Assembly (NCBI GenBank): GCA_947460875.1
Contig: CANHGR010000005.1
Span: 124,001-188,000, forward strand
DNA: 64,000 nucleotides
DNA from: Sphingobacteriaceae bacterium
Lineage (GTDB): Bacteria; Bacteroidota; Bacteroidia; Sphingobacteriales; Sphingobacteriaceae
Direction of reading: 5' to 3'
The position numbers and the translations under genes are program-made. Within the stretch, counting starts at the first letter, position 1; each line of letters opens with the position of its first letter. Positions 1-64,000 of this stretch are shown in pieces. The notes beneath the pieces were generated by a model, which was not told the origin of the DNA, made no database searches, and worked only from the letters and a program-made list of their open reading frames with translations.

Positions 1-163
1 TTGCGTTAATAGTTTTAGACTTCATCCCCTCAACAGCAGATAGCTCTCTCTTGCCGGCTTGAAAAATGGAATCTGCGTCGGTAAAATGTTCTATTAAGGC
101 TCTTGCAGTTATCGGACCAATACCGGGCACAAATGTTAGTGCTACTTGATGAAAATTTGCCAT
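1..163 (-). CDS. dprA: DprA (DNA-processing protein), N-terminal part only
   Basis: The gene runs off the left edge, so only about 54 N-terminal residues are present, starting MANFHQVALTFVPGIGPITA. The VPGIGPITARALIEHF stretch followed by an EGMKSKTI segment is the helix-hairpin-helix-like N-terminus typical of DprA/Smf. DprA loads RecA onto incoming single-stranded DNA during natural transformation. The Rossmann-fold core is outside the window, so integrity cannot be judged. ATG at 163-161 is the only good start. Confidence 0.8.
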   Translation of the reverse strand, partial: MANFHQVALTFVPGIGPITARALIEHFTDADSIFQAGKRELSAVEGMKSKTINA

Positions 164-482
164 CTTCTATTCTAATTTATGTTAATTAAATCCAAGCATT
201 AAATTAATTCGATTACATAAAAGGAGCACAAAGCCCGTAAAAAATGATTAAAGAAATAATTAGCTTATAAAAGTAGTCGGATAACATGCGACCACTCGAA
301 GAAAATCCTTAAATCAACGATAGAGAATGTATCGAGCAAACAGGCCTAACAACTATGGTTTAATAGCTTTGTACGTGCATTGACCTCAAAAAGTTTCATT
401 AATTGCAATTCTTATAAATTTCTAGCTCGGAAATCTTGAAAAAGAATCAAAGTATTCCTGTATTTTGAAATTTCAAGCGCTG
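164..482. other. Intergenic, no gene seen
   Basis: About 320 bases separate the dprA start from the rsmG stop, both on the minus strand. I see no reading frame of useful length, no hairpin with a T tract and no clear promoter box. It presumably holds the dprA promoter. Confidence 0.5.
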
Positions 483-1124
483 TCACTGTGGAATATAAAC
501 CACATATTTTGTTTCAAAATAGCTTTCGCTAAATTGGATTTTGAGCGGGATACGTTGCGCTTTAAGTCCGGACTCTGAAATCTCTTGCTGCAAGTCGCCA
601 CCTTTTAGAAATAGAATGCCATTTTGGAGACTGTTTTTTGATTCCTTTAAGAACTTACCCTTTATCCAAGGATAAAATTCTTTTAATTTAGTAACAGCTC
701 TAGATACAACAAAATCAAATTTTTCATGAATTTGTTCTGCTCTGCCATGCGTTGCCTTTATGTTTTTTAAACCGATTGCCTGTGCAATCTCATGAACCAC
801 TTTAATCTTCTTCCCTATCGGATCAACAAGATGAAATTGCGTATCCGGAAACATAATTGCCAACGGAATTCCCGGAAAACCACCACCGGTTCCAACATCC
901 AAAACGCGCTCGCCGGGTAAAAAAGAAATGACTTTTGCGATTGCTAAGGAATGCAAGATATGATGTACATAAAGATTGTCGATATCCTTTCGGGAGATCA
1001 CATTAATCTGTGCGTTCCAGAAACGATAAAGCTTGTCGAGATCGTTAAACTGTACTTTCTGCTGATTAGTCAAATCAGGAAAATAATCAAAGATAATATC
1101 AGAACTCGCAATACAATTTTCCAC
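483..1124 (-). CDS. rsmG: 16S rRNA (guanine-N7)-methyltransferase RsmG
   Basis: RsmG (GidB) uses S-adenosylmethionine to methylate N7 of G527 in 16S rRNA in the cytoplasm. The 213-residue product has the usual length. The SAM motif VLDVGTGGGFPGIPLAI (about residues 74-90) is the family signature, with the acidic motif II segment HLVDPIGKK after it and a conserved VSRAVTKL segment. The start overlaps the end of the upstream ECF sigma gene by 26 bases, so it is probably translated from the glycosyltransferase-sigma-rsmG message. Loss of this enzyme is known in other bacteria to give low-level streptomycin resistance. Nothing looks damaged. Confidence 0.95.
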   Translation of the reverse strand: MENCIASSDIIFDYFPDLTNQQKVQFNDLDKLYRFWNAQINVISRKDIDNLYVHHILHSLAIAKVISFLPGERVLDVGTGGGFPGIPLAIMFPDTQFHLVDPIGKKIKVVHEIAQAIGLKNIKATHGRAEQIHEKFDFVVSRAVTKLKEFYPWIKGKFLKESKNSLQNGILFLKGGDLQQEISESGLKAQRIPLKIQFSESYFETKYVVYIPQ

Positions 1125-1713
1125 TTTTTAAATTTAAGATTTGTAATATCAGATCTTTCGCTCTGTACAGCTGCGCTTTGACCGTACCAACCGGACAATC
1201 TAGCTTACTAGCAATCTCGCTATATGTTAGCTCATCATAAAATCGCATGCTAATTAGCTTTGCATATTGCATTGGAAGCTGATCAATAATTATTTTCATC
1301 TCTTCCCCTCTTTGCTTTTTGATAGATTTTTCTTCGGGATTTAACGTATCTGATTTAATTTGAAACCTTCCAAATTCGACACAATTATCGGTCAAGGCAT
1401 TTAATGATATTGTTTGAAGTTTGCCCTTTCTGACAAAATCAACGCAGTAATTGGCAGCTATTTTGAAAAGCCAGGTACTGAAGGCGAAGTCAGCCTTATA
1501 TTTACCTAAATTCTCAAATACCTTTGCAAAGATTTCTACAGTCAGGTCCTCTGCATCAGCTTTATTTCCAACCATCTTAAAAACAAGGAAATAAACCGTT
1601 CGCTCGTATCGTTGCATCAGGCTGGTATAAGCTTTTTGATCGCCGTTTAACGCAACTCTTATCAGATTAAAATCATTTTGGGCGTTCGCCGAGAAATTAG
1701 GGTTCATCTCCAT
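1099..1713 (-). CDS. RNA polymerase ECF-type sigma factor
   Basis: A small sigma-70 family protein of about 204 residues with only regions 2 and 4. Region 2 is seen in NKADAEDLTVEIFAKVFENL and the FSTWLFKIAANYCVDF segment; region 4 is the C-terminal helix-turn-helix around LTYSEIASKLDCPVGTVKAQ. Reading further upstream in frame is possible to 1797, but that would run inside the glycosyltransferase gene; ATG at 1713 (MEMNPNF) or 1707 (MNPNF) is more likely. The 1707 ATG overlaps the glycosyltransferase stop as ATGA, suggesting translational coupling. No anti-sigma gene is adjacent, which is unusual for stress-type ECF factors. Target promoters are unknown. Confidence 0.9.
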   Translation of the reverse strand: MEMNPNFSANAQNDFNLIRVALNGDQKAYTSLMQRYERTVYFLVFKMVGNKADAEDLTVEIFAKVFENLGKYKADFAFSTWLFKIAANYCVDFVRKGKLQTISLNALTDNCVEFGRFQIKSDTLNPEEKSIKKQRGEEMKIIIDQLPMQYAKLISMRFYDELTYSEIASKLDCPVGTVKAQLYRAKDLILQILNLKSGKLYCEF

Positions 1714-2819
1714 TTTACTTCTTTTTTGAATTGCGTAATTAAATAGAGAGCGAGCAAATAAAAGTAATAAATCAAATCCATAATCGGAAACCACCACAAA
1801 AGATCTCTGTAATTCAGCTTCTTAAAGAGAGGATAATAAACGATAGCTTGAACAATTAAACGGACAAAATAGACGGCAAAAATCCACGGCATATTATTCC
1901 CTGTCAGGATGAGAAGAATAAAAAAAGCATAAAATAATATTCCAGATCCTGCTTGCAGGGAAAGCATTCGTTTGTGCGAGCCTTTGTATAATTTACTTGC
2001 ACCAGAATGTCGTAGTTTCTGAGTCACAAAGGCAGACAATGTATTTTTAGGCTCGGTCCAGACATGCGAATCCAACCTGATCTCTATCGCCGTATTTTCC
2101 GAATATGCGTGCTGATTGACAAAAAGATCATCGTCGCCAGACAATATATGCATGTGCGATGCAAAGCCCTTCCCTTTGAAAAACAATGACTTAGTATACG
2201 CCAGGTTTCTTCCTACACCCATATAGGGGTTTCCGGCTAGATAAAATGAGAAATAATTTATCGCAGTGTAAAATGTTTCTAAGCAGATCAGTTTGTTGAC
2301 AATACCCGGACGAATTTGATATGGTGAATAGCCAAGTACAATCTCCTTACCCTCAGTAAAATTTTCTTGAATAGTTCTAAGCCAGTTTTTAGAAGCGGGC
2401 CTACAATCCGCATCAGTAAAAACAAGATATTCGTTCTTAGAGGCCTTAATGCCCAATGTAACTGCAAATTTCTTTCCATGCCTAAATCGTTCATGTTCGG
2501 CGATTGTTACGACTCTTAAAAAAGGATACTGCTTCGAAAAATCTTCGAGTATATACTTACTTTCATCGCTTGAACAGTCGTTTACCACCACTACCTCAAA
2601 ATCAGGGTAGTCTTGCTCTAGCACAGCGGAGAGATTCTCTGTAAGATTCTTTTGTTCATTACGAGCACAAATAATGACAGAAACCGAATGCTGTATTTTC
2701 GAACCAGGCAAATCAGCCTTAAAAGATCGCAATCGCCCCTGCACAAAAACTATAAAATATAGTTGAATGAGGAAGCATAACGGAAGGAAAATAAACGCAA
2801 TAAGGTATAAATAATTCAA
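1704..2819 (-). CDS. Family 2 glycosyltransferase, membrane-bound
   Basis: A 371-residue inner-membrane GT2 enzyme. It has an N-terminal membrane helix (residues 3-27), then a GT-A fold: SVSVIICARNEQKNL nucleotide-binding start, VVVNDCSSDES, the metal-binding FTDADCRP (DxD-like), and LSGDDDLFVNQH with QKLRHSGASK (a variant of the QxxRW region) toward the end of the catalytic domain. Two or three C-terminal membrane helices follow (about 285-365). The layout resembles processive or lipid-linked sugar transferases that build glycolipids or polysaccharides; donor and acceptor cannot be read from sequence. It is first gene of an operon with the sigma factor and rsmG, with a 4-10 base overlap to the sigma gene. 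Confidence 0.88.
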   Translation of the reverse strand: MNYLYLIAFIFLPLCFLIQLYFIVFVQGRLRSFKADLPGSKIQHSVSVIICARNEQKNLTENLSAVLEQDYPDFEVVVVNDCSSDESKYILEDFSKQYPFLRVVTIAEHERFRHGKKFAVTLGIKASKNEYLVFTDADCRPASKNWLRTIQENFTEGKEIVLGYSPYQIRPGIVNKLICLETFYTAINYFSFYLAGNPYMGVGRNLAYTKSLFFKGKGFASHMHILSGDDDLFVNQHAYSENTAIEIRLDSHVWTEPKNTLSAFVTQKLRHSGASKLYKGSHKRMLSLQAGSGILFYAFFILLILTGNNMPWIFAVYFVRLIVQAIVYYPLFKKLNYRDLLWWFPIMDLIYYFYLLALYLITQFKKEVKWR

Positions 2820-2917
2820 CTGAAAAAGTGCTTTTTTTATAAGCTCAAATCTCTCATTTTTTGGCTAACGATGCTAATGTTTATGAAAATTTAAGGTCGC
2901 AAGCACCCTTATTTTGT

Positions 2918-2925
2918 TATTTTTG
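2918..2925 (+). promoter_or_regulatory. Bacteroidota -7 box upstream of tgt
   Basis: TATTTTTG matches TAnnTTTG, the -7 element recognised by the Bacteroidota primary sigma factor. It lies 26 bases before the tgt ATG. No convincing -33 TTTG element is visible, so this rests on one half of the promoter. Confidence 0.5.
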
Positions 2926-2951
2926 TCGGTATTTCCGCTACCTACCTGCAA

Positions 2952-4082
2952 ATGAAATTCAAAATAGACGCATCAGACAAATATTCGAAAGCAAGGGCGG
3001 GCGAACTTTCAACCGGGCACGGCAGAATCAAAACTCCGATATTTATGCCGGTTGGCACTGCCGGCACCGTGAAAGCAGTACACCAACGTGAACTAAAAAA
3101 TGATATAAAGGCTCAAATAATACTTGGCAATACCTATCATTTATACCTCAGGCCGGGAATAGATATTATTGAAAAAGCAGGCGGTTTGCATAAATTCATT
3201 GGGTGGGATATGCCTATTCTGACCGATAGTGGCGGTTATCAAGTCTATTCGCTAGCCGATGTGCGCAAAATAAAAGAAGAAGGTGTTACGTTCAGATCAC
3301 ATATTGATGGCTCAAAACATTTGTTTACGCCCGAATTTGCAATAGACATTCAACGATCAATTGGTGCAGACATTATAATGGCATTCGATGAATGTACGCC
3401 ATACCCATGTGAATATGGATATGCTTCAAGGTCATTAGAAATGACGCATAGGTGGCTTAGGCGATGCTGTGAACGCTTTGACGGCACTGAGTCAAAGTAT
3501 GGATATGAACAGACGTTTTTTCCAATTGTGCAAGGTTCTATTTACAAAGACTTACGCGCCAAGTCGGCAGAGGTGATTGCTTCATTTGAACGAGACGGAA
3601 ATGCAATTGGCGGACTTTCTGTCGGCGAACCCGCCGAGGAGATGTACGCCATGACAGAAATAGTTTGCGATATACTGCCCGTTGATAAGCCGCGCTATCT
3701 TATGGGTGTCGGTACACCTATTAATCTACTAGAAAACATTGCATTAGGAATAGACATGTTTGATTGCGTTATGCCAACGCGCAACGCCCGAAATGGCATG
3801 CTTTTTACGAAAAATGGCATCATAAACATTCGTAACGAAAAATGGAAAGACGATTTTTCTGCAATAGAAGAAGACAGCAACTTGTTTGCAGATCAAAACT
3901 ATTCTAAAGCCTATCTTCGACATTTGATGCATTCTACAGAAATTCTGGGTGCGCAGATTGCAACTTTGCACAACCTGCACTTTTACATGTGGTTAGTAGA
4001 AGAAGCCAGAGAAAAGATAATTTCCGGAGAGTTTTATGACTGGAAGAATAAAATGGTAAAGCAATTGGCACAAAGACTCTAG
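2952..4082 (+). CDS. tgt: Queuine/preQ1 tRNA-guanine transglycosylase
   Basis: Exchanges guanine 34 for preQ1 in GUN-anticodon tRNAs, an early step of queuosine synthesis. The 376-residue TIM-barrel protein has TDSGGYQ (general acid Asp92), MAFDECTPYP, GGLSVGEP, and the nucleophile motif MFDCVMPTRNARNG (Asp271). In well-studied bacterial enzymes a CxCxxC plus a later His binds structural zinc; here the matching place (about 309-314, SNLFAD) has no cysteine, though YLRHL and a C-terminal HNLHF remain. From memory the same loss is common in Bacteroidota homologues, so I regard the gene as functional. It sits one base before the LptF/LptG gene, likely co-transcribed. Confidence 0.95.
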   Translation: MKFKIDASDKYSKARAGELSTGHGRIKTPIFMPVGTAGTVKAVHQRELKNDIKAQIILGNTYHLYLRPGIDIIEKAGGLHKFIGWDMPILTDSGGYQVYSLADVRKIKEEGVTFRSHIDGSKHLFTPEFAIDIQRSIGADIIMAFDECTPYPCEYGYASRSLEMTHRWLRRCCERFDGTESKYGYEQTFFPIVQGSIYKDLRAKSAEVIASFERDGNAIGGLSVGEPAEEMYAMTEIVCDILPVDKPRYLMGVGTPINLLENIALGIDMFDCVMPTRNARNGMLFTKNGIINIRNEKWKDDFSAIEEDSNLFADQNYSKAYLRHLMHSTEILGAQIATLHNLHFYMWLVEEAREKIISGEFYDWKNKMVKQLAQRL

Positions 4083-4083
4083 T

Positions 4084-5172
4084 ATGTTAAACCGGTATAT
4101 CAAAATTATTGACTGGTACATTATTAAGAAATACCTAGGCACCTATGTGTTCACTATGGGTATTTTTACTGTAATTATTGTAATTTTTGATTTTTCAGAA
4201 CGTTTAGATGACTTTCTTGACCACAAGGCACCTTTTGCTAAGATCATTACACAGTACTATGCCGGTTTAGTTCCCTATTATCTTAACATGCTGTCGCCAT
4301 TGATCAACTTTATCGCGGTGATATTTTTTACCGCAAAAATGGCTGATAAAACGGAAATTGTACCAATACTATCTGGTGGAGCGAGTTTTAAAAGATTTCT
4401 CTATCCATATTTCATCGCATCGCTCGTCATCTTCTTTGTAGTTCTAATTTCCAATTTGTTCATAATTCCGGAGACAAACCGAATCAAAAACGATTTCATA
4501 AACATCTATGTCGATCCTCCGGAAACGAACTCAAAGCGATCAACGCATATGCAGCTCGATGAAGAAACCTTTGTCTATATCGACAATTTTGAAAACACAC
4601 AAAAAGTCGGATATAAGTTCATGCTTGAGAAATTTAGTGGCGACACCTTAAAGGAGAAGCTTGTTGCAGACCGAATTATTTGGGATTCAGTTAAGGTGAA
4701 GTGGAAAATCGAAAATTTTACAGTTCGAAAAATAGAAGGATTGAAAGAGACGATGACTACAGCTGCCACAAAAGATACCACTCTTGACATGCGGCCCAAG
4801 GATTTTGAAATCTTTAACAACGTATACGAGTCAATGGGAATGCTCGAGTTGAATGAAAGGATAGAAAAAGAGAAGATAAGAGGGGGAGTAATTGTAAATA
4901 TGGAACTGGTTAAATACAAACGCTTTGTATATCCTCTTTCAGCTTTTGTTCTGACTCTAATGGGTGTTTCATTATCCTCAAGAAAGGTGCGTGGCGGTGT
5001 CGGTCTCTCTCTTGGATTAGGAATCTTTTTTAGCTTCGTGTACATCCTTTTTATTCAGTTTGCAGATATGTTTGCTTTAAAAGGTGGCTTGCATCCGCTT
5101 CTGGCCGTGAGTATTCCTAATATTATTTTCGGTGCTCTGAGCATGTATCTGCTGATAAAAGCTCCTAAATAA
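4084..5172 (+). CDS. LptF/LptG family lipopolysaccharide-export permease
   Basis: A YjgP/YjgQ family inner-membrane protein (362 residues). LptF and LptG form the membrane part of the LptB2FG ABC transporter that extracts LPS from the inner membrane. Membrane helices are visible near 15-37, 55-85 and 100-125, a periplasmic beta-jellyroll-like region fills about 130-270, and three helices follow at 278-360. FIIPETNRIKNDF after helix 3 is typical of the family. It starts one base after the tgt stop, so it is probably in that operon. I cannot decide between LptF and LptG; Bacteroidota often carry two separated copies. Confidence 0.9.
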   Translation: MLNRYIKIIDWYIIKKYLGTYVFTMGIFTVIIVIFDFSERLDDFLDHKAPFAKIITQYYAGLVPYYLNMLSPLINFIAVIFFTAKMADKTEIVPILSGGASFKRFLYPYFIASLVIFFVVLISNLFIIPETNRIKNDFINIYVDPPETNSKRSTHMQLDEETFVYIDNFENTQKVGYKFMLEKFSGDTLKEKLVADRIIWDSVKVKWKIENFTVRKIEGLKETMTTAATKDTTLDMRPKDFEIFNNVYESMGMLELNERIEKEKIRGGVIVNMELVKYKRFVYPLSAFVLTLMGVSLSSRKVRGGVGLSLGLGIFFSFVYILFIQFADMFALKGGLHPLLAVSIPNIIFGALSMYLLIKAPK

Positions 5173-5173
5173 G

Positions 5174-6079
5174 ATGTCTTCACCTCTTTCATCTATCAAT
5201 AAAAACCTTGCAATTCTTCATATAACAGTTTTTGTATGGGGTTTTACCGGCGTATTAGGTAAACTGATATCAGTTTCCTCGTCGCATTTGGTATGGTATA
5301 GAGTTCTGATTGCCTTCATAAGCCTGTTTTTATACTTCAGGCTACTTAAAATCGATATAAAGCTTAATAGGATAGTATTTTTAAAACTATTCTTTACAGG
5401 AGCAATCGTCGGATTGCATTGGATATTATTCTTTGAATCAATAAAAACTGCAACAGTTTCTGTCGCCTTGGTTTGCCTCTCCTCATTGACACTTTTTACC
5501 GCAATTCTGGAGCCTCTAATTAAAAAACATAAAATCTCGAAACTTGAAATTTTTACAGGCATCCTGATCATTTGCGGCATCTACATCATTTTTAAATTCG
5601 AAAGCCGATATACCTATGGAATCATTTGTGGCTTATTGAGCTCGCTATGTGCCAGCATTTTTACGATCATCAATTCGAAGCAAATAAAAAATAGATCTGC
5701 ATCAATTATTACATTTTATGAATTGATAGGTGCCTGGGTTTGGATCTCAGTTTTCCTCTTACTATCAAACGGTTTCAATAGCGAAATGAACCTGAGTGTT
5801 AATGACACAATCTATCTCTTACTTTTGGGCACTTTTTGTACTTCAGTTGCCTATGTTGCCGGCGTCGCCGTGATGAAAGAACTGTCTGCTTTCAAGGTAG
5901 CACTTGTTACTAATCTTGAACCCATTTATGGAATCATTCTTGCGTTTCTATTTTTCGGAAAACAGGAACAAATGAGTACAGAATTCTACTTTGGAACAAC
6001 GATTGTCCTTTCGTCGATCTTCTTACATCCGCTAATAAAAAACAGGATAGAAAAAATAAGAAAAAAGAAAACCCTTTAG
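5174..6079 (+). CDS. EamA/DMT-superfamily transporter
   Basis: A 301-residue membrane protein with about ten hydrophobic helices arranged as two EamA repeats, as in the drug/metabolite transporter superfamily. The N-terminal FVWGFTGVLGKLIS and the SSLTLFTAILEP segment at the end of the first repeat are typical, and the C-terminal basic tail IEKIRKKKTL is cytoplasmic by the positive-inside rule. Substrate is unknown; members export amino acids, nucleosides or other metabolites. It begins one base after the preceding permease gene and is probably the last gene of the tgt operon. Confidence 0.85.
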   Translation: MSSPLSSINKNLAILHITVFVWGFTGVLGKLISVSSSHLVWYRVLIAFISLFLYFRLLKIDIKLNRIVFLKLFFTGAIVGLHWILFFESIKTATVSVALVCLSSLTLFTAILEPLIKKHKISKLEIFTGILIICGIYIIFKFESRYTYGIICGLLSSLCASIFTIINSKQIKNRSASIITFYELIGAWVWISVFLLLSNGFNSEMNLSVNDTIYLLLLGTFCTSVAYVAGVAVMKELSAFKVALVTNLEPIYGIILAFLFFGKQEQMSTEFYFGTTIVLSSIFLHPLIKNRIEKIRKKKTL

Positions 6080-6434
6080 GGTAGGGGAGTTATTTGAATC
6101 AAACAGAAAAATGTTTCTCAGAGATGGCAGTAATTGTGTATAAATAGCTGAATTAATACGCACGACTGAAATAACAAAAAATGAGAATATTTCGTAAAAA
6201 ATACACAAAAAAACTTCATTTTTATTTATTTTTTATAAATAATAACATTCTTATTATCAACTATATATAAACATATAAATAGACAATCACATTAACTATA
6301 TTTCACATAAAAACTATTATTTTTAGTATATGTTTATTTTAAGACATATATTTAACTATAACTAATTAATAATCAATTTTTTAAGTGAACTTATATTAAT
6401 TTTTAATTCTATACCTGTTCTTGGGCAGCTTTTT
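6080..6434. other. Very AT-rich intergenic spacer
   Basis: No gene is visible. Bases 6181-6420 contain only 36 G or C in 240 (15%), against about 40% around it. The spacer lies between the DMT transporter and a decayed surface-protein gene and probably includes that gene's former promoter region. No T-tract hairpin is evident after the transporter stop. Confidence 0.6.
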
Positions 6435-7611
6435 GACTCTTCCCAGAACCCTCCCGGGATAAAATGGATGCAGATTCAATCATAACATTTTCAGCTGACC
6501 TATCCCACTGCGATAGAAAATGAAGCGCAGCGATTGGCTGCGATCTTGGATGGCCTTGTCGAAAAAATGAGCGCATGTCTAAAAAAAGAAACCAAGTAAA
6601 ATTTCAATTATCCTTCAAAATCAACCCACGAGTTCAAACGTTCTTGTTCAACTGGCACCGAGGAGATCTGAGTTTTATACCAGTCCACCGCAGGAGTTCG
6701 ACTTCCAAGATTGGCTCAATAGTTTGGCGATTCCTGAGATGAGGCATGTCGTGCAATTTGATAAATTGACGGGAAAATTGAAAGCACCATTTTTTGAGAA
6801 ATTATCGCTCGCGCTTTTTGGCATCATTTTCCCTCGTTGGTTCTATGAGGGCGATGCAGTTAGAATTGAAACTACTCTTAGCAATACGGATCGCGAGCGA
6901 AAGCCGGAATGGCATATACCGTTTAGAGCTAACGTAATATCGCGGAAGCCTTGTAACGATTCTAAAGATTATTTAGGATCTACAAGAGATCTCGCGCCCA
7001 CAGTCCAGCAAATTTCAGTAGCAGTATTGAATGTCCAATGCAATGTCAACTAGCCCCTAAATGCCAATTCAAGACGGAGTGCTCGTGGCCTTGCCCCGGA
7101 TTGGGGCCAACATATTCCCATCGAATTTAGAAATCTACCTTTCAAGCGAGGTATTTTAAGCAGTATATTGACTTTGAAGAGCCTTTTCTTTGGTCCTGGG
7201 TCTATATGTAGCAATCATTCCATCCAGGCATCTTTCAATTATCCGAAAAGCAGCGGGATCTATGATTTGATTGTTGATATCCCTCAGATTAGTGGCTACA
7301 GACGTTTTGGACAGACTAGTATTAGAAACACAATTTTAATCGATTATCACTTCCCATTATTTTATCCTGATCTAGAAATTGGGCCTCTAACATAGATTAA
7401 ACGACTAAAAGAAGGTTTATTTGCTGATTTTCAAAGTATAGGGAAAGGCAATGCGTTTTCGCCCAAAACTTTTAGCGCCGAGCTGCGTGCGGACATGGAC
7501 TTACTGCGCTTCTACTTACCTGTTTTTGATTTCCGCACCAAAATAATTTTTATCAATGAAAAGTCACGTCAAAAGCGGATATTAGAACTTCGAATAACTT
7601 ACAACCACTAA
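6435..7611 (+). pseudogene. Fossil of a large TolB-like/outer-membrane-barrel surface protein
   Basis: Protein fragments can be read in order but in shifting frames: SSQNPPGIKWMQI from 6435, then ENEAQRLAAILDGLVEKM, then (from about 6602) ILQNQPTSSNVLVQLAPRRS, IPEMRHVVQFDKL, FPRWFYEGDAV and YLGSTRDL up to a TAG at 7051. From 7081 the frame resumes at the far C-terminus with RGLAPDWGQHIPIEFRNLPF, YHFPLFYPDLEIGPL, a TAG at 7393, then IKRLKEGLFADF to a TAA at 7609. Intact relatives in Bacteroidota, as I recall them, are about 1000 residues with an N-terminal peptidase-like part, a beta-propeller and a barrel-like C-terminus. Here most of the middle is deleted and at least two frameshifts and two stops are present. 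The family name is uncertain; the decay is clear. Confidence 0.8.
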
Positions 7612-7612
7612 G

Positions 7613-7894
7613 ATGAGTGTGAAAACTATATTTATTATCACAGTTTCTGTCCTTGTGACCATCGTACTGATGAAGAACACTGACGAGGTAGCGTTTTGGG
7701 TCTTTGGCGATGCGCAAATCCCTAAGCTGGCAATATTAGGCATAATGTTTGCACTCGGATTTCTGGTTGGTTACTTAGCAGTAAGACCGGGAAAGAACAA
7801 GGATATTCCGCTTGTAGAGAAAAATGATGAAATAGACCCTATAGCTGAAAACCGGAATTCGTTGACGGATGAAGATCGCGACTATATTACTTAG
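7613..7894 (+). CDS. LapA-domain small membrane protein
   Basis: A 93-residue protein with two membrane helices (about 4-22 and 38-60) separated by a short segment with VAFWVFGDAQIPKLAILG, the pattern of LapA-domain (DUF1049) proteins, followed by an acidic cytoplasmic tail. In proteobacteria LapA takes part in controlling LPS assembly; no role is established here. It starts one base after the stop of the decayed gene, so it may have been the last gene of that operon. It faces ispE tail to tail with a 9-base gap. Confidence 0.7.
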   Translation: MSVKTIFIITVSVLVTIVLMKNTDEVAFWVFGDAQIPKLAILGIMFALGFLVGYLAVRPGKNKDIPLVEKNDEIDPIAENRNSLTDEDRDYIT

Positions 7895-7903
7895 TCAGAT
7901 GCT

Positions 7904-8719
7904 TTATATCCCATAAAACACCTGATTTGCCTTTTCAAGGGCGTCTAATTTTACTTCGCTTTTAAATATTCCAAATACGGATGATCCGCTTCCACTCATC
8001 GCGGCATATAAAGCCCCTGCATCATACAAATCTGACTTGATTCCTCTAATTGACAAGTGATTGTTGAATACAGATTCCTCAAAATCATTCTTAATCAGCT
8101 TTTTCCACTCTTCTATCGGCAACTTAAGTAGCTCCCTTAAATCGCCCGTAGGCAGATGGGGCTTTACACCACGATAAGCTTCTCCGCTAGATACATGGAC
8201 CGGGGGGGTGATTAACACGACGAAATACTTATCAAGGTTTAGCTCTATTTTTTCGAACCTATCGCCCTTTTCAAATGCAAAAACAGGCTTATTACTTAGA
8301 AAAAATGCGCAATCTGCGCCAAGAAGTCTTGCATATGCTGTTTGATCGTCATCAGAAAGTTCAAGCTGAAATTTAGCATTCAGCAAGCGAATAAAGAAAG
8401 CTGCGTTCGAAGAACCTCCACCGAGTCCGGCTCCTATCGGGATGTTTTTATGCAAGTGAATCGCAACTTGAGGCAATTTCTTATCACTTGCTATCATCTG
8501 ATATGCTTTTATGCATAAATTCTCCTCTAACATTCCGGGGATAGCTAATCCGGATGATGTGAAAACAAATTTATCAGATTCGACTACCTCGATCGCATCG
8601 TATATCTTGACCGGATAGAATATCGTTTCGAGGTTATGATAGCCGTCGCTCCGACGAGAAGTAATATTTAAGCCGATATTGATTTTAGCGTTTGAAAAGG
8701 CAATCATGTTTGTAAACAT
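7904..8719 (-). CDS. ispE: 4-(cytidine 5'-diphospho)-2-C-methyl-D-erythritol kinase
   Basis: IspE phosphorylates CDP-methylerythritol in the non-mevalonate isoprenoid pathway. The GHMP-kinase features are clear: AFSNAKINIGLNI with SDGYHNLETIF at the N-terminus, the ATP-binding loop PIGAGLGGGSSNAA (about 96-109) and the C-terminal MSGSGSSVFGIF. Length (271) is normal. ATG at 8719 gives MFTNMIAF; the ATG at 8707 (MIAFSNAKIN) matches the usual start of homologues better. A TAnnTTTG box lies at 8757-8750 upstream. Monocistronic. Confidence 0.95.
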   Translation of the reverse strand: MFTNMIAFSNAKINIGLNITSRRSDGYHNLETIFYPVKIYDAIEVVESDKFVFTSSGLAIPGMLEENLCIKAYQMIASDKKLPQVAIHLHKNIPIGAGLGGGSSNAAFFIRLLNAKFQLELSDDDQTAYARLLGADCAFFLSNKPVFAFEKGDRFEKIELNLDKYFVVLITPPVHVSSGEAYRGVKPHLPTGDLRELLKLPIEEWKKLIKNDFEESVFNNHLSIRGIKSDLYDAGALYAAMSGSGSSVFGIFKSEVKLDALEKANQVFYGI

Positions 8720-8749
8720 TCTACCATTTTATGCACAATAGTAGGATGC

Positions 8750-8757
8750 CAAAAATA
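8750..8757 (-). promoter_or_regulatory. -7 box upstream of ispE
   Basis: Read on the minus strand this is TATTTTTG, a match to TAnnTTTG. Transcription would start near 8743, giving a leader of about 25-35 bases to ispE. No -33 element is clear. Confidence 0.5.
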
Positions 8758-8789
8758 CATTTATTTTCTTTGTAAGGAACAGAGAGTAT

Positions 8790-8842
8790 AGTGCGCGGCG
8801 CATGGCGTTAGAACTCCGCGCTCCATACGCCTCGCGCTTAGC
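8790..8842. repeat. GC-rich imperfect inverted repeat before thyA
   Basis: A GC-rich stretch in AT-rich surroundings. The left half GCGCGGCGCATGGCG and the right half, whose reverse complement begins GCGCGAGGCGTATGG, form an imperfect hairpin that ends about 6 bases before the thyA ATG. Units resembling GGCGT/GCGC recur at 31511-31555 and 59587-59645. Function unknown; it could be a dispersed intergenic repeat that happens to lie in the thyA leader. Confidence 0.5.
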
Positions 8843-8848
8843 AACTAA

Positions 8849-9643
8849 ATGAAACAATATCTCGATTTAATGAAACACGTGCTGGAAAATGGCACTCAAA
8901 AGCACGACCGCACCGGCACCGGCACGATCAGCGTGTTCGGTTACCAGATGCGCTTTAATCTACAAGATGGTTTTCCGCTAATTACTTCTAAGAAGGTGCA
9001 TTTGCGATCGATCATACATGAATTGATTTGGTTCTTGCAAGGCGATACAAATATCAAATACCTGAAAGATAACAAGGTAAGTATTTGGGATGAATGGGCC
9101 GATGAAAACGGGGATTTAGGTCCGGTATACGGCTACCAATGGCGCTCATGGCCGACACCCGATGGAAGGCATATTGATCAGATAACGCTAGTTGTAAACC
9201 AATTAAAGAATAATCCTGACTCTAGACGAATTATCGTTTCAGCCTGGAATGTGGCCGAAATAGAAAAAATGGCCCTCCCTCCTTGCCATAGCTTTTTTCA
9301 GTTTTATGTTGCCGACGGAAAACTTAGCTGCCAGCTATACCAGCGTAGCGCAGATATTTTTCTTGGCGTTCCGTTCAATATCGCCTCTTATGCGCTTCTA
9401 ACGTTGATGATGGCGCAGGTTTGCGGACTTCAACCGGGAGATTTCGTGCACACCTTCGGCGATGCTCATTTATACAATAACCACTTGGAGCAGACGCAAT
9501 TACAATTAAGTCGCGAGCCTAAACCATTGCCTAAAATAATGTTAAATCCGAACGTTAAGGATATTTTTGATTTTACGTTTGAAGATTTTACGCTGGAAAA
9601 TTACGAGCCGCATCCGCATATTAAGGCGCCGGTGGCGGTGTAG
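8849..9643 (+). CDS. thyA: Thymidylate synthase (ThyA type)
   Basis: Converts dUMP to dTMP with methylenetetrahydrofolate, giving dihydrofolate. At 264 residues it has the same length as the E. coli enzyme, and the catalytic cysteine falls at residue 146 in [29 protein letters not shown] near residues 21-36, VYGYQWRSW and [17 protein letters not shown] are family hallmarks, the last binding dUMP. The C-terminal PVAV closes over the active site in the family. Dihydrofolate reductase follows about 320 bases downstream, the natural partner that recycles the product. Confidence 0.98.
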
Positions 9644-9965
9644 ATAAGTGGTTTGATGCCTCAAATTAGGAATTCAAAATATCGAATAATTGCGCTAGCG
9701 ACAGTAGCGGTATCCTTTTTTAGCGTCGCCCTGAAGCGTTTACAAAAAAAGATTTAGCGATTGGCGCGGCCCCACTTTCTGGGCAACGCTCAAAACGAGC
9801 GCTCAACCACCGGCAACACACACAAACTATACTAAGACTCAGAAGGCCTGAATTTGTCCGTGCTTGCCAAAACTTGATTTCTGCGACCTGGAAGAATTAA
9901 TTGCTACCTTTATTTAAATTTTACGCTTGAATAATTGATTAAAAAACAATTATACAACTCAACCA
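9644..9965. other. thyA-folA spacer with palindromic GC-rich element
   Basis: No gene is seen in 322 bases. About 9692-9812 is richer in G+C than its surroundings and contains hairpin-forming pieces, for example CGCTC-AAAAC-GAGCG near 9785-9800 and the pair ATCCTTTTT/AAAAAAAGAT near 9711-9750. The segment starting GCGACAGTAGCGGTATCC resembles, from memory, palindromic intergenic elements repeated in many Bacteroidota genomes. The final 100 bases before folA are AT-rich and presumably hold its promoter. Confidence 0.45.
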
Positions 9966-10448
9966 ATGAACATTTCTATAGTAGTAGCCGCAGACGAAAA
10001 AAATGGCATAGGCAAAAAAAACCAATTGCCTTGGCATCTTCCAGCAGATTTAAAGCATTTTAGGGAGCTGACCATCGGCTTTCCGGTAATAATGGGCAGA
10101 AAAACATTTGATTCGATGGGAAAACCCTTGTCTAAACGACGCAACATAGTTATTACTCGTCAAAATTTAGTAATTGAAGGTTGCGAAATCGTCCACTCTT
10201 TAGAGGACGCTTTAGAATTATGTAAAGGAGAAGAAAAAGTAGCAATTATTGGTGGAGCGACTATATTTGAGCAGTCGATGCATTTCGTTGATACCATTCA
10301 CTTTACCCGGATTCATAATTCCTTTGATACCGACACCTTTCTACCCGAAATAGAGCCAACGGAATGGATGAAAAAGGATAGTAAATTTCATGAGCCTGAC
10401 GAGAAAAATGCTTATTCCTATACTTTTATTACCTACAGTAGGGCCTGA
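9966..10448 (+). CDS. folA: Dihydrofolate reductase
   Basis: Reduces dihydrofolate to tetrahydrofolate with NADPH. The 160-residue protein has all family landmarks: NGIGKKNQLPWHLPADLKHF with the catalytic acidic residue Asp28, the VIMGRKTFDSM motif, NIVITRQ, and the glycine pair in AIIGGATIF. It follows thyA on the same strand, as in many bacteria, although the 322-base spacer makes separate transcription likely. Confidence 0.97.
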   Translation: MNISIVVAADEKNGIGKKNQLPWHLPADLKHFRELTIGFPVIMGRKTFDSMGKPLSKRRNIVITRQNLVIEGCEIVHSLEDALELCKGEEKVAIIGGATIFEQSMHFVDTIHFTRIHNSFDTDTFLPEIEPTEWMKKDSKFHEPDEKNAYSYTFITYSRA

Positions 10449-10500
10449 AATTCAGCCTGATATTTTATTGAATTAGAATTCCATAAATTAAAAAATTACT

Positions 10501-10508
10501 TAGATTTG
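10501..10508 (+). promoter_or_regulatory. -7 box upstream of secDF
   Basis: TAGATTTG matches TAnnTTTG and lies 53 bases before the secDF ATG. No -33 element at the right spacing is obvious. Confidence 0.4.
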
Positions 10509-10561
10509 CCGTCTTATTAAAAATTCGTCGAAAAGACAAAACTTTATATATAATAAATAAA

Positions 10562-13534
10562 ATGCAAGGTAAAGGACTGATTAAATTCGTTGCGATAGCA
10601 CTAACAATTGCATGTTTGTATTCCCTCTCTTTCACATGGGTGGCAAGACAAGTAGAAAAAAAGGCTGAAGAGTATTCTCAGGGCGACCCTGTGAAAAAGC
10701 AAGCTTATTTAGATTCCATGGCTACAGAGCCGGTTTACTTCAATTACTTCACATACCAATATGTTAAGGAGCGAGAAATTCCGTTAGGTCTGGATCTTAA
10801 AGGCGGAATGAACGTAACCATGGAAATTTCTTTAACAGAAATGGTTAAAAATTTAGCCAACAACCCTACCGAACCTAATTTTAATGCGGCACTTAGAAAT
10901 GCTGAATTGCGCTTAAAATCCAGCCAGAAGGATTTCCTAACCCTTTTTGTTGAGGAATTTGAAAAAGTAAGTCCGAACGGCAAACTTGCTACATACTTTA
11001 TTACGAAAGAGAACGATCAAAAAATTAAGATAGATGCATCGAACAGCGATGCCTTAACATTCCTCCGTACCGAAGCGACCAGCGCCATCGATAGGTCATT
11101 TAATATTCTTCGTACACGTATAGACAAATTCGGCGTTACTTCGCCGAATATCCAATTGCAACAAGGTACTAACCGAATTCTGATAGAGCTTCCGGGAGTA
11201 AGTGATGCGGGACGTGTAAGAAAACTACTTTCAGGATCTGCGAAATTAGAATTCTGGGAAACCTGGGACAATAAAGAAGTTTATTCATTACTTGACAATG
11301 TAGATAAAGCTTTAGCCGCATCTCGAAAACTTGCTGGCGATACTTCTAAGACTACAGCGGCGCAACAAGACACATCGGGAAGTAAGTTAGCAGGCCTTGG
11401 AGCCAAAACACCAACGGATACTTCAAACACTGCTCAAACTCAGCTTGAACTTAGTCGCGAGCATCCTTTAATGGCTAAATTGAACCCGGCTGTTTTCCAA
11501 GATGCACAAGGGCAATCATCTCTCCAGCCAGGCCCAATTGTGGGTTATGCTGCACAAAAAGACACTGCAGATGTAAATAAATTTTTAAGTTCTGCTGAAG
11601 CCCGTATGATTATTCCTTCAAGCGTTAGGTTGCTTTGGGGAGTTAAACCAATGACTGAGGGTGCTAACGTATTTGAGTTATACGCCGTTAAGCCAAAGGC
11701 CGATGGGAAACCCGTTCTTGCCGGCGATGTTGTCACCGACGCGCGTGAAGATTTTAGTCAGACCGGCGATCCTGAAGTTGTAATGTTCATGAATGCAGAT
11801 GGAGCCCGACAATGGCGGCAGATTACTGCTGCTGCAATTGCAGATCCGGCGGTTAAGAAAAGCATCGCGATTGTATTAGACAACTATGTTTATTCAGCGC
11901 CAACGGTACAATCAGAAATACCGAATGGAATATCCTCTATAAGCGGAAGCTTTACGGTAAATGACACAAAAGATTTGGCCAACGTATTAAAGGCCGGCAG
12001 ATTGCCTGCACCTGCCAAGATTGTGAGCGAATATGTTGTAGGTCCAACATTAGGCGCAGAATCTATTCAAAAAGGATTAGTATCCACCTTAGTTGGAGTG
12101 GCCGCTATACTTCTGTTCATGGCTTTATACTATAACAAGGCAGGATTGGTTGCTAACGTAGCTTTATTGGTCAATCTATTCTTTTTAATGGGCGTACTGG
12201 CATCGCTTGGTGCGGTATTGACTTTGCCGGGAATTGCAGGAATTGTTCTGTCATTAGGCATGTCGGTGGATGCAAACGTTCTAATCTATGAACGGGTGCG
12301 CGAGGAACTAGCTGAAGGTAAAAGTCAGCGTTTGGCGATTGCAGAGGGATATAAAAAGGCGATGTCATCGATTCTCGATTCAAACATCACTACATTCCTA
12401 ACTGGTGTTATTCTATACATCTTCGGACAGGGACCAATTCAAGGTTTTGCTACCACCCTAATGATCGGTATTTTGACATCATTATTTGCAGCAATATTTA
12501 TAACTCGACTTATATTCGAATGGATGCTGAAAAAAGATCAGCCAATCAGTTTCTCGATTAAGGCAACTCAAAGTCTTTTCAAAGATTCATCATTTGATTT
12601 CATTAGCGGGAGGAAGAAATTTTACCTTTTATCGAGCGTTATTATCATTGCAGGGTTTATTTCGATGTTTACTAAGGGCTTTAGCCTCGGCGTTGATTTT
12701 CAAGGCGGACGCGCGTATTCCGTTGAATTTAAAGACAAACTGGTTAGCACAAATGATGTGCGATCTGTTTTACTCAGCGAATTTGGGATAGCACCTGAAG
12801 TTAAATCCATTGGATCATTTGGATCATTTGGAACATCCAGTCAGGTAAAAATAACAACAGCTTACTTGATTGATGACGATTCTGAACAGGCCGAGGGAAT
12901 TGTTACTGCGAAACTAAATGACGGATTAAAGAAAATCAGTCCCAATTATGAGATTCGCGATGCTCAAAAGATAGGACCAACCATTGCTCAAAGCATACGA
13001 ACCTCAGCAATTTACTCTGTACTTTTTGCTATCGTAGTAGTCTTTCTTTACATATTGATCCGGTTTCGCCGATGGGAATTTGGTTTGGCTGCAATCGTGG
13101 CACTTGCGCATGATGTGCTCATACTGTTAGCAATATTTTCGATATTCCATGGCTGGCTTCCGTTCTCCCTTGATATCGATCAAGCGTTTATAGCTGCCGT
13201 TTTAACGGTAATGGGTTATTCAATTAACGATACCGTAGTTGTGTTTGACAGGGTGCGTGAGTACATAAACCAACATCATACTAAGAACGATAATTTACCA
13301 ACTGTAATTAACAATGCGCTTAACAGTACGTTAAGCAGGACAGTAATTACAGGGGTCTGCGTAATGGCAGTTCTCGCTATTATCTTCATTTTTGGAGGAG
13401 AAATATTGAGAGGTTTCTCATTCGCAATGTTAATTGGAGTAATATTCGGCACCTACTCTTCACTGTTCGTTGCTACACCATTTGTCGTTGAATTCATCAG
13501 AAACAAACAAGACGTAAAGAGCACTGTAAAATAA
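10562..13534 (+). CDS. secDF: Fused protein-export membrane protein SecDF
   Basis: SecD and SecF help SecYEG pull preproteins across the inner membrane using the proton gradient. The two are fused here in one 990-residue protein, as is usual in Bacteroidota. The SecD half has an N-terminal helix (8-27), the LGLDLKGGMNV motif, a large periplasmic domain and five clustered helices with GIVLSLGMSVDANVLIYERVREE. The SecF half starts around 690 with its own first helix, the SLGVDFQGGRAYSVEF motif, and ends with VMGYSINDTVVVFDRVREY in the membrane core. A Ser/Thr/Gln-rich insert around 260-305 of the first periplasmic domain looks flexible. A terminator follows. Confidence 0.97.
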   Translation: MQGKGLIKFVAIALTIACLYSLSFTWVARQVEKKAEEYSQGDPVKKQAYLDSMATEPVYFNYFTYQYVKEREIPLGLDLKGGMNVTMEISLTEMVKNLANNPTEPNFNAALRNAELRLKSSQKDFLTLFVEEFEKVSPNGKLATYFITKENDQKIKIDASNSDALTFLRTEATSAIDRSFNILRTRIDKFGVTSPNIQLQQGTNRILIELPGVSDAGRVRKLLSGSAKLEFWETWDNKEVYSLLDNVDKALAASRKLAGDTSKTTAAQQDTSGSKLAGLGAKTPTDTSNTAQTQLELSREHPLMAKLNPAVFQDAQGQSSLQPGPIVGYAAQKDTADVNKFLSSAEARMIIPSSVRLLWGVKPMTEGANVFELYAVKPKADGKPVLAGDVVTDAREDFSQTGDPEVVMFMNADGARQWRQITAAAIADPAVKKSIAIVLDNYVYSAPTVQSEIPNGISSISGSFTVNDTKDLANVLKAGRLPAPAKIVSEYVVGPTLGAESIQKGLVSTLVGVAAILLFMALYYNKAGLVANVALLVNLFFLMGVLASLGAVLTLPGIAGIVLSLGMSVDANVLIYERVREELAEGKSQRLAIAEGYKKAMSSILDSNITTFLTGVILYIFGQGPIQGFATTLMIGILTSLFAAIFITRLIFEWMLKKDQPISFSIKATQSLFKDSSFDFISGRKKFYLLSSVIIIAGFISMFTKGFSLGVDFQGGRAYSVEFKDKLVSTNDVRSVLLSEFGIAPEVKSIGSFGSFGTSSQVKITTAYLIDDDSEQAEGIVTAKLNDGLKKISPNYEIRDAQKIGPTIAQSIRTSAIYSVLFAIVVVFLYILIRFRRWEFGLAAIVALAHDVLILLAIFSIFHGWLPFSLDIDQAFIAAVLTVMGYSINDTVVVFDRVREYINQHHTKNDNLPTVINNALNSTLSRTVITGVCVMAVLAIIFIFGGEILRGFSFAMLIGVIFGTYSSLFVATPFVVEFIRNKQDVKSTVK

Positions 13535-13545
13535 TTAAAGGACTT

Positions 13546-13582
13546 AAAAAAACCAGGCTACATTTTGTAGCCGGGTTTTTTT
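13546..13582 (+). terminator. Rho-independent terminator after secDF
   Basis: AACCAGGCTACA, a TTT loop and TGTAGCCGGGTT form a stem with a single A-G mismatch, flanked by an A run on the left and T7 on the right. It ends the secDF message. Confidence 0.85.
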
Positions 13583-13689
13583 ATGCAAAAATGTAATCCG
13601 GCAAGAGTATTTTACCGTATTTCTTTTCAAATTCATCAACCTTTTACGATACAATTCGTTATCAATAATCTTTACATTAGGTCGTTTCT

Positions 13690-14988
13690 ATGAAAAATAC
13701 AGATACCAATTTTCCTAAAATAGTTATCATAGGCGGCGGTTTTGGCGGGATAGAGCTAGCTAAAAAATTAGCTAGCAGGGAGGTTCAAGTCCTCATGCTT
13801 GATAGACACAATTACCACACTTTCCAGCCTCTTCTGTATCAGGTCGCAACCGGCGGATTAGAAGCAGATTCAATTGCTTTTCCTCTTCGCAAAATTTTTA
13901 AGAATCAAAAAAATCTCTCTTTCAGGAATACAGAGGTAAAAGAAATTTATCCAGATAGGAAATCAATTGACACTACAATTGGAGAAATAAAATACGATTA
14001 CTTGGTTTTGGCAACAGGTTCAGACACCAATTTCTTCGGCTCTAAAGAACTGGAGCGTTATACCATGCCGATGAAGACAATTCCGGAGGCTTTAAACTTG
14101 AGAAGTATGATTCTTCAGAATCTTGAAGAAGCACTCATCGAATCCGATCAAGCAAAAAAAGAGGCACTTCTTAACTTTGTTGTTGTAGGAGGCGGACCCA
14201 CCGGCGTGGAACTCTCCGGCGCTCTTTCAGAACTTAAGAAGCATGTTTTATCGAATGATTATCCAGAACTAGACATAGCATCAATCAACATCTACTTAAT
14301 CGAAGGCTCTTCAGAACTTTTAGGTCCGATGTCTGAAAAATCACAGCATAATGCCAAGTATTTCCTTGAAGAAATGGGTGTCATTGTCATGACTGATACC
14401 AGTGTTCTAGCCTATGACGGCAAGTCCCTATCGGTTTCTAATGGCATACAAATCAGGACAAGCAATGTCTTGTGGTCTGCAGGTGTTGTAGGGCAGGTAA
14501 TACCGGGTCTAACAACAGCCAGTATCGGACGTGGAAACAGATTACTTGTCGATGAAATAAGTAGTGTAAAAGGGTACACAGATATTTTTGCCATCGGTGA
14601 TGTTGCGTTGATGAACCTCGGGGACTATCCAAACGGCCACCCTGGTGTTGCTCCGGCAGCGCAACAACAAGGCGAACACCTAGCGAAAAATCTTCTTCAT
14701 CTGATCAATAGTGAAAAAACAGAACCTTTTAAATATTTTGATAAAGGATCGATGGCAACTGTTGGCCGCAACCGGGCAGTTGTCGATTTGGGTAATATCC
14801 ATTTTAAAGGAATATTTGCATGGTTCATCTGGATGTTCGTCCATTTGATGTCGCTTGCAGGCTTTAGAAATAAGGCTGTTACTTTTGTAAATTGGATATG
14901 GAGTTACTTTAGCTATGATCGTGGCACACGGCTGATTATACGGCCGTTTAGCCGTGAATTAATGACAGAAGATACAACTCAGAAATGA
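13690..14988 (+). CDS. ndh: Type II NADH:quinone dehydrogenase (NDH-2)
   Basis: A single-subunit FAD enzyme on the inner membrane that passes electrons from NADH to the quinone pool without pumping protons. The 432-residue protein has the FAD-binding VIIGGGFGGIELAKKL (12-27), YDYLVLATGSDTNFFG, the NADH-binding VVVGGGPTGVELSGAL (about 165-180), and the FAIGDVA motif that contacts FAD. QPLLYQVATGGL is typical of NDH-2. A C-terminal amphipathic and hydrophobic segment (about 375-405) would anchor it to the membrane. Its stop lies inside an inverted repeat shared with the convergent GNAT gene. Confidence 0.93.
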   Translation: MKNTDTNFPKIVIIGGGFGGIELAKKLASREVQVLMLDRHNYHTFQPLLYQVATGGLEADSIAFPLRKIFKNQKNLSFRNTEVKEIYPDRKSIDTTIGEIKYDYLVLATGSDTNFFGSKELERYTMPMKTIPEALNLRSMILQNLEEALIESDQAKKEALLNFVVVGGGPTGVELSGALSELKKHVLSNDYPELDIASINIYLIEGSSELLGPMSEKSQHNAKYFLEEMGVIVMTDTSVLAYDGKSLSVSNGIQIRTSNVLWSAGVVGQVIPGLTTASIGRGNRLLVDEISSVKGYTDIFAIGDVALMNLGDYPNGHPGVAPAAQQQGEHLAKNLLHLINSEKTEPFKYFDKGSMATVGRNRAVVDLGNIHFKGIFAWFIWMFVHLMSLAGFRNKAVTFVNWIWSYFSYDRGTRLIIRPFSRELMTEDTTQK

Positions 14989-15024
14989 TCAAGAAATTTA
15001 GCAGCTAACTTTCTTGATCATTTC
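14982..15024. terminator. Perfect 15-bp inverted repeat at convergent gene ends
   Basis: GAAATGATCAAGAAA (14982-14996) and its exact reverse complement (15010-15024) enclose a 13-base loop. The ndh stop is in the left arm and the convergent acetyltransferase stop codon is in the loop, so the hairpin forms at the 3' end of both messages. No long T run follows on either strand, so it is either a weak bidirectional terminator or an mRNA 3'-end stabiliser. Confidence 0.6.
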
Positions 15025-15438
15025 CATTTTAAAATGCTGAATTCCAGCTTCCTCAAACTGATCACCAACTGCTTCAAATCCGAACTTAGCATATAAGCCC
15101 ATTGCATCTATTTGAGCATTTAAATAAACATATTCGGCATCGCCCGGTATATCCGCAAGGACGGCAGCAACCAAAGCCTGTCCCACACCCTTGCCACGAA
15201 ATTCCCTTAGTACCGAGAATCTTTCCAGTTTGTATCCGTTTTCCGTTTTACGCCATCGCGAAGCACCTGCAGGGACTTGATCAACTGTAGCTAAGAAGTG
15301 CGTAGAGGTGTCTTCATTCTCCCACTCGAGTTCCGGCGGACAATTTTGCTCATCAACAAAAACAACTCGACGGATTGCGAAAGCATTTTCAAGATCATGT
15401 TCTGATTGAATTTTTTTAACAAGAATATCAGGATGCAT
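14998..15438 (-). CDS. GNAT family N-acetyltransferase
   Basis: A 146-residue acetyl-CoA-dependent acetyltransferase fold. The acetyl-CoA loop is seen in VLREFRGKGVGQALVAAVL (about 75-93), preceded by the strand KLERFSV and followed by YVYLNAQIDAMGLYAKFGF. The IRRVVFVDEQNCPPELEWE start is typical of the ElaA-like/YjcF group. The acceptor substrate is unknown. It overlaps the upstream iron-permease-like gene by 11 bases, so the two are likely one operon. Confidence 0.85.
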   Translation of the reverse strand: MHPDILVKKIQSEHDLENAFAIRRVVFVDEQNCPPELEWENEDTSTHFLATVDQVPAGASRWRKTENGYKLERFSVLREFRGKGVGQALVAAVLADIPGDAEYVYLNAQIDAMGLYAKFGFEAVGDQFEEAGIQHFKMEMIKKVSC

Positions 15439-15913
15439 TTCCGTTTATTGGAGCTTTTCTTCTAGACCTTATAATTTGAATTTTTTCTGAGTGAATTTCA
15501 ACCGCAGCATCAATAGAGTGAGAAGAAGTTAAGGAATTTTCCTTTTTTGCCAATTGATAAAGTTTGGTGTAAAATTGATGCAACTGGTCTAGTTCCTTTT
15601 CCGTAAGGTCTTCAATATCTACCATCCGATTGCTGGCCCCGTCATGTGCCGCGATCAATTCATTTAATTTAAGGTGAATGGCCTTTGAATCTTTATTCTG
15701 AGCCTTCTGTATTAAAAAAACCATTAGAAAAGTGATGATTGTAGTACCTGTATTAATAAATAACTGCCAGTTTTCCGAATAATCAAAAAACGAACCGGAC
15801 ACCGCCCAAACTAACACAATAGTTACTGCTAATATAAAGGCGGATGAGCTGCCGGTGGTGTGAGTGGCCCAATTAGAAAAGCGTTCGAAAAATCCAGCTT
15901 GATTTTTAGCCAT
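15428..15913 (-). CDS. Low-affinity iron permease family membrane protein
   Basis: A 161-residue protein resembling the low-affinity iron permease family (PF04120), named after yeast Fet4. FFERFSNWATHTTGSSSAFILA at the N-terminus, two membrane helices (about 22-42 and 52-72) and FLIQKAQNKDSKAIHLKLNELI are the characteristic bacterial arrangement; the C-terminal half is a soluble helical tail. Iron transport is not proven for bacterial members, so the name is only a family label. First gene of a two-gene operon with the acetyltransferase. Confidence 0.8.
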   Translation of the reverse strand: MAKNQAGFFERFSNWATHTTGSSSAFILAVTIVLVWAVSGSFFDYSENWQLFINTGTTIITFLMVFLIQKAQNKDSKAIHLKLNELIAAHDGASNRMVDIEDLTEKELDQLHQFYTKLYQLAKKENSLTSSHSIDAAVEIHSEKIQIIRSRRKAPINGNAS

Positions 15914-15944
15914 ATTCGAAAAATTAAAGATTCAAATTATAAAA

Positions 15945-15980
15945 TAAAAAAGCACTATCGATTATAAACGATAGTGCTTT
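15945..15980 (-). terminator. Rho-independent terminator after fructose-bisphosphate aldolase
   Basis: Read on the minus strand, AAAGCACTATCG and CGATAGTGCTTT form a perfect 12-bp stem (plus-strand arms 15949-15960 and 15969-15980) around an 8-base loop, followed by a T-rich run. It lies 20 bases after the aldolase stop. Confidence 0.9.
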
Positions 15981-16000
15981 CAATTAGTTTTACTGAAAAT

Positions 16001-17080
16001 TTAAAATTTGTCGTTTACATTAATGCAGTTAAGATCCTCAAATGCTTGCTTCAAACGCTTTACAAACTGATCTTCACCTTTACGAAGCCAAACACGAGGG
16101 TCATAATATTTTTTATTTGGAGAATCCTCCCCATCCGGATTTCCGATCTGGGATTGCAAATAGCCCTCTTTTGATTTGTAATAATCCAGAATACCTTCCC
16201 AGAATGCCCATTGCATATCTGTGTCAATATTCATTTTTATCGCACCGTAAGAAATCGCTTCAGCTATTTCTTCTTTAGAGGACCCCGATCCCCCATGAAA
16301 AACAAAGTTTATAGGCTTCTCGGCAGTAAGGCTAAATTTTTCCTTTACATAGTCCTGTGAATTTTTCAAGATAACAGGTTGCAATTTTACATTACCGGGC
16401 TTATAAACGCCATGAACGTTTCCAAAGGCAGCTGCAATTGTAAAACGTTCGCTAACGCTTTTTAATTCCTCATAGGTATAACTAACTTCAGATGGCTGAG
16501 TATATAACTTTGAGCTATCAACTTCAGAATTATCAACGCCATCTTCTTCTCCACCTGTAACACCTAATTCGACTTCTATGGTCATACCCATTTTAGACAT
16601 GCGCTCTAGATATTTCTTACTAATCTCTATGTTTTCTTCTAAGGGCTCTTCTGAAAGATCAAGCATATGCGAAGAAAATAGCGGTTTTCCGGTTTCTTGG
16701 AAAAATTTCTCCCCGTGGCTAAGTAAACCGTCTATCCAAGGCAGTAATTTTTTTGCAGCGTGATCAGTGTGCAGAATAACCGCCACCCCATAATGCTCTG
16801 CCAATAAATGAACATGCTTAGCGGCAGAAACTCCACCTAAAATACATGCTTCAAGCTTCTCATTATTCAAAGACTTTCCGGCGTAAAACTGCGCTCCACC
16901 GTTAGAGAGCTGAATTATAACTGGCGAATTAACCAACTTAGCAGTTTCCATCACAGCATTAATGGAATTAGTACCTATGATATTTACTGCAGGCAACGCA
17001 TACTTATGTAGCTTAGCGTGCTCAAACAACTGCTGAACCTGATCACCGGTTAAAACACCTTTATATCCTTTTAAATTCAT
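16001..17080 (-). CDS. fbaA: Class II fructose-bisphosphate aldolase
   Basis: Zinc-dependent aldolase that splits or forms fructose 1,6-bisphosphate in glycolysis and gluconeogenesis. The 359-residue class IIA form shows the metal-binding LHTDHAAKKL (His/Asp), the IEVELGVTGGEEDG motif, the AAAFGNVHGVY histidine and FVFHGGSGSSKEEI near the third metal ligand and phosphate site. NIDTDMQWAFW is also conserved. It is monocistronic: a strong terminator follows and accD starts divergently 121 bases upstream. Confidence 0.96.
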   Translation of the reverse strand: MNLKGYKGVLTGDQVQQLFEHAKLHKYALPAVNIIGTNSINAVMETAKLVNSPVIIQLSNGGAQFYAGKSLNNEKLEACILGGVSAAKHVHLLAEHYGVAVILHTDHAAKKLLPWIDGLLSHGEKFFQETGKPLFSSHMLDLSEEPLEENIEISKKYLERMSKMGMTIEVELGVTGGEEDGVDNSEVDSSKLYTQPSEVSYTYEELKSVSERFTIAAAFGNVHGVYKPGNVKLQPVILKNSQDYVKEKFSLTAEKPINFVFHGGSGSSKEEIAEAISYGAIKMNIDTDMQWAFWEGILDYYKSKEGYLQSQIGNPDGEDSPNKKYYDPRVWLRKGEDQFVKRLKQAFEDLNCINVNDKF

Positions 17081-17201
17081 TGATTCTTATTTAAGTTTAA
17101 AAACGCCCGAAAATAAAGATTTTAAATTTAAGAGCCATTAATTTTTTAAAAGAACCCTTTCTTAAAAAATTCGTTTATTTGCAACATGTATTTCATCAAA
17201 T

Positions 17202-18047
17202 ATGGCTTGGTTTAAAAGAGAAAAGAAGGGAATTGTTACTTCTACAAGAGAAAAAAAAGAAGCTCCGGATGGTATCTGGAACAAGTGCCCTTCCTGCAAG
17301 AAACCGCTCCACTATGCGGAACAAGTAGAAAATAACTACGTTTGCCACTATTGCAATCACCATCTCCGGGTAGGCTCAAAAGAATATTTTTCTATCCTTT
17401 TTGATGAGAATGGTTTTATAGAGCTCTTTGAAAATATCCGATCAGGAGATCCGCTAAGTTTTCAGGACACAAAAAAATACACTGACCGACTACAAGAGAA
17501 TTATTTAAAAACAGGACTTAATGATGCTATCCGCGCTGCTCATGGCAAAATAGAAGAGCAAGATATTGTTGTTGCTTGTATGGATTTTGATTTTATTGGG
17601 GGCTCGATGGGCTCTGTCGTTGGCGAGAAGATTGCAAGATCGATTGATTATTCTATCAAACACAAAATACCTTTTCTGATGATCTCTAAGTCAGGTGGCG
17701 CAAGAATGATGGAAGCCGCATTTTCATTAATGCAAATGGCGAAAACATCTGCTAAATTAGCATTACTAAGCAAAGCGAAAATTCCTTACATTTCATTGTT
17801 AACTGACCCTACCACCGGCGGAGTTACTGCTTCCTATGCAATGTTAGGTGATATTAATATTTCCGAACCGGGTGCGCTGATAGGCTTTGCGGGACCGCGA
17901 GTTATTAAAGAAACGATAAAAAAAGATCTTCCAAAGGGATTTCAAACTGCCGAATTCGTCCTTGAACACGGATTTCTTGACTTTATCGTAGATCGAAGAC
18001 ACCTGAAAAACAGACTTTCAACGTTCCTTAAAATGATGAAAAACTAA
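17202..18047 (+). CDS. accD: Acetyl-CoA carboxylase carboxyltransferase subunit beta
   Basis: The beta subunit, with AccA, transfers the carboxyl group from biotin to acetyl-CoA, the committed step of fatty acid synthesis. The 281-residue protein begins [11 protein letters not shown] and has the N-terminal four-cysteine zinc ribbon (CPSCKKPL and CHYCNHHL, about 29-54). The crotonase-fold core includes [25 protein letters not shown], the [18 protein letters not shown] loop and [12 protein letters not shown]. Start ATG at 17202 is well supported by the usual MAWF start. AccA is not in the window. Confidence 0.97.
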
Positions 18048-18084
18048 TGCATTGCGCCCCTTATCAGGCGACGATGTATCAAGT

Positions 18085-18292
18085 TTAGGCTGATGTGCCA
18101 GGTTCATGATCAATCATTCTCCCGGTTGTTCGTCCGTGATCGCGACTTGCAAAATCGGTCTCAATATCCATTGCAGGATTAACCGTGCCTTTCGTCTTTT
18201 TCCGTGATGTTAACACTTTCGTTGTTTTTCTTTGCGTCATCGCTGTTTGCAACTTCTTCGGCATTGTTCTGAAGTTTCTGATTCATTTCCAT
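18085..18292 (-). pseudogene. Small acidic hypothetical protein, frameshifted
   Basis: From ATG 18292 the frame reads MEMNQKLQNNAEEVANSDD and reaches a stop soon after ITEKDERHG. One base of shift near 18190-18203 (an A-rich stretch on the coding strand) opens a second frame that reads GTVNPAMDIETDFASRDHG and then RTTGRMIDHEPGTSA before a stop at 18087-18085. The second part strongly resembles the C-terminus of a roughly 70-residue protein I recall from Sphingobacteriaceae. Total length (208 bases) is one more than a multiple of three. It is either a broken gene or a one-base sequence error. Function unknown. Confidence 0.65.
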
Positions 18293-18376
18293 AAGTGTAG
18301 AAATTTATCTTTGAATAACAACCAAACCCGCCCACATTGTTTCAAAGAATTTTAAATAATCTGTTACGATTAATTC

Positions 18377-19510
18377 TTATCTAGAGTAAAACAATTCCTT
18401 TAACCTTTCTACGGTGTATAAAATCTCTGCTTTTGTATTGAATTTACTGAACGAAAAACGAATTGCAGGCCTTTCTGGATCAGCCCCGATCGCCCTAAGT
18501 ACATGTGAGCCAATATTACTACCAGAACTGCACGCGCTTCCACCTGAAGCGGAAATACCTGCTATATCCAAATTAAACAAAAGCATGTCAGCGATCTCTA
18601 CTGGAGGAAAGGACACGTTTAAAACGGTATACAAACTATTTTCAGGAGAAGTTTCTCCATGAAATACTGCTGTAGGAATTACTTTCCGGAGCTCTTGAAT
18701 CATGAAACTCTTTAATTCCAGAATATAGACCCTATCGATATCCATATTTCTGTAGGCAATTTCGAATGCCTTTGCCAGTCCGACGATGCCATAGAGATTC
18801 TCAGTACCACCGCGCATATTTCTCTCCTGTGCTCCACCAAAAATCATCGGACTGATTTTAACATTGTGATTGATGTATAAAAATCCAATACCTTTTGGAC
18901 CGTGAAGCTTATGAGCTGAGCACGTTAAAAAATGAACTTTAATATGCTTGACATCTATCGGAAAATGCCCCATAGTCTGAACAGAATCACAATGAAACAG
19001 TGCATTATACTGCTCGGCTAAGTCACCAATCCGTTGAATATCAGTTATTGTAGCGATTTCATTATTAGCATGCATTAATGAAATGAAGCTTCTTTCATTG
19101 GCTTGAAGTAGGGAAACGAGATGATCGAAATTGATATTTCCCTTGCTATCTGATTTTACGTAGCTAATCCTGATCACACGCTCTCGTTCCATCGCCTGAA
19201 GCGGGTGGAGAACAGCGTGATGCTCGAGTTCTGACGTGATGACGTGTTTGATTTGATGGTCTATAATCCCAGAACGGATCGCCATATTATCTGCCTCAGT
19301 GCCTCCCGAAGTAAAAAAAATCTCAGACGGAGATACTTTAAGGATTGTTGAGATAGTCTTACGTGCTTTTTCTAATAGTGCACGTGATTCTCTCCCATGA
19401 GAATGTATGGAAGAAGGATTTCCAAAACGGGTTTCCATCACCTCATACATTGCTTGCAACACCTCCTTGTCAATAGGTGTTGTTGCAGCATTATCTAGAT
19501 ATACACGCAT
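18377..19510 (-). CDS. Cysteine desulfurase (NifS/IscS-like)
   Basis: A PLP enzyme that takes sulfur from cysteine for iron-sulfur clusters or thiolated tRNA. The 377-residue protein has YLDNAATTP at the start, TSGGTEADN, the HCDSVQT cofactor-contacting segment, the PLP lysine in SAHKLHGPKG (Lys201) and the persulfide cysteine in SGGSACSSGS (Cys327). The short active-site loop suggests the IscS/NifS class rather than SufS. It begins 2 bases after the glmM stop, so both are transcribed together. No IscU or tRNA thiolase is adjacent, so the sulfur acceptor is open. Confidence 0.93.
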   Translation of the reverse strand: MRVYLDNAATTPIDKEVLQAMYEVMETRFGNPSSIHSHGRESRALLEKARKTISTILKVSPSEIFFTSGGTEADNMAIRSGIIDHQIKHVITSELEHHAVLHPLQAMERERVIRISYVKSDSKGNINFDHLVSLLQANERSFISLMHANNEIATITDIQRIGDLAEQYNALFHCDSVQTMGHFPIDVKHIKVHFLTCSAHKLHGPKGIGFLYINHNVKISPMIFGGAQERNMRGGTENLYGIVGLAKAFEIAYRNMDIDRVYILELKSFMIQELRKVIPTAVFHGETSPENSLYTVLNVSFPPVEIADMLLFNLDIAGISASGGSACSSGSNIGSHVLRAIGADPERPAIRFSFSKFNTKAEILYTVERLKELFYSR

Positions 19511-19512
19511 GC

Positions 19513-20904
19513 TTAGCTACCGATATGAAGGATTTCGTGCATATCAGAAATCAGCTTTTTAGCAAGGTTATCAGCAACCGATTCAGAATTTCCCTCCGAA
19601 TAAATACGTATAATCGGCTCGGTATTTGAGCGTCGCAGATGCACCCATTCATTATCAAATTCTATCTTTAGACCATCAATTGTACTATGAGGCTGCTTTC
19701 GATATTTCTGCTCTATCTTAGAAAGAAGGGCGTCGATATCCATTTCGGGAGTTAAAGTTATCTTATTTTTTGAAATGAAGTAGCTGGGGTATGAAGCTTT
19801 CAGTAATGAGATCTTCTTGGCCGACTGAGCAAGGTGAGTAAGAAATAGGGCAATACCAACTAGGGCATCTCTACCATAATGTAGCTCAGGATATATTACT
19901 CCTCCATTACCTTCCCCTCCGATCACCGCACCGGTCTCTTTCATTTTATTTACGACGTTCACTTCGCCGACTGCAGATGCATTATAAATTCCTCCCGAGA
20001 GCTCGGTCACGTCCCGTAAGGCTTTTGTAGAAGAAAGATTAGATACGGTATTTCCGGGATTATTCTTTAAAACATAATCTGCAACAGCAACAAGAGTATA
20101 TTCTTCACCAAACATTGTTCCATCTTCGCAGACAAAACATAAACGATCTACATCAGGGTCGACCGCGATACCCAGATCAGCATTCTTCTTAACTACCTCT
20201 TGCGATAGTGCAAGAAGATTCTCCGGCAATGGTTCCGGATTATGCGAAAATTGCCCGTCGGGCTCGCAATAGAGCGGATAGATCGTTTCAACACCCAATG
20301 CTCTTAAAAGCGCAGGCACGAAGATTCCGCCAGTTGAGTTCACACAATCTATGGCTATTTTAAAATTAGCGGCGCGTATTAACTCCGAATCCACTAAAGG
20401 AAGTGCTAAAATCAGTTCAATATGCTTTTGCATATAGGTATGATCGTAGGTTAATTGACCAAGCGAGTTAACGTCCGCAAACTGCATTTCAGCTTGTTCT
20501 GCAAGTTCAAGTACTTCCTTTCCGTCAGCATCACTTATAAATTCACCGTCTGCATTAAGCAGTTTCAAGGCGTTCCATTGTTTTGGATTATGACTCGCTG
20601 TAAGTATTATTCCTCCGCCTGCCCTTTCTTCTGTCACCGCTATCTCGACAGTTGGAGTAGTCGACAAGCCAAGATCAACAACGTCGATGCCGATGCTTTG
20701 AAGTGTCCCCACAACTAAATTTCGAACCATCTCCCCCGACATTCTAGCGTCTCTTCCAAGTACGACCTTTTTGTTACCTGTTTTCTTCAGCACCCACATT
20801 CCATATCCCAGAGTAAATTTTAAAATATCTACAGGTGTCAGGCCGTTGCCCGGCTTACCGCCAATTATTCCTCTTATGCCCGATATTGATTTTATTAATG
20901 CCAA
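19513..20904 (-). CDS. glmM: Phosphoglucosamine mutase
   Basis: Interconverts glucosamine 6-phosphate and glucosamine 1-phosphate on the way to UDP-GlcNAc, peptidoglycan and LPS. The 463-residue phosphohexomutase starts SISGIRGIIGG, carries the phosphoserine loop LTASHNPKQWN (Ser104), the metal loop VDPDVDRLCFV, the sugar-binding GEGNGGVIYPELHYGRDAL and the phosphate-binding RRSNTEPIIRIYSE near the C-terminus. Bacteroidota enzymes of this subgroup are often annotated as phosphoglucosamine mutase, but phosphoglucomutase/phosphomannomutase activity cannot be excluded. A -7 box lies at 20934-20927. Confidence 0.9.
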   Translation of the reverse strand: MALIKSISGIRGIIGGKPGNGLTPVDILKFTLGYGMWVLKKTGNKKVVLGRDARMSGEMVRNLVVGTLQSIGIDVVDLGLSTTPTVEIAVTEERAGGGIILTASHNPKQWNALKLLNADGEFISDADGKEVLELAEQAEMQFADVNSLGQLTYDHTYMQKHIELILALPLVDSELIRAANFKIAIDCVNSTGGIFVPALLRALGVETIYPLYCEPDGQFSHNPEPLPENLLALSQEVVKKNADLGIAVDPDVDRLCFVCEDGTMFGEEYTLVAVADYVLKNNPGNTVSNLSSTKALRDVTELSGGIYNASAVGEVNVVNKMKETGAVIGGEGNGGVIYPELHYGRDALVGIALFLTHLAQSAKKISLLKASYPSYFISKNKITLTPEMDIDALLSKIEQKYRKQPHSTIDGLKIEFDNEWVHLRRSNTEPIIRIYSEGNSESVADNLAKKLISDMHEILHIGS

Positions 20905-20926
20905 TGCTCAATAGTTAAATATTTTC

Positions 20927-20934
20927 CAAAATTA
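20927..20934 (-). promoter_or_regulatory. -7 box upstream of glmM
   Basis: TAATTTTG on the minus strand matches TAnnTTTG, 22 bases before the glmM ATG. Confidence 0.5.
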
Positions 20935-20981
20935 AAAATAAAAGCCCAACCTTTAAGAGATATCCGATAAAACGGAATATC

Positions 20982-20989
20982 TATATTTG
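20982..20989 (+). promoter_or_regulatory. -7 box upstream of the methyltransferase-like gene
   Basis: TATATTTG matches TAnnTTTG and lies 22 bases before ATG 21012. Together with the glmM box it forms a compact divergent promoter pair, so the damaged gene downstream may still be transcribed. Confidence 0.5.
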
Positions 20990-21011
20990 GTTTTCTACCG
21001 ATAATTTTTTT

Positions 21012-21698
21012 ATGCCGCTAAAATGGTCCCAGAACTGGGTTAATTCTCCTTACTATCACATTATATACAGTCAAAAAAATGATGATACGGCCGAATTATT
21101 TATAGACAATCGTTGTTCAAACTTAAAACCGACAAAAAAAGTCAAGATCGTCGATATTGCTTTCTGGCGAGGTGGACAGGCAATTTACTTCAACAAAAAG
21201 AGCTATGGCGTAACTGGAACAGATATTTCTCTCAGTACTATCAATTTTGCTTCCGCTTTTAAAAATAATACCCTACATTTCTACGTACACGACACGCGGC
21301 GTCTCATCTATATTAACTATTTCTATGTAGCAATCTGCTTATTTAACCGTTTCGGAAATCTTAAAAGGGGAAAAGACCATTTAAGCGCCCTTGTCTCCTT
21401 ACGAAAATCACTTTCAAAAGATGGACTTCTCGTGTTGGATTACATCAATTCCGAGAAAATAACAGAACAGTATACCGGTCAGGAGGCAAAGCATTTAGAC
21501 GGCATTTCCTTTAATATTTCTAAAAAAGTTCTTGATAGACAACCAATAAAAACCATCTCCTTTGAGCATAAGAACAAAGATTATTACTTCCAGGAAGAAC
21601 GCAAAGCATTTCACCAGGTTGAATTTAAGAGACTATTTCATCTCAGCGGCTTGTCTATTTTAAATATCTTTGGCGATTATAATTTATATACAATATAA
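21012..21698 (+). CDS. Class I SAM methyltransferase-like protein, probably inactive
   Basis: A full-length (228-residue) reading frame matching a Bacteroidota methyltransferase family in order: WVNSPYYHIIY at the start, GVTGTDISLSTINFA (motif II), LVSLRKSLSKDGLLVLDYIN and the C-terminal GLSILNIFGDYNL. The SAM-binding glycine motif, normally like LDLACGRGRHA, reads VDIAFWRGGQA (47-57), so the first glycine is lost. A NYFD-like motif reads NYFYVAICLFNRFG. These changes at several conserved positions, without a frameshift, suggest early decay or a loss of catalysis. The original substrate is unknown. A -7 box still precedes it. Confidence 0.7.
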   Translation: MPLKWSQNWVNSPYYHIIYSQKNDDTAELFIDNRCSNLKPTKKVKIVDIAFWRGGQAIYFNKKSYGVTGTDISLSTINFASAFKNNTLHFYVHDTRRLIYINYFYVAICLFNRFGNLKRGKDHLSALVSLRKSLSKDGLLVLDYINSEKITEQYTGQEAKHLDGISFNISKKVLDRQPIKTISFEHKNKDYYFQEERKAFHQVEFKRLFHLSGLSILNIFGDYNLYTI

Positions 21699-21742
21699 TC
21701 ATAATAAATCGGATCGTTTACTATTTATTTGTAAAAAAACCA

Positions 21743-22324
21743 ATGCTTGATCAATTGATCCAATTAGACCATCAGTTCTTTTTTTCTATCAACCATGGAG
21801 TGTCAAATCCATTCTTCGACTGGCTCATGCCGGTACTGAGAGACCGATATACATGGATTCCCTTATATGTAGTTCTCGTTGTTTATTTTATTAGGGCTTA
21901 CGGATTATCCGGTCTGATTCTAGCGGGCTTCCTGGTCCTTACATTTGCTGCAACAGATACGCTAAGTTCAAGGGTTATAAAACAGGTTGTAGCCAGAGAG
22001 CGCCCTTGCAATGACGCCTTAATTAAAGATCAAGTTAACAACCTCGTGGATTGCGGAACTGGATATAGCTTTCCTTCTTCGCACGCTGCAAACCATTTTG
22101 GAGTAGCCATTTTCCTGACAATGATTTTTTACAGAAAAGGGACATGGATTATGCCTGCTGCCATCTTTTGGGCTGCAAGCATTTGTTTAGCGCAGGTTTA
22201 TGTTGGTGTTCATTATCCGTTTGATGTAATTTCAGGGGCAATCTTCGGGTCGGTTATAGGCTATTTATTTGCTTTACTGTACCGTTCACTTCAATTTAAG
22301 TACAAATGGAAACCTGGAAACTGA
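21743..22324 (+). CDS. PAP2 family membrane phosphatase
   Basis: A 193-residue integral membrane acid phosphatase of the PAP2 family. The three catalytic motifs are present: KQVVARERPC, the GYSFPSSHAANH motif with the catalytic histidine, and VYVGVHYPFDVISG. Five or six membrane helices are visible. Substrates in such proteins are lipid phosphates, for example undecaprenyl pyrophosphate or lipid A phosphate; the sequence does not decide. It overlaps the following ZIP gene by 19 bases. Confidence 0.9.
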   Translation: MLDQLIQLDHQFFFSINHGVSNPFFDWLMPVLRDRYTWIPLYVVLVVYFIRAYGLSGLILAGFLVLTFAATDTLSSRVIKQVVARERPCNDALIKDQVNNLVDCGTGYSFPSSHAANHFGVAIFLTMIFYRKGTWIMPAAIFWAASICLAQVYVGVHYPFDVISGAIFGSVIGYLFALLYRSLQFKYKWKPGN

Positions 22325-23019
22325 TCATCTTATTTGCCAGCTGTTTTTTTGGAGGAATATCTGTATTCTTTTTTAAAAAAGACAATACTCAGCGCCTCAA
22401 GCTTATCCTGTCTTTTAGTGGAGCCTATCTGTTTTCAATAACGGTATTGCACTTAATTCCGGAGGTTTATCAACAAACAGATGAAATGATTGGCCTTTTC
22501 ATTCTAACAGGATTTCTATTCCAAATTTTGCTTGAACAGTTCTCTGAGGGCATTGAGCATGGTCATGTTCACAAACATGAGCATGATCATTATGCCTTCC
22601 CTTTCGGCATCATTATAAGTTTATGCGTTCATGGCCTTCTGGAAGGTATGCCGTTGGCGAAAGGGCACCAAAATGAGCTTGTTTTCGGAATAGTGTTGCA
22701 CCATATTCCGGCTGCTTTTGCCTTGGGAAGTGTACTACTTCAGAATAGGGTGGGGAATAAAGCTATTGTGCTCTTGCTGATTGTATTTGCCTTGATGACA
22801 CCGATCGGATATTTCCTGGGGCATTCTATAGACAACGGAACTATAGGGGAAATCGACCTATATTTCGATAGGATGATGGCAATCGTGATCGGAATCTTTC
22901 TGCATATTTCGACCACCATTTTATTTGAATCAAGCGTTGACCACCATTTTAATCTTAAGAAAGTAATCGCGGTAGCTGCTGGCGTAGGTATTGCCTTGGT
23001 TGGTTTTTTTACTGCCTGA
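22306..23019 (+). CDS. ZIP family metal transporter
   Basis: A 237-residue membrane protein of the ZIP (zinc/iron permease) family. The first helices, then VLHLIPEVYQQ, a histidine-rich cytoplasmic loop (EHGHVHKHEHDHY, about 85-97), and the metal-site helices SLCVHGLLEGMPLAKG and VLHHIPAAFALG are diagnostic. It likely moves zinc or another divalent cation into the cytoplasm. It overlaps the upstream PAP2 gene by 19 bases and its stop TGA abuts the stop of the convergent MarR gene, giving the palindrome TGATCA at 23017-23022. Confidence 0.92.
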   Translation: METWKLIILFASCFFGGISVFFFKKDNTQRLKLILSFSGAYLFSITVLHLIPEVYQQTDEMIGLFILTGFLFQILLEQFSEGIEHGHVHKHEHDHYAFPFGIIISLCVHGLLEGMPLAKGHQNELVFGIVLHHIPAAFALGSVLLQNRVGNKAIVLLLIVFALMTPIGYFLGHSIDNGTIGEIDLYFDRMMAIVIGIFLHISTTILFESSVDHHFNLKKVIAVAAGVGIALVGFFTA

Positions 23020-23469
23020 TCAACCTCTAAATTTATCAAGCAATAAATTGAGTTTAATTGCTTCTTCTTCCTTTAGATTATTTTTTATTATTATCGCTCC
23101 GTTCATCTCATTATCTAACACCTTTAGCACCTCTAATCCTTGTGCTGTAATCATAATATCAACTGCTCTTCGGTCTGAGCGATTAGTACAACGAGTAACC
23201 ATCCCTTTTTGGATTAAACGGTCTACAATTCTTGAAGAATCAGACATTTTATCCAGCATACGATCCTTGAGCATATTCACCGTCGATGGGTTTGGATATT
23301 GCCCTCTTAATATACGTAGTATGTTATACTGCTGTAGCGTAATTTGATGCTTACTTATCTTCTTCTTCAATAAATTGGTAATCCAATTGTAGGTATAAAT
23401 CAAATTGACAATCGATTTGTGATAAGGATTTTCGAATTTTGAACTTAATATCTCTTTCTCTAGTTCCAT
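23020..23469 (-). CDS. MarR family transcriptional regulator
   Basis: A 149-residue winged-helix regulator. The recognition region is LQQYNILRILRGQYPN followed by VNMLKDRMLDKMSDSSRIVDRL, and the wing is TRCTNRSDRRAVDIMIT, where DRR is the MarR wing signature. The N- and C-terminal helices would form the dimer interface. The ligand is unknown. It is convergent with the ZIP transporter, with no gap, and upstream of nothing obvious that it would control, so targets cannot be named. Confidence 0.9.
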   Translation of the reverse strand: MELEKEILSSKFENPYHKSIVNLIYTYNWITNLLKKKISKHQITLQQYNILRILRGQYPNPSTVNMLKDRMLDKMSDSSRIVDRLIQKGMVTRCTNRSDRRAVDIMITAQGLEVLKVLDNEMNGAIIIKNNLKEEEAIKLNLLLDKFRG

Positions 23470-23495
23470 GATCTAATCGTATCAATTATACATAT

Positions 23496-23663
23496 TTAAA
23501 ATTTAAATTCCCGTCCATCATCCTCTTTTTCGTTGTTTTTAAAACTCCAGGGACACTGTTTACAGCCGTTCTTGCAGCAATAACCTCGTTTAAGATGATA
23601 AGCTTTTGTGAAAACCATGAAGCCATTTTCGTCCAAATAGAAATCTTCGTTCTGCACCAACAT
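23496..23663 (-). CDS. Small cysteine-containing DUF5522-like protein
   Basis: A 55-residue protein not called by simple length cutoffs: ATG 23663, reading MLVQNEDFYLDENGFMVFT, then HLKRGYCCKNGCKQCPW and an acidic end. The CC-x3-C-x2-C cluster with CPW is the mark of the small DUF5522 family found widely in Bacteroidota; it may bind metal. Its ATG directly follows the stop of the MBL exonuclease gene (23664), so it is the last gene of that operon. Function unknown. Confidence 0.8.
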   Translation of the reverse strand: MLVQNEDFYLDENGFMVFTKAYHLKRGYCCKNGCKQCPWSFKNNEKEDDGREFKF

Positions 23664-24605
23664 TTATGATAAAATTTTGACGGGAATATGCTCTCCAATA
23701 TGTGTCTTAAGATGGCGGCCGTCGCCATGCAAGGTCCAGATTTCTGAAGGCTTAACCATCTCAACAACCTGGAGTATGTCATTCCAATCAGCATGGTCTG
23801 AAATAAACAATTTCATGTCATTATGAACTTGCAAATTATTCCATCCTGATGCAAATATTCTAAGTACATTTTTAGCTCTAAAATAGCTGTTAAAGGTGAA
23901 AGGTGGAACTAAATATACATAACTACAATTCGGCTCTTTCATCAATTTACGGTTATATGGCTCATAGTTACCCGGCGGATAAGAAAGCTGTTCGTAAATC
24001 TTATTTAGGGGCAAAATTGAAAAGTGGACTAAAATTTTGCGTTCGGGACAAAAACGGTTAATTAGATTGATCAAACGTTGAGATTTCCCTAGGCTATAAG
24101 CGCCGAGCAATACATTAAAATTATTTTGATTTAGCTGCCGGATTTCTTGTTCAGGATCGGGGTGTACAACTAATGGATTCGCGAATGTGGTCTCAGTAAT
24201 CAGTACGTCTGCATTGATGTATTCAAAGGGCTCGCAGGTATCATCTTGCTGTAACTTATAATCACCTGTATATAAATATTTTACATTATCATATTCCATT
24301 AGAACTTGTGCCGAGCCAAGGATATGTCCGGCTGGAATAAACCTTAGGTGAACACCGTTTAGATTAAATGTTTCATGAAAAGATTTGATGTGAAACTGCC
24401 TTGCAGATTGCTTCTTAAATCTTAGCTGCATAAATAGCGATGTAGCCTCCGTACAAAAAACATGATTTTGCCCGGAGGTAGCATGATCACCATGGGCATG
24501 AGAAATAACGGCATTGTGCACCGGCAATCGAGGATCAAGATAGAAATCGCCTAGCCGGCAATACAATCCCTGCTCTTTAAACTCTAAAAATTCGGGAATA
24601 ATCAT
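23664..24605 (-). CDS. MBL-fold exonuclease-like protein (ligase-associated type)
   Basis: A 313-residue metallo-beta-lactamase fold protein of the CPSF/mRNA 3'-processing-like group. HAHGDHATSGQ carries the HxHxDH metal motif, IPAGHILGSAQVLMEY and YTGDYKLQQDDTCEPF supply further ligands, and LITETTFANP is typical. Members are known as ligase-associated DNA exonucleases in DNA repair islands; here no ATP-dependent DNA ligase is adjacent, so the label is by family. ATG overlaps the coaE stop by 4 bases (ATGA), indicating coupling in the nusB operon. Confidence 0.82.
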   Translation of the reverse strand: MIIPEFLEFKEQGLYCRLGDFYLDPRLPVHNAVISHAHGDHATSGQNHVFCTEATSLFMQLRFKKQSARQFHIKSFHETFNLNGVHLRFIPAGHILGSAQVLMEYDNVKYLYTGDYKLQQDDTCEPFEYINADVLITETTFANPLVVHPDPEQEIRQLNQNNFNVLLGAYSLGKSQRLINLINRFCPERKILVHFSILPLNKIYEQLSYPPGNYEPYNRKLMKEPNCSYVYLVPPFTFNSYFRAKNVLRIFASGWNNLQVHNDMKLFISDHADWNDILQVVEMVKPSEIWTLHGDGRHLKTHIGEHIPVKILS

Positions 24606-25189
24606 AAAAGCGAGAGAAACTGATGATGCAGTTTTAAGACTTGAGGAATCAAAAGTTGTTTCTCATCATTTATAATTCTAAAGTCGGCAAGCTTTAGTGT
24701 TACATCATCGGATAATTGCTTATCTATACGGGCTTTTACTTCATCTTTTGATATCCCATCACGCAGACAAACACGTTCTATCCGAATGTCTTCCGGTGCC
24801 GTTACGAGAATAATTTTATCGCAAAGCTGATAAGAGCCGCTCTCAAATAGAATGGCGGCTTCTTTTAGAATATATGGTGATGTCTGACGTACCAGCCAAA
24901 ATTCATATGACCTAAAAACCGCCGGATGAACTAATTTGTTCAGTGCAAAAAGCTTTTGTGCGTCATTAAAAACTATTTCAGCTAGAAATTTTCTGTTAAG
25001 CTGTGATTCGGCGTCATACGCGTCGCTTCCAAAAGATTGCTTTATATTTTCAATTAGTAACTTATCTGTATTCATGACAGATTTTGCCGCCTCGTCTGCA
25101 TAAAACACCGGTATCCCGAGCATCGAAAATATTTTAGATACCGTGGTTTTTCCACTACCAATACCCCCTGTAAGTCCTATTTTTAGCAT
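24602..25189 (-). CDS. coaE: Dephospho-CoA kinase
   Basis: Phosphorylates dephospho-CoA at the ribose 3' position, the last step of coenzyme A synthesis. The 195-residue protein begins LKIGLTGGIGSGKTTVSKIF (P-loop), followed by GIPVFYADEAAKSV and, in the lid/CoA region, ILVTAPEDIRIERVCLRDG. Length and motifs are normal. It overlaps the CdaR-like gene by one base and the exonuclease gene by four, so it is tightly coupled within the operon. Confidence 0.95.
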   Translation of the reverse strand: MLKIGLTGGIGSGKTTVSKIFSMLGIPVFYADEAAKSVMNTDKLLIENIKQSFGSDAYDAESQLNRKFLAEIVFNDAQKLFALNKLVHPAVFRSYEFWLVRQTSPYILKEAAILFESGSYQLCDKIILVTAPEDIRIERVCLRDGISKDEVKARIDKQLSDDVTLKLADFRIINDEKQLLIPQVLKLHHQFLSLL

Positions 25190-26121
25190 TATTGAATAAT
25201 AAAATCGACAATCTGAGGCTGAATGCTAATCAGTTTATAAAATTCGGGGAAGCCTGATAATTTTACTGGCAGTTGCTTATAACCTTTTGTTTCCCAATTG
25301 TTTAGGTCCACTGTGACACTTATCGATTGACTATCAAACTTATTATAATTGCTAAGCGCGGTGAGATAGGTCAGTCTAACCTTTTCGGGAAGTAATTTTA
25401 CGTCGTATCCTTTATTATTAACAACTCGAACCGGAATATCGACATGCATCTCTGTAAACTCATCTATAGGAACCGTCACGTTTACCGTTCTTGGGGAAAT
25501 GTTGAGATTATTTTTGGGACTCCGTTTTAGATAAATTCTGGTAGAAAAAGAAGTTTTCAGATCGGTTCTTTTCAAACTATCTGTGAGCCAATAGTCAATT
25601 AATTCTAAATCATGGGCCGGGCCCATGATGGTGACATACGCGGGAACAATTTCCGGAACGCCAGCTAGATTGTGCCGTCCTTCGTACTCAAAATCGTAAC
25701 TGAGCTTAATAGGCACTTTCTTTACACTAGTTGCAGAAAAATCAAAATATAGGGTATCAGGACTGATCGATACGATACGCTGATCTATAGAAAGTTGCCT
25801 ATTTATCTTTTCCAACTGATCGGATAAAGAAACATAACTTTTAGTATTTAAGCTTTTAAGATCAACAGCGACATTACTTGGAAAAATACGTAACCTTGAG
25901 AAAATCAGCTGCCAGCCTGTGCCTTCAACTTGCATATACACAGAATCTGACTGTAAAGGATGAAATGTTTTATCCTGCGGAGAATTAATATAACGAACCA
26001 CCGCACCATACTGGTAGACATATTTACTTGAAAACGCAAAAAATAGCCATGCCAAAATAGCAGCTGAAAGGCTGGCTATAAACAAAGTAAGTTTCCGGCG
26101 CTCAAAAATATTCATCGACAA
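25189..26121 (-). CDS. YbbR/CdaR-like domain protein
   Basis: A 310-residue protein with one N-terminal membrane helix (about 13-30) and a long extracytoplasmic beta-rich part with two or more YbbR-like repeats, for example PIKLSYDFEYEGRH followed by PAYVTIMGPAHDLELID, and a second unit near VDIPVRVVNNKGYDVKLLPEKV. YbbR-domain CdaR proteins modulate diadenylate cyclase in Firmicutes; in Bacteroidota the role is unproven. Its position between yajC and coaE is common in the phylum, as I recall. It shares one base with coaE. Confidence 0.8.
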   Translation of the reverse strand: MSMNIFERRKLTLFIASLSAAILAWLFFAFSSKYVYQYGAVVRYINSPQDKTFHPLQSDSVYMQVEGTGWQLIFSRLRIFPSNVAVDLKSLNTKSYVSLSDQLEKINRQLSIDQRIVSISPDTLYFDFSATSVKKVPIKLSYDFEYEGRHNLAGVPEIVPAYVTIMGPAHDLELIDYWLTDSLKRTDLKTSFSTRIYLKRSPKNNLNISPRTVNVTVPIDEFTEMHVDIPVRVVNNKGYDVKLLPEKVRLTYLTALSNYNKFDSQSISVTVDLNNWETKGYKQLPVKLSGFPEFYKLISIQPQIVDFIIQ

Positions 26122-26207
26122 CAGATATCAGCAAGTATAAAGATATTAGCAGTCACGAAAAACCTGCGTTTTAAGACAGTTAAATCTCCGGAGTTTCAAA
26201 AACTTGA

Positions 26208-26519
26208 TTATGCTTTCGCACTAGCTGCTTTAGATGCGTCTAGCGAAACCGCCGATTTATCAAAACGAATTTTTACACCGCCTTCTACTTCAATTAGAAA
26301 AGTAGTATCGTTCACTTCTGTAATTCTTCCGTGAATACCTGCTGTTGTTATGATTTTATCCCCTTTTTTTAGCTCTTCAATAAACTTTTTTTGGTCTTTC
26401 GCTTTTTTCATTTGCGGACGGATCATAAAAAAATAAAATACAACAATTATCAGTACCATGGGTAAAAAACTCATTAAACTTGATCCGCCTGTTGCCTGCA
26501 ATAAAACTGTAGTTATCAT
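26208..26519 (-). CDS. yajC: Preprotein translocase subunit YajC
   Basis: YajC is a small single-helix accessory subunit that associates with SecDF. The 103-residue protein has one hydrophobic segment (about 15-33) ending FYFFMIRPQMKKAKDQKKF, the YajC signature, and a cytoplasmic domain with GDKIITTAGIHGRITEV. The matching SecDF gene is in this window at 10562-13534, though not linked to yajC. Confidence 0.95.
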   Translation of the reverse strand: MITTVLLQATGGSSLMSFLPMVLIIVVFYFFMIRPQMKKAKDQKKFIEELKKGDKIITTAGIHGRITEVNDTTFLIEVEGGVKIRFDKSAVSLDASKAASAKA

Positions 26520-26546
26520 TATATCTTGTTTTTAATTTCTAAGTGA

Positions 26547-26999
26547 TTACATAACTTGCCCTTTAAGGACAAGCTGGGTCGTTGTTGGGTAAGCGTTGGA
26601 CGTCAACGTAATAATTTTTGCCTGCATTCCTGTCTGACCGGCACTGTCATAAACCACATTGATTGCCCCCTCGGCTCCAGGAGGCACCGGAGAACGCGGG
26701 TATTCTGGAACTGTACAACCACATGTTGCTTGTGCGTTGGAAATAATCAAAGGCGTAGTTCCTGTATTTTTAAATTTAAACGAATATGATACTTTTTGCC
26801 CAGAAGTGATTTTTTTAAACTCGTAAGTTGAACTTTCAAAAGTCATGATCGGCGCTGATGTAGAATCTACCGTGGCAGCGACTTCAGTACTAGGGATACT
26901 TATCGCTTCGGTATTTGCTGCGTTTTCATCGACAGTACTCTTGTTATTGCATGCTAATAAAAGCAAAATCCCAGTAAGGGACATAAACATTTTTTTCAT
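26547..26999 (-). CDS. DUF1573 lipoprotein
   Basis: A 150-residue lipoprotein. Starting at ATG 26999 gives MKKMFMSLTGILLLLAC, an N-terminal signal ending in a lipobox; the frame is open a little upstream but that would place residues before the signal. The DUF1573 immunoglobulin-like domain follows: YEFKKITSGQKVSYSFKF, PLIISNAQATCGCTVPEYP and PPGAEGAINVVYDS. The CGCT motif is the domain hallmark. Two more DUF1573 proteins lie at 62188-63132. The role is unknown; the domain is presumed to be an envelope adhesion or chaperone-like module. Third gene back from coaE in the nusB operon. Confidence 0.88.
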   Translation of the reverse strand: MKKMFMSLTGILLLLACNNKSTVDENAANTEAISIPSTEVAATVDSTSAPIMTFESSTYEFKKITSGQKVSYSFKFKNTGTTPLIISNAQATCGCTVPEYPRSPVPPGAEGAINVVYDSAGQTGMQAKIITLTSNAYPTTTQLVLKGQVM

Positions 27000-27003
27000 A
27001 TAA

Positions 27004-27951
27004 TTATTCCAGTAATCCCCTCCCAAATTTATGAATCTTATCGGAAGATTTGAGGTCGGCTAAAATTTTATCTAAAATACCGTTTATAAACGAATTACTT
27101 TTTGGAGTACTGAATTCTTTTGATATCTCTAGATACTCATTTATGGAAACCTTTAATGGGATAGATGAGAAGTGTTCAAACTCCGTTATAGCCAATTTCA
27201 TGAGCAAAATGTCCATCATCGCAATACGCTCGGCATCCCAATTTTTGGTTTTTTGTGCAATTAACAGATGATAGGTCTCATCATTAGCAATTGCCTTATT
27301 TAGTAAATCAACAATAAACTCAATATCCTCCACTTCGTTTGGAAATAATTCAGCTAGTTTGTTTTCTTTGGGGTCATTGCTACTGAAATTCTTAAGAGTC
27401 TTCGCAATTAATGCTTGCAAGACCTCTTTATCAATAGGCCAATTGATGAATTTCTCTTCAAATACTTGTTCTATAACTGGCAGTTTGAGAATAATTTTCT
27501 TGAAGATGTATTTAATAATGTCTTTGTCTTTCTGAATGGAAGTATCTTTCTCGATGAGATAAGCATGGTATTCTTCTGATGCCTTTAATTGAGAAAATAT
27601 CGCTTTAACTATCTCAGGATCATAACTCCAAGAGATTTTATATTTCTTAATATTCTCGAGATATTCAGGATTTTTACGGAGAGCGAGGATAAATTTATTG
27701 GTCTGAAGTTTTAAATTAGCCCGAAGGTCATCCTCTTCCGGCAAATGCTTATTTGCTCTTTCGTCAGCATCGATGGAAGCGTAATCTGCTACTTCAGTAA
27801 ATAAAGAAAGTACTGAGATATACATTTCAAAAACCTCATCGACACTTTTTAAGAGACTTTTCTCAAAAACCTTTAGTGTTTTGTTTTCAGACTGATGAAA
27901 AGAATATAATGTTTGTAATACTTTAACCCTAAGGTGTCTGCGGTTTAACAT
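27004..27951 (-). CDS. nusB: Transcription antitermination factor NusB (long form)
   Basis: NusB binds boxA RNA with NusE to form the antitermination complex needed for rRNA transcription. Typical NusB is about 140 residues; this one has 315, with an added N-terminal and middle helical region, a form I recall as standard in Bacteroidota. The start MLNRRHLRVKVLQTLYSFHQ contains the RNA-binding arginine-rich helix, and the C-terminal KNWDAERIAMMDILLMKLAI plus VSINEYLEISKEFSTPKS is the core NusB domain. First gene of the operon that runs to the DUF5522 gene. Confidence 0.92.
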   Translation of the reverse strand: MLNRRHLRVKVLQTLYSFHQSENKTLKVFEKSLLKSVDEVFEMYISVLSLFTEVADYASIDADERANKHLPEEDDLRANLKLQTNKFILALRKNPEYLENIKKYKISWSYDPEIVKAIFSQLKASEEYHAYLIEKDTSIQKDKDIIKYIFKKIILKLPVIEQVFEEKFINWPIDKEVLQALIAKTLKNFSSNDPKENKLAELFPNEVEDIEFIVDLLNKAIANDETYHLLIAQKTKNWDAERIAMMDILLMKLAITEFEHFSSIPLKVSINEYLEISKEFSTPKSNSFINGILDKILADLKSSDKIHKFGRGLLE

Positions 27952-27997
27952 ATTTATAAGAACGATTTTGGTGTATCACACCGGTAATATTACTTTT

Positions 27998-29086
27998 TTA
28001 ATACGATGCTTTTATTTTTCTTATATCTGATATCCTTTTTTCAGCAATAAAATTTGCTGCTTCAATCGTTGGTATATTTTCAGTTTTAGATTTCTTTAAT
28101 ACTATTCGTGTAGCCTCGTAGATATTCTCAGCCAGCTGCATGGTGCGTTTCTTGCTGTACCCCGCAATTTCAGAATAGCAGTTGATTAGTCCACCTGCAT
28201 TAATGAGATAATCCGGCGCATATAATATCCCTTTTTCTAAGAGCATCTTTCCATGCAATGTTTCATCGGCCAGTTGATTATTTGCAGAACCTGCGATAAT
28301 AGAGCATTTCATTTTCTGAATCGTTTCTGAATTTACTGTAGCGCCCAATGCACAAGGAGAATAAATATCGAACTCTCGATCAAAAATATTGTTGTTAGAT
28401 ATTGCTTCTGCACCGTATTTTTTTGCAATTTGAATGACCCGATCTTCGTTAATGTCGCTAACATAAACTTTAGCATTCTCTTCACGAAGTAGATGCACTA
28501 AATTTTCACCTACCTGTCCGATTCCCTGCACAGCTACAGATTTTCCTGCAAGACTATCATTTCCGTACAGCTCTTTAACACAAGCCTTTATCCCAATAAA
28601 AACACCTTTGGCAGTGACAGGAGATGGATCGCCACTTCCACCCAATGATTCAGGAACTCCGGTAACATACTGGGTTTCCATTCGGATGTACTCCATGTCT
28701 TTCGGACTTGTTCCAACCTCTTCGGCAGTGATAAACGAGCCGTTAAGATTTTTTATAAAACGACCATAGCGACGCATTAGCGCTTCGTTTTTATTGATTC
28801 TGCTATCACCAATGATAACGCCCTTTCCTCCACCTAGGTTTAAACCGGTGATTGCTGCTTTATAGGTCATTGTTCTCGATAGTCGCAATACATCATTTAA
28901 CGCTTCCCGTTCAGATTTATAAGGCCACATTCTAGTCCCACCCAAAGCCGGTCCTAAGGTCGTATCATGAATTGCAATAATCGCTTTTAAACCGGTATCC
29001 TCGTCGCTGCAAAAAACAACTTTCTGGTGTCCAAGAATGCTGAGCTGACCAAAAACGGAATTTTCTTCAAATTTTATTGAGGACAT
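27998..29086 (-). CDS. Glu/Leu/Phe/Val dehydrogenase, probably leucine dehydrogenase type
   Basis: An NAD-dependent oxidative deaminase of 362 residues. GPALGGTRMWPY and the catalytic lysines in ALNDVLRLSRTMTYKAAI and GLNLGGGKGVIIGD are the family signature; the Rossmann domain begins at SVAVQGIGQVGENLVHLL. Length and the GGTRMWPY motif favour branched-chain (leucine/valine) dehydrogenase over glutamate dehydrogenase, which is longer. It would feed branched-chain 2-oxoacids to the fused E1 at 59646-62060, though the genes are not linked. A -7 box precedes it. Confidence 0.85.
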   Translation of the reverse strand: MSSIKFEENSVFGQLSILGHQKVVFCSDEDTGLKAIIAIHDTTLGPALGGTRMWPYKSEREALNDVLRLSRTMTYKAAITGLNLGGGKGVIIGDSRINKNEALMRRYGRFIKNLNGSFITAEEVGTSPKDMEYIRMETQYVTGVPESLGGSGDPSPVTAKGVFIGIKACVKELYGNDSLAGKSVAVQGIGQVGENLVHLLREENAKVYVSDINEDRVIQIAKKYGAEAISNNNIFDREFDIYSPCALGATVNSETIQKMKCSIIAGSANNQLADETLHGKMLLEKGILYAPDYLINAGGLINCYSEIAGYSKKRTMQLAENIYEATRIVLKKSKTENIPTIEAANFIAEKRISDIRKIKASY

Positions 29087-29111
29087 AGGCTGTGAGGGTG
29101 TACTGATCTGA

Positions 29112-29119
29112 CAAAAGTA
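29112..29119 (-). promoter_or_regulatory. -7 box upstream of the amino-acid dehydrogenase
   Basis: TACTTTTG on the minus strand matches TAnnTTTG and lies 25 bases before ATG 29086. Confidence 0.5.
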
Positions 29120-29190
29120 ACTAATTTTTCCAATTCAGGGCGGGTGAGACATTCTAGCAACGAACAATAAATCTTACCTTGCAATCGGTA

Positions 29191-30981
29191 ATGAAAGATC
29201 TCGCCTACCTCAATAAATTTTTCTACAAATACCGGAGAATGTTTATGCCGGGGATCCTTTTTGTAATTATTTCCAATGCCTTTGCTGTGTTGCCCGCTCT
29301 TGTGATTAGAATTGCGTTTGAGCTTGTTAATGAAAACATTAGCATCTACCAACTTTTCGACGGCTTTGAAAGACAAAAGCTGATCTACGATCTATTCGGA
29401 TACAGTCTCTTATTATTTGGAATTTCTGTCCTGGTACTGGCTCTGGTACGTGGACTATTTCTTTTTTTTATGCGGCAGACAATCATATTGATGTCGCGGC
29501 ATATCGAATACGACCTCAAGAATGAAATCTACCAGCATTATCAACAGCTATCAATGGCATTCTACCGCAAGAACAATACCGGCGATTTAATGACCCGTGT
29601 GACGGAAGATGTAAGCAGAGTGAGAATGTACTTGGGCCCTGCAATCATGTATACCATCAATACTGCAATATTATTTGTGTTGATTATTTACTCAATGCTT
29701 ACAGTAAATATAAAGCTCACTGTCTACTGTCTCTTACCGCTTCCGTTGATGGCTGTTCTAATCTACTATGTAACAACCATTATCAATCATCGAAGTGAGC
29801 GAATCCAACAACAATTGTCGGTTCTATCCAGCTTTGTTCAAGAAACATTTTCGGGTATAAGAATAATAAAATCGTATGTAAGAGAAGAAGATATCCGTGC
29901 GAAATTTGCCGAAGAAAGCAATCGTTACAAACAGAAATCTATGGCATTAGCAGGCGTGCAAGCATTGTTTTTTCCGATAATGCTATTGCTTGTCGGACTG
30001 AGTACGATTGCAACTGTTTATGTGGGAGGCCAGGAAGTAATCAGCGGAACTATTACTTCCGGCAATATTGCGGAGTTTATAATTTATGTTAACCAGCTTA
30101 CTTTTCCAGTAATGTCATTGGGCTGGGTAACTTCGCTCATTCAGCGAGCTGCGGCATCTCAAAAACGCATAAACGAATTCTTAGATACAAAACCTGAAAT
30201 AATTTCAGGATCGGCATCCACACAACACTTAAAGGGAGAGATTGAATTTAAGAATGTTAGTTTTACATATCCCGAAAAGAACACAAAGGCAATAGACAAC
30301 ATTTCGTTTAACGCAAAACCGGGAGAAATGATCGCAATCATAGGCAAAACCGGATCAGGAAAATCTACGATCGCTAATTTGCTGCTTCGTATGTACGATC
30401 CAAGCGACGGAACAATCCTAATCGATGGAAAAGAAATTAATCAAGTAAACCTCCACGATTATCGGAATACTATTGGAATAGTCCCACAGGACGTCTTTCT
30501 TTTTTCTGATACCATCCACAAAAATATTGCATTCGGAATTAGCTCGGCCACGTCTGAGAAAACAGCAGCTGCTGCAAGGGAAGCCGCTGTTTACGATAAT
30601 ATCATGGAGTTCGAAAAAGGTTTTGAAACCCTTATTGGAGAACGTGGAGTTATGTTATCCGGCGGTCAGAAGCAAAGAATATCCATCGCCCGAGCGCTAA
30701 TCAAAGACCCTCAAATTTTGATTTTCGATGATTGCCTGTCTGCGGTAGACACCCATACAGAGGAAGAAATATTAAAAAACCTCGGAAAAAAAATGCAGCA
30801 AAAAACAAGCATTATTATCGCCCACCGAGTTACGACAATTAAAAATGCTGATATGATACTTGTTTTAGAAAACGGGAAAATTGCAGAAAAAGGTGACCAC
30901 GACACATTGATGGCATTACGTGGAAACTATTTTGAGCTTTATGAAAGGCAGTTATTAGACGAACAAGAAATGGAAGAATAA
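29191..30981 (+). CDS. ABC exporter, fused permease and ATPase
   Basis: A half-transporter of 596 residues in the MsbA/multidrug exporter class. The N-terminal half has six membrane helices (about 15-300) with the coupling-helix segment SVLSSFVQETFSGIRIIKSY. The nucleotide-binding domain has Walker A IGKTGSGKST, Q-loop IVPQDVFLFSD, signature LSGGQKQRISIARAL, Walker B ILIFDDCLSAVDTHTE and the H-loop IIAHRVTT. A TTG at 29179 is in frame, but ATG 29191 (MKDLAYLNKFF) is the better start. Substrate unknown; lipids or drugs are usual for the class. Confidence 0.93.
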   Translation: MKDLAYLNKFFYKYRRMFMPGILFVIISNAFAVLPALVIRIAFELVNENISIYQLFDGFERQKLIYDLFGYSLLLFGISVLVLALVRGLFLFFMRQTIILMSRHIEYDLKNEIYQHYQQLSMAFYRKNNTGDLMTRVTEDVSRVRMYLGPAIMYTINTAILFVLIIYSMLTVNIKLTVYCLLPLPLMAVLIYYVTTIINHRSERIQQQLSVLSSFVQETFSGIRIIKSYVREEDIRAKFAEESNRYKQKSMALAGVQALFFPIMLLLVGLSTIATVYVGGQEVISGTITSGNIAEFIIYVNQLTFPVMSLGWVTSLIQRAAASQKRINEFLDTKPEIISGSASTQHLKGEIEFKNVSFTYPEKNTKAIDNISFNAKPGEMIAIIGKTGSGKSTIANLLLRMYDPSDGTILIDGKEINQVNLHDYRNTIGIVPQDVFLFSDTIHKNIAFGISSATSEKTAAAAREAAVYDNIMEFEKGFETLIGERGVMLSGGQKQRISIARALIKDPQILIFDDCLSAVDTHTEEEILKNLGKKMQQKTSIIIAHRVTTIKNADMILVLENGKIAEKGDHDTLMALRGNYFELYERQLLDEQEMEE

Positions 30982-31065
30982 GTGTTATTTACGGTAAATT
31001 TTGTATTTTGAAGTTTAACTATTATTACTTTATATTTACTGGTACCAAACATAATTTAAACTGAA

Positions 31066-31395
31066 ATGGGAGATTTTGAAAACAAAGAAAGAGATGAGGT
31101 TTTTTCAAAAAAAGTAAGGGCAGGTAAGCGTACATACTTTTTTGATGTAAAATCAACACGTTCTAATGATTATTACGTCACCGTTACTGAAAGCAAAAAA
31201 CGTCTAGAAGACGGGGTATTTGTAAAACACAAAATCTTCTTATACAAAGAGGATTTTGAAAAATTTAGTGAGGGTTTGAAGGATGTTGTTGACTATATAA
31301 AAGCAAATCAGGAAGTCGTTGAAAAGCGTTATGAGTTTAACGAAAATCATCCTGAAACTGCAAAAACTTCAGATGATTTTTCTTTCGATATCTAA
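31066..31395 (+). CDS. PUR-like DUF3276 nucleic-acid-binding protein
   Basis: A 109-residue protein of the DUF3276/PUR-alpha-like family found in Bacteroidota and spirochaetes. FSKKVRAGKRTYFFDVKST followed by YYVTVTESKK is the PUR-repeat core that binds single-stranded DNA or RNA; KHKIFLYKEDFEKFSEGL completes the fold, with a disordered acidic tail. Borrelia BpuR, the studied relative, represses translation by binding mRNA. The target here is unknown. A strong terminator follows, so it is monocistronic. Confidence 0.9.
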   Translation: MGDFENKERDEVFSKKVRAGKRTYFFDVKSTRSNDYYVTVTESKKRLEDGVFVKHKIFLYKEDFEKFSEGLKDVVDYIKANQEVVEKRYEFNENHPETAKTSDDFSFDI

Positions 31396-31417
31396 GTTTT
31401 AATTTATCCAAAAAAAT

Positions 31418-31448
31418 TACAACCATCCACTTAAGGATGGTTTTTTTT
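31418..31448 (+). terminator. Rho-independent terminator after the PUR gene
   Basis: AACCATCC, loop ACTTAA and GGATGGTT form a perfect 8-bp stem (31421-31442) running into a T tract. Confidence 0.9.
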
Positions 31449-31496
31449 ATGCCTCAAAATTACCGATCCAGACGGAGGTCGCTCGTCGTATTAATT

Positions 31497-31556
31497 ATTA
31501 TCTTTGCGCGCTGAAAGGCAAGGTGAAAGGCGTAAAGCGTAAGACGTCAAGCTAAA
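31497..31556. repeat. GC-rich degenerate short-unit repeat before ychF
   Basis: GCGCGCTGAAAGGCAAGG followed by GTGAAAGGCGTAAAGCGTAAG shows repeated GGCGT/AAGGCG/AAGCG units in an otherwise AT-rich spacer. It resembles the elements at 8790-8842 and 59587-59645. No reading frame or terminator role is evident. Confidence 0.45.
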
Positions 31557-31594
31557 TTGAAAATCAAGTTTTAATATTTACTACAATATAATAA

Positions 31595-32695
31595 ATGGCA
31601 TTACAATGTGGAATTGTTGGTTTACCCAACGTAGGAAAATCTACACTATTCAATTGTTTATCAAACGCAAAAGCACAGGCTGCGAATTTCCCTTTCTGTA
31701 CAATTGAACCTAATGTGGGAGTGATAACTGTTCCCGACGATCGTATTACTAAACTCGCTGAGTTGGTGGTGCCTAATAGGATTGTTCCAAACACTATCGA
31801 AATTGTAGACATAGCAGGATTAGTAAAAGGCGCAAGCAAAGGCGAAGGACTTGGCAACCAATTTCTTGGAAATATTAGAGCAACAAATGCTATTATACAT
31901 GTTCTTCGCTGCTTTGACGACGGAAATGTAGTCCATGTCGATGGTTCCGTTGACCCGATTAGGGATAAAGAGATTATAGACACTGAATTACAACTAAAGG
32001 ATCTAGACACAATTACAAAGCGTATCCAAAAAGTTGAAAAAATGGCTAAGACTGGTAACGACAAAGACGCCAAGAAAACCTATGAGGTATGTACAATTGT
32101 TAAAAATCACCTCGAGGAGGGTAAATCAGCAAGATCTGCCTCTCTTTCTGAAGAAGACCGTGAGTTTATAGCTGATTTGTGTCTTCTCACTGAAAAACCA
32201 GTGATGTATATATGTAATGTCGATGAGGGATCTGTTGTTAATGGAAATCATTATGTAGATAAGGTGAAAGACGCTGTAAAAAAAGAGAATGCTGAAGTTT
32301 TAATTATTTCGGCTAAAATAGAATCGGAAATTGCTGAACTTGAAAGTTATGAAGAACGACAAATGTTCTTAGATGATCTTGGATTAACTGAATCCGGTGT
32401 AAGCCGTTTGATACGTTCGGCTTATGCGCTTCTAAACTTAGCTACCTATTTTACTGCGGGCGTTCAAGAAGTGCGCGCCTGGACCATCACCAAAGGATTT
32501 ACTGCACCACAAGCTGCGGGCGTCATCCATACCGACTTTGAAAAGGGATTTATCCGTGCTGAGGTCATCAAATATGAAGATTTTGTTAAACTAGGCACTG
32601 AAGCCGCTTGCAAAGAAGCAGGGAAACTAAGTATCGAGGGCAAGACTTATATCGTGGAAGATGGCGACATCATGCACTTTAGATTTAATGTATAA
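31595..32695 (+). CDS. ychF: Redox-regulated ATPase YchF (Obg-like)
   Basis: YchF is a universally conserved Obg-family P-loop protein that prefers ATP and associates with ribosomes; it is linked to oxidative stress. The 366-residue product has G1 GLPNVGKSTLFNCLS, G3 DIAGLVKGASKGEGLGNQFL, the NVDE segment in place of a GTP-specific NKxD, a coiled-coil insert (about 130-190) and the C-terminal TGS domain with the VRAWTITKGFTAPQAAGVIH signature. Length is normal. Confidence 0.97.
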   Translation: MALQCGIVGLPNVGKSTLFNCLSNAKAQAANFPFCTIEPNVGVITVPDDRITKLAELVVPNRIVPNTIEIVDIAGLVKGASKGEGLGNQFLGNIRATNAIIHVLRCFDDGNVVHVDGSVDPIRDKEIIDTELQLKDLDTITKRIQKVEKMAKTGNDKDAKKTYEVCTIVKNHLEEGKSARSASLSEEDREFIADLCLLTEKPVMYICNVDEGSVVNGNHYVDKVKDAVKKENAEVLIISAKIESEIAELESYEERQMFLDDLGLTESGVSRLIRSAYALLNLATYFTAGVQEVRAWTITKGFTAPQAAGVIHTDFEKGFIRAEVIKYEDFVKLGTEAACKEAGKLSIEGKTYIVEDGDIMHFRFNV

Positions 32696-32718
32696 ATCCT
32701 GCTTAAAAACCGAAATAC

Positions 32719-32726
32719 TATATTTG
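32719..32726 (+). promoter_or_regulatory. -7 box of tRNA-Arg
   Basis: TATATTTG matches TAnnTTTG and lies 6 bases before the first base of the tRNA, so transcription would start at or next to the mature 5' end. Confidence 0.65.
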
Positions 32727-32732
32727 TATAAT

Positions 32733-32804
32733 GCTTCCGTAGTTCAATGGATAGAATGTCAGATTCCGGTTCTGATGATGGGGGTTCGAATCCCTTCGGG
32801 AGCA
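32733..32804 (+). tRNA. tRNA-Arg (anticodon CCG)
   Basis: A complete cloverleaf can be folded by hand. The acceptor stem GCTTCCG pairs with CGGGAGC (one G-T), the D arm is GTTCAATGGATAGAAT, the anticodon stem is TCAGA/TCTGA around loop TTCCGGT with anticodon CCG, and the T loop is TTCGAAT. Discriminator A at 32804; CCA is not encoded. It reads CGG arginine codons. Confidence 0.95.
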
Positions 32805-32810
32805 CAAAAC

Positions 32811-32927
32811 ATGTCTTTACAGCGTAACAAGGTAGCAGGTCAAGATTTTATCTATAGTCTGTTCGAAATTCAGGGAAATTGCTCGCTACGCAAAAAGACA
32901 AAAAGCTTTATCCCTGACGAAGACTAG
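32811..32927 (+). CDS. Possible 38-residue protein after tRNA-Arg
   Basis: An ATG six bases after the tRNA opens a frame reading MSLQRNKVAGQDFIYSLFEI, then a lysine-rich and acidic end and TAG. It overlaps the end of the opposing gene by 20 bases. There is no recognised domain and no independent promoter, and it may be chance; the reasonable amino acid composition is the only support. Confidence 0.25.
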   Translation: MSLQRNKVAGQDFIYSLFEIQGNCSLRKKTKSFIPDED

Positions 32928-33144
32928 ATACCAACTTCTCTAAGTCATCATCCGTAACTCGATCGGGTTGGTAGACTAATTTGTAAATAAAATTCCGGTG
33001 TAAAAACAAACTACCACTGAGGGTTTTAAGAGTGATGCCCCTGCTAGTACTAACATAGCCGCAATACCGCCCAATTCTTTTATCAAAAACCGATAATCTT
33101 TTTGGAAGCTGACTTAGAGACTCGTCAAATTTAATTTGTTCCAT
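32908..33144 (-). CDS. Small hypothetical protein
   Basis: A 78-residue frame: MEQIKFDESLSQLPKRLSVF, a basic middle (RIGRYCGYVSTSRGITLKTL) and LVYQPDRVTDDDLEKLVSSL at the end. Composition is like a real soluble protein with a helical C-terminus, but I do not recognise the family. It stands alone between tRNA-Arg and the acyltransferase gene, on the opposite strand to both. Confidence 0.5.
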   Translation of the reverse strand: MEQIKFDESLSQLPKRLSVFDKRIGRYCGYVSTSRGITLKTLSGSLFLHRNFIYKLVYQPDRVTDDDLEKLVSSLRQG

Positions 33145-33436
33145 ATACTAATGTTAGAGCTGTAAAGTTATCCACACGCTACACTTTTCAAACAGCTGAG
33201 GAGAAACTTAACAATAAATTCATATTGTATTGATTTGAAATTAACATTAAGACGGAAATCCTCCCATTTTGCACTATTTTCTTTAAACTGGGCATTAAAT
33301 CGCGATAAGCTAATCGTTGATCATAATCCTAAAGACATTAACATAGTATTATAAAACTGTAAACTAATAGCTTTTAGCCTCCTTTTAGTTATGGAATAAT
33401 GAAATTTACATAATACATCTAGTTCATTATCATCTT
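33145..33436. other. Intergenic region before the bifunctional acyltransferase
   Basis: About 290 AT-rich bases with no reading frame, no T-tract hairpin and no exact TAnnTTTG box on the plus strand. It should contain divergent promoters for the small hypothetical gene and the acyltransferase. Confidence 0.4.
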
Positions 33437-35191
33437 ATGAAGCTTATTACTCATAACGAATTTTCAGAAGCCTTAAACCTTGGCAAATTTCACCTCACGG
33501 GTCTGACAGATCTTCTGATGGAATTAATGAAAATCAACGAGCTAAATAAAGCATATGATGAGGCCAAAATTTTAAAAGGCGCTGAATTTGCAGAAAAGGC
33601 TCTTGAATTATTGGGCATAAAAATTGAACTTTCAGATGAAGACCTGAAAAATATCCCGAAAACCGGTTCATTTATTGCAATTGCAAATCATCCTTATGGA
33701 GGTATTGAAGGCTTAATTTTATTAAAAATTCTTTGCGCAATACGAACTGACTGTAAGATTATGGGAAATTTTCTGCTAAAGAAGATTCCTTCGGTAAGTG
33801 ATACTCTTGTAGCGGTAAATCCGTTCGAAAATATAAAAAACTCTTCAAGCATAAGCGGCATAAGAACAACACTGAATTTATTGAATGCAGGATCGCCTAT
33901 AGCGATTTTCCCAGCTGGAGAAGTCTCAACCTACCAATTTGCCCAACATCAAATAACAGATAAAAAATGGCATCCGGTCGTAGAAAAACTAGTCATAAAA
34001 GCTGCTGTTCCGGTACTACCGATTTATTTCCATGGCAACAACGGAATGCTTTTTAACCTGTTAAACTTTGTTCATCCTGCGCTAAGAACTGCAAAATTAC
34101 CTTCAGAACTCTTCAATAAAAATGGCCTGACGATTAAAGTAAGAATTGGCAAGCCAATTAGCACTGATGAAATACAGCTGCACAAAAAATATCCTGGTAA
34201 GCTCAGCGGATATGTAAGAGCAAGAACATATGCGCTCGGCGCCGGACTTGAAAATGAACGGAAATTATTTCACAATAAATACCTTTTCAAGATTAAGAAG
34301 AAGCCTCGTGAAATTGCGGATGAAATCCCTCATTCAATATTAGAACTAGAAATCGATGCCCTAAGAAAAATAAGCAATAGCTGGGCAGAGCGGAATTATG
34401 AGTTATTTATTAGTGCCGCGCCACTTATTCCAAACATTCTGAAAGAGATAGGCAGACTGCGCGAAAAAACATTCAGGGAAGTAGGCGAAGGGACAAATAA
34501 AGCCAGCGACCTCGATCGGTACGATATACATTATTTACATCTATTTATTTGGGATAAAAACGCCAAACTAATTGTTGGGGCGTATCGAATAGGATGCGGC
34601 GATGCTATTTACAGCAGCATTGGCAAAAAAGGATTCTATACTGCCGAACTTTTTAAAATTAAATCGGGCTTAAAACCAATATTGACAAATAGCTTAGAAC
34701 TTGGCCGATCATGGGTACGGAAAGAATATCAACAAAAGCCACTCCCCTTGTTCCTGCTTTGGAAAGGCATTAGAAAGTTTGCATCAGAGAACCCACAATA
34801 TCGTTACCTCATCGGGCCGGTTAGTATAAGTGACAGCTTTTCAAAATTCTCTAAATCTCTGATGGTAGATTATATCTATAAGAATCATTTCGACTATGAT
34901 CTTGCAGCATTTGTAAAACCTCGCAACAAATTCAAATTAGATTTTCAAAAAATCGATCACAAGATCTTATTGAAGGATAAGGATTCTCTAAAAAGTCTGG
35001 ATTCTATAATCTTTGAAGTAGAAAATAATAGAATGAAAATTCCCGTGATGTTACGGCAGTATATCGCGTTAAACGCTAAGATTATTTGTTTCAATATTGA
35101 CCCCAAATTTTCGGACAGCCTTGATGGTTTTTTGGTACTCGATCTACAGAAATTGCCTTCGGAAATGATGGATAAGTTAGGACGGAATTAA
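33437..35191 (+). CDS. Bifunctional acyltransferase, OlsF-like (PlsC plus GNAT-like domains)
   Basis: A 584-residue two-domain protein. The N-terminal half is a PlsC-like acyltransferase: IANHPYGGIEGL is the HxxxxxE-type catalytic motif, with IFPAGEVSTYQFA and VPVLPIYFHGNNG further on. The C-terminal half (about 320-580) resembles the hemolysin/OlsB-like N-acyltransferase fold: LREKTFREVGEG, YDIHYLHLFIWD, IVGAYRIG and ELGRSWVRKEYQQKPLPLFLLWKG. This arrangement matches OlsF, which adds both acyl chains to ornithine to make ornithine lipids; related enzymes make glycine lipids in Bacteroides. The amino acid acceptor cannot be read from sequence. No partner gene is adjacent. Confidence 0.82.
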   Translation: MKLITHNEFSEALNLGKFHLTGLTDLLMELMKINELNKAYDEAKILKGAEFAEKALELLGIKIELSDEDLKNIPKTGSFIAIANHPYGGIEGLILLKILCAIRTDCKIMGNFLLKKIPSVSDTLVAVNPFENIKNSSSISGIRTTLNLLNAGSPIAIFPAGEVSTYQFAQHQITDKKWHPVVEKLVIKAAVPVLPIYFHGNNGMLFNLLNFVHPALRTAKLPSELFNKNGLTIKVRIGKPISTDEIQLHKKYPGKLSGYVRARTYALGAGLENERKLFHNKYLFKIKKKPREIADEIPHSILELEIDALRKISNSWAERNYELFISAAPLIPNILKEIGRLREKTFREVGEGTNKASDLDRYDIHYLHLFIWDKNAKLIVGAYRIGCGDAIYSSIGKKGFYTAELFKIKSGLKPILTNSLELGRSWVRKEYQQKPLPLFLLWKGIRKFASENPQYRYLIGPVSISDSFSKFSKSLMVDYIYKNHFDYDLAAFVKPRNKFKLDFQKIDHKILLKDKDSLKSLDSIIFEVENNRMKIPVMLRQYIALNAKIICFNIDPKFSDSLDGFLVLDLQKLPSEMMDKLGRN

Positions 35192-35203
35192 AAAAATCAA
35201 TCC

Positions 35204-36484
35204 CTACTTCTTCAATATCTTGGTGGCAACTTTCTTAGTACCGTCTATGTTTTCGGTGTAACTTAAGCCCAATATCTCAGTTACGATAGGATAGACATCT
35301 ACATTCTTGAACGCCGGAATTTCTATTCCCTCCTTTATATGCGGGCCCCAGGCATAAAAAGTAGCGTGCATATCTTTAACCAGATATGGGTCGTATCCAT
35401 GCATACCAGGGCTTGGTTTGCGTCCATAAAGGTTAAACATCTTTGGCCACTCTGTTACAAGGACAATATCGCCTATGCGGTTTTTTACATCATCTTTTGC
35501 GCTATAATGCATTCTGCCGGGCATTTTAGTTTTCAAATACACTTTATAACCAACTGCCTCCTTAGTCACCTTCTTATACATGCTAACGATTTCCGGCCTG
35601 TTTGATCGGTCTTTAGCAGTCAAGTAAACCATCAGACCATCGCCGGACACAAAGAACTTCGACGTGTCAATCGCAGCCGGTCTTGGTAAAGTATTTAACG
35701 TATCCACCGCAGTCATTCCATGATCTGAAAGAAAAATAATATTAACCGGCAAACCCGTACTTTTCACAACATCATTCAGCGCTTTCATTGCAGAATCAAT
35801 TGAATGAACTGCTTGCTTTGTCTTTTCTGCATCCGGTCCATGCGTATGGCCCTCATGATCTGGCTCATTGAAATAGAAAGTTATCAAATGCGGACGAATG
35901 TTTTCAGGCAGATTTAACCATTCTTTTACAACCTGAATCCGTCGAGGATTACTGATGGCTGTGTTATAATTGTAATTGTATGTTGGCAAAGTACCTTTAA
36001 TGTCCGCTTCAGATCCAACCCAGTAAAAACTCGCTGAAATCATTTGCTGCTGTTCTGCTAAAACCCATAGTGGGGTGCCTCCATACCAGCTACCATCTCG
36101 TACAGCTCTCTGGTTGGACATTGAGTAGGAGGCTTTTTTTGTGTCATCAAAAAAACTATTATTTACCAATCCATGATGTGACGGATAAAGCCCGGTCGCG
36201 ATTGTATAATGGTTCGGAAAAGTCACTGATGGATAAGAAGGGATCATAGATTTTGCTCTGACTCCTTGCCCACTTAAAGCATTAAGGTTCTTTGCTTCGT
36301 ATTTCTCTGCATAATCATGTCTAAAACCATCAGCAGATACCAAAATTACATAGGGCTTCTTTTGTTGCTCTGCACTATTAGTACGGCCGGACACAACTTT
36401 CTGAATGGTGTCAACCTGTGCAAGCACCGAATCTATTTGAGAACAAGAAACCACGATTAAAAGAAATCTGATAAAACTTTTCAT
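35204..36484 (-). CDS. ENPP-like nucleotide pyrophosphatase/phosphodiesterase
   Basis: A secreted alkaline-phosphatase-superfamily enzyme of 426 residues. ATG 36484 gives the signal peptide MKSFIRFLLIVVSCSQ ending near VLAQ; the frame is open further upstream but without a signal. Metal and catalytic residues appear in ILVSADGFRHDY (Asp), PSVTFPNHYTIATG (nucleophile Thr), YFNEPDHEGHTHGP and FLSDHGMT, plus a C-terminal GMHGYDP histidine. Such enzymes cleave nucleotides or phosphodiesters in the periplasm or outside the cell. It follows the TonB receptor gene, separated by a terminator. Confidence 0.92.
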   Translation of the reverse strand: MKSFIRFLLIVVSCSQIDSVLAQVDTIQKVVSGRTNSAEQQKKPYVILVSADGFRHDYAEKYEAKNLNALSGQGVRAKSMIPSYPSVTFPNHYTIATGLYPSHHGLVNNSFFDDTKKASYSMSNQRAVRDGSWYGGTPLWVLAEQQQMISASFYWVGSEADIKGTLPTYNYNYNTAISNPRRIQVVKEWLNLPENIRPHLITFYFNEPDHEGHTHGPDAEKTKQAVHSIDSAMKALNDVVKSTGLPVNIIFLSDHGMTAVDTLNTLPRPAAIDTSKFFVSGDGLMVYLTAKDRSNRPEIVSMYKKVTKEAVGYKVYLKTKMPGRMHYSAKDDVKNRIGDIVLVTEWPKMFNLYGRKPSPGMHGYDPYLVKDMHATFYAWGPHIKEGIEIPAFKNVDVYPIVTEILGLSYTENIDGTKKVATKILKK

Positions 36485-36498
36485 AGACACTTTAACGA

Positions 36499-36534
36499 TA
36501 AAAAAGAGAGATGACGCAAGCATCATCTCTCTTT
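36499..36534 (-). terminator. Terminator between TonB receptor and phosphodiesterase genes
   Basis: Read on the minus strand, AAAGAGAGATGA, loop TGCTTGCG and TCATCTCTCTTT form a perfect 12-bp stem followed by more T residues. It sits 20 bases after the receptor stop and would reduce read-through into the phosphodiesterase gene. Confidence 0.85.
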
Positions 36535-36553
36535 AAATTACAAGTATTTAATG

Positions 36554-39500
36554 TTAATTAAAAATGTATCTAATACCAATCTGACCTCTAAACCTTGAGC
36601 TAAAGTTTTGTGCCTGATAAGCTTTGCCATTTGTTTGTCCCGCACCGGTATAAGTAAAGCGTGGCTTTGTAGCCTCTGCTCCTGTGCCTAAACCTGAATA
36701 ATTGATCAAAGAAAAGCCTTGGTTAGCTACAAAGTTATCTCTTCCCCAATCCTTGTTTAATAAGTTACCGAAGTTTAAAAGATCAACTGAAAGCTGCAGT
36801 TTATTCCTTGTTCCACCCGCAACCACACTTATATCTTGAAGAATTCTAATATCAAACACATGTTGGAATGGAAGTCTCGCAGCATTACGTTCAGCATACT
36901 GACCTCTTCTAGTTTTAAGATAAGGATCGCCTTCAATAAATGCATTTAGTTCCGTCCATTGCTGATCAGCAGTTTTTCCTGTAGCTCCAGTAGTAGCTAT
37001 AAGGTTAATCTCTGATTGATTTGTCGGAACAAAGATCAAATCGTTGGAAGCGCTGTCGTTGTTATAATCACCATTATATATATATGACAACGGCTGTCCG
37101 GATTGCCCGTTGTAAAACAGTGAAACTTGAGTAGCAAAATTCTTAAAGTACTCTTTTCTGTAACTCAAGTTACCCATAATACGATGTTGCGTGTCAAAAT
37201 TTGCGGTCGCTTCACGCGGATCGTTAGGGCCATAAACGTTATTAATGAACGTCCAGTTTGATAACGCCGTACTAGAAGTTGCAGGAAATACGTCAACTGC
37301 TTTTCCGAAGGTATAAGCGACTGATCCATTCCATCCCTTTTCAAATTGCTTTTGGAATGAAGCTACCAGATTATACGTATAACCCTTGTTCGTATTCTTG
37401 AATAAAATCACCTCGTTAAAGGCAGCATTTCTAACACCAGTATAGTACCTTGGACGGTTATCTGGTCCGGCATAGGTAAATGATGGATCCACTTCACGGT
37501 TTAGATTTTCGAATTGAATATTGTTGCGGCCTTTGCTATAAATACCTTCTAAAGATCCAACAATACCAAATGGCAGAAGCATATCTACAGCGAGGTTACT
37601 TCTAAAAGTTTGCGGAAATTTCAATCCTTTATCCGTGATATTTATATTTCCAAGCGCCGGAGGAAGTCCGAAGCTTTCAGCAGTAGGCTGGACATTTGGA
37701 TTTGGACTAAAGCGAATCCCTAAAGGAGATGTTATAGGATTATTACTTGGATTAAGCGCGCCCTTAGTAAATGTTCCAACAACCGAACCGTTATTGGTAT
37801 ATTGGTTAGAAATCCACACAAAAGGAACTCTACCGGTAAATAAGCCGGTACCGCCTCGAACTTTAAGCTTATTATTTCCTAGCACATCCCAGTTAAATCC
37901 AACTCGCGGCGACCACAAAATTCTAGATTTTGGAATCTGATCGGTAGAAATTCCTCTCGCATTTCCAAACGCGCTAGCAAACACAGAATTGTACGGTGCA
38001 TTGTCCCTTACAATCGGTAAATCGCCTCTTATTCCGAAAGTTACACGTAGCTTATTGCTTGCTTGATATTCATCTTGCGCATACAAGCCAAATTGCATTG
38101 CTCTAAATTTTGAACTTGCGCTAGACTGAGAAGGATCATCTGTCGTATCAAAAGAATACTGTCTGGAAAAATAAATAGGCGCTGTTTCTGCCGGAGTACC
38201 AATTGCCTCAAAATCTTCAAGCGTTTTATAGCCATAACCACCATAGATATTCTGAGCAAACAAATTGTAGAATTTGTAGAACTCGTTGTTTGTACCTACA
38301 GTAAAGCTATGTTTACCTTTATAAAAACTTACGTTATCGGTTATTGTAAAAACATCCTGATCCAGCTGATTTGCAACTGAAGAAAACTCAGAACCCACGG
38401 TCATGTTAACCCCACCGGTTTGACTATAAATGCGGATATTCGGAAAAGGACTTCCTATTGGATCACGATCGTCTCTAACTCTTGTATATCCAACAAGCAG
38501 ATTATTTGAAAATTTGCCAAGAGAAGAGTTTAGCTCCAAGGCACTAGAATTAGTGGTGCTTGGGAAAAACTGTCCGTTATTATAAAAATTAACAAAAGCG
38601 TTTCCGCGATTATTATCGATGTTTTCACCGTAAGCATAGCTGTGACGGAAACTCATTTTATGGTTCTCGCTGATATTCCAGTCTATCTTTCCTAGAATTT
38701 TTCTGGTACTTAACTCATCATCTATTGCGCCAAATGATCCAGGATCATAACTTGGCGCAATTCTCTTCAAAGTATTTACTACTCGGTTTAGTTCTGCTAA
38801 CGTAACTTTTTGGCCCGAACCTGTATCATTCGGATCGAATGCTAAAGGAGTGGTACTTTTAGTCAACTCGCCGTTAACAAAGAAAAATAACTTGTCTTTT
38901 ATAACCGGACCACCCAATCTGAAACCAACTTGATACTCTTTGTAAGTCGGATAGTCGGCCTTTACCCCTGTATTAGGGTTATTCGGACTAACTAAATCCT
39001 GGTTGTTTCCGAAGTAATAGGCAGAACCAGAAAATGTGTTTGTGCCACTTCTAGTAATCGCATTGATACCTCCACCTGTAAATCCACCTTGTTTTACGTC
39101 ATAGGGCGCAACGTTTATCTGAAATTCTTCGATGGCATCAAGACTTATTGGCTCCATTCCAATTTGACCACCATTGGTCCCTGATCCTGCCAATCCAAAT
39201 ACGTCATTGTTAACAACACCATCGATCGCAAACTGATTGTATCGGTTCGCCGTACCTGCGAAAGAAGTACCTGATCCTGAAGTATTGGCGAGAGGAGATA
39301 ACTTAGTGAAATCCCGTAAACCTCTGCTGATTGTTGGTATTGACGCTATGGTAACATTCGATATGCTGGTAGAAGCACCCGTCTTATCGTCATCTAAAAG
39401 ATCACCTCTGTTTGCAACGATAGAAACTTCTTCCAATTGTTGCGTACGCCCAGAAAGTTTAGCCTCCACTTTAAAATTTTGACCTAATGACAAGTTTATA

Positions 39501-39775
39501 TTGTCTTGCACATAAGGGCTTTGTCCAACAAAGCTAATAGTGACTGTGTAAGGACCGCCAACACGCACATTTTGGAAAATAAATCTTCCGTCTGCATTTG
39601 TTGTCGCACTATATTTTGTCCCGGAAGGACCATGAACCGCAGACACCGAAGCGCCCGGAACAGTCTCTCCTTGCTGATTTGTGACAACCCCGTTCATACT
39701 CGCGGTGGTCACACCCTGCGCAAATACTCCAAGGCTGGCAAATAGTACAAATGTTAATAGTAAAAACTTCTTCAT
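36554..39775 (-). CDS. Oar-like TonB-dependent outer-membrane receptor
   Basis: A 1073-residue outer-membrane protein. Signal peptide MKKFLLLTFVLFASLGVFAQ, then a carboxypeptidase-regulatory-like beta-sandwich (about 25-110, with GEYVPGAS-like ETVPGASVSA and TNADGRFIFQNV), a plug domain (about 125-245, with YNQFAIDGVVNNDVFG) and a 22-strand-type barrel. The Oar-like signs are QFAIDGVVNND, GGFTGGGINAITRSGTN and the end FRGQIGIRYIFN. The name follows Myxococcus Oar; the ligand is unknown, and no SusD partner is adjacent, so it is not a classic SusCD pair. The phosphodiesterase next to it may act on the same substrate, for example a phosphorylated compound. -7 box at 39812-39805. Confidence 0.92.
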   Translation of the reverse strand: MKKFLLLTFVLFASLGVFAQGVTTASMNGVVTNQQGETVPGASVSAVHGPSGTKYSATTNADGRFIFQNVRVGGPYTVTISFVGQSPYVQDNINLSLGQNFKVEAKLSGRTQQLEEVSIVANRGDLLDDDKTGASTSISNVTIASIPTISRGLRDFTKLSPLANTSGSGTSFAGTANRYNQFAIDGVVNNDVFGLAGSGTNGGQIGMEPISLDAIEEFQINVAPYDVKQGGFTGGGINAITRSGTNTFSGSAYYFGNNQDLVSPNNPNTGVKADYPTYKEYQVGFRLGGPVIKDKLFFFVNGELTKSTTPLAFDPNDTGSGQKVTLAELNRVVNTLKRIAPSYDPGSFGAIDDELSTRKILGKIDWNISENHKMSFRHSYAYGENIDNNRGNAFVNFYNNGQFFPSTTNSSALELNSSLGKFSNNLLVGYTRVRDDRDPIGSPFPNIRIYSQTGGVNMTVGSEFSSVANQLDQDVFTITDNVSFYKGKHSFTVGTNNEFYKFYNLFAQNIYGGYGYKTLEDFEAIGTPAETAPIYFSRQYSFDTTDDPSQSSASSKFRAMQFGLYAQDEYQASNKLRVTFGIRGDLPIVRDNAPYNSVFASAFGNARGISTDQIPKSRILWSPRVGFNWDVLGNNKLKVRGGTGLFTGRVPFVWISNQYTNNGSVVGTFTKGALNPSNNPITSPLGIRFSPNPNVQPTAESFGLPPALGNINITDKGLKFPQTFRSNLAVDMLLPFGIVGSLEGIYSKGRNNIQFENLNREVDPSFTYAGPDNRPRYYTGVRNAAFNEVILFKNTNKGYTYNLVASFQKQFEKGWNGSVAYTFGKAVDVFPATSSTALSNWTFINNVYGPNDPREATANFDTQHRIMGNLSYRKEYFKNFATQVSLFYNGQSGQPLSYIYNGDYNNDSASNDLIFVPTNQSEINLIATTGATGKTADQQWTELNAFIEGDPYLKTRRGQYAERNAARLPFQHVFDIRILQDISVVAGGTRNKLQLSVDLLNFGNLLNKDWGRDNFVANQGFSLINYSGLGTGAEATKPRFTYTGAGQTNGKAYQAQNFSSRFRGQIGIRYIFN

Positions 39776-39804
39776 AATTATTAGGTTAAGTGATAAATAC
39801 AGCG

Positions 39805-39812
39805 CAAAAATA
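39805..39812 (-). promoter_or_regulatory. -7 box upstream of the TonB-dependent receptor
   Basis: TATTTTTG on the minus strand matches TAnnTTTG and lies 29 bases before the receptor ATG, giving a leader of about 22 bases. Confidence 0.55.
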
Positions 39813-40171
39813 AAGGCTTAATCTTGTGTTGATTTTAATTTAAGGTTACGTTATTGTTACCAAAAATGATATTGTCAGGGACTTGTAAAGAATGCTGCAA
39901 ATTTATTAAAACCATTGCGTCACTTTTTGATATTGTGGAAAAATATATATTTTGTTAATAAAATTCTAACGAATAACGATTATCAATAAAAAATTCCGCG
40001 ATGTTGTATTTTACATTTTAGACATAGTTATGAAATACCTGAACGGGCATAAAGATTTTAAGTTTATCGATAAATTCTCTAAATTGTGAGTCTACAAACT
40101 GCAACTAGCAGAACAATCAAATAATTAATACACGTACAAGAAAAATTAGTTTTATTAATAGTTAAACACTA
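39813..40171. other. Divergent intergenic region, receptor and oxygenase
   Basis: About 360 AT-rich bases with no convincing gene. A 19-codon frame at 40030-40089 (MKYLNGHKDFKFIDKFSKL) is present but has no family and no structure after it that would suggest a leader. The region should contain the oxygenase promoter; no exact TAnnTTTG box is visible on the plus strand. Confidence 0.4.
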
Positions 40172-41128
40172 ATGGATAAATACACCGGCATTCCGTCTGT
40201 TGACCTCAACGATTTTATATCCGGAGATCAAGAAAAAAAAGAAAAGTTTGTACAGCAACTTGGCGCGGCTTATGAGGAAATTGGATTTGTGGCTTTGCGG
40301 GGTCATTTACTCAAAGATGACACTGCCGATAACCTATATCAAGCGTGTAAATCCTTTTATTCTTTGCCTGACGACTTAAAAAAGAAATATGAAGTTGCCG
40401 AATTATCAGGACAACGTGGTTATACGAGTTTTGGAAAAGAGCATGCCAAAGGAAGAAATGTCGGGGATCTAAAAGAATTCTGGCATTTTGGTCAGACGGT
40501 AACAGATGGTGATCGGATAAAAAGCACCTATCCTGACAATATTTCCGTTGACGAATTGCCAGACTTTAATTTATGCGGCTTTCAAGTATATAAAGAACTA
40601 GAAGAAACAGGAAAACACATGTTGCGTGCCATTGCACTTTATCTTGGTTTGGATGAATTTTATTTTGACGATAAAATAAAAAACGGGAACAGCATCCTCC
40701 GATCAATACATTACCCTCCAATTACTGGAGAGCCTGAAAGCGCAGTGAGGGCGGCAGAGCATGAGGATATAAACTTGATTACGTTATTAATGGGTGCTTC
40801 GTCTGAAGGTCTTGAAGTATTAAATAAACAGGGAGAATGGGTAGCCATCACCGCTTTACCAGAGCAACTTGTGGTGAATGTTGGCGATATGCTACAGCGC
40901 CTTACAAATAATAAACTAAAATCTACTACACATCGGGTAGTTAACCCACCTCGCGAAAAATGGTTGGAACCGCGCTATAGCATTCCATTTTTCTTACATC
41001 CGCGAAGCGAAATGCGCTTAGATTGCCTGGAAAGCTGTGTGACATCGTCCTATCAGATGCATTATGAGCCAATTTCTGCCGGCGAATATCTTGACGAACG
41101 ATTGAGAGAAATCGGTTTAAAGAAATAG
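40172..41128 (+). CDS. Isopenicillin-N-synthase-like 2OG-Fe(II) oxygenase
   Basis: A 318-residue non-heme iron oxygenase. The N-terminal DIOX_N part has IPSVDLNDFIS and EEIGFVALRGH; the double-stranded beta-helix has the iron ligands in AAEHEDINLITLL (His-x-Asp) and KSTTHRVVNP (His), and RYSIPFFLHP holds the 2-oxoglutarate-binding Arg. Bacterial members hydroxylate diverse small molecules, so the substrate is open. It is convergent with the nucleoside permease gene with a 13-base gap and has no obvious operon partner. Confidence 0.9.
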   Translation: MDKYTGIPSVDLNDFISGDQEKKEKFVQQLGAAYEEIGFVALRGHLLKDDTADNLYQACKSFYSLPDDLKKKYEVAELSGQRGYTSFGKEHAKGRNVGDLKEFWHFGQTVTDGDRIKSTYPDNISVDELPDFNLCGFQVYKELEETGKHMLRAIALYLGLDEFYFDDKIKNGNSILRSIHYPPITGEPESAVRAAEHEDINLITLLMGASSEGLEVLNKQGEWVAITALPEQLVVNVGDMLQRLTNNKLKSTTHRVVNPPREKWLEPRYSIPFFLHPRSEMRLDCLESCVTSSYQMHYEPISAGEYLDERLREIGLKK

Positions 41129-41141
41129 CTTGGAGGTTTCC

Positions 41142-42380
41142 TTAGTGGTGCATTTTTTCTAAAGTTTCCGGTCGGTGATTGTATCGGAAAGCAAAAGGGA
41201 AAATGACACCTATAACTAGAACGTAGGCCGCAAAGCAAAACCAGATGCTTTGCCAATCCTTCAGACCATCGACGGTAAAATGATCAATGACCCATCCACC
41301 ACCTGTGCCACCGATGTAAGCACCTAATCCATTAGTCATGATCATAAACAATCCTTGAGCATTTGCTCGAATGCCTGCGTCCGCTTCCTTATCGACGAAA
41401 AGTGATCCCGAAATATTAAAAAAGTCGAATGCCATTCCGTAGATAATCATCGATAAAATAAGTAGCCATAAACCACTTCCGGGATCGCCAAAGGCAAAGA
41501 GTCCGAAACGAAGCACCCAAGCAAAAATACTCATTATCATTACCTTTTTGATACCATAACGATGCAGAAAGAAAGGGATGGTTAGAATAAAGAGTGTTTC
41601 GGATACCTGTGAGATAGAAAGCAAAACGTTGGGATGCTCTACACCAAAAGTACCGGGATATAAGGTTTTAAAATCCGATAAGAATGCACTTCCAAAAGCA
41701 TTAGTAATTTGCAAAGCCGCACCAAGAAGCATCGCGAAGATGAAAAATATCGACATCGACTTCTTCTTAAAGAGCACAAGTGCATCAAGTCCAAGTGAAG
41801 AAAGCATTCCCTTTTTTCGACTTCGAGAAGGCGGACAGGCAGGCATAGTGAAGGCATAAATACCTAAGAATAGTGCCGCTGCCGAACTTATATAAAGTTG
41901 CAATGGGCTTTCCGTCCATCCAAAGATATCAACTAGCCACATGGCTGCTATAAAACCTACTGTTCCCCAGACGCGTATTGATGGAAAAATTCTAATAATT
42001 TCAAAGCCCTTTTGCTCCAGAACCTTGTAAGATACTGTATTGTTTAGTGCAATAGTCGGCATATAAAACATCGCGTTAAGCAACATAATCCAATACATAC
42101 TGTCTGGGTCTGTTACCATTGAGGCTCTAAAAAGTAAATAAGATCCGATGAGGTGACAAATACCCAAGAGGCGTTCAGCATTTACCCATCGATCTGCTAT
42201 AACCCCCATTATCCCCGGCATAAATAAGGAACTAAGGCCCATGGTTGCATAAATGCCCCCAACTTGCCCCCCTGTAAATTTAAGGGTGATAATCATGAAT
42301 CCCCCCAAAGAGATTAACCAAGCACCCCATACAAAGAACTGCATGAAGTTCATTACTATTAAACGGAATCTTATTCCCAT
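41142..42380 (-). CDS. MFS nucleoside:proton symporter-like permease
   Basis: A 412-residue transporter with twelve predicted helices, of the NupG/XapB nucleoside:H+ symporter family. MNFMQFFVWGAWLISLGGFM at the first helix, MGLSSLFMPGIMGVIADRWV with the MFS loop 2-3 signature, and IRVWGTVGFIAAMW are typical; DFFNISGSLFVDKEA and NGLGAYIGGTGGGWVID mark the second half. It would import nucleosides. It stands alone on its strand. Confidence 0.88.
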   Translation of the reverse strand: MGIRFRLIVMNFMQFFVWGAWLISLGGFMIITLKFTGGQVGGIYATMGLSSLFMPGIMGVIADRWVNAERLLGICHLIGSYLLFRASMVTDPDSMYWIMLLNAMFYMPTIALNNTVSYKVLEQKGFEIIRIFPSIRVWGTVGFIAAMWLVDIFGWTESPLQLYISSAAALFLGIYAFTMPACPPSRSRKKGMLSSLGLDALVLFKKKSMSIFFIFAMLLGAALQITNAFGSAFLSDFKTLYPGTFGVEHPNVLLSISQVSETLFILTIPFFLHRYGIKKVMIMSIFAWVLRFGLFAFGDPGSGLWLLILSMIIYGMAFDFFNISGSLFVDKEADAGIRANAQGLFMIMTNGLGAYIGGTGGGWVIDHFTVDGLKDWQSIWFCFAAYVLVIGVIFPFAFRYNHRPETLEKMHH

Positions 42381-42676
42381 AATTTAGAAACCCTTTTTGC
42401 AGAAGGGTGCAATAAAGTTAGTATTAATCGTGAAAAATAAATAGAGAAAGAAATAAAGATCAAGGCAAGAATCTGTTCTGTTCTGACACCTAATTATATG
42501 GCAGTGTCGGCGAAAAACTCTTAAGCGCAATTCACCGGCAAACATCCTCCGTTTACCGAAAATCCAAGGTGATTAGCCTAATTGATATTCGGGAGCCGCT
42601 CAGTTCGCGGCTACTTTTGAATCGTCAAACGAATTAAACACGACAAAAAAATACAAACAACAAACAACTTAACATC
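42381..42676. other. Intergenic region with one -7 box
   Basis: About 300 bases between the permease start and the frameshifted NTF2-like gene. TACTTTTG at 42612-42619 matches TAnnTTTG on the plus strand, 58 bases before ATG 42677. A small hairpin ACCCTT/AAGGGT lies at 42390-42407 in the permease leader. Nothing else is recognised. Confidence 0.45.
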
Positions 42677-43125
42677 ATGAAAAATTTAAAACTCTTCCAG
42701 TAGCATTATTATTAATGGCTTTATCATGTAGCGCATTTGCAGGTGACAATTCAACAAACGAAAAATTAGAAATGAACGATGTGCTTAAAGCATATGTTGA
42801 TAAAGTCGCCCACGGAAAAATCAAAGACCTTGAAGAGGTAATTGATCAAGATGTGAAATTCACAACGACAACGGAAACTGAAATTATCCATTACAGCAAA
42901 ACTCAAATACGCAGCTCATTAAAACAAAATGAAAACGTTGAGCAGAACTGTGTTACTGAATATAGCCTGACCGAATCTAATCCAACACTTACAGTTGTAA
43001 AAGTGGTGATGAAATATGAAAACTTTTCAAAAGTGACCTACCTAAGCATGGCAAACACCAAAAAAGGGTGGAAAATCACTAATGTGTCAAGCTCATTTAA
43101 TAAATTTATGTTTGTTGGAAAGTAA
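42677..43125 (+). pseudogene. NTF2-like secreted protein, frameshift in signal peptide
   Basis: ATG 42677 reads MKNLKLFQ then TAG. If the A4 run at 42688-42691 had five A, the frame would read MKNLKTLPVALLLMALSCSA, a good signal peptide, and continue into an open 120-residue body (MNDVLKAYVDKVAHGKIKDL, ending WKITNVSSSFNKF). The body matches small nuclear-transport-factor-2-like proteins common in Sphingobacteriaceae. The open frame from ATG 42715 keeps the end of the signal only. Either one base was lost, the gene is dead, or there is a sequence error. Function unknown. Confidence 0.7.
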
Positions 43126-43284
43126 GGGCGCGTTTATCGGGTCTTTTTTGCTTTTGAAAAACAAGCGACAGATCGAACTATATTAACCGAAATGGTTGTG
43201 CTGCTTCTCCAAAAGGTGGCAAAATTTAGGGGGTAGATCTCCCCTGCTTTTTTCAAAGCTCAAAATAAATAGACCGTCCGATGC

Positions 43285-43380
43285 CTAAAGGCTACTCGCT
43301 CGGCGAACATCGATCATCTGTTGCATGGTAGCAACAAAACCGATAACAGCCATCAAAAAAATAATAAGAACAGTTTTCAT
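43285..43380 (-). CDS. 31-residue membrane peptide
   Basis: ATG 43380 opens MKTVLIIFLMAVIGFVATMQ followed by a short basic tail (IDVRRASSL). It is one hydrophobic helix with a charged C-terminus, like many small membrane proteins. Its ATG overlaps the TGA of the upstream 75-residue gene as ATGA, suggesting translational coupling. No family recognised. Confidence 0.45.
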   Translation of the reverse strand: MKTVLIIFLMAVIGFVATMQQMIDVRRASSL

Positions 43381-43604
43381 ATACTTAATTTTAAATAGTA
43401 CCATTTATTGCTCCTGAAAATAGTTGAGGGGGTTTTCTGAATTACAGGCTTAGCGCTATCTGCCCAACCGTTGTGGATATGCTCCTGCTCTCGGCAAACC
43501 GGACAATTAACAACCGTTGTCTGCATCGGAAACCCTACCGCAGCGATAATACTATTATTTGCTACTTCAATGGTTCCATTATGCTCCGGGCAAATTATTT
43601 TCAC
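43377..43604 (-). CDS. Small cysteine-containing hypothetical protein
   Basis: A 75-residue frame starting MKIICPEHNGTIEVANNSII with CPEH near the start and VVNCPVCREQEHIHNG in the middle; the cysteines and histidines suggest a zinc ribbon, though spacing does not match a known one. The C-terminal third (IFRSNKWYYLKLSI) is less convincing. It is followed by the coupled 31-residue membrane peptide. The neighbourhood is rich in decayed genes, so conservation must be checked. Function unknown. Confidence 0.5.
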   Translation of the reverse strand: MKIICPEHNGTIEVANNSIIAAVGFPMQTTVVNCPVCREQEHIHNGWADSAKPVIQKTPSTIFRSNKWYYLKLSI

Positions 43605-43681
43605 AACACAAAAATAATGGGGGTGTGTGAAGTAATCTTTAGCTAAAGGTTAAGTTTTGGGATAGGCTTAGGGATTGTTGA

Positions 43682-43945
43682 ATACAGGGAATTACCCCAG
43701 TAGATGCACAATACAAAAGCGTTTCAAAGCCAGAAAGCGACTTACAATTTGGTGATAAATCTGGCGACGACCTTCAAAGCACTGATTTTGGAGTTAATTT
43801 TATTACAGGCTTTCAAATGAATAGTGGTTTTAATATTACAGTGGGCTACGGAATTGGTTTAACAGACCTTCGTCCCAGTGGCAGTGGTGGAAACGGACAA
43901 ATAAACAACCGTGTTTGGTCGTTCTCTTTAGGAATAGTCTTCTAA
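43682..43945 (+). pseudogene. C-terminal fragment of an outer-membrane beta-barrel protein
   Basis: An open stretch of about 87 codons without a start: GITPVDAQYKSVSKPESDLQ, then DFGVNFITGFQMNSGFNITV, and the last strand NNRVWSFSLGIVF before TAA. The alternating hydrophobic pattern, the YGIGLTDL turn and the terminal Phe are those of small porin-like OMP barrels (PF13568 type). A stop lies just upstream at 43679. The N-terminal half is missing. A terminator follows, which fits the end of a former gene. Confidence 0.7.
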
Positions 43946-43970
43946 GCATAACCTAATTAATTTCTATTAA

Positions 43971-44000
43971 AAATATCCTAAACTGTGGGATATTTTTTTT
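43971..44000 (+). terminator. Terminator after the OMP-barrel fragment
   Basis: AAATATCC and GGATATTT form a perfect 8-bp stem (43971-43978, 43988-43995) with a 9-base loop and a T8 run. Confidence 0.85.
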
Positions 44001-44053
44001 AGGCCATTTGTAACTGAAATAGAATAAAAAGGACTAATTTTAGGCGTAAACGC

Positions 44054-44335
44054 GTGAAAAAATCATTGCTGATAATAGTTCTTTTGTTCAGCCTTTCTGT
44101 TCCGAAGGTGCAGAAGGTTGGCGTTATATTTAGTGGCGGAGCCGAAAAGGGATTGGCGCATATCGGCGTCCAAAAAACGTGCGACTACTAGTAGCACCGC
44201 CAACTTTGTAGATCAAACTCGAGTTGAGTTGGACTGGCAAGTTTGAGCTTTAACTATTACGATGAAAGACAAAAACGACATCGCCTGATGTTTCATCTCG
44301 ATTACTTACTTTATAATAAAAAATCATTAGAATAA
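44054..44335 (+). pseudogene. Patatin-like phospholipase remnant with internal deletion
   Basis: GTG 44054 reads MKKSLLIIVLLFSLSV and KVGVIFSGGAEKGLAHIGV, the N-terminus of a patatin-like phospholipase (normally SGGGAKG). It stops within about 45 codons. A short distance on, another frame gives the extreme C-terminus seen in Bacteroidota patatins with a surface-antigen domain: LSFNYYDERQKRHRLMFHLD and LLYNKKSLE, ending TAA 44333-44335. Some 600 or more residues, including the GxSxG serine, are missing. Its stop overlaps the ATG of the next gene (TAATG), preserving the old operon junction. Confidence 0.75.
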
Positions 44336-44871
44336 TGCGAATATATATTGTCTTAATACTAATCAGCCTTCTCATCTCCTCAGCAACTTTATTGGGGCAG
44401 GAAGTAAACATTAATAACTTCATCATCCAAGAGGATGTTTTTAAAAACGACAAAATTGCCGTTTTAGCGGCAGATCCTAATGATACGCCAAAGGACAACA
44501 TTAACGGCACTTTCGCATTTAGTATCAACGGGTTTAAAGAGGAGTTGCAGTTTGCAAATAGCACAGCGAGGATCTCGAGGCAGATTGATAAATCCGCATT
44601 TGTTTACATCAAGCATGTTAATGAATCTGGCACGCATGCCAAGCTTTATTATATTTTAAAACGTGAAAAAGGACTGAGTACCTTTGAAATTAACTGGTTG
44701 GTGTTACTAGTTATACCGGCAATGCTGGTTGTGTTGGGAATGTTATTTCGAAAATTTATACTAATCGCCCTAATTTTGATTGGGCTGCTGGTGTACTTTA
44801 ATTACAGCAACGGACTTGACGTTTCAACTTTCTTTGAAACTATTTATAACGGAATACTATCCATCTTTTAA
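44335..44871 (+). CDS. Hypothetical membrane protein
   Basis: A 178-residue protein with an N-terminal signal or anchor (MRIYIVLILISLLISSATLL), a soluble extracytoplasmic part (about 22-120) and two closely spaced hydrophobic helices (about 121-160). The body NINNFIIQEDVFKNDKIAVL and TFAFSINGFKEELQFANSTA suggests a small beta-rich domain. I do not recognise the family. Its ATG overlaps the stop of the patatin remnant, so it was probably co-translated with it and may serve the same process. Its stop overlaps that of the convergent tamL-like gene by 3 bases. Confidence 0.65.
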   Translation: MRIYIVLILISLLISSATLLGQEVNINNFIIQEDVFKNDKIAVLAADPNDTPKDNINGTFAFSINGFKEELQFANSTARISRQIDKSAFVYIKHVNESGTHAKLYYILKREKGLSTFEINWLVLLVIPAMLVVLGMLFRKFILIALILIGLLVYFNYSNGLDVSTFFETIYNGILSIF

Positions 44872-47231
44872 AACGGCATTCCAATACCAAAGTTGTATTG
44901 AACAAAACGGTATACGTCTGGCGCATTCGTTGCGCTGTAAGTCTCTTTAAATTCTTTCCTATCGAACAAATGCCTAATCACCCATTGTTCTGAACCGCTA
45001 AACTGAGGGTCTTTAATTTTAATTCCCGCATCAAAGCGGAAAACAAAATAATCATAATCTAAACGCATGCCGACTCCTGCCCCTATCGCCAGCTGTCCTA
45101 TGAATTTATTTAACTTGAAATCACCACCGGGAGTACCATCGCTACCGGGAATCCTCCAAATATTGCCAACATCTGAAAATGTAGCGCCATTCAATTTTGC
45201 ACCCACGAAACTATTGACAATTTTAAATCGATATTCAATATTGCTCTCAAATTTTATTTCACCAAGCTGATCTAAGTTCCGCAAGTTTGCTCTCAGCGTG
45301 TCTGAGCTTAAAACTGAACGGTTATAGTTTCCCGGACCAAGCGTCCTGGCTTGCCAGGCTCTAATACCGCTAGACCCTCCTGCAAAAAAGTTCTTTTCAA
45401 ACGGCAAAACATCAGTATTCCCGAGCGGGTGAGCAAGCCCAGCACTTACCCTGGCTACAAACTGCCGTTCGCCTCCTAATGATCTGTATAAACGTAGATC
45501 TACGTCTGCTTTAGTATATTGGAGGTAAGAAAGACCGAATAATTGACCTTTGACTTGGCTGTTTCCATTGAAAAGCTTATCTAAAGTACGAAGTGTGTTC
45601 CCTCCAACATCGGCCGAGCCTCTAAAATAAAAGAAATTCCCTAGGGTATTTAGTTTTACCGTGTTAAATGTATAGGTATACTGACTGCCTAAATTGACAT
45701 ATCGTCTATCGTTAGTCTGAATATAAAGTTCATAGCCACCATTTCTTAATTGTTCTTTAAGCGCATCATCGAGCAGGCCATTACGATATTCAATATTAAA
45801 GGGAGTAAGACTATGCAGCTTATAAATGGATTGAACCCAGCTGTAAGCAATCGAATTGATAAAAATGCGATTGGTAAAAGCATTCTTCTGATCAAAAAGT
45901 TGAATGCTACTAGAAATTATTGTTCGCGAAAGTCCATTTCTACCTAAACTCTTATTTGGAAAAGGAAGGAGCAGTCTTGGCAATGTTAAGTTTGCTCCGA
46001 CTTGCAAGTCACGGTTAAATACTCGGTCGAAAAGCGATCCAGTTAAGCGCGAATCGAAAAGTAAACCGTATCGAAACTTGAGCTCGAGTTGCTCGGCGCC
46101 CCCGAACAAATTTCTATCCGTATAGGTGTTGCTTACATTAAATCCATTTCGTCCGGAGTTAAATGTATATTCTCCCTCGATTCTGTTGCTCATTCTCTTT
46201 AGCGGAACAGCTTCGATACGAGGGTTTAGCTGATTAGTACTATCGCTAGTTTTTACATAGTCGATTTTAAGGCTTTTAAATACATTTAGATCATACAGTC
46301 TGTTATAGGTAATTTCTTCATTCTTAACATTATAGATATCGTCCTTATTAAAATAAATATAATTTCTCAATGCTGGTGAGCGGAATCTTAATGTATGATC
46401 ATTAAAATAATATTGTGAATCCAGAACCGTTGTATCAGCATTGGTTGTCTTTAAGAGCCCATCCGAGGTTCGAACCGTCACGAAAGTGTTGTTTACAGTA
46501 TAAATCTGATGAGATGATTTATTTTCGGGATTATCAATATACACTTTCAGATCCACTTGGCTTGACAGTAAATTTGTATCTGCATCTACGCGCATATTCT
46601 GCCGGATATAATCATAATACCCATGCTCCTTCATCATACGAAAAACAAGCTCATTCCATTCGTAGTACAAGGAGTCTCTGTCGTAACGCACACCGGGCTT
46701 CAAGCGTGTAGCAATAGCCCGTTCCGTTTTGTATAAAGATCTAACGGCAGTATCCGGAACCACATAGTCAATGTTTCTAACTTTGAATGAGGGCCCCTGA
46801 ATTGCAGATAGCGTGATGTAGGCTTTCTTCTTTTTTATTTTAATATCGCTCTCAACCTTTGCCTTAAAAAAACCCTTGGTTTTCAAGAAACCTTCAACAT
46901 ACTTTCTTGAAAGCTCTACAAGCGTGCTGTCTAGCAGATGTGGGGGCTCTCCTACTGCTCTGATCCTATCTCTATCGGTGCGATATTTACCATTTTTAGT
47001 ATTAACTAAATTGTATAACGCTAAGTTGATGCGTGAATTTGGCTGAATATCTTTTTGGATGTAAGAGTTGGCTTTTTCCAAGTATTCTTTGTCTACGCCG
47101 TTAATTTCAATTTTCTTTACCAGCGCCTGATCTTCAGGAATATACCCCATAGGCGAACAGCCGGCTAAAGTAACACTCAAAAATACTATACTTGTAAAAA
47201 CAGAATTTCGCAGAACCGGGTATGCTTTCAA
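44868..47231 (-). CDS. TamL-like outer-membrane assembly lipoprotein (BamA/TamA family)
   Basis: A 787-residue outer-membrane protein of the Omp85 superfamily. The signal MKAYPVLRNSVFTSIVFLSV ends in the lipobox TLAGC, so it is lipid-anchored, the feature of TamL, the Bacteroidota counterpart of TamA. POTRA-like domains lie at about 35-330 and the 16-strand barrel occupies the C-terminal half, with the FFAGGSSGIRAWQARTLGPG motif (the conserved L6-loop RG-type motif) and a terminal FGIGMPF. TamL works with TamB in the phylum, but no tamB is adjacent. Its start overlaps by 10 bases with that of the divergent trmH-like gene. Confidence 0.9.
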   Translation of the reverse strand: MKAYPVLRNSVFTSIVFLSVTLAGCSPMGYIPEDQALVKKIEINGVDKEYLEKANSYIQKDIQPNSRINLALYNLVNTKNGKYRTDRDRIRAVGEPPHLLDSTLVELSRKYVEGFLKTKGFFKAKVESDIKIKKKKAYITLSAIQGPSFKVRNIDYVVPDTAVRSLYKTERAIATRLKPGVRYDRDSLYYEWNELVFRMMKEHGYYDYIRQNMRVDADTNLLSSQVDLKVYIDNPENKSSHQIYTVNNTFVTVRTSDGLLKTTNADTTVLDSQYYFNDHTLRFRSPALRNYIYFNKDDIYNVKNEEITYNRLYDLNVFKSLKIDYVKTSDSTNQLNPRIEAVPLKRMSNRIEGEYTFNSGRNGFNVSNTYTDRNLFGGAEQLELKFRYGLLFDSRLTGSLFDRVFNRDLQVGANLTLPRLLLPFPNKSLGRNGLSRTIISSSIQLFDQKNAFTNRIFINSIAYSWVQSIYKLHSLTPFNIEYRNGLLDDALKEQLRNGGYELYIQTNDRRYVNLGSQYTYTFNTVKLNTLGNFFYFRGSADVGGNTLRTLDKLFNGNSQVKGQLFGLSYLQYTKADVDLRLYRSLGGERQFVARVSAGLAHPLGNTDVLPFEKNFFAGGSSGIRAWQARTLGPGNYNRSVLSSDTLRANLRNLDQLGEIKFESNIEYRFKIVNSFVGAKLNGATFSDVGNIWRIPGSDGTPGGDFKLNKFIGQLAIGAGVGMRLDYDYFVFRFDAGIKIKDPQFSGSEQWVIRHLFDRKEFKETYSATNAPDVYRFVQYNFGIGMPF

Positions 47232-47974
47232 AATCTCAGATCAGTTTTATTAAATCGTTACACCAAAAAAAATTTAGAAAAGAGCATAACCTTTTTATTG
47301 CAGAAGGAATAAAATCTATAACGGAATTTATCCTGTCCGACTATCGCATTGAGAATATTTTCTGTACCGCTCATACAATCCCAAAATTGGATAAATTATT
47401 GCAAAAAATAAAGGTACAGGAAATTACAGATACTGAGCTCAAAAAGATCAGCGCTCTAGTTGCACCGCAAGATGCTCTCGCCACCATACACATACCACAG
47501 GAAACAGAAATAGCGGTTGAAAGTGTGCAAAATTTGATTACGCTTGTCCTAGATGACATTCAGGATCCGGGTAATTTAGGAACAATTATACGCACAGCTG
47601 ACTGGTTTGGCTTCAAACAGATAATTTGCTCTGCCGGCACTGTAGATGCTTATAATCCCAAAGTCGTGCAAGCTACAATGGGTTCGCTTGCTCGAATCAG
47701 ACTCCATTACGTGTATCTGCCTGATTTCCTGCAATCAAATAATTATCCAGTTTTCGGAGCGCTTTTAGAGGGAAATTCTGTCTACGATATCGATTTTAGT
47801 GACAAAGAGGGAATTTTGATACTAGGAAACGAGGGACGTGGAATTAGCCCAGAGCTCAAGGAATATATCACTGATCCGATAACGATTCCTCAGTTTGGGA
47901 AGGCCGAGTCTTTGAATGTCGCTGTTTCTGCCGGAATACTCTGCTCTGAGATTAAAAGAAATTCGGCAAAATAA
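47222..47974 (+). CDS. TrmH/SpoU family RNA 2'-O-methyltransferase
   Basis: A 250-residue SPOUT enzyme. The N-terminal substrate-binding domain (about 1-100, with KKFRKEHNLFIAEGIKSITE) precedes the trefoil-knot SAM domain with motif 1 VLDDIQDPGNLGTIIRTADW, motif 2 ILILGNEGRGISPE and motif 3 IPQFGKAESLNVAVSAGILC. This layout is close to RlmB/TrmH-type rRNA or tRNA ribose methylases; the exact target is unknown. Head-to-head 10-base overlap with the tamL-like gene, so its promoter must lie within that reading frame. Confidence 0.92.
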   Translation: MLSKSQISFIKSLHQKKFRKEHNLFIAEGIKSITEFILSDYRIENIFCTAHTIPKLDKLLQKIKVQEITDTELKKISALVAPQDALATIHIPQETEIAVESVQNLITLVLDDIQDPGNLGTIIRTADWFGFKQIICSAGTVDAYNPKVVQATMGSLARIRLHYVYLPDFLQSNNYPVFGALLEGNSVYDIDFSDKEGILILGNEGRGISPELKEYITDPITIPQFGKAESLNVAVSAGILCSEIKRNSAK

Positions 47975-47997
47975 TATCTGTTTGAGATAATATTTAC

Positions 47998-48005
47998 TAC
48001 TTTTG
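47998..48005 (+). promoter_or_regulatory. -7 box upstream of tRNA-Cys
   Basis: TACTTTTG matches TAnnTTTG, 37 bases before the tRNA 5' end, leaving a precursor leader of about 30 bases. Confidence 0.5.
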
Positions 48006-48042
48006 CAGCACAAGGAGTCTGAATAAGGCAAATTGGAAATAT

Positions 48043-48113
48043 GGTCGGATGGCCGAGTGGCTAGGCAGAGGTCTGCAAAACCTTTTACAGCGGTTCGAAT
48101 CCGCTTCCGACCT
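48043..48113 (+). tRNA. tRNA-Cys (anticodon GCA)
   Basis: Acceptor GGTCGGA pairs exactly with TCCGACC. The D arm is GCCGAGTGGCTAGGC, the anticodon stem GAGGT/ACCTT encloses CTGCAAA with anticodon GCA, and the T arm is AGCGG-TTCGAAT-CCGCT. Discriminator T, as expected for cysteine tRNAs. CCA is not encoded. Confidence 0.95.
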
Positions 48114-48139
48114 CGTTATAATATATTAAAAATAAAATC

Positions 48140-48316
48140 ATGGGAGTTACTCGTTTAAAAAGAAAAGATAGAAGGAATAAAACCTTTTCAAGACTTGAAG
48201 TACAATTTTTGAAAATTGGTCGTAATATTGAAATCGGCAGCCGTTCTAAAGAACCTAAAGACAGTCAGGTTACCAAGAATAATGCAGTTCTTGATACCCT
48301 CTCTAAAGCAAAATAA
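48140..48316 (+). CDS. Small basic hypothetical protein linked to tRNA-Cys
   Basis: A 58-residue basic protein starting MGVTRLKRKDRRNKTFSRLE, with FLKIGRNIEIGSRSKEPK in the middle and LDTLSKAK at the end. The Arg/Lys-rich N-terminus suggests RNA or ribosome contact. I recall close homologues next to tRNA-Cys in other Sphingobacteriaceae, which would support a real conserved gene, but cannot check this. It starts 27 bases after the tRNA, so it is likely cotranscribed and released by tRNA processing. Two hairpins follow its stop. Confidence 0.75.
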   Translation: MGVTRLKRKDRRNKTFSRLEVQFLKIGRNIEIGSRSKEPKDSQVTKNNAVLDTLSKAK

Positions 48317-48319
48317 TTG

Positions 48320-48357
48320 TATGTGCCGTTGTTGGATCCCTCCAACAACGGCACATA
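48320..48357 (+). other. Perfect 16-bp stem-loop without T tract
   Basis: TATGTGCCGTTGTTGG (48320-48335) is exactly complementary to 48342-48357 around the loop ATCCCT, four bases after the stop of the small basic protein. There is no T run on the plus strand. It could stabilise the 3' end of the mRNA or be a protein-binding site; a separate true terminator lies 20 bases further on. Confidence 0.7.
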
Positions 48358-48375
48358 ATACCGGACAATTATCGC

Positions 48376-48427
48376 AGGTTGATTATTAGATCCACTTAGA
48401 GATCCTAGACTTAATCAACCTTTTTTT
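48376..48427 (+). terminator. Terminator of the tRNA-Cys transcript
   Basis: AGGTTGATTA (48376-48385) pairs exactly with TAATCAACCT (48412-48421), enclosing a 26-base loop that contains its own GATC-centred mini-stem, and is followed by T8 (48421-48427 region). Confidence 0.8.
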
Positions 48428-48578
48428 CAGACAACGATTTACTGACAAATCTTCCGAAATATCAATTTGGGACTTTTTTTGAAAATCTCTTCATTTTTGG
48501 GTGATTATAGCTTTAAAAAGCGCTTTTTTGGCAAGATTTGTTTTATTGATTAATAGTATTGCGCAAATCACTTAAATC

Positions 48579-48837
48579 ATGTACAAGTCCGTCATCTTTT
48601 GTCTTTTAATTTTCGTTTGGTTCAATTCCCTAGCATAACAATCTGCAGCAATTTTAGATCAAGAAGTCAAAAACATGGCCGAAGGGATAGTATGTTAATA
48701 TGCGGAAAACCATCAGCCCAGTATGGGAGAAAAAAATCTTTTTGGAAGATACTAACGCTCAGCTAAACTATTCAAAAGACAATTTTATTTCGGCGTACAA
48801 TCAGTTGACGCTGAAAGACATGAAAGTCTTATTGTAA
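48579..48837 (+). pseudogene. Small secreted protein fossil
   Basis: ATG 48579 reads a signal peptide MYKSVIFCLLIFVWFNSLA, then TAA where CAA (Gln) would restore the frame, then QSAAILDQEVKNMAEGIV and a second stop. A one-base shift gives RKTISPVWEKKIFLEDTNAQ and NFISAYNQLTLKDMKVLL before TAA 48837. The two halves fit one protein of about 85 residues. One nonsense change and one frameshift make it dead. Family unknown. Confidence 0.65.
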
Positions 48838-48891
48838 TCCATCGACCGGGAAGATAGTTTATAAATCTACTTTAAACTCTAAAATATTATT

Positions 48892-50124
48892 CTAAAGCGG
48901 TAAGACTTTACACTGTTTCAGGTCTCGCTTAATCATTCTTCGCCCCAATAATAAAGTAATCAATGCAATAAGCGCCGAAGTCATCATAAAAGCCGTCATC
49001 GGCAAGCCTGTACCATCATTTATAGTGCTTAAACCAAAAGTTGCAAGTGATCCAATTCCCATTTGAATAGCTCCCAGTAATGCCGAGGCACTTCCCGCAT
49101 CTTTAGTAAAGGGTTCCATAGAAAGAGCAGATGAATTTGGAAGTATAAATCCGCATGAAGCTAAAAAAAGGAAAATCAAAAAGACTGTCGATGCCAAACC
49201 CCACCAGCCTGCCATTGTTCCGACGATAAGCACAAATCCGATGATACATTGAAATATCAACGCAAATAAAATAATTTGCTCACTTTTTAAAGTTCTTAGA
49301 AGCGCACGATTCAGTTGACTTGCTCCGACAAGCCCAACCGACAACAGGGCAAAGATCCATCCATACGCTTTTCCACTTACTTTAAAAATCTCCATAAACA
49401 CCATCGGCGAACCAGCTACATAAACCAACAACCCGGAAAGCGCAAAAGAACTAGTTAATGTATACGTTAGAAACTGCCGAACTTCTAATACCGATTTAAA
49501 TGTCGAGATAATCGGACCGGGTTTCAGAGAGTAGTTAGGATCAGGCTCTTTACCTTCGGGAAGAATAAACATTACCGCAGCCATCATCAATGCGCTGAGC
49601 AATGCGAGAATAATAAAAACTGCCTGCCAACCAAACGCATCCGTAACATAGCTACCTACGGTCGGCGCCAGCATAGGTGATACCCCTAACACCAATATAA
49701 GTAGTGAGAACACCTTTGCACCATCTTGAGGAGGAAAAAAATCTCTCACCATAGCGACCGAGGCAACGCCAGCGGCACAACTTCCAATAGCCTGAATAAA
49801 TCTAAAGATGATTAATCCTTCTATGGTCGTCATCAACGCGCATGCAAAAGATGCGATAATATAGAGTATCAAGCCAACATAAAGTGGCTTTTTTCGACCA
49901 AATCGATCAAGCAAGGGCCCATAAAGGAGCTGTCCTGCCGAAATTCCGATAAAAAAGGCAGATAAAGAAACGGCAACTTCGGCAGTGGTAGTATTTAAAT
50001 CTTCCGCTATCGCTGTAAATCCCGGCAGGTACATGTCAATCGAAAACGGACCGAGCGCTGTCAGGCTACCTAGAATCAAAATAAGAGTAAAATACTTCTT
50101 GGGGGTCATATATTGCGACCGCAA
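48892..50124 (-). CDS. Bcr/CflA family multidrug efflux transporter (MFS)
   Basis: A 12-helix, 410-residue MFS exporter. LGSLTALGPFSIDMYLPGFT at helix 1 and the motif A loop GPLLDRFGRKKPLYVG are the signature of the Bcr/CflA subgroup, which exports chloramphenicol-, bicyclomycin- or sulfonamide-type drugs in other bacteria. LGVSPMLAPTVGSYV is motif C of drug:H+ antiporters. ATG 50124 or 50109 (MTPKKYF) are both possible. Monocistronic; the upstream divergent region has a perfect inverted repeat that may be an operator. Confidence 0.92.
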   Translation of the reverse strand: MRSQYMTPKKYFTLILILGSLTALGPFSIDMYLPGFTAIAEDLNTTTAEVAVSLSAFFIGISAGQLLYGPLLDRFGRKKPLYVGLILYIIASFACALMTTIEGLIIFRFIQAIGSCAAGVASVAMVRDFFPPQDGAKVFSLLILVLGVSPMLAPTVGSYVTDAFGWQAVFIILALLSALMMAAVMFILPEGKEPDPNYSLKPGPIISTFKSVLEVRQFLTYTLTSSFALSGLLVYVAGSPMVFMEIFKVSGKAYGWIFALLSVGLVGASQLNRALLRTLKSEQIILFALIFQCIIGFVLIVGTMAGWWGLASTVFLIFLFLASCGFILPNSSALSMEPFTKDAGSASALLGAIQMGIGSLATFGLSTINDGTGLPMTAFMMTSALIALITLLLGRRMIKRDLKQCKVLPL

Positions 50125-50170
50125 AAGTAATTGAATGTTTAATTAAGTTGCTGTCTCGGGGTAATATAAT

Positions 50171-50203
50171 TCGTCACAAAAAAATGATATTTTTTTGTGA
50201 CGA
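50171..50203. promoter_or_regulatory. Perfect 15-bp inverted repeat in a divergent promoter region
   Basis: TCGTCACAAAAAAAT (50171-50185) is followed after GAT by its exact reverse complement (50189-50203). It lies 47-62 bases upstream of the efflux gene start and about 150 bases upstream of the aminotransferase start. The half-sites could bind a dimeric regulator; CACAAA-type arms resemble inverted CRP-like sites only loosely. No T run continues beyond the stem, which argues against a simple terminator. Confidence 0.5.
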
Positions 50204-50353
50204 CACACGCTTGTAAGTCCAGTTTATTTATCCATTAGAGCCATATTTTTCGGAAGGTTTAAGAACAATCTATTGACACATTACCGTCTTGTTTTCATGA
50301 GATTATGCCCCTGAATCTATCGATAACGCATAATTATTTATACATTAGCGACA

Positions 50354-51499
50354 ATGATACATTTCAATTCAAAATTACCTCATGCCGTAACAACAATTTT
50401 TACGGTCATGTCTAAACTGGCGCATGATGCCGGTGCCATTAATCTCTCACAAGGATATCCCGATTATGACTGCTCACCTGAACTCGTTAAGCTGGTAAAC
50501 GACTACATGAGAAGGGGCAATAACCAATATGCCCCGATGGCCGGCTTGCCCGTACTCCGCGAGCGAATCGCAGCAAAAGTAAATGAGTTGCATGGTGCAG
50601 ATTATCACCCTGATACCGATGTAACTGTTACAGCGGGTGGAACCCAAGGATTATTTACAGCACTTGCCGCGGTCATCAGACCAAATGATGAAGTAATCAT
50701 CTTCGAACCTGCCTATGATAGCTATGCTCCTACCGTTAAACTCCTCGGCGGTCTAGTAAAGGCCTATGAAATGTCGCCCCCTATTTACAAAATCGATTGG
50801 TCGATCGTAAAAAGAATGATTTCATCAAACACCAAGATGATCATCCTTAACTCGCCAAACAATCCTTCAGGAGCAGTATTAGATCGAGAAGACATAAATG
50901 AATTAATTGCGATTACAAAAAACACGGATATTCTAATCTTAAGTGATGAAGTTTATGAACATCTTGTTTATGATGGCCGAGAGCACTTAAGTATGGCGAG
51001 ATTCCCGGAGTTGAGAGAACGAAGCTTTATTAATGCCTCCTTCGGAAAGCTCTACCACGTAACAGGCTGGAAAATAGGTTACTGTATCGCCCCCTCTTGG
51101 ATGATGAGCGAATTTAGAAAAGTACATCAATATGTTGTATTTAGTACAAATACTGCAATACAATACGCGTTGGCTGATTTCATGGCCGACAAAGATCAAT
51201 ATCTTGGGTTGAACGCCTATTTCCAACAAAAAAGGGATTTCTTCTCGCAATTAATGAGAGGTACACGATTTGATCTTCTTCCTTGTCATGGATCTTATTT
51301 TCAATGCGCTACTTATAAAAAAATTACGGACGAGAAAGATACAGATTTTGCCAAAAGACTAACCATAGATTTTGGTGTCGCGGCTATTCCGGTATCTGCT
51401 TTTTATACCAAAGGCACTGATAACGGCGTTGTAAGATTTTGCTTTGCAAAAAAAGAGGAAACGTTGGAAAAAGCAGTTGAAAACTTAGTTAAAGTTTAA
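50354..51499 (+). CDS. Methionine aminotransferase (YbdL-like)
   Basis: A class I/II PLP aminotransferase of 381 residues. VTVTAGGTQGLFTALAAVI, ILNSPNNPSGAV (substrate/cofactor site), ILSDEVYEHLVYDG (the Asp that holds the PLP nitrogen), and SFGKLYHVTGWKIGY with the PLP lysine are all present. QLMRGTRFDLLPCHGSYFQ matches YbdL/KAT-type enzymes, known to convert methionine and related amino acids to oxoacids using glutamine as donor. The omega-amidase gene downstream (52014) supports this: the pair is known as a glutamine transaminase/omega-amidase system. Confidence 0.88.
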   Translation: MIHFNSKLPHAVTTIFTVMSKLAHDAGAINLSQGYPDYDCSPELVKLVNDYMRRGNNQYAPMAGLPVLRERIAAKVNELHGADYHPDTDVTVTAGGTQGLFTALAAVIRPNDEVIIFEPAYDSYAPTVKLLGGLVKAYEMSPPIYKIDWSIVKRMISSNTKMIILNSPNNPSGAVLDREDINELIAITKNTDILILSDEVYEHLVYDGREHLSMARFPELRERSFINASFGKLYHVTGWKIGYCIAPSWMMSEFRKVHQYVVFSTNTAIQYALADFMADKDQYLGLNAYFQQKRDFFSQLMRGTRFDLLPCHGSYFQCATYKKITDEKDTDFAKRLTIDFGVAAIPVSAFYTKGTDNGVVRFCFAKKEETLEKAVENLVKV

Positions 51500-52013
51500 A
51501 AACAATAGATATTATTTGTCACTAATGAATAGTTAAAAAAATTACGCCCTTTTAGCCCTGGCGTATTTGAGAAAATATTCGCTGAGACCTTCAGAATCTG
51601 GATGTATGAATAATCCAATACTAAATTGCATCAACTCCTACCTGTGGGCTATAAAAAAAGATTTTTCTCTAGCGTTTAGTTCATATTTAAAAACTCAGTC
51701 TTGTTTTTTCTTGCATTTCTATCAGTTTTTAAACTTTTATTGCTTTTATTGTTCACAATTAAAAAATTGGACAATTCTAAGAATAGCCTAAGCCAGGTTT
51801 TTCAGTGAATGGTGATACATTTATTACAACAAAAGCCGCTGTTTCTATTGTGTTGAACAAAAATAATATCAATTTGAAGCGTACCGTTAATTAGTTAAGG
51901 GGTTTTAAAAACTTGTAGATGTTGCACCTGATAAACAATTTTTTATATTTATATAAATTCCTAAATATAAGTTTAAACGAATTTTTTTTATTTACCACGT
52001 AGAATAGAATCGA
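51500..52013. other. Intergenic region, no gene seen
   Basis: About 510 AT-rich bases. A 74-codon frame at 51567-51791 has the cysteine- and phenylalanine-rich composition of chance AT-rich DNA (HFYQFLNFYCFYC) and is not counted. 51579-51602 loosely resembles a piece of a TPP riboswitch but the rest is absent. I see no clear terminator or promoter box. Confidence 0.5.
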
Positions 52014-52802
52014 ATGAGTTTACTAAAAATAACCACCTTTCAGACTTACCTATTTTGGGAAAACATTGACAAGAACCTTCAAAATATTGGACTGCGTCTT
52101 TCTTCGATTCGAGAAAAAACCGACATTATTGTTTTACCAGAGATGTTCACCACTGGGTTTTCGATGAACGCGACCCACTTGGCCGAACCCATGGAGGGCC
52201 GTACAATGCAATGGATGCATGATCAAGCTAGAAAATTTGATTGTGTTGTGACTGGAAGCATAATTATAAAGGAACGTGGCAGCTACTTCAATCGCCTTAT
52301 TTGGATGAGACAAGATGGAAGCTATGAAAAATACGATAAACGCCATCTTTTTGGATTAGGAAAAGAAGACGACATTTATAAAGCCGGCAATACAAAACTT
52401 TTTGTGGAACTAAAGGGATGGACAATCTTTCCAGCAATTTGTTATGATCTTCGCTTTCCGGTTTGGCTTAGAAATAATAATATAGAATATGATATGCTGC
52501 TAATTGTGGCTAACTGGCCTGAACGGCGATCGCTTCATTGGCGGACACTCATCCCTGCAAGAGCGATTGAGAATCAAGTTTATGTCGTCGCTGTTAATCG
52601 CGTCGGACACGATGGCAACGAAGTCTATCATTCAGGTGACTCGATGTGCATTGACCCCTCTGGAAATGTAGTTTATTACAAGCCAAACGATGACGACCTG
52701 TACACGTTTACTATTTCAAAAGAAGCATTAGAAAAAAACCGAAGGGCATTTCCTTTCTTAAAAGACGCAGATGGCTTTAAATTGCTGGATTTAATGGATT
52801 GA
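52014..52802 (+). CDS. Omega-amidase YafV-like (nitrilase superfamily)
   Basis: A 262-residue carbon-nitrogen hydrolase with the Glu-Lys-Cys triad: LPEMFTTGFSM (Glu43), KYDKRHLFGLGKE (Lys108) and PAICYDLRFPVW (Cys142). YafV hydrolyses alpha-ketoglutaramate and related omega-amides, removing the product of glutamine transamination and making it irreversible. It lies just downstream of the YbdL-like methionine aminotransferase, which uses the same logic in methionine salvage. Normal length, nothing broken. Confidence 0.9.
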   Translation: MSLLKITTFQTYLFWENIDKNLQNIGLRLSSIREKTDIIVLPEMFTTGFSMNATHLAEPMEGRTMQWMHDQARKFDCVVTGSIIIKERGSYFNRLIWMRQDGSYEKYDKRHLFGLGKEDDIYKAGNTKLFVELKGWTIFPAICYDLRFPVWLRNNNIEYDMLLIVANWPERRSLHWRTLIPARAIENQVYVVAVNRVGHDGNEVYHSGDSMCIDPSGNVVYYKPNDDDLYTFTISKEALEKNRRAFPFLKDADGFKLLDLMD

Positions 52803-52863
52803 AATGGGTACTTGGTAAAAGGCGGTGGGCAATCAATTGCTTAAGGCAATTTCAACTTAAAAC

Positions 52864-53477
52864 TCACAACCCAACACTCTGCCTTCTCCGTCTCTCGTTT
52901 TCAATTATTTTTAGTTTCCTGCCGGTACTTCCGGCAATCGAGCTATTTTCTTCCGCCCTTCTAAACAGATAGGGCAAAACAGCATGCAGTAATCCATAAG
53001 GAACATCTTTAGCAACATTATATCCTGCGTAAGCGAGATTAAAGCTCAAACTGTCACCCATCCCGAATAATTGTGCGAAATAAAGATGTGGATGGTTCTT
53101 TGGAATGTTCCGCAGAGCGATTAATTTTGAAATAATAAGGCAGCTTTCATCATTATGGCTGCCGGCAACTATCGGGATTTTATCAACGCTATCGACGCGA
53201 AATTCAAGGGCATCATTAAAATCTTGGTCTGCAGAAACTTTGTCGACATGAATTGGGCTAGTATAACTCTTGGCATCCGCCAGATCGCGTTCCTTTTCCA
53301 TATATTCGGCGCGAACCAATTTCGCACCCAGGGTAAAACCGGATCACTGTGCATTTCCAGCATCTAGCCTTAAAGTTGCCGGCTTGTCATTTCTATACCG
53401 CTGGCAGGTATTGTAAACCACTGCTTTATCGCGGTTGTTTCCGTATTTTCGAAATCGATATGTGTACCGTCTAACAT
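52864..53477 (-). pseudogene. Proline dehydrogenase remnant with internal deletion
   Basis: ATG 53477 starts MLDGTHIDFENTETTA, similar to the N-terminus I recall for Bacteroidota proline dehydrogenase. It then jumps into the C-terminal third in shifted frames: NTCQRYRNDKPATL, GFTLGAKLVRAEYMEKER (family motif LVRGAYMEKER, with Gly changed to Glu), then DSVDKIPIVAGSHNDESCL, LYFAQLFGMGDSLSFNLAYA and YLFRRAEENSSIAGSTGRKL. The last 150 codons are an open frame (52864-53319). Most of the barrel, roughly 200 residues or more, is missing and at least two frameshifts are present. Loss would block proline catabolism unless another copy exists. Confidence 0.8.
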
Positions 53478-53527
53478 GGCATAAAATTACAAACTAGAAG
53501 TCCTATAACCTTCGAAAACAATTTACG

Positions 53528-53535
53528 TAAGTTTG
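53528..53535 (+). promoter_or_regulatory. -7 box immediately before the S4-aroB operon
   Basis: TAAGTTTG matches TAnnTTTG and lies only 4 bases before ATG 53540, so the transcript would begin at or within a base or two of the start codon (leaderless or nearly so). Confidence 0.5.
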
Positions 53536-53539
53536 TGCC

Positions 53540-53746
53540 ATGATTGAATTTAAATTGGAAGGCGAATATATTTTTCTTATTCAACTTTTAAAAGCAACTA
53601 ACCAAGTAGAATCCGGTGGAGAAGCACAAGCTGTAGTAAGCGAAGGACTTGTGAAATACAACGGAATTGTAGATTATCGCAAACGTCTAAAGGTAAAAAT
53701 TGGTGATACAATTGAGTTTAACAATAAACAGGTGATCGTAAAATAA
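53540..53746 (+). CDS. Small S4-domain RNA-binding protein
   Basis: A 68-residue protein made of one S4 domain: FLIQLLKATNQVESGGEAQA, then VVSEGLVKYNGIVDYRKRLKV and GDTIEFNNKQVIV, similar to E. coli YbcJ. S4 domains bind RNA, usually tRNA or rRNA. The target is unknown. It is followed after 3 bases by aroB, so the pair is one operon; this small gene next to aroB is, as I recall, common in the phylum. Confidence 0.85.
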   Translation: MIEFKLEGEYIFLIQLLKATNQVESGGEAQAVVSEGLVKYNGIVDYRKRLKVKIGDTIEFNNKQVIVK

Positions 53747-53749
53747 TCT

Positions 53750-54817
53750 ATGAACCCGATAATAAGCAATGGCCATTCTGTCTATTTTGACAATGACCTA
53801 GGTGAACTGAAATCTTTCCTTGAACGAGGCAACTATTCTAAAATCTTCTTGTTAACAGATTATAATACTTCAAAACATTGTCTGCCTTTTCTGCAGCATT
53901 GTATACCCTCGCTTACACAATTTGATATTATTGAGGTTGATCCAGGCGAAGAAAATAAAAATATAGATTTCTGTATTGGCATTTGGAATATGCTCTTGGA
54001 TTTTAATGCAGATCGCAATAGCCTGCTTATTAATTTGGGTGGAGGTGTTGTAAGTGATATGGGCGGCTTTGCTGCTTCAACCTATAAAAGAGGCATCGAT
54101 TTTGTACAGGTACCTACTACCCTGCTGTCTCAAGTTGATGCTTCTGTTGGAGGCAAAACAGGAATAGACCTAGGAAACGTAAAAAATATTATTGGCACAT
54201 TTACTCAGCCGAAAGCAGTTTTTATTTCAACAGGATTTTTAGACACCCTTGATCAACGTCAACTGGTTTCAGGCTTTGCAGAAGTGATTAAACACGGACT
54301 AATCTTTGATGCTGCATACTTTCGCCAAATCAAGATGATAAAAGCAGAAGGTATCAGCTCTGATATTATTAATCGCTCGATTGAGATTAAAAATGAAGTC
54401 GTTACCAAAGATCCGCTTGAAAAAGGTCTCAGAAAAATATTAAACTACGGACATACGATTGGACATGCAGTTGAAGGCTTGTCGCTTAAACACGATAAAA
54501 ATCCTCTGCTGCATGGCGAAGCTATCGCTATTGGAATGATCTGTGAGGCCTATTTATCAGTAACTCACAACAAACTTAGCAAAGCTGAGTTGGAAGAAAT
54601 TGGAGCTTATATACGTTCGGTCTTCCCTGATTATTCCTTAAACGGCGAAAGCTATTCTGAGTTGATCGAGATCATGAAAAACGACAAAAAGAATAGTGGT
54701 GGAGAAATTGGGTTTGCGTTGCTTAACAAGATAGGATGTTGTGACTATAACATTTATTTATCCGAAGACTCAATTGTGGATAGCTTGAATTACTATAAGG
54801 AACTAGTGGGCAGATGA
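53750..54817 (+). CDS. aroB: 3-dehydroquinate synthase
   Basis: Converts DAHP to 3-dehydroquinate, the second step of the shikimate pathway. The 355-residue NAD- and metal-dependent enzyme has the glycine-rich LINLGGGVVSDMGGFAASTY, VPTTLLSQVDASVGGKTGID (conserved substrate-binding motif), GFAEVIKHGLI (metal ligands) and NYGHTIGHAVE with the metal-binding histidines. Length is normal. The DAHP synthase that feeds it lies at 56023, and aroA and aroC follow, so most of the trunk pathway is here. aroD, aroE and aroK are absent. Confidence 0.97.
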   Translation: MNPIISNGHSVYFDNDLGELKSFLERGNYSKIFLLTDYNTSKHCLPFLQHCIPSLTQFDIIEVDPGEENKNIDFCIGIWNMLLDFNADRNSLLINLGGGVVSDMGGFAASTYKRGIDFVQVPTTLLSQVDASVGGKTGIDLGNVKNIIGTFTQPKAVFISTGFLDTLDQRQLVSGFAEVIKHGLIFDAAYFRQIKMIKAEGISSDIINRSIEIKNEVVTKDPLEKGLRKILNYGHTIGHAVEGLSLKHDKNPLLHGEAIAIGMICEAYLSVTHNKLSKAELEEIGAYIRSVFPDYSLNGESYSELIEIMKNDKKNSGGEIGFALLNKIGCCDYNIYLSEDSIVDSLNYYKELVGR

Positions 54818-54898
54818 GATTTTAGATGGAATATATTACCTAGAGCTAATAATACATCTCAGAAAAAAATTAAAATTTCGTTAATAGAATATTTTTTT

Positions 54899-54906
54899 TA
54901 CTTTTG
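54899..54906 (+). promoter_or_regulatory. -7 box of the attenuated pheA operon
   Basis: TACTTTTG matches TAnnTTTG and lies 12 bases before the leader-peptide ATG. Transcription would begin near 54912. No clear -33 element. Confidence 0.6.
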
Positions 54907-54918
54907 AAAACGTAAACA

Positions 54919-54981
54919 ATGAAATTCAACTACGCATATTACTTCGGTTACTTTTACTTTAACAGTAAGAGCCGGGACTAA
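54919..54981 (+). CDS. Phe/Tyr-rich leader peptide of the pheA attenuator
   Basis: A 20-codon frame, MKFNYAYYFGYFYF followed by NSKSRD and TAA. Codons 3-14 contain four Phe and five Tyr, far above chance. Its stop codon overlaps the first copy of the GCCGGGACT element, so a ribosome that finishes the peptide would sit on the antiterminator arm. Nine regulatory codons in a row of twelve is the classic design of a leader that senses charged tRNA-Phe and tRNA-Tyr. No other function is expected. Confidence 0.85.
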   Translation: MKFNYAYYFGYFYFNSKSRD

Positions 54982-55040
54982 TTGCGTTAATCTATAAAAT
55001 TTAACGAAGAGTCCTGGCCAAAAGCCGGGACTTTTTTTTT
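54967..55040 (+). terminator. Transcription attenuator (antiterminator/terminator switch) before pheA
   Basis: The element GCCGGGACT occurs twice, at 54971-54979 and 55024-55032. Between them AGTCCTGGC (55010-55018) is complementary to both, with one G-T pair. Pairing with the second copy around the loop CAAAA gives a stem followed by T9 (55032-55040), a rho-independent terminator. Pairing with the first copy, with CGTTAA/TTAACG (54985-54990 and 55001-55006) as an inner stem, gives an antiterminator that prevents it. The leader peptide ends on the first copy. pheA starts 7 bases after the T tract. Confidence 0.85.
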
Positions 55041-55047
55041 AACAACC

Positions 55048-55878
55048 ATGCAGACGAAAAAAATAGCCATTCAGGGAATAAAAGCTTCTTTTCACGAAGA
55101 AGCCGCGTTCAAGTACTTCGGTGAAGACATCGAAACTATTGAGTGCGATTCATTTCGTGCTACCTGCGAAGCACTGAAGTCTAAAAATGCAGACTACACC
55201 GTAATGGCTATTGAAAACTCGATCGCAGGCAGTATTCTTCCAAACTATTCGCTATTGCGTGACTATCATTTTACTATCGCCGGCGAAGTGTGCCTGCCGA
55301 TTCAACTTCATTTATTAGCCCTGCCAGGCGTTAAATTTGAACAGATCAAATACGCTGAATCGCACCCTATCGCGCTTCGGCAGTGTGTTGATTTCTTTTA
55401 TGAATATCCTCATATACAAATAGTTGAGAGTACCGATACAGCTGCTTGCGCTAAGAAAATTCGCGATAATCAGCTTACTGATACGGTTGCAATCGCAAAT
55501 ACTCTTGCTGCAAAAACCTATGGCCTGGACATAATGGAACGTCGAATAGAATCTAATAAACAAAATTACACGCGCTTCCTAATCCTGTCGGATAGCATAA
55601 ATAGTGAAAATAAAGATGCAAATAAAGCCTCTTTAAGTTTTCAAGTAGGTAACGAAATTGGTGCGCTTGCAAAAATCTTGAATATCTTTGCCGAACAAAA
55701 TATAAACATGAGTAAAATTCAATCAATGCCTGTATTGGGTAAAAGAAATGAATATAACTTTTATGTCGATGTAGAATGGAATAACCGAACCGAATATGAA
55801 AAAGCCATTGCAAAAGTACTTCGGTATGCTATAAATTTTACCATTATGGGCGAATACTGCAAGAATGACAAAGTGTGA
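55048..55878 (+). CDS. pheA: Prephenate dehydratase
   Basis: Converts prephenate to phenylpyruvate, the committed step to phenylalanine. The 276-residue protein has the PDT core (AIQGIKASFHEEAAFKYFG, then MAIENSIAGSILPNYSLL and the NYTRFLIL motif with the Thr-Arg-Phe catalytic triplet) and a C-terminal ACT domain from about 190 (LSFQVGNEIGALAKILNIFA), which in homologues binds phenylalanine for feedback inhibition. No chorismate mutase is fused; that activity is on the DAHP synthase gene downstream. The attenuator directly upstream controls it. Confidence 0.95.
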   Translation: MQTKKIAIQGIKASFHEEAAFKYFGEDIETIECDSFRATCEALKSKNADYTVMAIENSIAGSILPNYSLLRDYHFTIAGEVCLPIQLHLLALPGVKFEQIKYAESHPIALRQCVDFFYEYPHIQIVESTDTAACAKKIRDNQLTDTVAIANTLAAKTYGLDIMERRIESNKQNYTRFLILSDSINSENKDANKASLSFQVGNEIGALAKILNIFAEQNINMSKIQSMPVLGKRNEYNFYVDVEWNNRTEYEKAIAKVLRYAINFTIMGEYCKNDKV

Positions 55879-55940
55879 GGAGCAGAATTCAGGACGCTTT
55901 ACACATGGATTATAGATAGTTGAATAAAGAAATACGACTT

Positions 55941-55996
55941 TCAACCATTGAATAGCCAAAAATTGAAACAGTGCACGATTGAACCACTGAACCGCT
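55941..55996. repeat. Degenerate 9-nt repeat between pheA and DAHP synthase
   Basis: The spacer can be divided into 9-base units related to ATTGAACCA, for example ACCATTGAA, ATTGAAACA, GATTGAACC and ACTGAACCG. It lies in an operon gap of 144 bases. Similar ATTGAACCA-type arrays occur, as I recall, in many Sphingobacteriaceae intergenic regions. No function known. Confidence 0.4.
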
Positions 55997-56022
55997 AAAA
56001 AACGATAACAGAACAAAAGAAT

Positions 56023-57138
56023 ATGAAATTAGACCTTAAAATCCAACCACTTTCAACATGGCTAAAACCAGCAACTGAAAATAGGCCTCTAGTAATTGCA
56101 GGTCCTTGCAGCGCGGAAACAGAAGACCAGTTAATTGCCACTGCGCATTTATTGGCTAAAACAGGAAAAATTTCTGCCCTCCGCGCTGGAATTTGGAAGC
56201 CTCGTACTCGTCCGGGAGAATTTGAAGGCATTGGTAGCATCGGACTTAAATGGCTAAATCGTGCAAAAGAAGAAACCGGTTTACCAACTGCAGTTGAAGT
56301 CGCAACGGCTAGGCATGTTGAAGAAGCACTAGCATCGGGAGTCGATATTCTTTGGGTGGGTGCGCGTTCTACAGCAAATCCATTTACTGTGCAAGAAATT
56401 GCAGACGCCCTTCGCGGAGTTGATATCCCGGTAATGGTAAAGAATCCGGTCAATCCCGACCTTTCTTTATGGATTGGCGCTCTCGAACGAATCAACAATG
56501 CCGGTATCCAGAAAATTGCGGCTATTCACCGCGGGTTTAGTTCATATGAAAAATCGGCATTCCGTAATGAACCAATGTGGGAACTGGCTATTCAGCTGAA
56601 AACGATTTGTCCTGAACTACCAATAATAAATGATCCAAGCCATATATGCGGCAATCGCGAATTAATCCCTTATATTAGTCAGAAGGCATTTGACATGGAT
56701 ATGCAGGGCGTGATGATCGAATCACACCTTGACCCTTCTGTTGCCTGGACTGATGCAAAACAGCAGCTCACTCCTTCTGCACTTTCTGATCTTATAGATC
56801 ATCTTACTCTTCGCCACGTGGAGCCGCAAAACGCTGCATTGTCTGATAAATTAGCCGAACTCAGAAACAAGATTGATCAGTTGGATGATCAAATCATTCA
56901 GAAAATATCTGAAAGAATGGCCGTTGTGGAGAAAATTGGAGAACATAAGCGTGACAATGATGTCACCATACTTCAGGTTAATCGTTGGGATGAGATCATG
57001 CATAAACGTACAGCATTCGCAAAAGCACTAAAACTTGATCTAAATTTCACGGCAAAGCTTTTAGAATTGATGCATAGCGAATCTATCCGCAAGCAAACAG
57101 AGATTATGAATAACAAACCCGTTGCTGAAGAAAAATGA
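56023..57138 (+). CDS. DAHP synthase fused to chorismate mutase
   Basis: A bifunctional 371-residue enzyme. The N-terminal DAHP synthase of the AroA(Q)/Neu-like type (about 1-265) has VIAGPCSAETEDQ, RAGIWKPRTRPGEFEGIG, VDILWVGARSTANP and PIINDPSHICGNREL. A C-terminal chorismate mutase of AroQ type (about 275-360) has LAELRNKIDQLDDQIIQKIS and ERMAVVEKIGEHKRDN. Such fusions make DAHP at the start of the pathway and prephenate near its end, where the mutase gives feedback control. The gene ends in an ATGA overlap with aroA. A prephenate dehydrogenase, often present here in the phylum, is missing. Confidence 0.93.
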   Translation: MKLDLKIQPLSTWLKPATENRPLVIAGPCSAETEDQLIATAHLLAKTGKISALRAGIWKPRTRPGEFEGIGSIGLKWLNRAKEETGLPTAVEVATARHVEEALASGVDILWVGARSTANPFTVQEIADALRGVDIPVMVKNPVNPDLSLWIGALERINNAGIQKIAAIHRGFSSYEKSAFRNEPMWELAIQLKTICPELPIINDPSHICGNRELIPYISQKAFDMDMQGVMIESHLDPSVAWTDAKQQLTPSALSDLIDHLTLRHVEPQNAALSDKLAELRNKIDQLDDQIIQKISERMAVVEKIGEHKRDNDVTILQVNRWDEIMHKRTAFAKALKLDLNFTAKLLELMHSESIRKQTEIMNNKPVAEEK

Positions 57139-58397
57139 GTTTAGAAAGTCTGATCCTTTCTAAAAAAACTCGAGAATTTTCGGGCATGATCCAACTCACA
57201 GGATCTAAAAGCGAAAGCAACCGTGCATTGATTCTAGAGGCGCTGAGTGATGGCAAAGTGGTGGTTAATAATCTGTCTTCTGCTGCAGATACCGTCACGT
57301 TAGACCGCATCCTAAGTTCCAATCTCGAACTTCAAACCTCTGCCCTCATAGACGTAGGTCCAGCTGGCACTGCAATGCGCTTTCTAACGGCCTATTACGC
57401 AACAAAAACGCAAAGCGATGTAACCCTAACAGGAACAGAGCGAATGAAACAACGACCCATCGGCATACTTGCAGATGCACTTATTTCACTAGGCGCCAAA
57501 ATCGAATATGAAGAAAAAGATGGATTCCCTCCAATAATATTGAAAGCGGGCTTCGCTCAGAAGTCAAAACGAATCAAGATTAAAGGCGACATCAGTTCTC
57601 AATATATTACTGCTTTATTATTGATCGCTGCAACACTACCGTTAGGGCTTGAACTTGAAATAGATGGTGATCTTACTTCCAGGCCCTATGTTGAAATGAC
57701 CTTGGCATTGTTGGATCAAACCGGCATTAAACATACCTGGAAAGACAATTTAATAGAGATTGTTGCCCAGCCATTTCAAGCCGGAAACATTAACGTTGAG
57801 CCGGATTGGAGCGCTGCATCGTATTGGTATGCTATCGCTGCACTTTGCACAAACGCTGAGATACGACTTCCCTACCTCAGAAAATACAGCCTTCAGGGCG
57901 ACAGCCGTATCGCTGAGATTATGGCCAATTTTGGTATCACGTCGGTTTTTGATGAAAACGGCCTTACCATTACAAAAGAAGATAAAGTATTGTCTAGAAA
58001 GATCTTCGATTTTAAAGAATGTCCTGACTTGGCTCAAACGGTGATTGTCTGTTGCGCGGCCCTCGGGCACGATGCTACGTTTACCGGATTGGAAACGTTG
58101 AAAATAAAAGAAACAGACCGAGTTCTTGCTTTACAGAACGAACTGGGCAAAATGGGGGTTAAATTGATCGAGAAAAATATGGTTTATAAACTCGACTGTT
58201 CTGAACGCTTTACTCCCGAAAAGATTTACATTAATACCTACGAAGATCACCGCATGGCGATGGCTTTTGCTCCGCTTGCACTCATAATCAATGAAGTTGA
58301 AGTTGAAGATCCTTCTGTCGTAAATAAATCTTATCCACATTTCTGGGATGATTTGAGCAAGGCAGGGTTTGGAATTAACGTATTGCGTAATGCCTAG
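57135..58397 (+). CDS. aroA: 3-phosphoshikimate 1-carboxyvinyltransferase (EPSP synthase)
   Basis: Adds enolpyruvate to shikimate 3-phosphate. The 420-residue inside-out barrel protein has LTGSKSESNRALIL (substrate-binding start), VGPAGTAMRFLTAYYA, GTERMKQRPIGILADALISL and, near the end, KIKETDRVLALQNELGKMGV with EDHRMAMAFAPLAL. The alanine in the PAGTAMR motif matches the usual glyphosate-sensitive layout, but sensitivity cannot be judged from this. The start overlaps the end of the DAHP synthase gene by four bases, so it is in the same operon. Confidence 0.96.
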   Translation: MSLESLILSKKTREFSGMIQLTGSKSESNRALILEALSDGKVVVNNLSSAADTVTLDRILSSNLELQTSALIDVGPAGTAMRFLTAYYATKTQSDVTLTGTERMKQRPIGILADALISLGAKIEYEEKDGFPPIILKAGFAQKSKRIKIKGDISSQYITALLLIAATLPLGLELEIDGDLTSRPYVEMTLALLDQTGIKHTWKDNLIEIVAQPFQAGNINVEPDWSAASYWYAIAALCTNAEIRLPYLRKYSLQGDSRIAEIMANFGITSVFDENGLTITKEDKVLSRKIFDFKECPDLAQTVIVCCAALGHDATFTGLETLKIKETDRVLALQNELGKMGVKLIEKNMVYKLDCSERFTPEKIYINTYEDHRMAMAFAPLALIINEVEVEDPSVVNKSYPHFWDDLSKAGFGINVLRNA

Positions 58398-58459
58398 TCG
58401 GTATTACGATTATTTAAAGTTTAGCAACTGAAAATAGATGTCAAAGTTGATATGAGCTC

Positions 58460-58493
58460 GTCTCAATATTTATATTTCAATACTCAATACTAG
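58460..58493. repeat. TCAATACT-type micro-repeat before aroC
   Basis: TCTCAATATT, TTTCAATACTCAATACTAG is an imperfect array of 7-8 base CAATACT units just before the aroC ATG. Its meaning is unknown; it may act only as AT-rich leader. Confidence 0.3.
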
Positions 58494-58497
58494 AAAA

Positions 58498-59586
58498 ATG
58501 GCTGGCAACTCATTCGGACAATTATTTCGTATCAGCACCTATGGTGAATCACATGGCAAGGCAATTGGTGTAGTTATTGATGGCTGTCCGCCAAACATAA
58601 TCATCGACGATGAATTTATTCAAGGTGAACTAGACAAAAGAAAACCAGGTCAGTCGAAAATAACCACTCAGCGCAAGGAAAGCGATGAGTTTCAGATCCT
58701 TTCGGGGATATTTGAAGGCAGAACAACAGGTACCCCCATCCTGATTAATATTCCGAACTCAGATCAAAAATCAAAGGATTACGATCATAATAAAGATATC
58801 TTTCGCCCTTCGCATGCAGACTACACCTATCAGGAAAAATACGGAATCCGCGATCATCGCGGCGGTGGACGCTCCTCCGCCCGCGAAACTGCAGCTCGCG
58901 TTGCTGCAGCTGCTATTGCGAAACTGTACCTTAAACAACTAGGAATAGAAATTTTCGCGCATGTATCTGGGGTGGGCGAAATTGAGTCTACGGATCTCGT
59001 TTCTGGAAACATAACGTCTTTACTTGAGAAGCGTGAAGCTAATCTGGTACGCTGCGCTGATCCCGTCGTGGCTGATAAAATGCTTGAATTAATCGAGAAA
59101 ACGAGAAAATTGGGCGATACCGTTGGTGGTAGGATTTCCTGTGTTATCCGTAACTGTCCGGTGGGCTTAGGCGAGCCCGTTTTTGATAAATTACACGCTG
59201 ATCTTGGTAAAGCGATGTTAAGCATCAATGCGGTTCATGGATTTGAATACGGATCTGGATTTGCCGGCTCTAGAATGAAAGGTTCTGAACATAATGATAT
59301 ACCTATCCCTTCCAGGGATGCCGGACTTCATTCTGAAACCAATTTCGCTGGTGGAATCCTTGGTGGAATTTCCAATGGCATGGATATCAGCTTCCGCGTT
59401 GCATTTAAACCAGTAGCAACTATTATGCAGAATCAGTCGACAGTTGATAAATCAGGCAATGCTGCAGAAATCATGGGCAAAGGACGTCATGATCCTTGCG
59501 TGGTGCCTAGAGCGGTTGCTATTGTAGAGGCTATGGCAGCATTAGTAATCGTTGATCACTACTTGAGAAATAAAGCGTACAAATAA
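58498..59586 (+). CDS. aroC: Chorismate synthase
   Basis: The final common step to aromatic amino acids: an FMN-dependent anti-elimination that makes chorismate. The 362-residue protein has [19 protein letters not shown] (signature 1), [20 protein letters not shown] (signature 2) and [20 protein letters not shown] (near signature 3), with [17 protein letters not shown] at the end. Length is normal. It lies 100 bases after aroA, so it may be in the same operon or have its own start in the spacer. Confidence 0.97.
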
Positions 59587-59645
59587 ACGTAGCGTTTGGC
59601 GCAAAGCAGTTGGCGCAAGTCGCAATACGCTATATGTAAAACGCT
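59587..59645. repeat. GC-rich degenerate repeat between aroC and the E1 gene
   Basis: ACGTAGCGTTTGGCGCAAAG, CAGTTGGCGCAAGTCGC: GGCG(C/T)-centred units repeat in a convergent gap of about 60 bases. It resembles the elements at 8790-8842 and 31497-31556. No terminator-like T tract. Confidence 0.45.
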
Positions 59646-62060
59646 CTAAAAAATCTTTGGAAATTTCGCGGGCTTAAAGGAATGCATCATTTCGTAAGCT
59701 ATTTCTACTACATCTTCAACAGAGGGCTTACTGAAATAATCACCATCAGTGCCATATGGCGGACGATGGGGTTTAGCGGTAAGCGTGCGCGGCTGACCGT
59801 CCAGATGATAATATCCATTCTGATTCTCCAGAATATGTTGCAAAATATAAGAAGATGCACCACCCGGCACATCTTCATCCACAACCAGGAGTTTATTTGT
59901 CTTTTTAAGCGATTTAACACAAAGCTCATCCAAATCTATCGGGAGCAAGGTCTGTAAATCAATTATTTCTATAGAAATTCCGAGATTTTCAAGATCCTGT
60001 TTTGATTCTTCGACGATTCTCAAGGTAGAACCATAGCTAACGACAGTAATATCGGAACCTTCTAAAATCAGTTCTGCCTTGCCTAGTGGCACGGTAAATT
60101 CTCCAACGTTAGAAGGCATATTTTCTTTAATCCGATAACCGTTCAGGCATTCAATCATCAATGCAGGTTCGTCTGATCGGAATAATGTATTATACATTCC
60201 GGCGGCCTGCGTCATATTTCGCGGTACGCAAATATGCATTCCCCTCAACGAATGAAGAATTACGCCCATCGGCGAACCAGAATGCCATATTCCTTCAAGT
60301 CGATGTCCTCTCGTTCTAATAATTACTGGTGCCTTTTGTCCGGCTTTGGTTCGATAACTTAAACAAGCAAGATCATCACTTAAAATATTGATTGTAAACA
60401 GTAAATAATCAAGGTATTGAATCTCGGCAATCGGCTTTAGACCGCGCATAGCCAAACCTATTCCCTGTCCGGCAATAGTCATTTCTCTAATTCCGGTGTC
60501 GCTGATCCGCATGTCGCCATATTTGGCTTGCAGTCCGGCAAAACCTTGATTCACATCTCCTATCCTCCCAACATCCTCCCCAAATGCCAACAGTCGCGGA
60601 TCACGTTCAAAATTAGAATCAAAACAGGCATTTAAAATTTCCCTTCCATCTACTGAGCGCAGATCTTGGTATTCGGCAGGCTTAACTGCAACCCTGGACG
60701 GCGAACCAATTCCATCAGTATACAATTTAGAATTGTATCGGTCGTAATTAATTCCCTGACTTTTCTGATACCATTCTAGTAACGCGCGCTTTGGACCTGA
60801 ATCTTCAGTCCGAAGAAGTCTGAGTACCTTCCGAACGATGGCAATAACATCTTTTCTAAAAAAGTCAGTCATGGATTTGAGCTGTTGAGTCAGTACTCCA
60901 ATTTCCTTGTTTTTTACTGCCGAAAGTAATTCCAGAACTTCGTCCGCTTCTGCTTTTATACTCGCATTGAAGTCGCTCCAGGCTTTTTTCTGGCAACTCT
61001 TTACATACGCTTTTGATGTTTCCTCTAATTCAGCGAGTTCTTCTTCAGTTGCTATGGCCGATTCAATCATCCATTTACGCATTTGAAGAAGACAATCGTA
61101 TTCATTTTCCCAATTTAGTCGATCTTTGTCTTTGTACCGCTCATGTGACCCCGAAGATGAATGACCCTGGGGCTGTGTCATTTCAATGACATGCACCATA
61201 ACAGGTACATGTTCATCGCGACATATCTGAATTGCTTTTTCATAAGTTTCGCAGAGCGCGGGATAGTCCCAACCCCGAACCTTAAAGATTTCATAGCCCG
61301 CTCCTTTTTCATCGCGCTGAAAGCCCTTTAAAATCTCAGAAATATCCTGTTTCGTGGTTTGATACTGCGCCGGAACCGAAATTCCATATTCGTCGTCCCA
61401 GATCGAAATAAGCATTGGCACTTGCAATACTCCGGCTGCGTTAATTGCTTCAAAAAACACTCCTTCTGACGTGGATGCGTTACCAATTGTACCAAAGGCG
61501 ACTTCGTTGCCGTTTAAGGAAAAATGGGTGAGGTAGCTCAACTCCGGATTGTTTCGAAATAGTTTCGATGCCTGCGCTAATCCAACTAACCTAGCCATTT
61601 GTCCGCCGGTGGTTGAAATATCAGAAGAACAGTTCTTCATTGAAACTTGTTCTTTCCAACTTCCATCGCTATTGATCGTCCTCGTAGCATAGTGGCAATT
61701 CATTTGCCTTCCGGCCGATGCAGGATCAAGTTCAACATCTGGCGTTGCATACAACTGCGCGAAAAATTCTGCCATGGTAGACATTCCGGAGGCAAACATA
61801 AACGTTTGGTCACGGTAGTATCCAGAACGCCAATCACCTTCTTTAAACGCTTTGGCCATTGCAAGTTGGGCTAATTCCTTTCCATCGCCAAAGATCCCAA
61901 ACTTAGCCATTCCAGTTAAAACCTCCTTTCGGCCAATTAAACTAGCCTGCCGACTCTCGTAAGCTATTTTATAGTCATTAACAATGATTGATTTAAATTT
62001 ATCAAAGCTCAGTTCAGAAAAATCAAAAGGATTGGTTAGTTTAACTTCCGTGTCCAACAT
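59646..62060 (-). CDS. Fused 2-oxoacid dehydrogenase E1 (alpha plus beta)
   Basis: An 804-residue thiamine-diphosphate E1 component with the alpha part (about 1-430) and beta part (about 460-804) in one chain, the fused branched-chain type. ATG 62060 (MLDTEVKLTNPFDF) is chosen; a longer frame starts with an unlikely hydrophobic extension. Alpha: SGYYRDQTFMFASGM and SIWDDEYGISVPAQYQTTKQ; beta: RLLAFGEDVGRIGDVNQGFA, GLAMRGLKPIAEIQYLDYLL, ITVVSYGSTLRIVEES and VVDEDVPGGASSYILQHIL. The TPP motif reads GTIGNASTSEG (191-201): Asn194 stands where the family has Asp (GDxST). It would decarboxylate oxoacids made by the dehydrogenase at 27998. E2 and E3 are elsewhere. Confidence 0.88.
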   Translation of the reverse strand: MLDTEVKLTNPFDFSELSFDKFKSIIVNDYKIAYESRQASLIGRKEVLTGMAKFGIFGDGKELAQLAMAKAFKEGDWRSGYYRDQTFMFASGMSTMAEFFAQLYATPDVELDPASAGRQMNCHYATRTINSDGSWKEQVSMKNCSSDISTTGGQMARLVGLAQASKLFRNNPELSYLTHFSLNGNEVAFGTIGNASTSEGVFFEAINAAGVLQVPMLISIWDDEYGISVPAQYQTTKQDISEILKGFQRDEKGAGYEIFKVRGWDYPALCETYEKAIQICRDEHVPVMVHVIEMTQPQGHSSSGSHERYKDKDRLNWENEYDCLLQMRKWMIESAIATEEELAELEETSKAYVKSCQKKAWSDFNASIKAEADEVLELLSAVKNKEIGVLTQQLKSMTDFFRKDVIAIVRKVLRLLRTEDSGPKRALLEWYQKSQGINYDRYNSKLYTDGIGSPSRVAVKPAEYQDLRSVDGREILNACFDSNFERDPRLLAFGEDVGRIGDVNQGFAGLQAKYGDMRISDTGIREMTIAGQGIGLAMRGLKPIAEIQYLDYLLFTINILSDDLACLSYRTKAGQKAPVIIRTRGHRLEGIWHSGSPMGVILHSLRGMHICVPRNMTQAAGMYNTLFRSDEPALMIECLNGYRIKENMPSNVGEFTVPLGKAELILEGSDITVVSYGSTLRIVEESKQDLENLGISIEIIDLQTLLPIDLDELCVKSLKKTNKLLVVDEDVPGGASSYILQHILENQNGYYHLDGQPRTLTAKPHRPPYGTDGDYFSKPSVEDVVEIAYEMMHSFKPAKFPKIF

Positions 62061-62164
62061 ACAAATGCTTAATTCTCCCAAAAATAATAAAATATGTATG
62101 GTATGATGCATTAAGAAATAGTATTTAATCTACAAGAAGTGCTTTTTATATTGTCGGAAAATTA

Positions 62165-62172
62165 TATTTTTG
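62165..62172 (+). promoter_or_regulatory. -7 box of the first tandem DUF1573 gene
   Basis: TATTTTTG matches TAnnTTTG and lies 15 bases before ATG 62188, giving a very short leader. Confidence 0.55.
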
Positions 62173-62187
62173 TATAAACGGACAAAT

Positions 62188-62583
62188 ATGAAAAAGATAG
62201 TGACTTTATGTGCGGTGGTAATTGGGTTTATGACCATGACCGCTATGCAGCCTGTAGCTCAGGCTGAATTTAAATTCATTGCTGAAGCGCATAATTTTGG
62301 AAAAATTCCTCAAGGCAAACCAGTGAGTTATGCGTTTACCTTCACAAACATAGGTGATCAGCCTTTGATTATAACAGCAGTGGAACCTGCATGCGGATGC
62401 ACGGCAGCAAACTACACCAAAACCCCAGTTAAAAAAGGTGAAAGAGGCATCATTACTTTAACGTATAACGCGGCAGCTTCTGGAGCTTTCACTAAACTTG
62501 CGACCGTACGGTCTAATGCTAACACTCCGGTAAAGGTTTTAAGCTTCAAAGGAGAGGTTGTAGCTGCTACTACGTCAATGTAA
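62188..62583 (+). CDS. Secreted DUF1573 protein, tandem copy 1
   Basis: A 131-residue protein. ATG 62188 gives the signal peptide MKKIVTLCAVVIGFMTMTAM (cut near AQA); the frame is open 18 bases further upstream only from a TTG. The mature part is one DUF1573 domain: FKFIAEAHNFGKIPQGKPVS, FTNIGDQPLIITAVEPACGC, KTPVKKGERGIITLTYNAAA and VLSFKGEVV. The CGCT-type motif reads CGCTAANYT. Unlike the homologue at 26547, it has no lipobox, so it should be released or held in the periplasm. A -7 box lies just upstream. Confidence 0.88.
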   Translation: MKKIVTLCAVVIGFMTMTAMQPVAQAEFKFIAEAHNFGKIPQGKPVSYAFTFTNIGDQPLIITAVEPACGCTAANYTKTPVKKGERGIITLTYNAAASGAFTKLATVRSNANTPVKVLSFKGEVVAATTSM

Positions 62584-62602
62584 AATCGATAAAAAACTAT
62601 TT

Positions 62603-62627
62603 AAAGCCTCTCGATGAGGCTTTTTTT
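62603..62627 (+). terminator. Terminator between the two DUF1573 genes
   Basis: AAGCCTC and GAGGCTT form a 7-bp stem (62604-62610, 62616-62622) with loop TCGAT, followed by T7. It separates the two tandem copies. Confidence 0.85.
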
Positions 62628-62730
62628 GTTTAAGGCGGGAATGGTCAAATCAAAAATCACGTTTAGATTAATTGGAACAATTTTTGTACTGCTATTAATA
62701 GCTTATATTTACTTAAGTAACAAAAACGAA

Positions 62731-63132
62731 ATGAAGACAATAATTATTTTATGTGCAGTTATTATCGGTTTCACAGCCTTCACTGCCATGCAGATTCAAA
62801 ATAAAGCCGAATTCAAGTTTGAAAAAGAAACTCATGATTTTGGAAAAATCCCTGCCAGGAAGCCTGCGAGCGTAGATTTTAAATTTACAAATACAGGCGA
62901 TGAACCATTAGTAATTTCAAACGTTGAGTCTACCTGCGGATGCACTGTACCGAAGTTCACAACTGCTCCGGTAAATAAAGGTTCGAGCGGTGTAATTACG
63001 GTAACGTTCGACGCTGCGGTTGAACAACCTGGCTTTTCAAAAGCTATTACGATACACTCAAATGCAAAAACTCCAGTAAAGGTGTTATATATTAAAGGAG
63101 AAGTGGTAGCAGCAGGAAATGCATCTATGTAG
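62731..63132 (+). CDS. Secreted DUF1573 protein, tandem copy 2
   Basis: A 133-residue paralogue of copy 1. ATG 62731 reads MKTIIILCAVIIGFTAFTAM, matching the signal of copy 1, so it is preferred over the longer in-frame start at 62614, whose leader would run through the terminator (a second in-frame ATG is at 62641). The domain has THDFGKIPARKPASVDFKF, FTNTGDEPLVISNVESTCGC, KFTTAPVNKGSSGVITVTFD and a C-terminal VKVLYIKGEVV. About half the residues match copy 1 by eye, so the pair arose by tandem duplication. A terminator follows. Confidence 0.88.
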   Translation: MKTIIILCAVIIGFTAFTAMQIQNKAEFKFEKETHDFGKIPARKPASVDFKFTNTGDEPLVISNVESTCGCTVPKFTTAPVNKGSSGVITVTFDAAVEQPGFSKAITIHSNAKTPVKVLYIKGEVVAAGNASM

Positions 63133-63151
63133 TAAAAATTAGAGAATTTTT

Positions 63152-63188
63152 AAAAACCTCTCTATTACAGAGAGGTTTTTTTTATTTT
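63152..63188 (+). terminator. Terminator after the second DUF1573 gene
   Basis: AAAACCTCTCT, loop ATTAC and AGAGAGGTTTT form a perfect 11-bp stem followed by a T tract that runs into the next promoter box. Confidence 0.9.
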
Positions 63189-63190
63189 TG
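63183..63190 (+). promoter_or_regulatory. -7 box directly before the terminal aminotransferase
   Basis: TATTTTTG matches TAnnTTTG and ends 6 bases before ATG 63197, so a transcript from it would have almost no leader. It overlaps the T tract of the preceding terminator, which lowers confidence. Confidence 0.4.
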
Positions 63191-63196
63191 GACTTT

Positions 63197-64000
63197 ATGC
63201 CTAAAATTTCAAACAAAGGAGAGCGCATGCCGGCATCTCCAATCAGGAGATTAACGCCGTACGCGGACAAAGCAAAAGCTGAAGGGAAGAAGGTTTTTCA
63301 TCTTAACATCGGACAACCGGACATTGAGACACCTGAATTGATGCTTGACGCAATAAAGAATATCAATTTTAAGGTTTGGGCTTATACCCCATCAGAAGGC
63401 ATTTACTCCTACCGAAAAAAGCTGGCGGAATACTATAACGCTCTGGATTACAATATCACTGCCGATAACATTATCATAACAAACGGTGGCTCTGAGGGCT
63501 TTATCATAGCCACCCAGTCCTGTCTAGATCCTGGCGACGAGATAATTGTGCCAGAACCGTTTTATGCAAATTATAGTGGCTTTGCTTGCATGAGTGATGC
63601 TGTGATAGTTCCTGTGAGGTCGGCAATAGATAACGGGTTCGCCCTGCCACCGATTTCAGATTTTGAAAAACTAATTTCAGAAAAAACAAAAGCAATTTTT
63701 ATCTGCAGCCCAAATAATCCGACCGGTTACCTTTATTCAAGGGAAGAGTTAGAACAGATCAAAACTTTATGTCTTAAATATGACCTCTACCTCTTTGCCG
63801 ATGAAGCTTACAGAGAGTTTTGTTATGACGGACAAACCTTTGTATCGCCAATGCATCTTCAAGGAATTGAAGAAAATGTAATTGTAATCGACACAGTGTC
63901 GAAGCGTTATAGTGCTTGTGGCGCAAGGTTAGGCTTTCTGATCACGAAGAATAAACGGGTATTAGCTACAGCCCTCAAATTTGCTCAAGCGCGTTTAAGT
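63197..64000 (+). CDS. PLP-dependent class I/II aminotransferase, C-terminus cut by the window
   Basis: About 268 residues are visible, starting MPKISNKGERMPASPIRRLT. The fold-type I landmarks are NIGQPDIETPELM, VWAYTPSEGIYSYRKKLAEY, ITNGGSEGF, FICSPNNPTGYLYS, LFADEAYREFCYDG (Asp for the PLP nitrogen) and DTVSKRYSACGARLGFLI with the PLP lysine. It resembles aspartate/aromatic-type aminotransferases. Aromatic amino acid synthesis needs such an enzyme, and the cluster at 53.5-59.6 kb has none, but this gene is 3.6 kb away, so the link is an inference. It continues past 64000. Confidence 0.9.
   Translation, partial: MPKISNKGERMPASPIRRLTPYADKAKAEGKKVFHLNIGQPDIETPELMLDAIKNINFKVWAYTPSEGIYSYRKKLAEYYNALDYNITADNIIITNGGSEGFIIATQSCLDPGDEIIVPEPFYANYSGFACMSDAVIVPVRSAIDNGFALPPISDFEKLISEKTKAIFICSPNNPTGYLYSREELEQIKTLCLKYDLYLFADEAYREFCYDGQTFVSPMHLQGIEENVIVIDTVSKRYSACGARLGFLITKNKRVLATALKFAQARLS

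Follow-up and report, generated by a model that had tools for sequence, protein, structure and literature searches.

Comparative evidence for a ribosome-mediated attenuator with a mixed Phe/Tyr leader peptide ahead of pheA in Bacteroidia

Results

Genes and leader features at the pheA locus

The window, that is, the whole stretch of 64,000 nucleotides analyzed here, contains a series of aromatic-pathway genes on the forward strand, headed by pheA:

55048..55878, + strand: pheA, prephenate dehydratase with ACT domain (PF00800, 184.5 bits, above the cut-off; NCBIfam PRK11898, 194.5 bits, below its 219-bit cut-off)
56023..57138, + strand: DAHP synthase fused to chorismate mutase (NCBIfam; same order in relatives)
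57135..58397, + strand: aroA, EPSP synthase (TIGR01356, 293.8 bits); its start overlaps the stop of the preceding gene
58498..59586, + strand: aroC, chorismate synthase (TIGR00033, 449 bits)

The fused DAHP synthase/chorismate mutase gene probably belongs to the pheA operon, and gene order and strand suggest that aroC does as well. The order pheA, DAHP synthase/chorismate mutase, aroA is kept in Sphingobacteriaceae relatives; in other families, a class I/II aminotransferase gene comes next after pheA. A candidate prephenate dehydrogenase gene lies elsewhere in the window's genome. Upstream of pheA, the following features were recognized:

54899..54906, + strand: -7 promoter element (Bacteroidota) TACTTTTG (TANNTTTG), identified from the sequence
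54919..54981, + strand: leader peptide ORF MKFNYAYYFGYFYFNSKSRD with its stop codon, 20 codons, 4 Phe and 5 Tyr
54932..54987, + strand: 1:2 hairpin (protector/pause), in which copy 1 plus its flank pairs with the Phe/Tyr codons, predicted at -16.2 kcal/mol
54971..54990, + strand: segment 2, the antiterminator 5' arm, copy 1 of GCCGGGACT over the stop codon, then CGTTAA
55001..55018, + strand: segment 3, the shared partner, TTAACG then AGTCCTGGC, which can pair with segment 2 or 4
55024..55032, + strand: segment 4, copy 2 of GCCGGGACT, identified from the sequence
55006..55040, + strand: intrinsic terminator, 3:4 hairpin at 55006-55036 with loop CAAAA, T run to 55040

The aroB gene, on the same strand, stops 81 nt 5' of the -7 element, and the leader ATG (54919) is found 12 bases past it. 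By analogy with the -7 geometry of Flavobacterium johnsoniae, with T at -12 (PMC6847099), transcription is predicted to start near 54911, which would leave a 5' UTR of 8 nt; the terminated RNA would be ~130 nt long. The leader is devoid of a Shine-Dalgarno sequence, and its base at -3 is A, a positive determinant of Shine-Dalgarno-independent initiation (PMC6847099). Among 106 leader loci pooled from Bacteroidia (see below), the motif TAnnTTTG occurs no more than 45 nt 5' of the leader ATG in 54, versus 2.3 expected. A sigma-70 scan did not yield a usable promoter at the leader, which is what one expects in Bacteroidota.

The leader, whose translation is predicted, is a short ORF rich in codons for the end products: Phe occupies codons 3, 9, 12, and 14 and Tyr codons 5, 7, 8, 11, and 13, together 9 of the 20 codons. 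Its stop codon (54979-54981) overlaps copy 1 of GCCGGGACT. The original prediction had described the -7 box, its spacing to the ATG, and a 20-codon peptide with 4 Phe and 5 Tyr, followed by a duplicated element with a single partner, a T9 run, and pheA 7 bases further on; every one of these coordinates proved correct in the sequence.

Mutually exclusive hairpins in the leader RNA

The two copies of GCCGGGACT lie at 54971-54979 and 55024-55032, with AGTCCTGGC at 55010-55018. An intrinsic terminator stands between the leader and the structural gene, its T9 run spanning 55032-55040 and the pheA ATG following at 55048. An antiterminator that shares the 5' arm of this terminator, and excludes it, is supported by predicted energies (-20.8 kcal/mol for 2:3 vs. 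-19.7 kcal/mol for 3:4) and by shuffle and swap tests. In the window, the pairing of the leader with the terminator arm was better than that of 200/200 shuffled leaders, and the region 54899-55047 as a whole folds at -36.7 kcal/mol compared to -21.5 +/- 3.4 kcal/mol for shuffled sequences (z = -4.5), none of which, out of 200, equaled it.

Beyond the two pairings originally proposed, we found a third hairpin, 1:2, which uses the Phe/Tyr codons and copy 1. With this hairpin, the layout becomes the full 1:2 / 2:3 / 3:4 arrangement of a classical attenuator.

Conservation within Sphingobacteriaceae

A PheA protein search in named genomes yielded 18 loci of the Sphingobacteriaceae type (Mucilaginibacter, Sphingobacterium, Hufsiella, Albibacterium, and further relatives). 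In 18/18 of them, pheA is preceded by the leader, the two copies, and the T run; a more distant PheA locus (L020, 50% identity) has no such element. When the window's whole genome was searched with a covariance model of the element, one strong match was obtained (112.5 bits). The weaker matches, at ~35 bits or less, were considered as paralogous copies and rejected as terminator-only noise, none being convincing.

The original prediction had called for a test of covariation in both stems; within the family, covariation was seen in one of them. In the 3:4 terminator, 4 pairs changed on both sides with 97.9% of alignment cells paired, a result reached by only 2 of 500 shuffles. The 2:3 antiterminator helix showed single-side changes only and no compensatory double change in the family alignment. 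As the family sequences are too similar to each other, covariation of 2:3 within the family is uninformative, and the support for this helix therefore comes from the comparison between families. The 1:2 hairpin is predicted in all family members (-9 to -17.8 kcal/mol), with 97.5% of cells paired and two double-change pairs. In the peptide itself, aligned over 35 family leaders, an aromatic residue occupies positions 7-9 and 11-15 in 84-100% of cases, with F, Y, and W interchanging, and the positions on either side vary freely.

Conservation across the class Bacteroidia

We next extended the search to a sample of 395 Bacteroidia genomes (family labels f1 to f78, f1 being identified via named relatives). 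The covariance model gave a strong match in every same-family genome and revealed further pheA leaders in other families. Matches from other families near E 0.001-0.01 were mostly terminator noise and were set aside, and prevalence was therefore taken from the pheA upstream regions. In this model-independent check, short ORFs were collected upstream of pheA in 94 genomes, and an aromatic leader was defined by at least 6 F/Y/W in 12 codons. Such a leader was present in 63/94 regions, compared to 3/94 on the reverse strand.

The pooled leaders (n = 106, from about 19 families) contain both Phe and Tyr without exception, and 32 of them contain Trp too; overall, F makes up 21.7% and Y 17.5% of residues. 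Mixing of the two amino acids had been singled out as a peculiarity of the window. The mixing is real, but it is the norm of the class. Trp codons interspersed in the Phe/Tyr leader (e.g., TYWFGYFYYF) were observed at L016, L037, L039, L042, L043, L045, L048, and L050, which suggests that some genera may sense all three aromatic amino acids. Between families, the peptides resemble each other in aromatic richness only.

Of 108 candidate loci, 104 have a terminator. Compared to shuffled sequences, the leader is the better partner of the 5' arm of its own terminator at 90/104 loci with p <= 0.05 and at 74/104 with p <= 0.01; at the 14/104 that miss p <= 0.05, the antiterminator may be weaker or may have been overlooked. 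The terminator arm differs by family, with CCGGGACT in the window's family, AGGCAGGA in f57, AAGCGGGA in f33, and AAGGATTG or GAGGCTTT in f54. When leaders were swapped, one from a foreign family paired equally well with a given arm in just 8% of trials.

The geometry of the element is likewise preserved. Counted from the first base of the last aromatic codon in the cluster, the antiterminator arm starts 12 nt downstream (IQR 10-14; n = 89); in the window, segment 2 starts 13 nt downstream of the last Phe codon's first base. A distance of 12 nt is approximately where a ribosome stalled on that last aromatic codon would have its leading edge. The standard deviation of this offset is 2.8, as opposed to 23 in shuffles and 9.2 when measured from the stop codon; outside the window's family, the values are 3.0 for the offset and 10.2 from the stop codon. 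Given such tight spacing between codon and arm, selection appears to act on the position of the stall relative to the antiterminator, a relation that an unrelated small protein would not explain.

The element is not universal. A recognizable aromatic leader is absent ahead of pheA in f12, f22, f68, and part of f15 (e.g., L072, L071, L122, and L068), where either the leader precedes a different operon gene or regulation is of another kind. Outside the class but within the phylum, an aromatic leader was not seen at any of 19 pheA loci. Taken together, the conservation of peptide and pairings that the original prediction required was found in 18/18 Sphingobacteriaceae loci and about 18 other Bacteroidia families, all of which retain a leader with both aromatics and the competing pairings; the stem sequences are specific to each lineage.

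Sister leaders ahead of other amino acid operons

Leaders with other codons were found elsewhere. In Pedobacter-like genomes (a name guessed from the family), the model of the pheA element picked up Thr/Ile-rich leaders (e.g., MIFNTSIITTIIITTGINQRG) of the same architecture ahead of aspartokinase/homoserine dehydrogenase, at L156, L157, and L158 in three genomes of one genus. The window's own genome carries a leader rich in Thr, MQIKRSMMTITTSTTGISEGAL, together with a GC-rich terminator, immediately ahead of thrA (L184, G000:C11:5400-7600, reverse strand), resembling the E. coli thrL leader in codon content. His-rich leaders precede hisG at 27/30 Bacteroidia loci (L185-L214), including that of the window's genome (L208, upstream of G000:C1:259703). 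The leader codons match the product of the operon: F/Y at pheA, H at hisG, and T/I at thrA.

Discussion

Judged from sequence comparison, the element is very probably a transcription attenuator of the ribosome-mediated kind that controls pheA together with the aromatic-pathway genes downstream; we assign this reading a probability of about 0.93. The comparative evidence thereby supports what had been proposed for the leader. According to this model, a ribosome following close on RNA polymerase would begin the leader peptide. A shortage of charged Phe-tRNA or Tyr-tRNA would make it stall within the nine aromatic codons, opening 1:2 and leaving segment 2 free to capture segment 3 as the antiterminator, and the polymerase would read through into pheA. 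If both were plentiful, the ribosome would reach the stop codon and mask segment 2, so that 3:4 would form and transcription would end at ~130 nt. When translation does not take place, the 1:2 hairpin would hold segment 2 and the terminator would form as well. Stalling, the amino acid response, and coupling of ribosome and polymerase at the pheA leader are what we infer from this layout.

The element could respond to Phe or Tyr only, most likely Phe, with Tyr codons being tolerated to keep the hairpin sequence AT-rich and U-rich. The next gene encodes prephenate dehydratase, an enzyme of the Phe branch, the E. coli pheA leader is Phe-only, and Phe is slightly commoner than Tyr in the Bacteroidia leaders. 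However, both amino acids occur in all pooled leaders despite the differing stem sequences, aligned family positions switch among F, Y, and W and seldom to other residues, and the operon includes shared steps (DAHP synthase, chorismate mutase, EPSP synthase, and chorismate synthase or, in other families, an aminotransferase). With shared-pathway genes or an aminotransferase behind pheA, the controlled genes serve Phe and Tyr together. We regard a single signal as unlikely; the conservation points to Tyr having a weight equal to that of Phe in the pheA leader.

Two further explanations would do away with specific sensing altogether. Whatever the cause of a stall in the leader, segment 2 would become accessible, as in the leaders that respond to antibiotics, and the element might thus report a general slowdown of translation; yet the codons fit the end product at pheA, hisG, and thrA alike, which would be needless for a general sensor and makes this reading highly improbable. 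Slightly less probable still is that the short ORF encodes a small functional protein and the hairpin is an ordinary terminator of the upstream transcript, with pheA having its own promoter. A terminator would be sensible so close to the end of aroB, but a promoter element precedes the leader and the 7 nt from the T run to the pheA ATG are too short for another one. Moreover, peptides that are alike in aromatic richness only, and a leader that co-varies with the terminator arm, argue against a small functional protein.

Going beyond the single locus, we lean towards a class-wide, pan-aromatic attenuator: one leader would read the charging of Phe, Tyr, and, in approximately one third of cases, Trp tRNAs and so set the flux through the common pathway. 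It would form part of a broader system of leaders at pheA, hisG, and thrA, and such a system implies that RNA polymerase and ribosome are tightly coupled without Shine-Dalgarno initiation. Bacteroidia ribosomes ignore Shine-Dalgarno sequences (PMC9976891). By comparison, textbook attenuation is widespread in Bacteroidia, a class with unusual transcription machinery, and the pheA elements tested are covered by no Rfam model. Both the tight coupling of transcription and translation in Bacteroidia and the idea of a single leader as an OR-gate with two or three aromatic amino acids as inputs become testable in this way, and the pheA elements offer themselves as simple, ready-made reporters of amino acid supply in soil and gut Bacteroidota.

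Attenuation by leader peptides in Bacteroidetes is not new in principle, as indicated by the Bacteroid-trp RNA and, as far as its main text goes, by a study of Flavobacterium psychrophilum (PMC9723704). The latter describes clues to leader-peptide attenuation before amino acid operons and structured 5' elements before pheA and hisG. Its pheA element shares phylum and gene with ours and is transcribed, structured, lacking an Rfam match, and conserved in other Flavobacteriaceae genera; unlike the window's element, it is uncharacterized in the main text of that paper, which gives no peptide, codon content, or antiterminator. In the literature on Phe/Tyr leaders in Bacteroidota accessible to us, this was the only close prior work, and a 2010 survey of attenuation (Lopatovskaya et al.) may hold predictions for the phylum. 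Bacteroid-trp (RF01692, PMC2864571) is also a cis-regulatory motif of Bacteroidetes, linked to trp genes by its name, but it is a different model and has no match in the 64-kb window.

At gathering scores, an Rfam search returned two tRNAs only in the window and a single Flavo-1 match only in 11 relatives. This Flavo-1 RNA (RF01705, 78.6 bits, L075:456-533) lies upstream of pheA in a genome that also has an aromatic leader. T-box models went unmatched, both at the gathering score across the window and at E <= 10 in the vicinity of the element. The top match by bits to the window region is the proteobacterial pheA attenuator, Phe_leader (RF01859), which scores 21.5 bits (gathering score, 55); the element is thus not a member of that family.

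In its mode of action, the element would resemble the classical pheA, his, thr, and trp attenuators. The proteobacterial pheA attenuator likewise has a leader peptide with regulatory codons and 1:2, 2:3, and 3:4 hairpins before pheA. The window's leader differs from it, including the E. coli version, in its mixture of Phe and Tyr, in having no Shine-Dalgarno sequence, in its Bacteroidota promoter, and in heading an operon of the common pathway. The thr (Thr/Ile) and ilv (Ile/Val/Leu) leaders of E. coli also read several end products in one leader; they are not homologous to the window's leader, which is concerned with aromatic amino acids. New features, as far as the accessible literature shows, are the pheA leader peptide of mixed Phe/Tyr (often Trp) content, its presence in about 19 families, and the fixed distance from codons to antiterminator.
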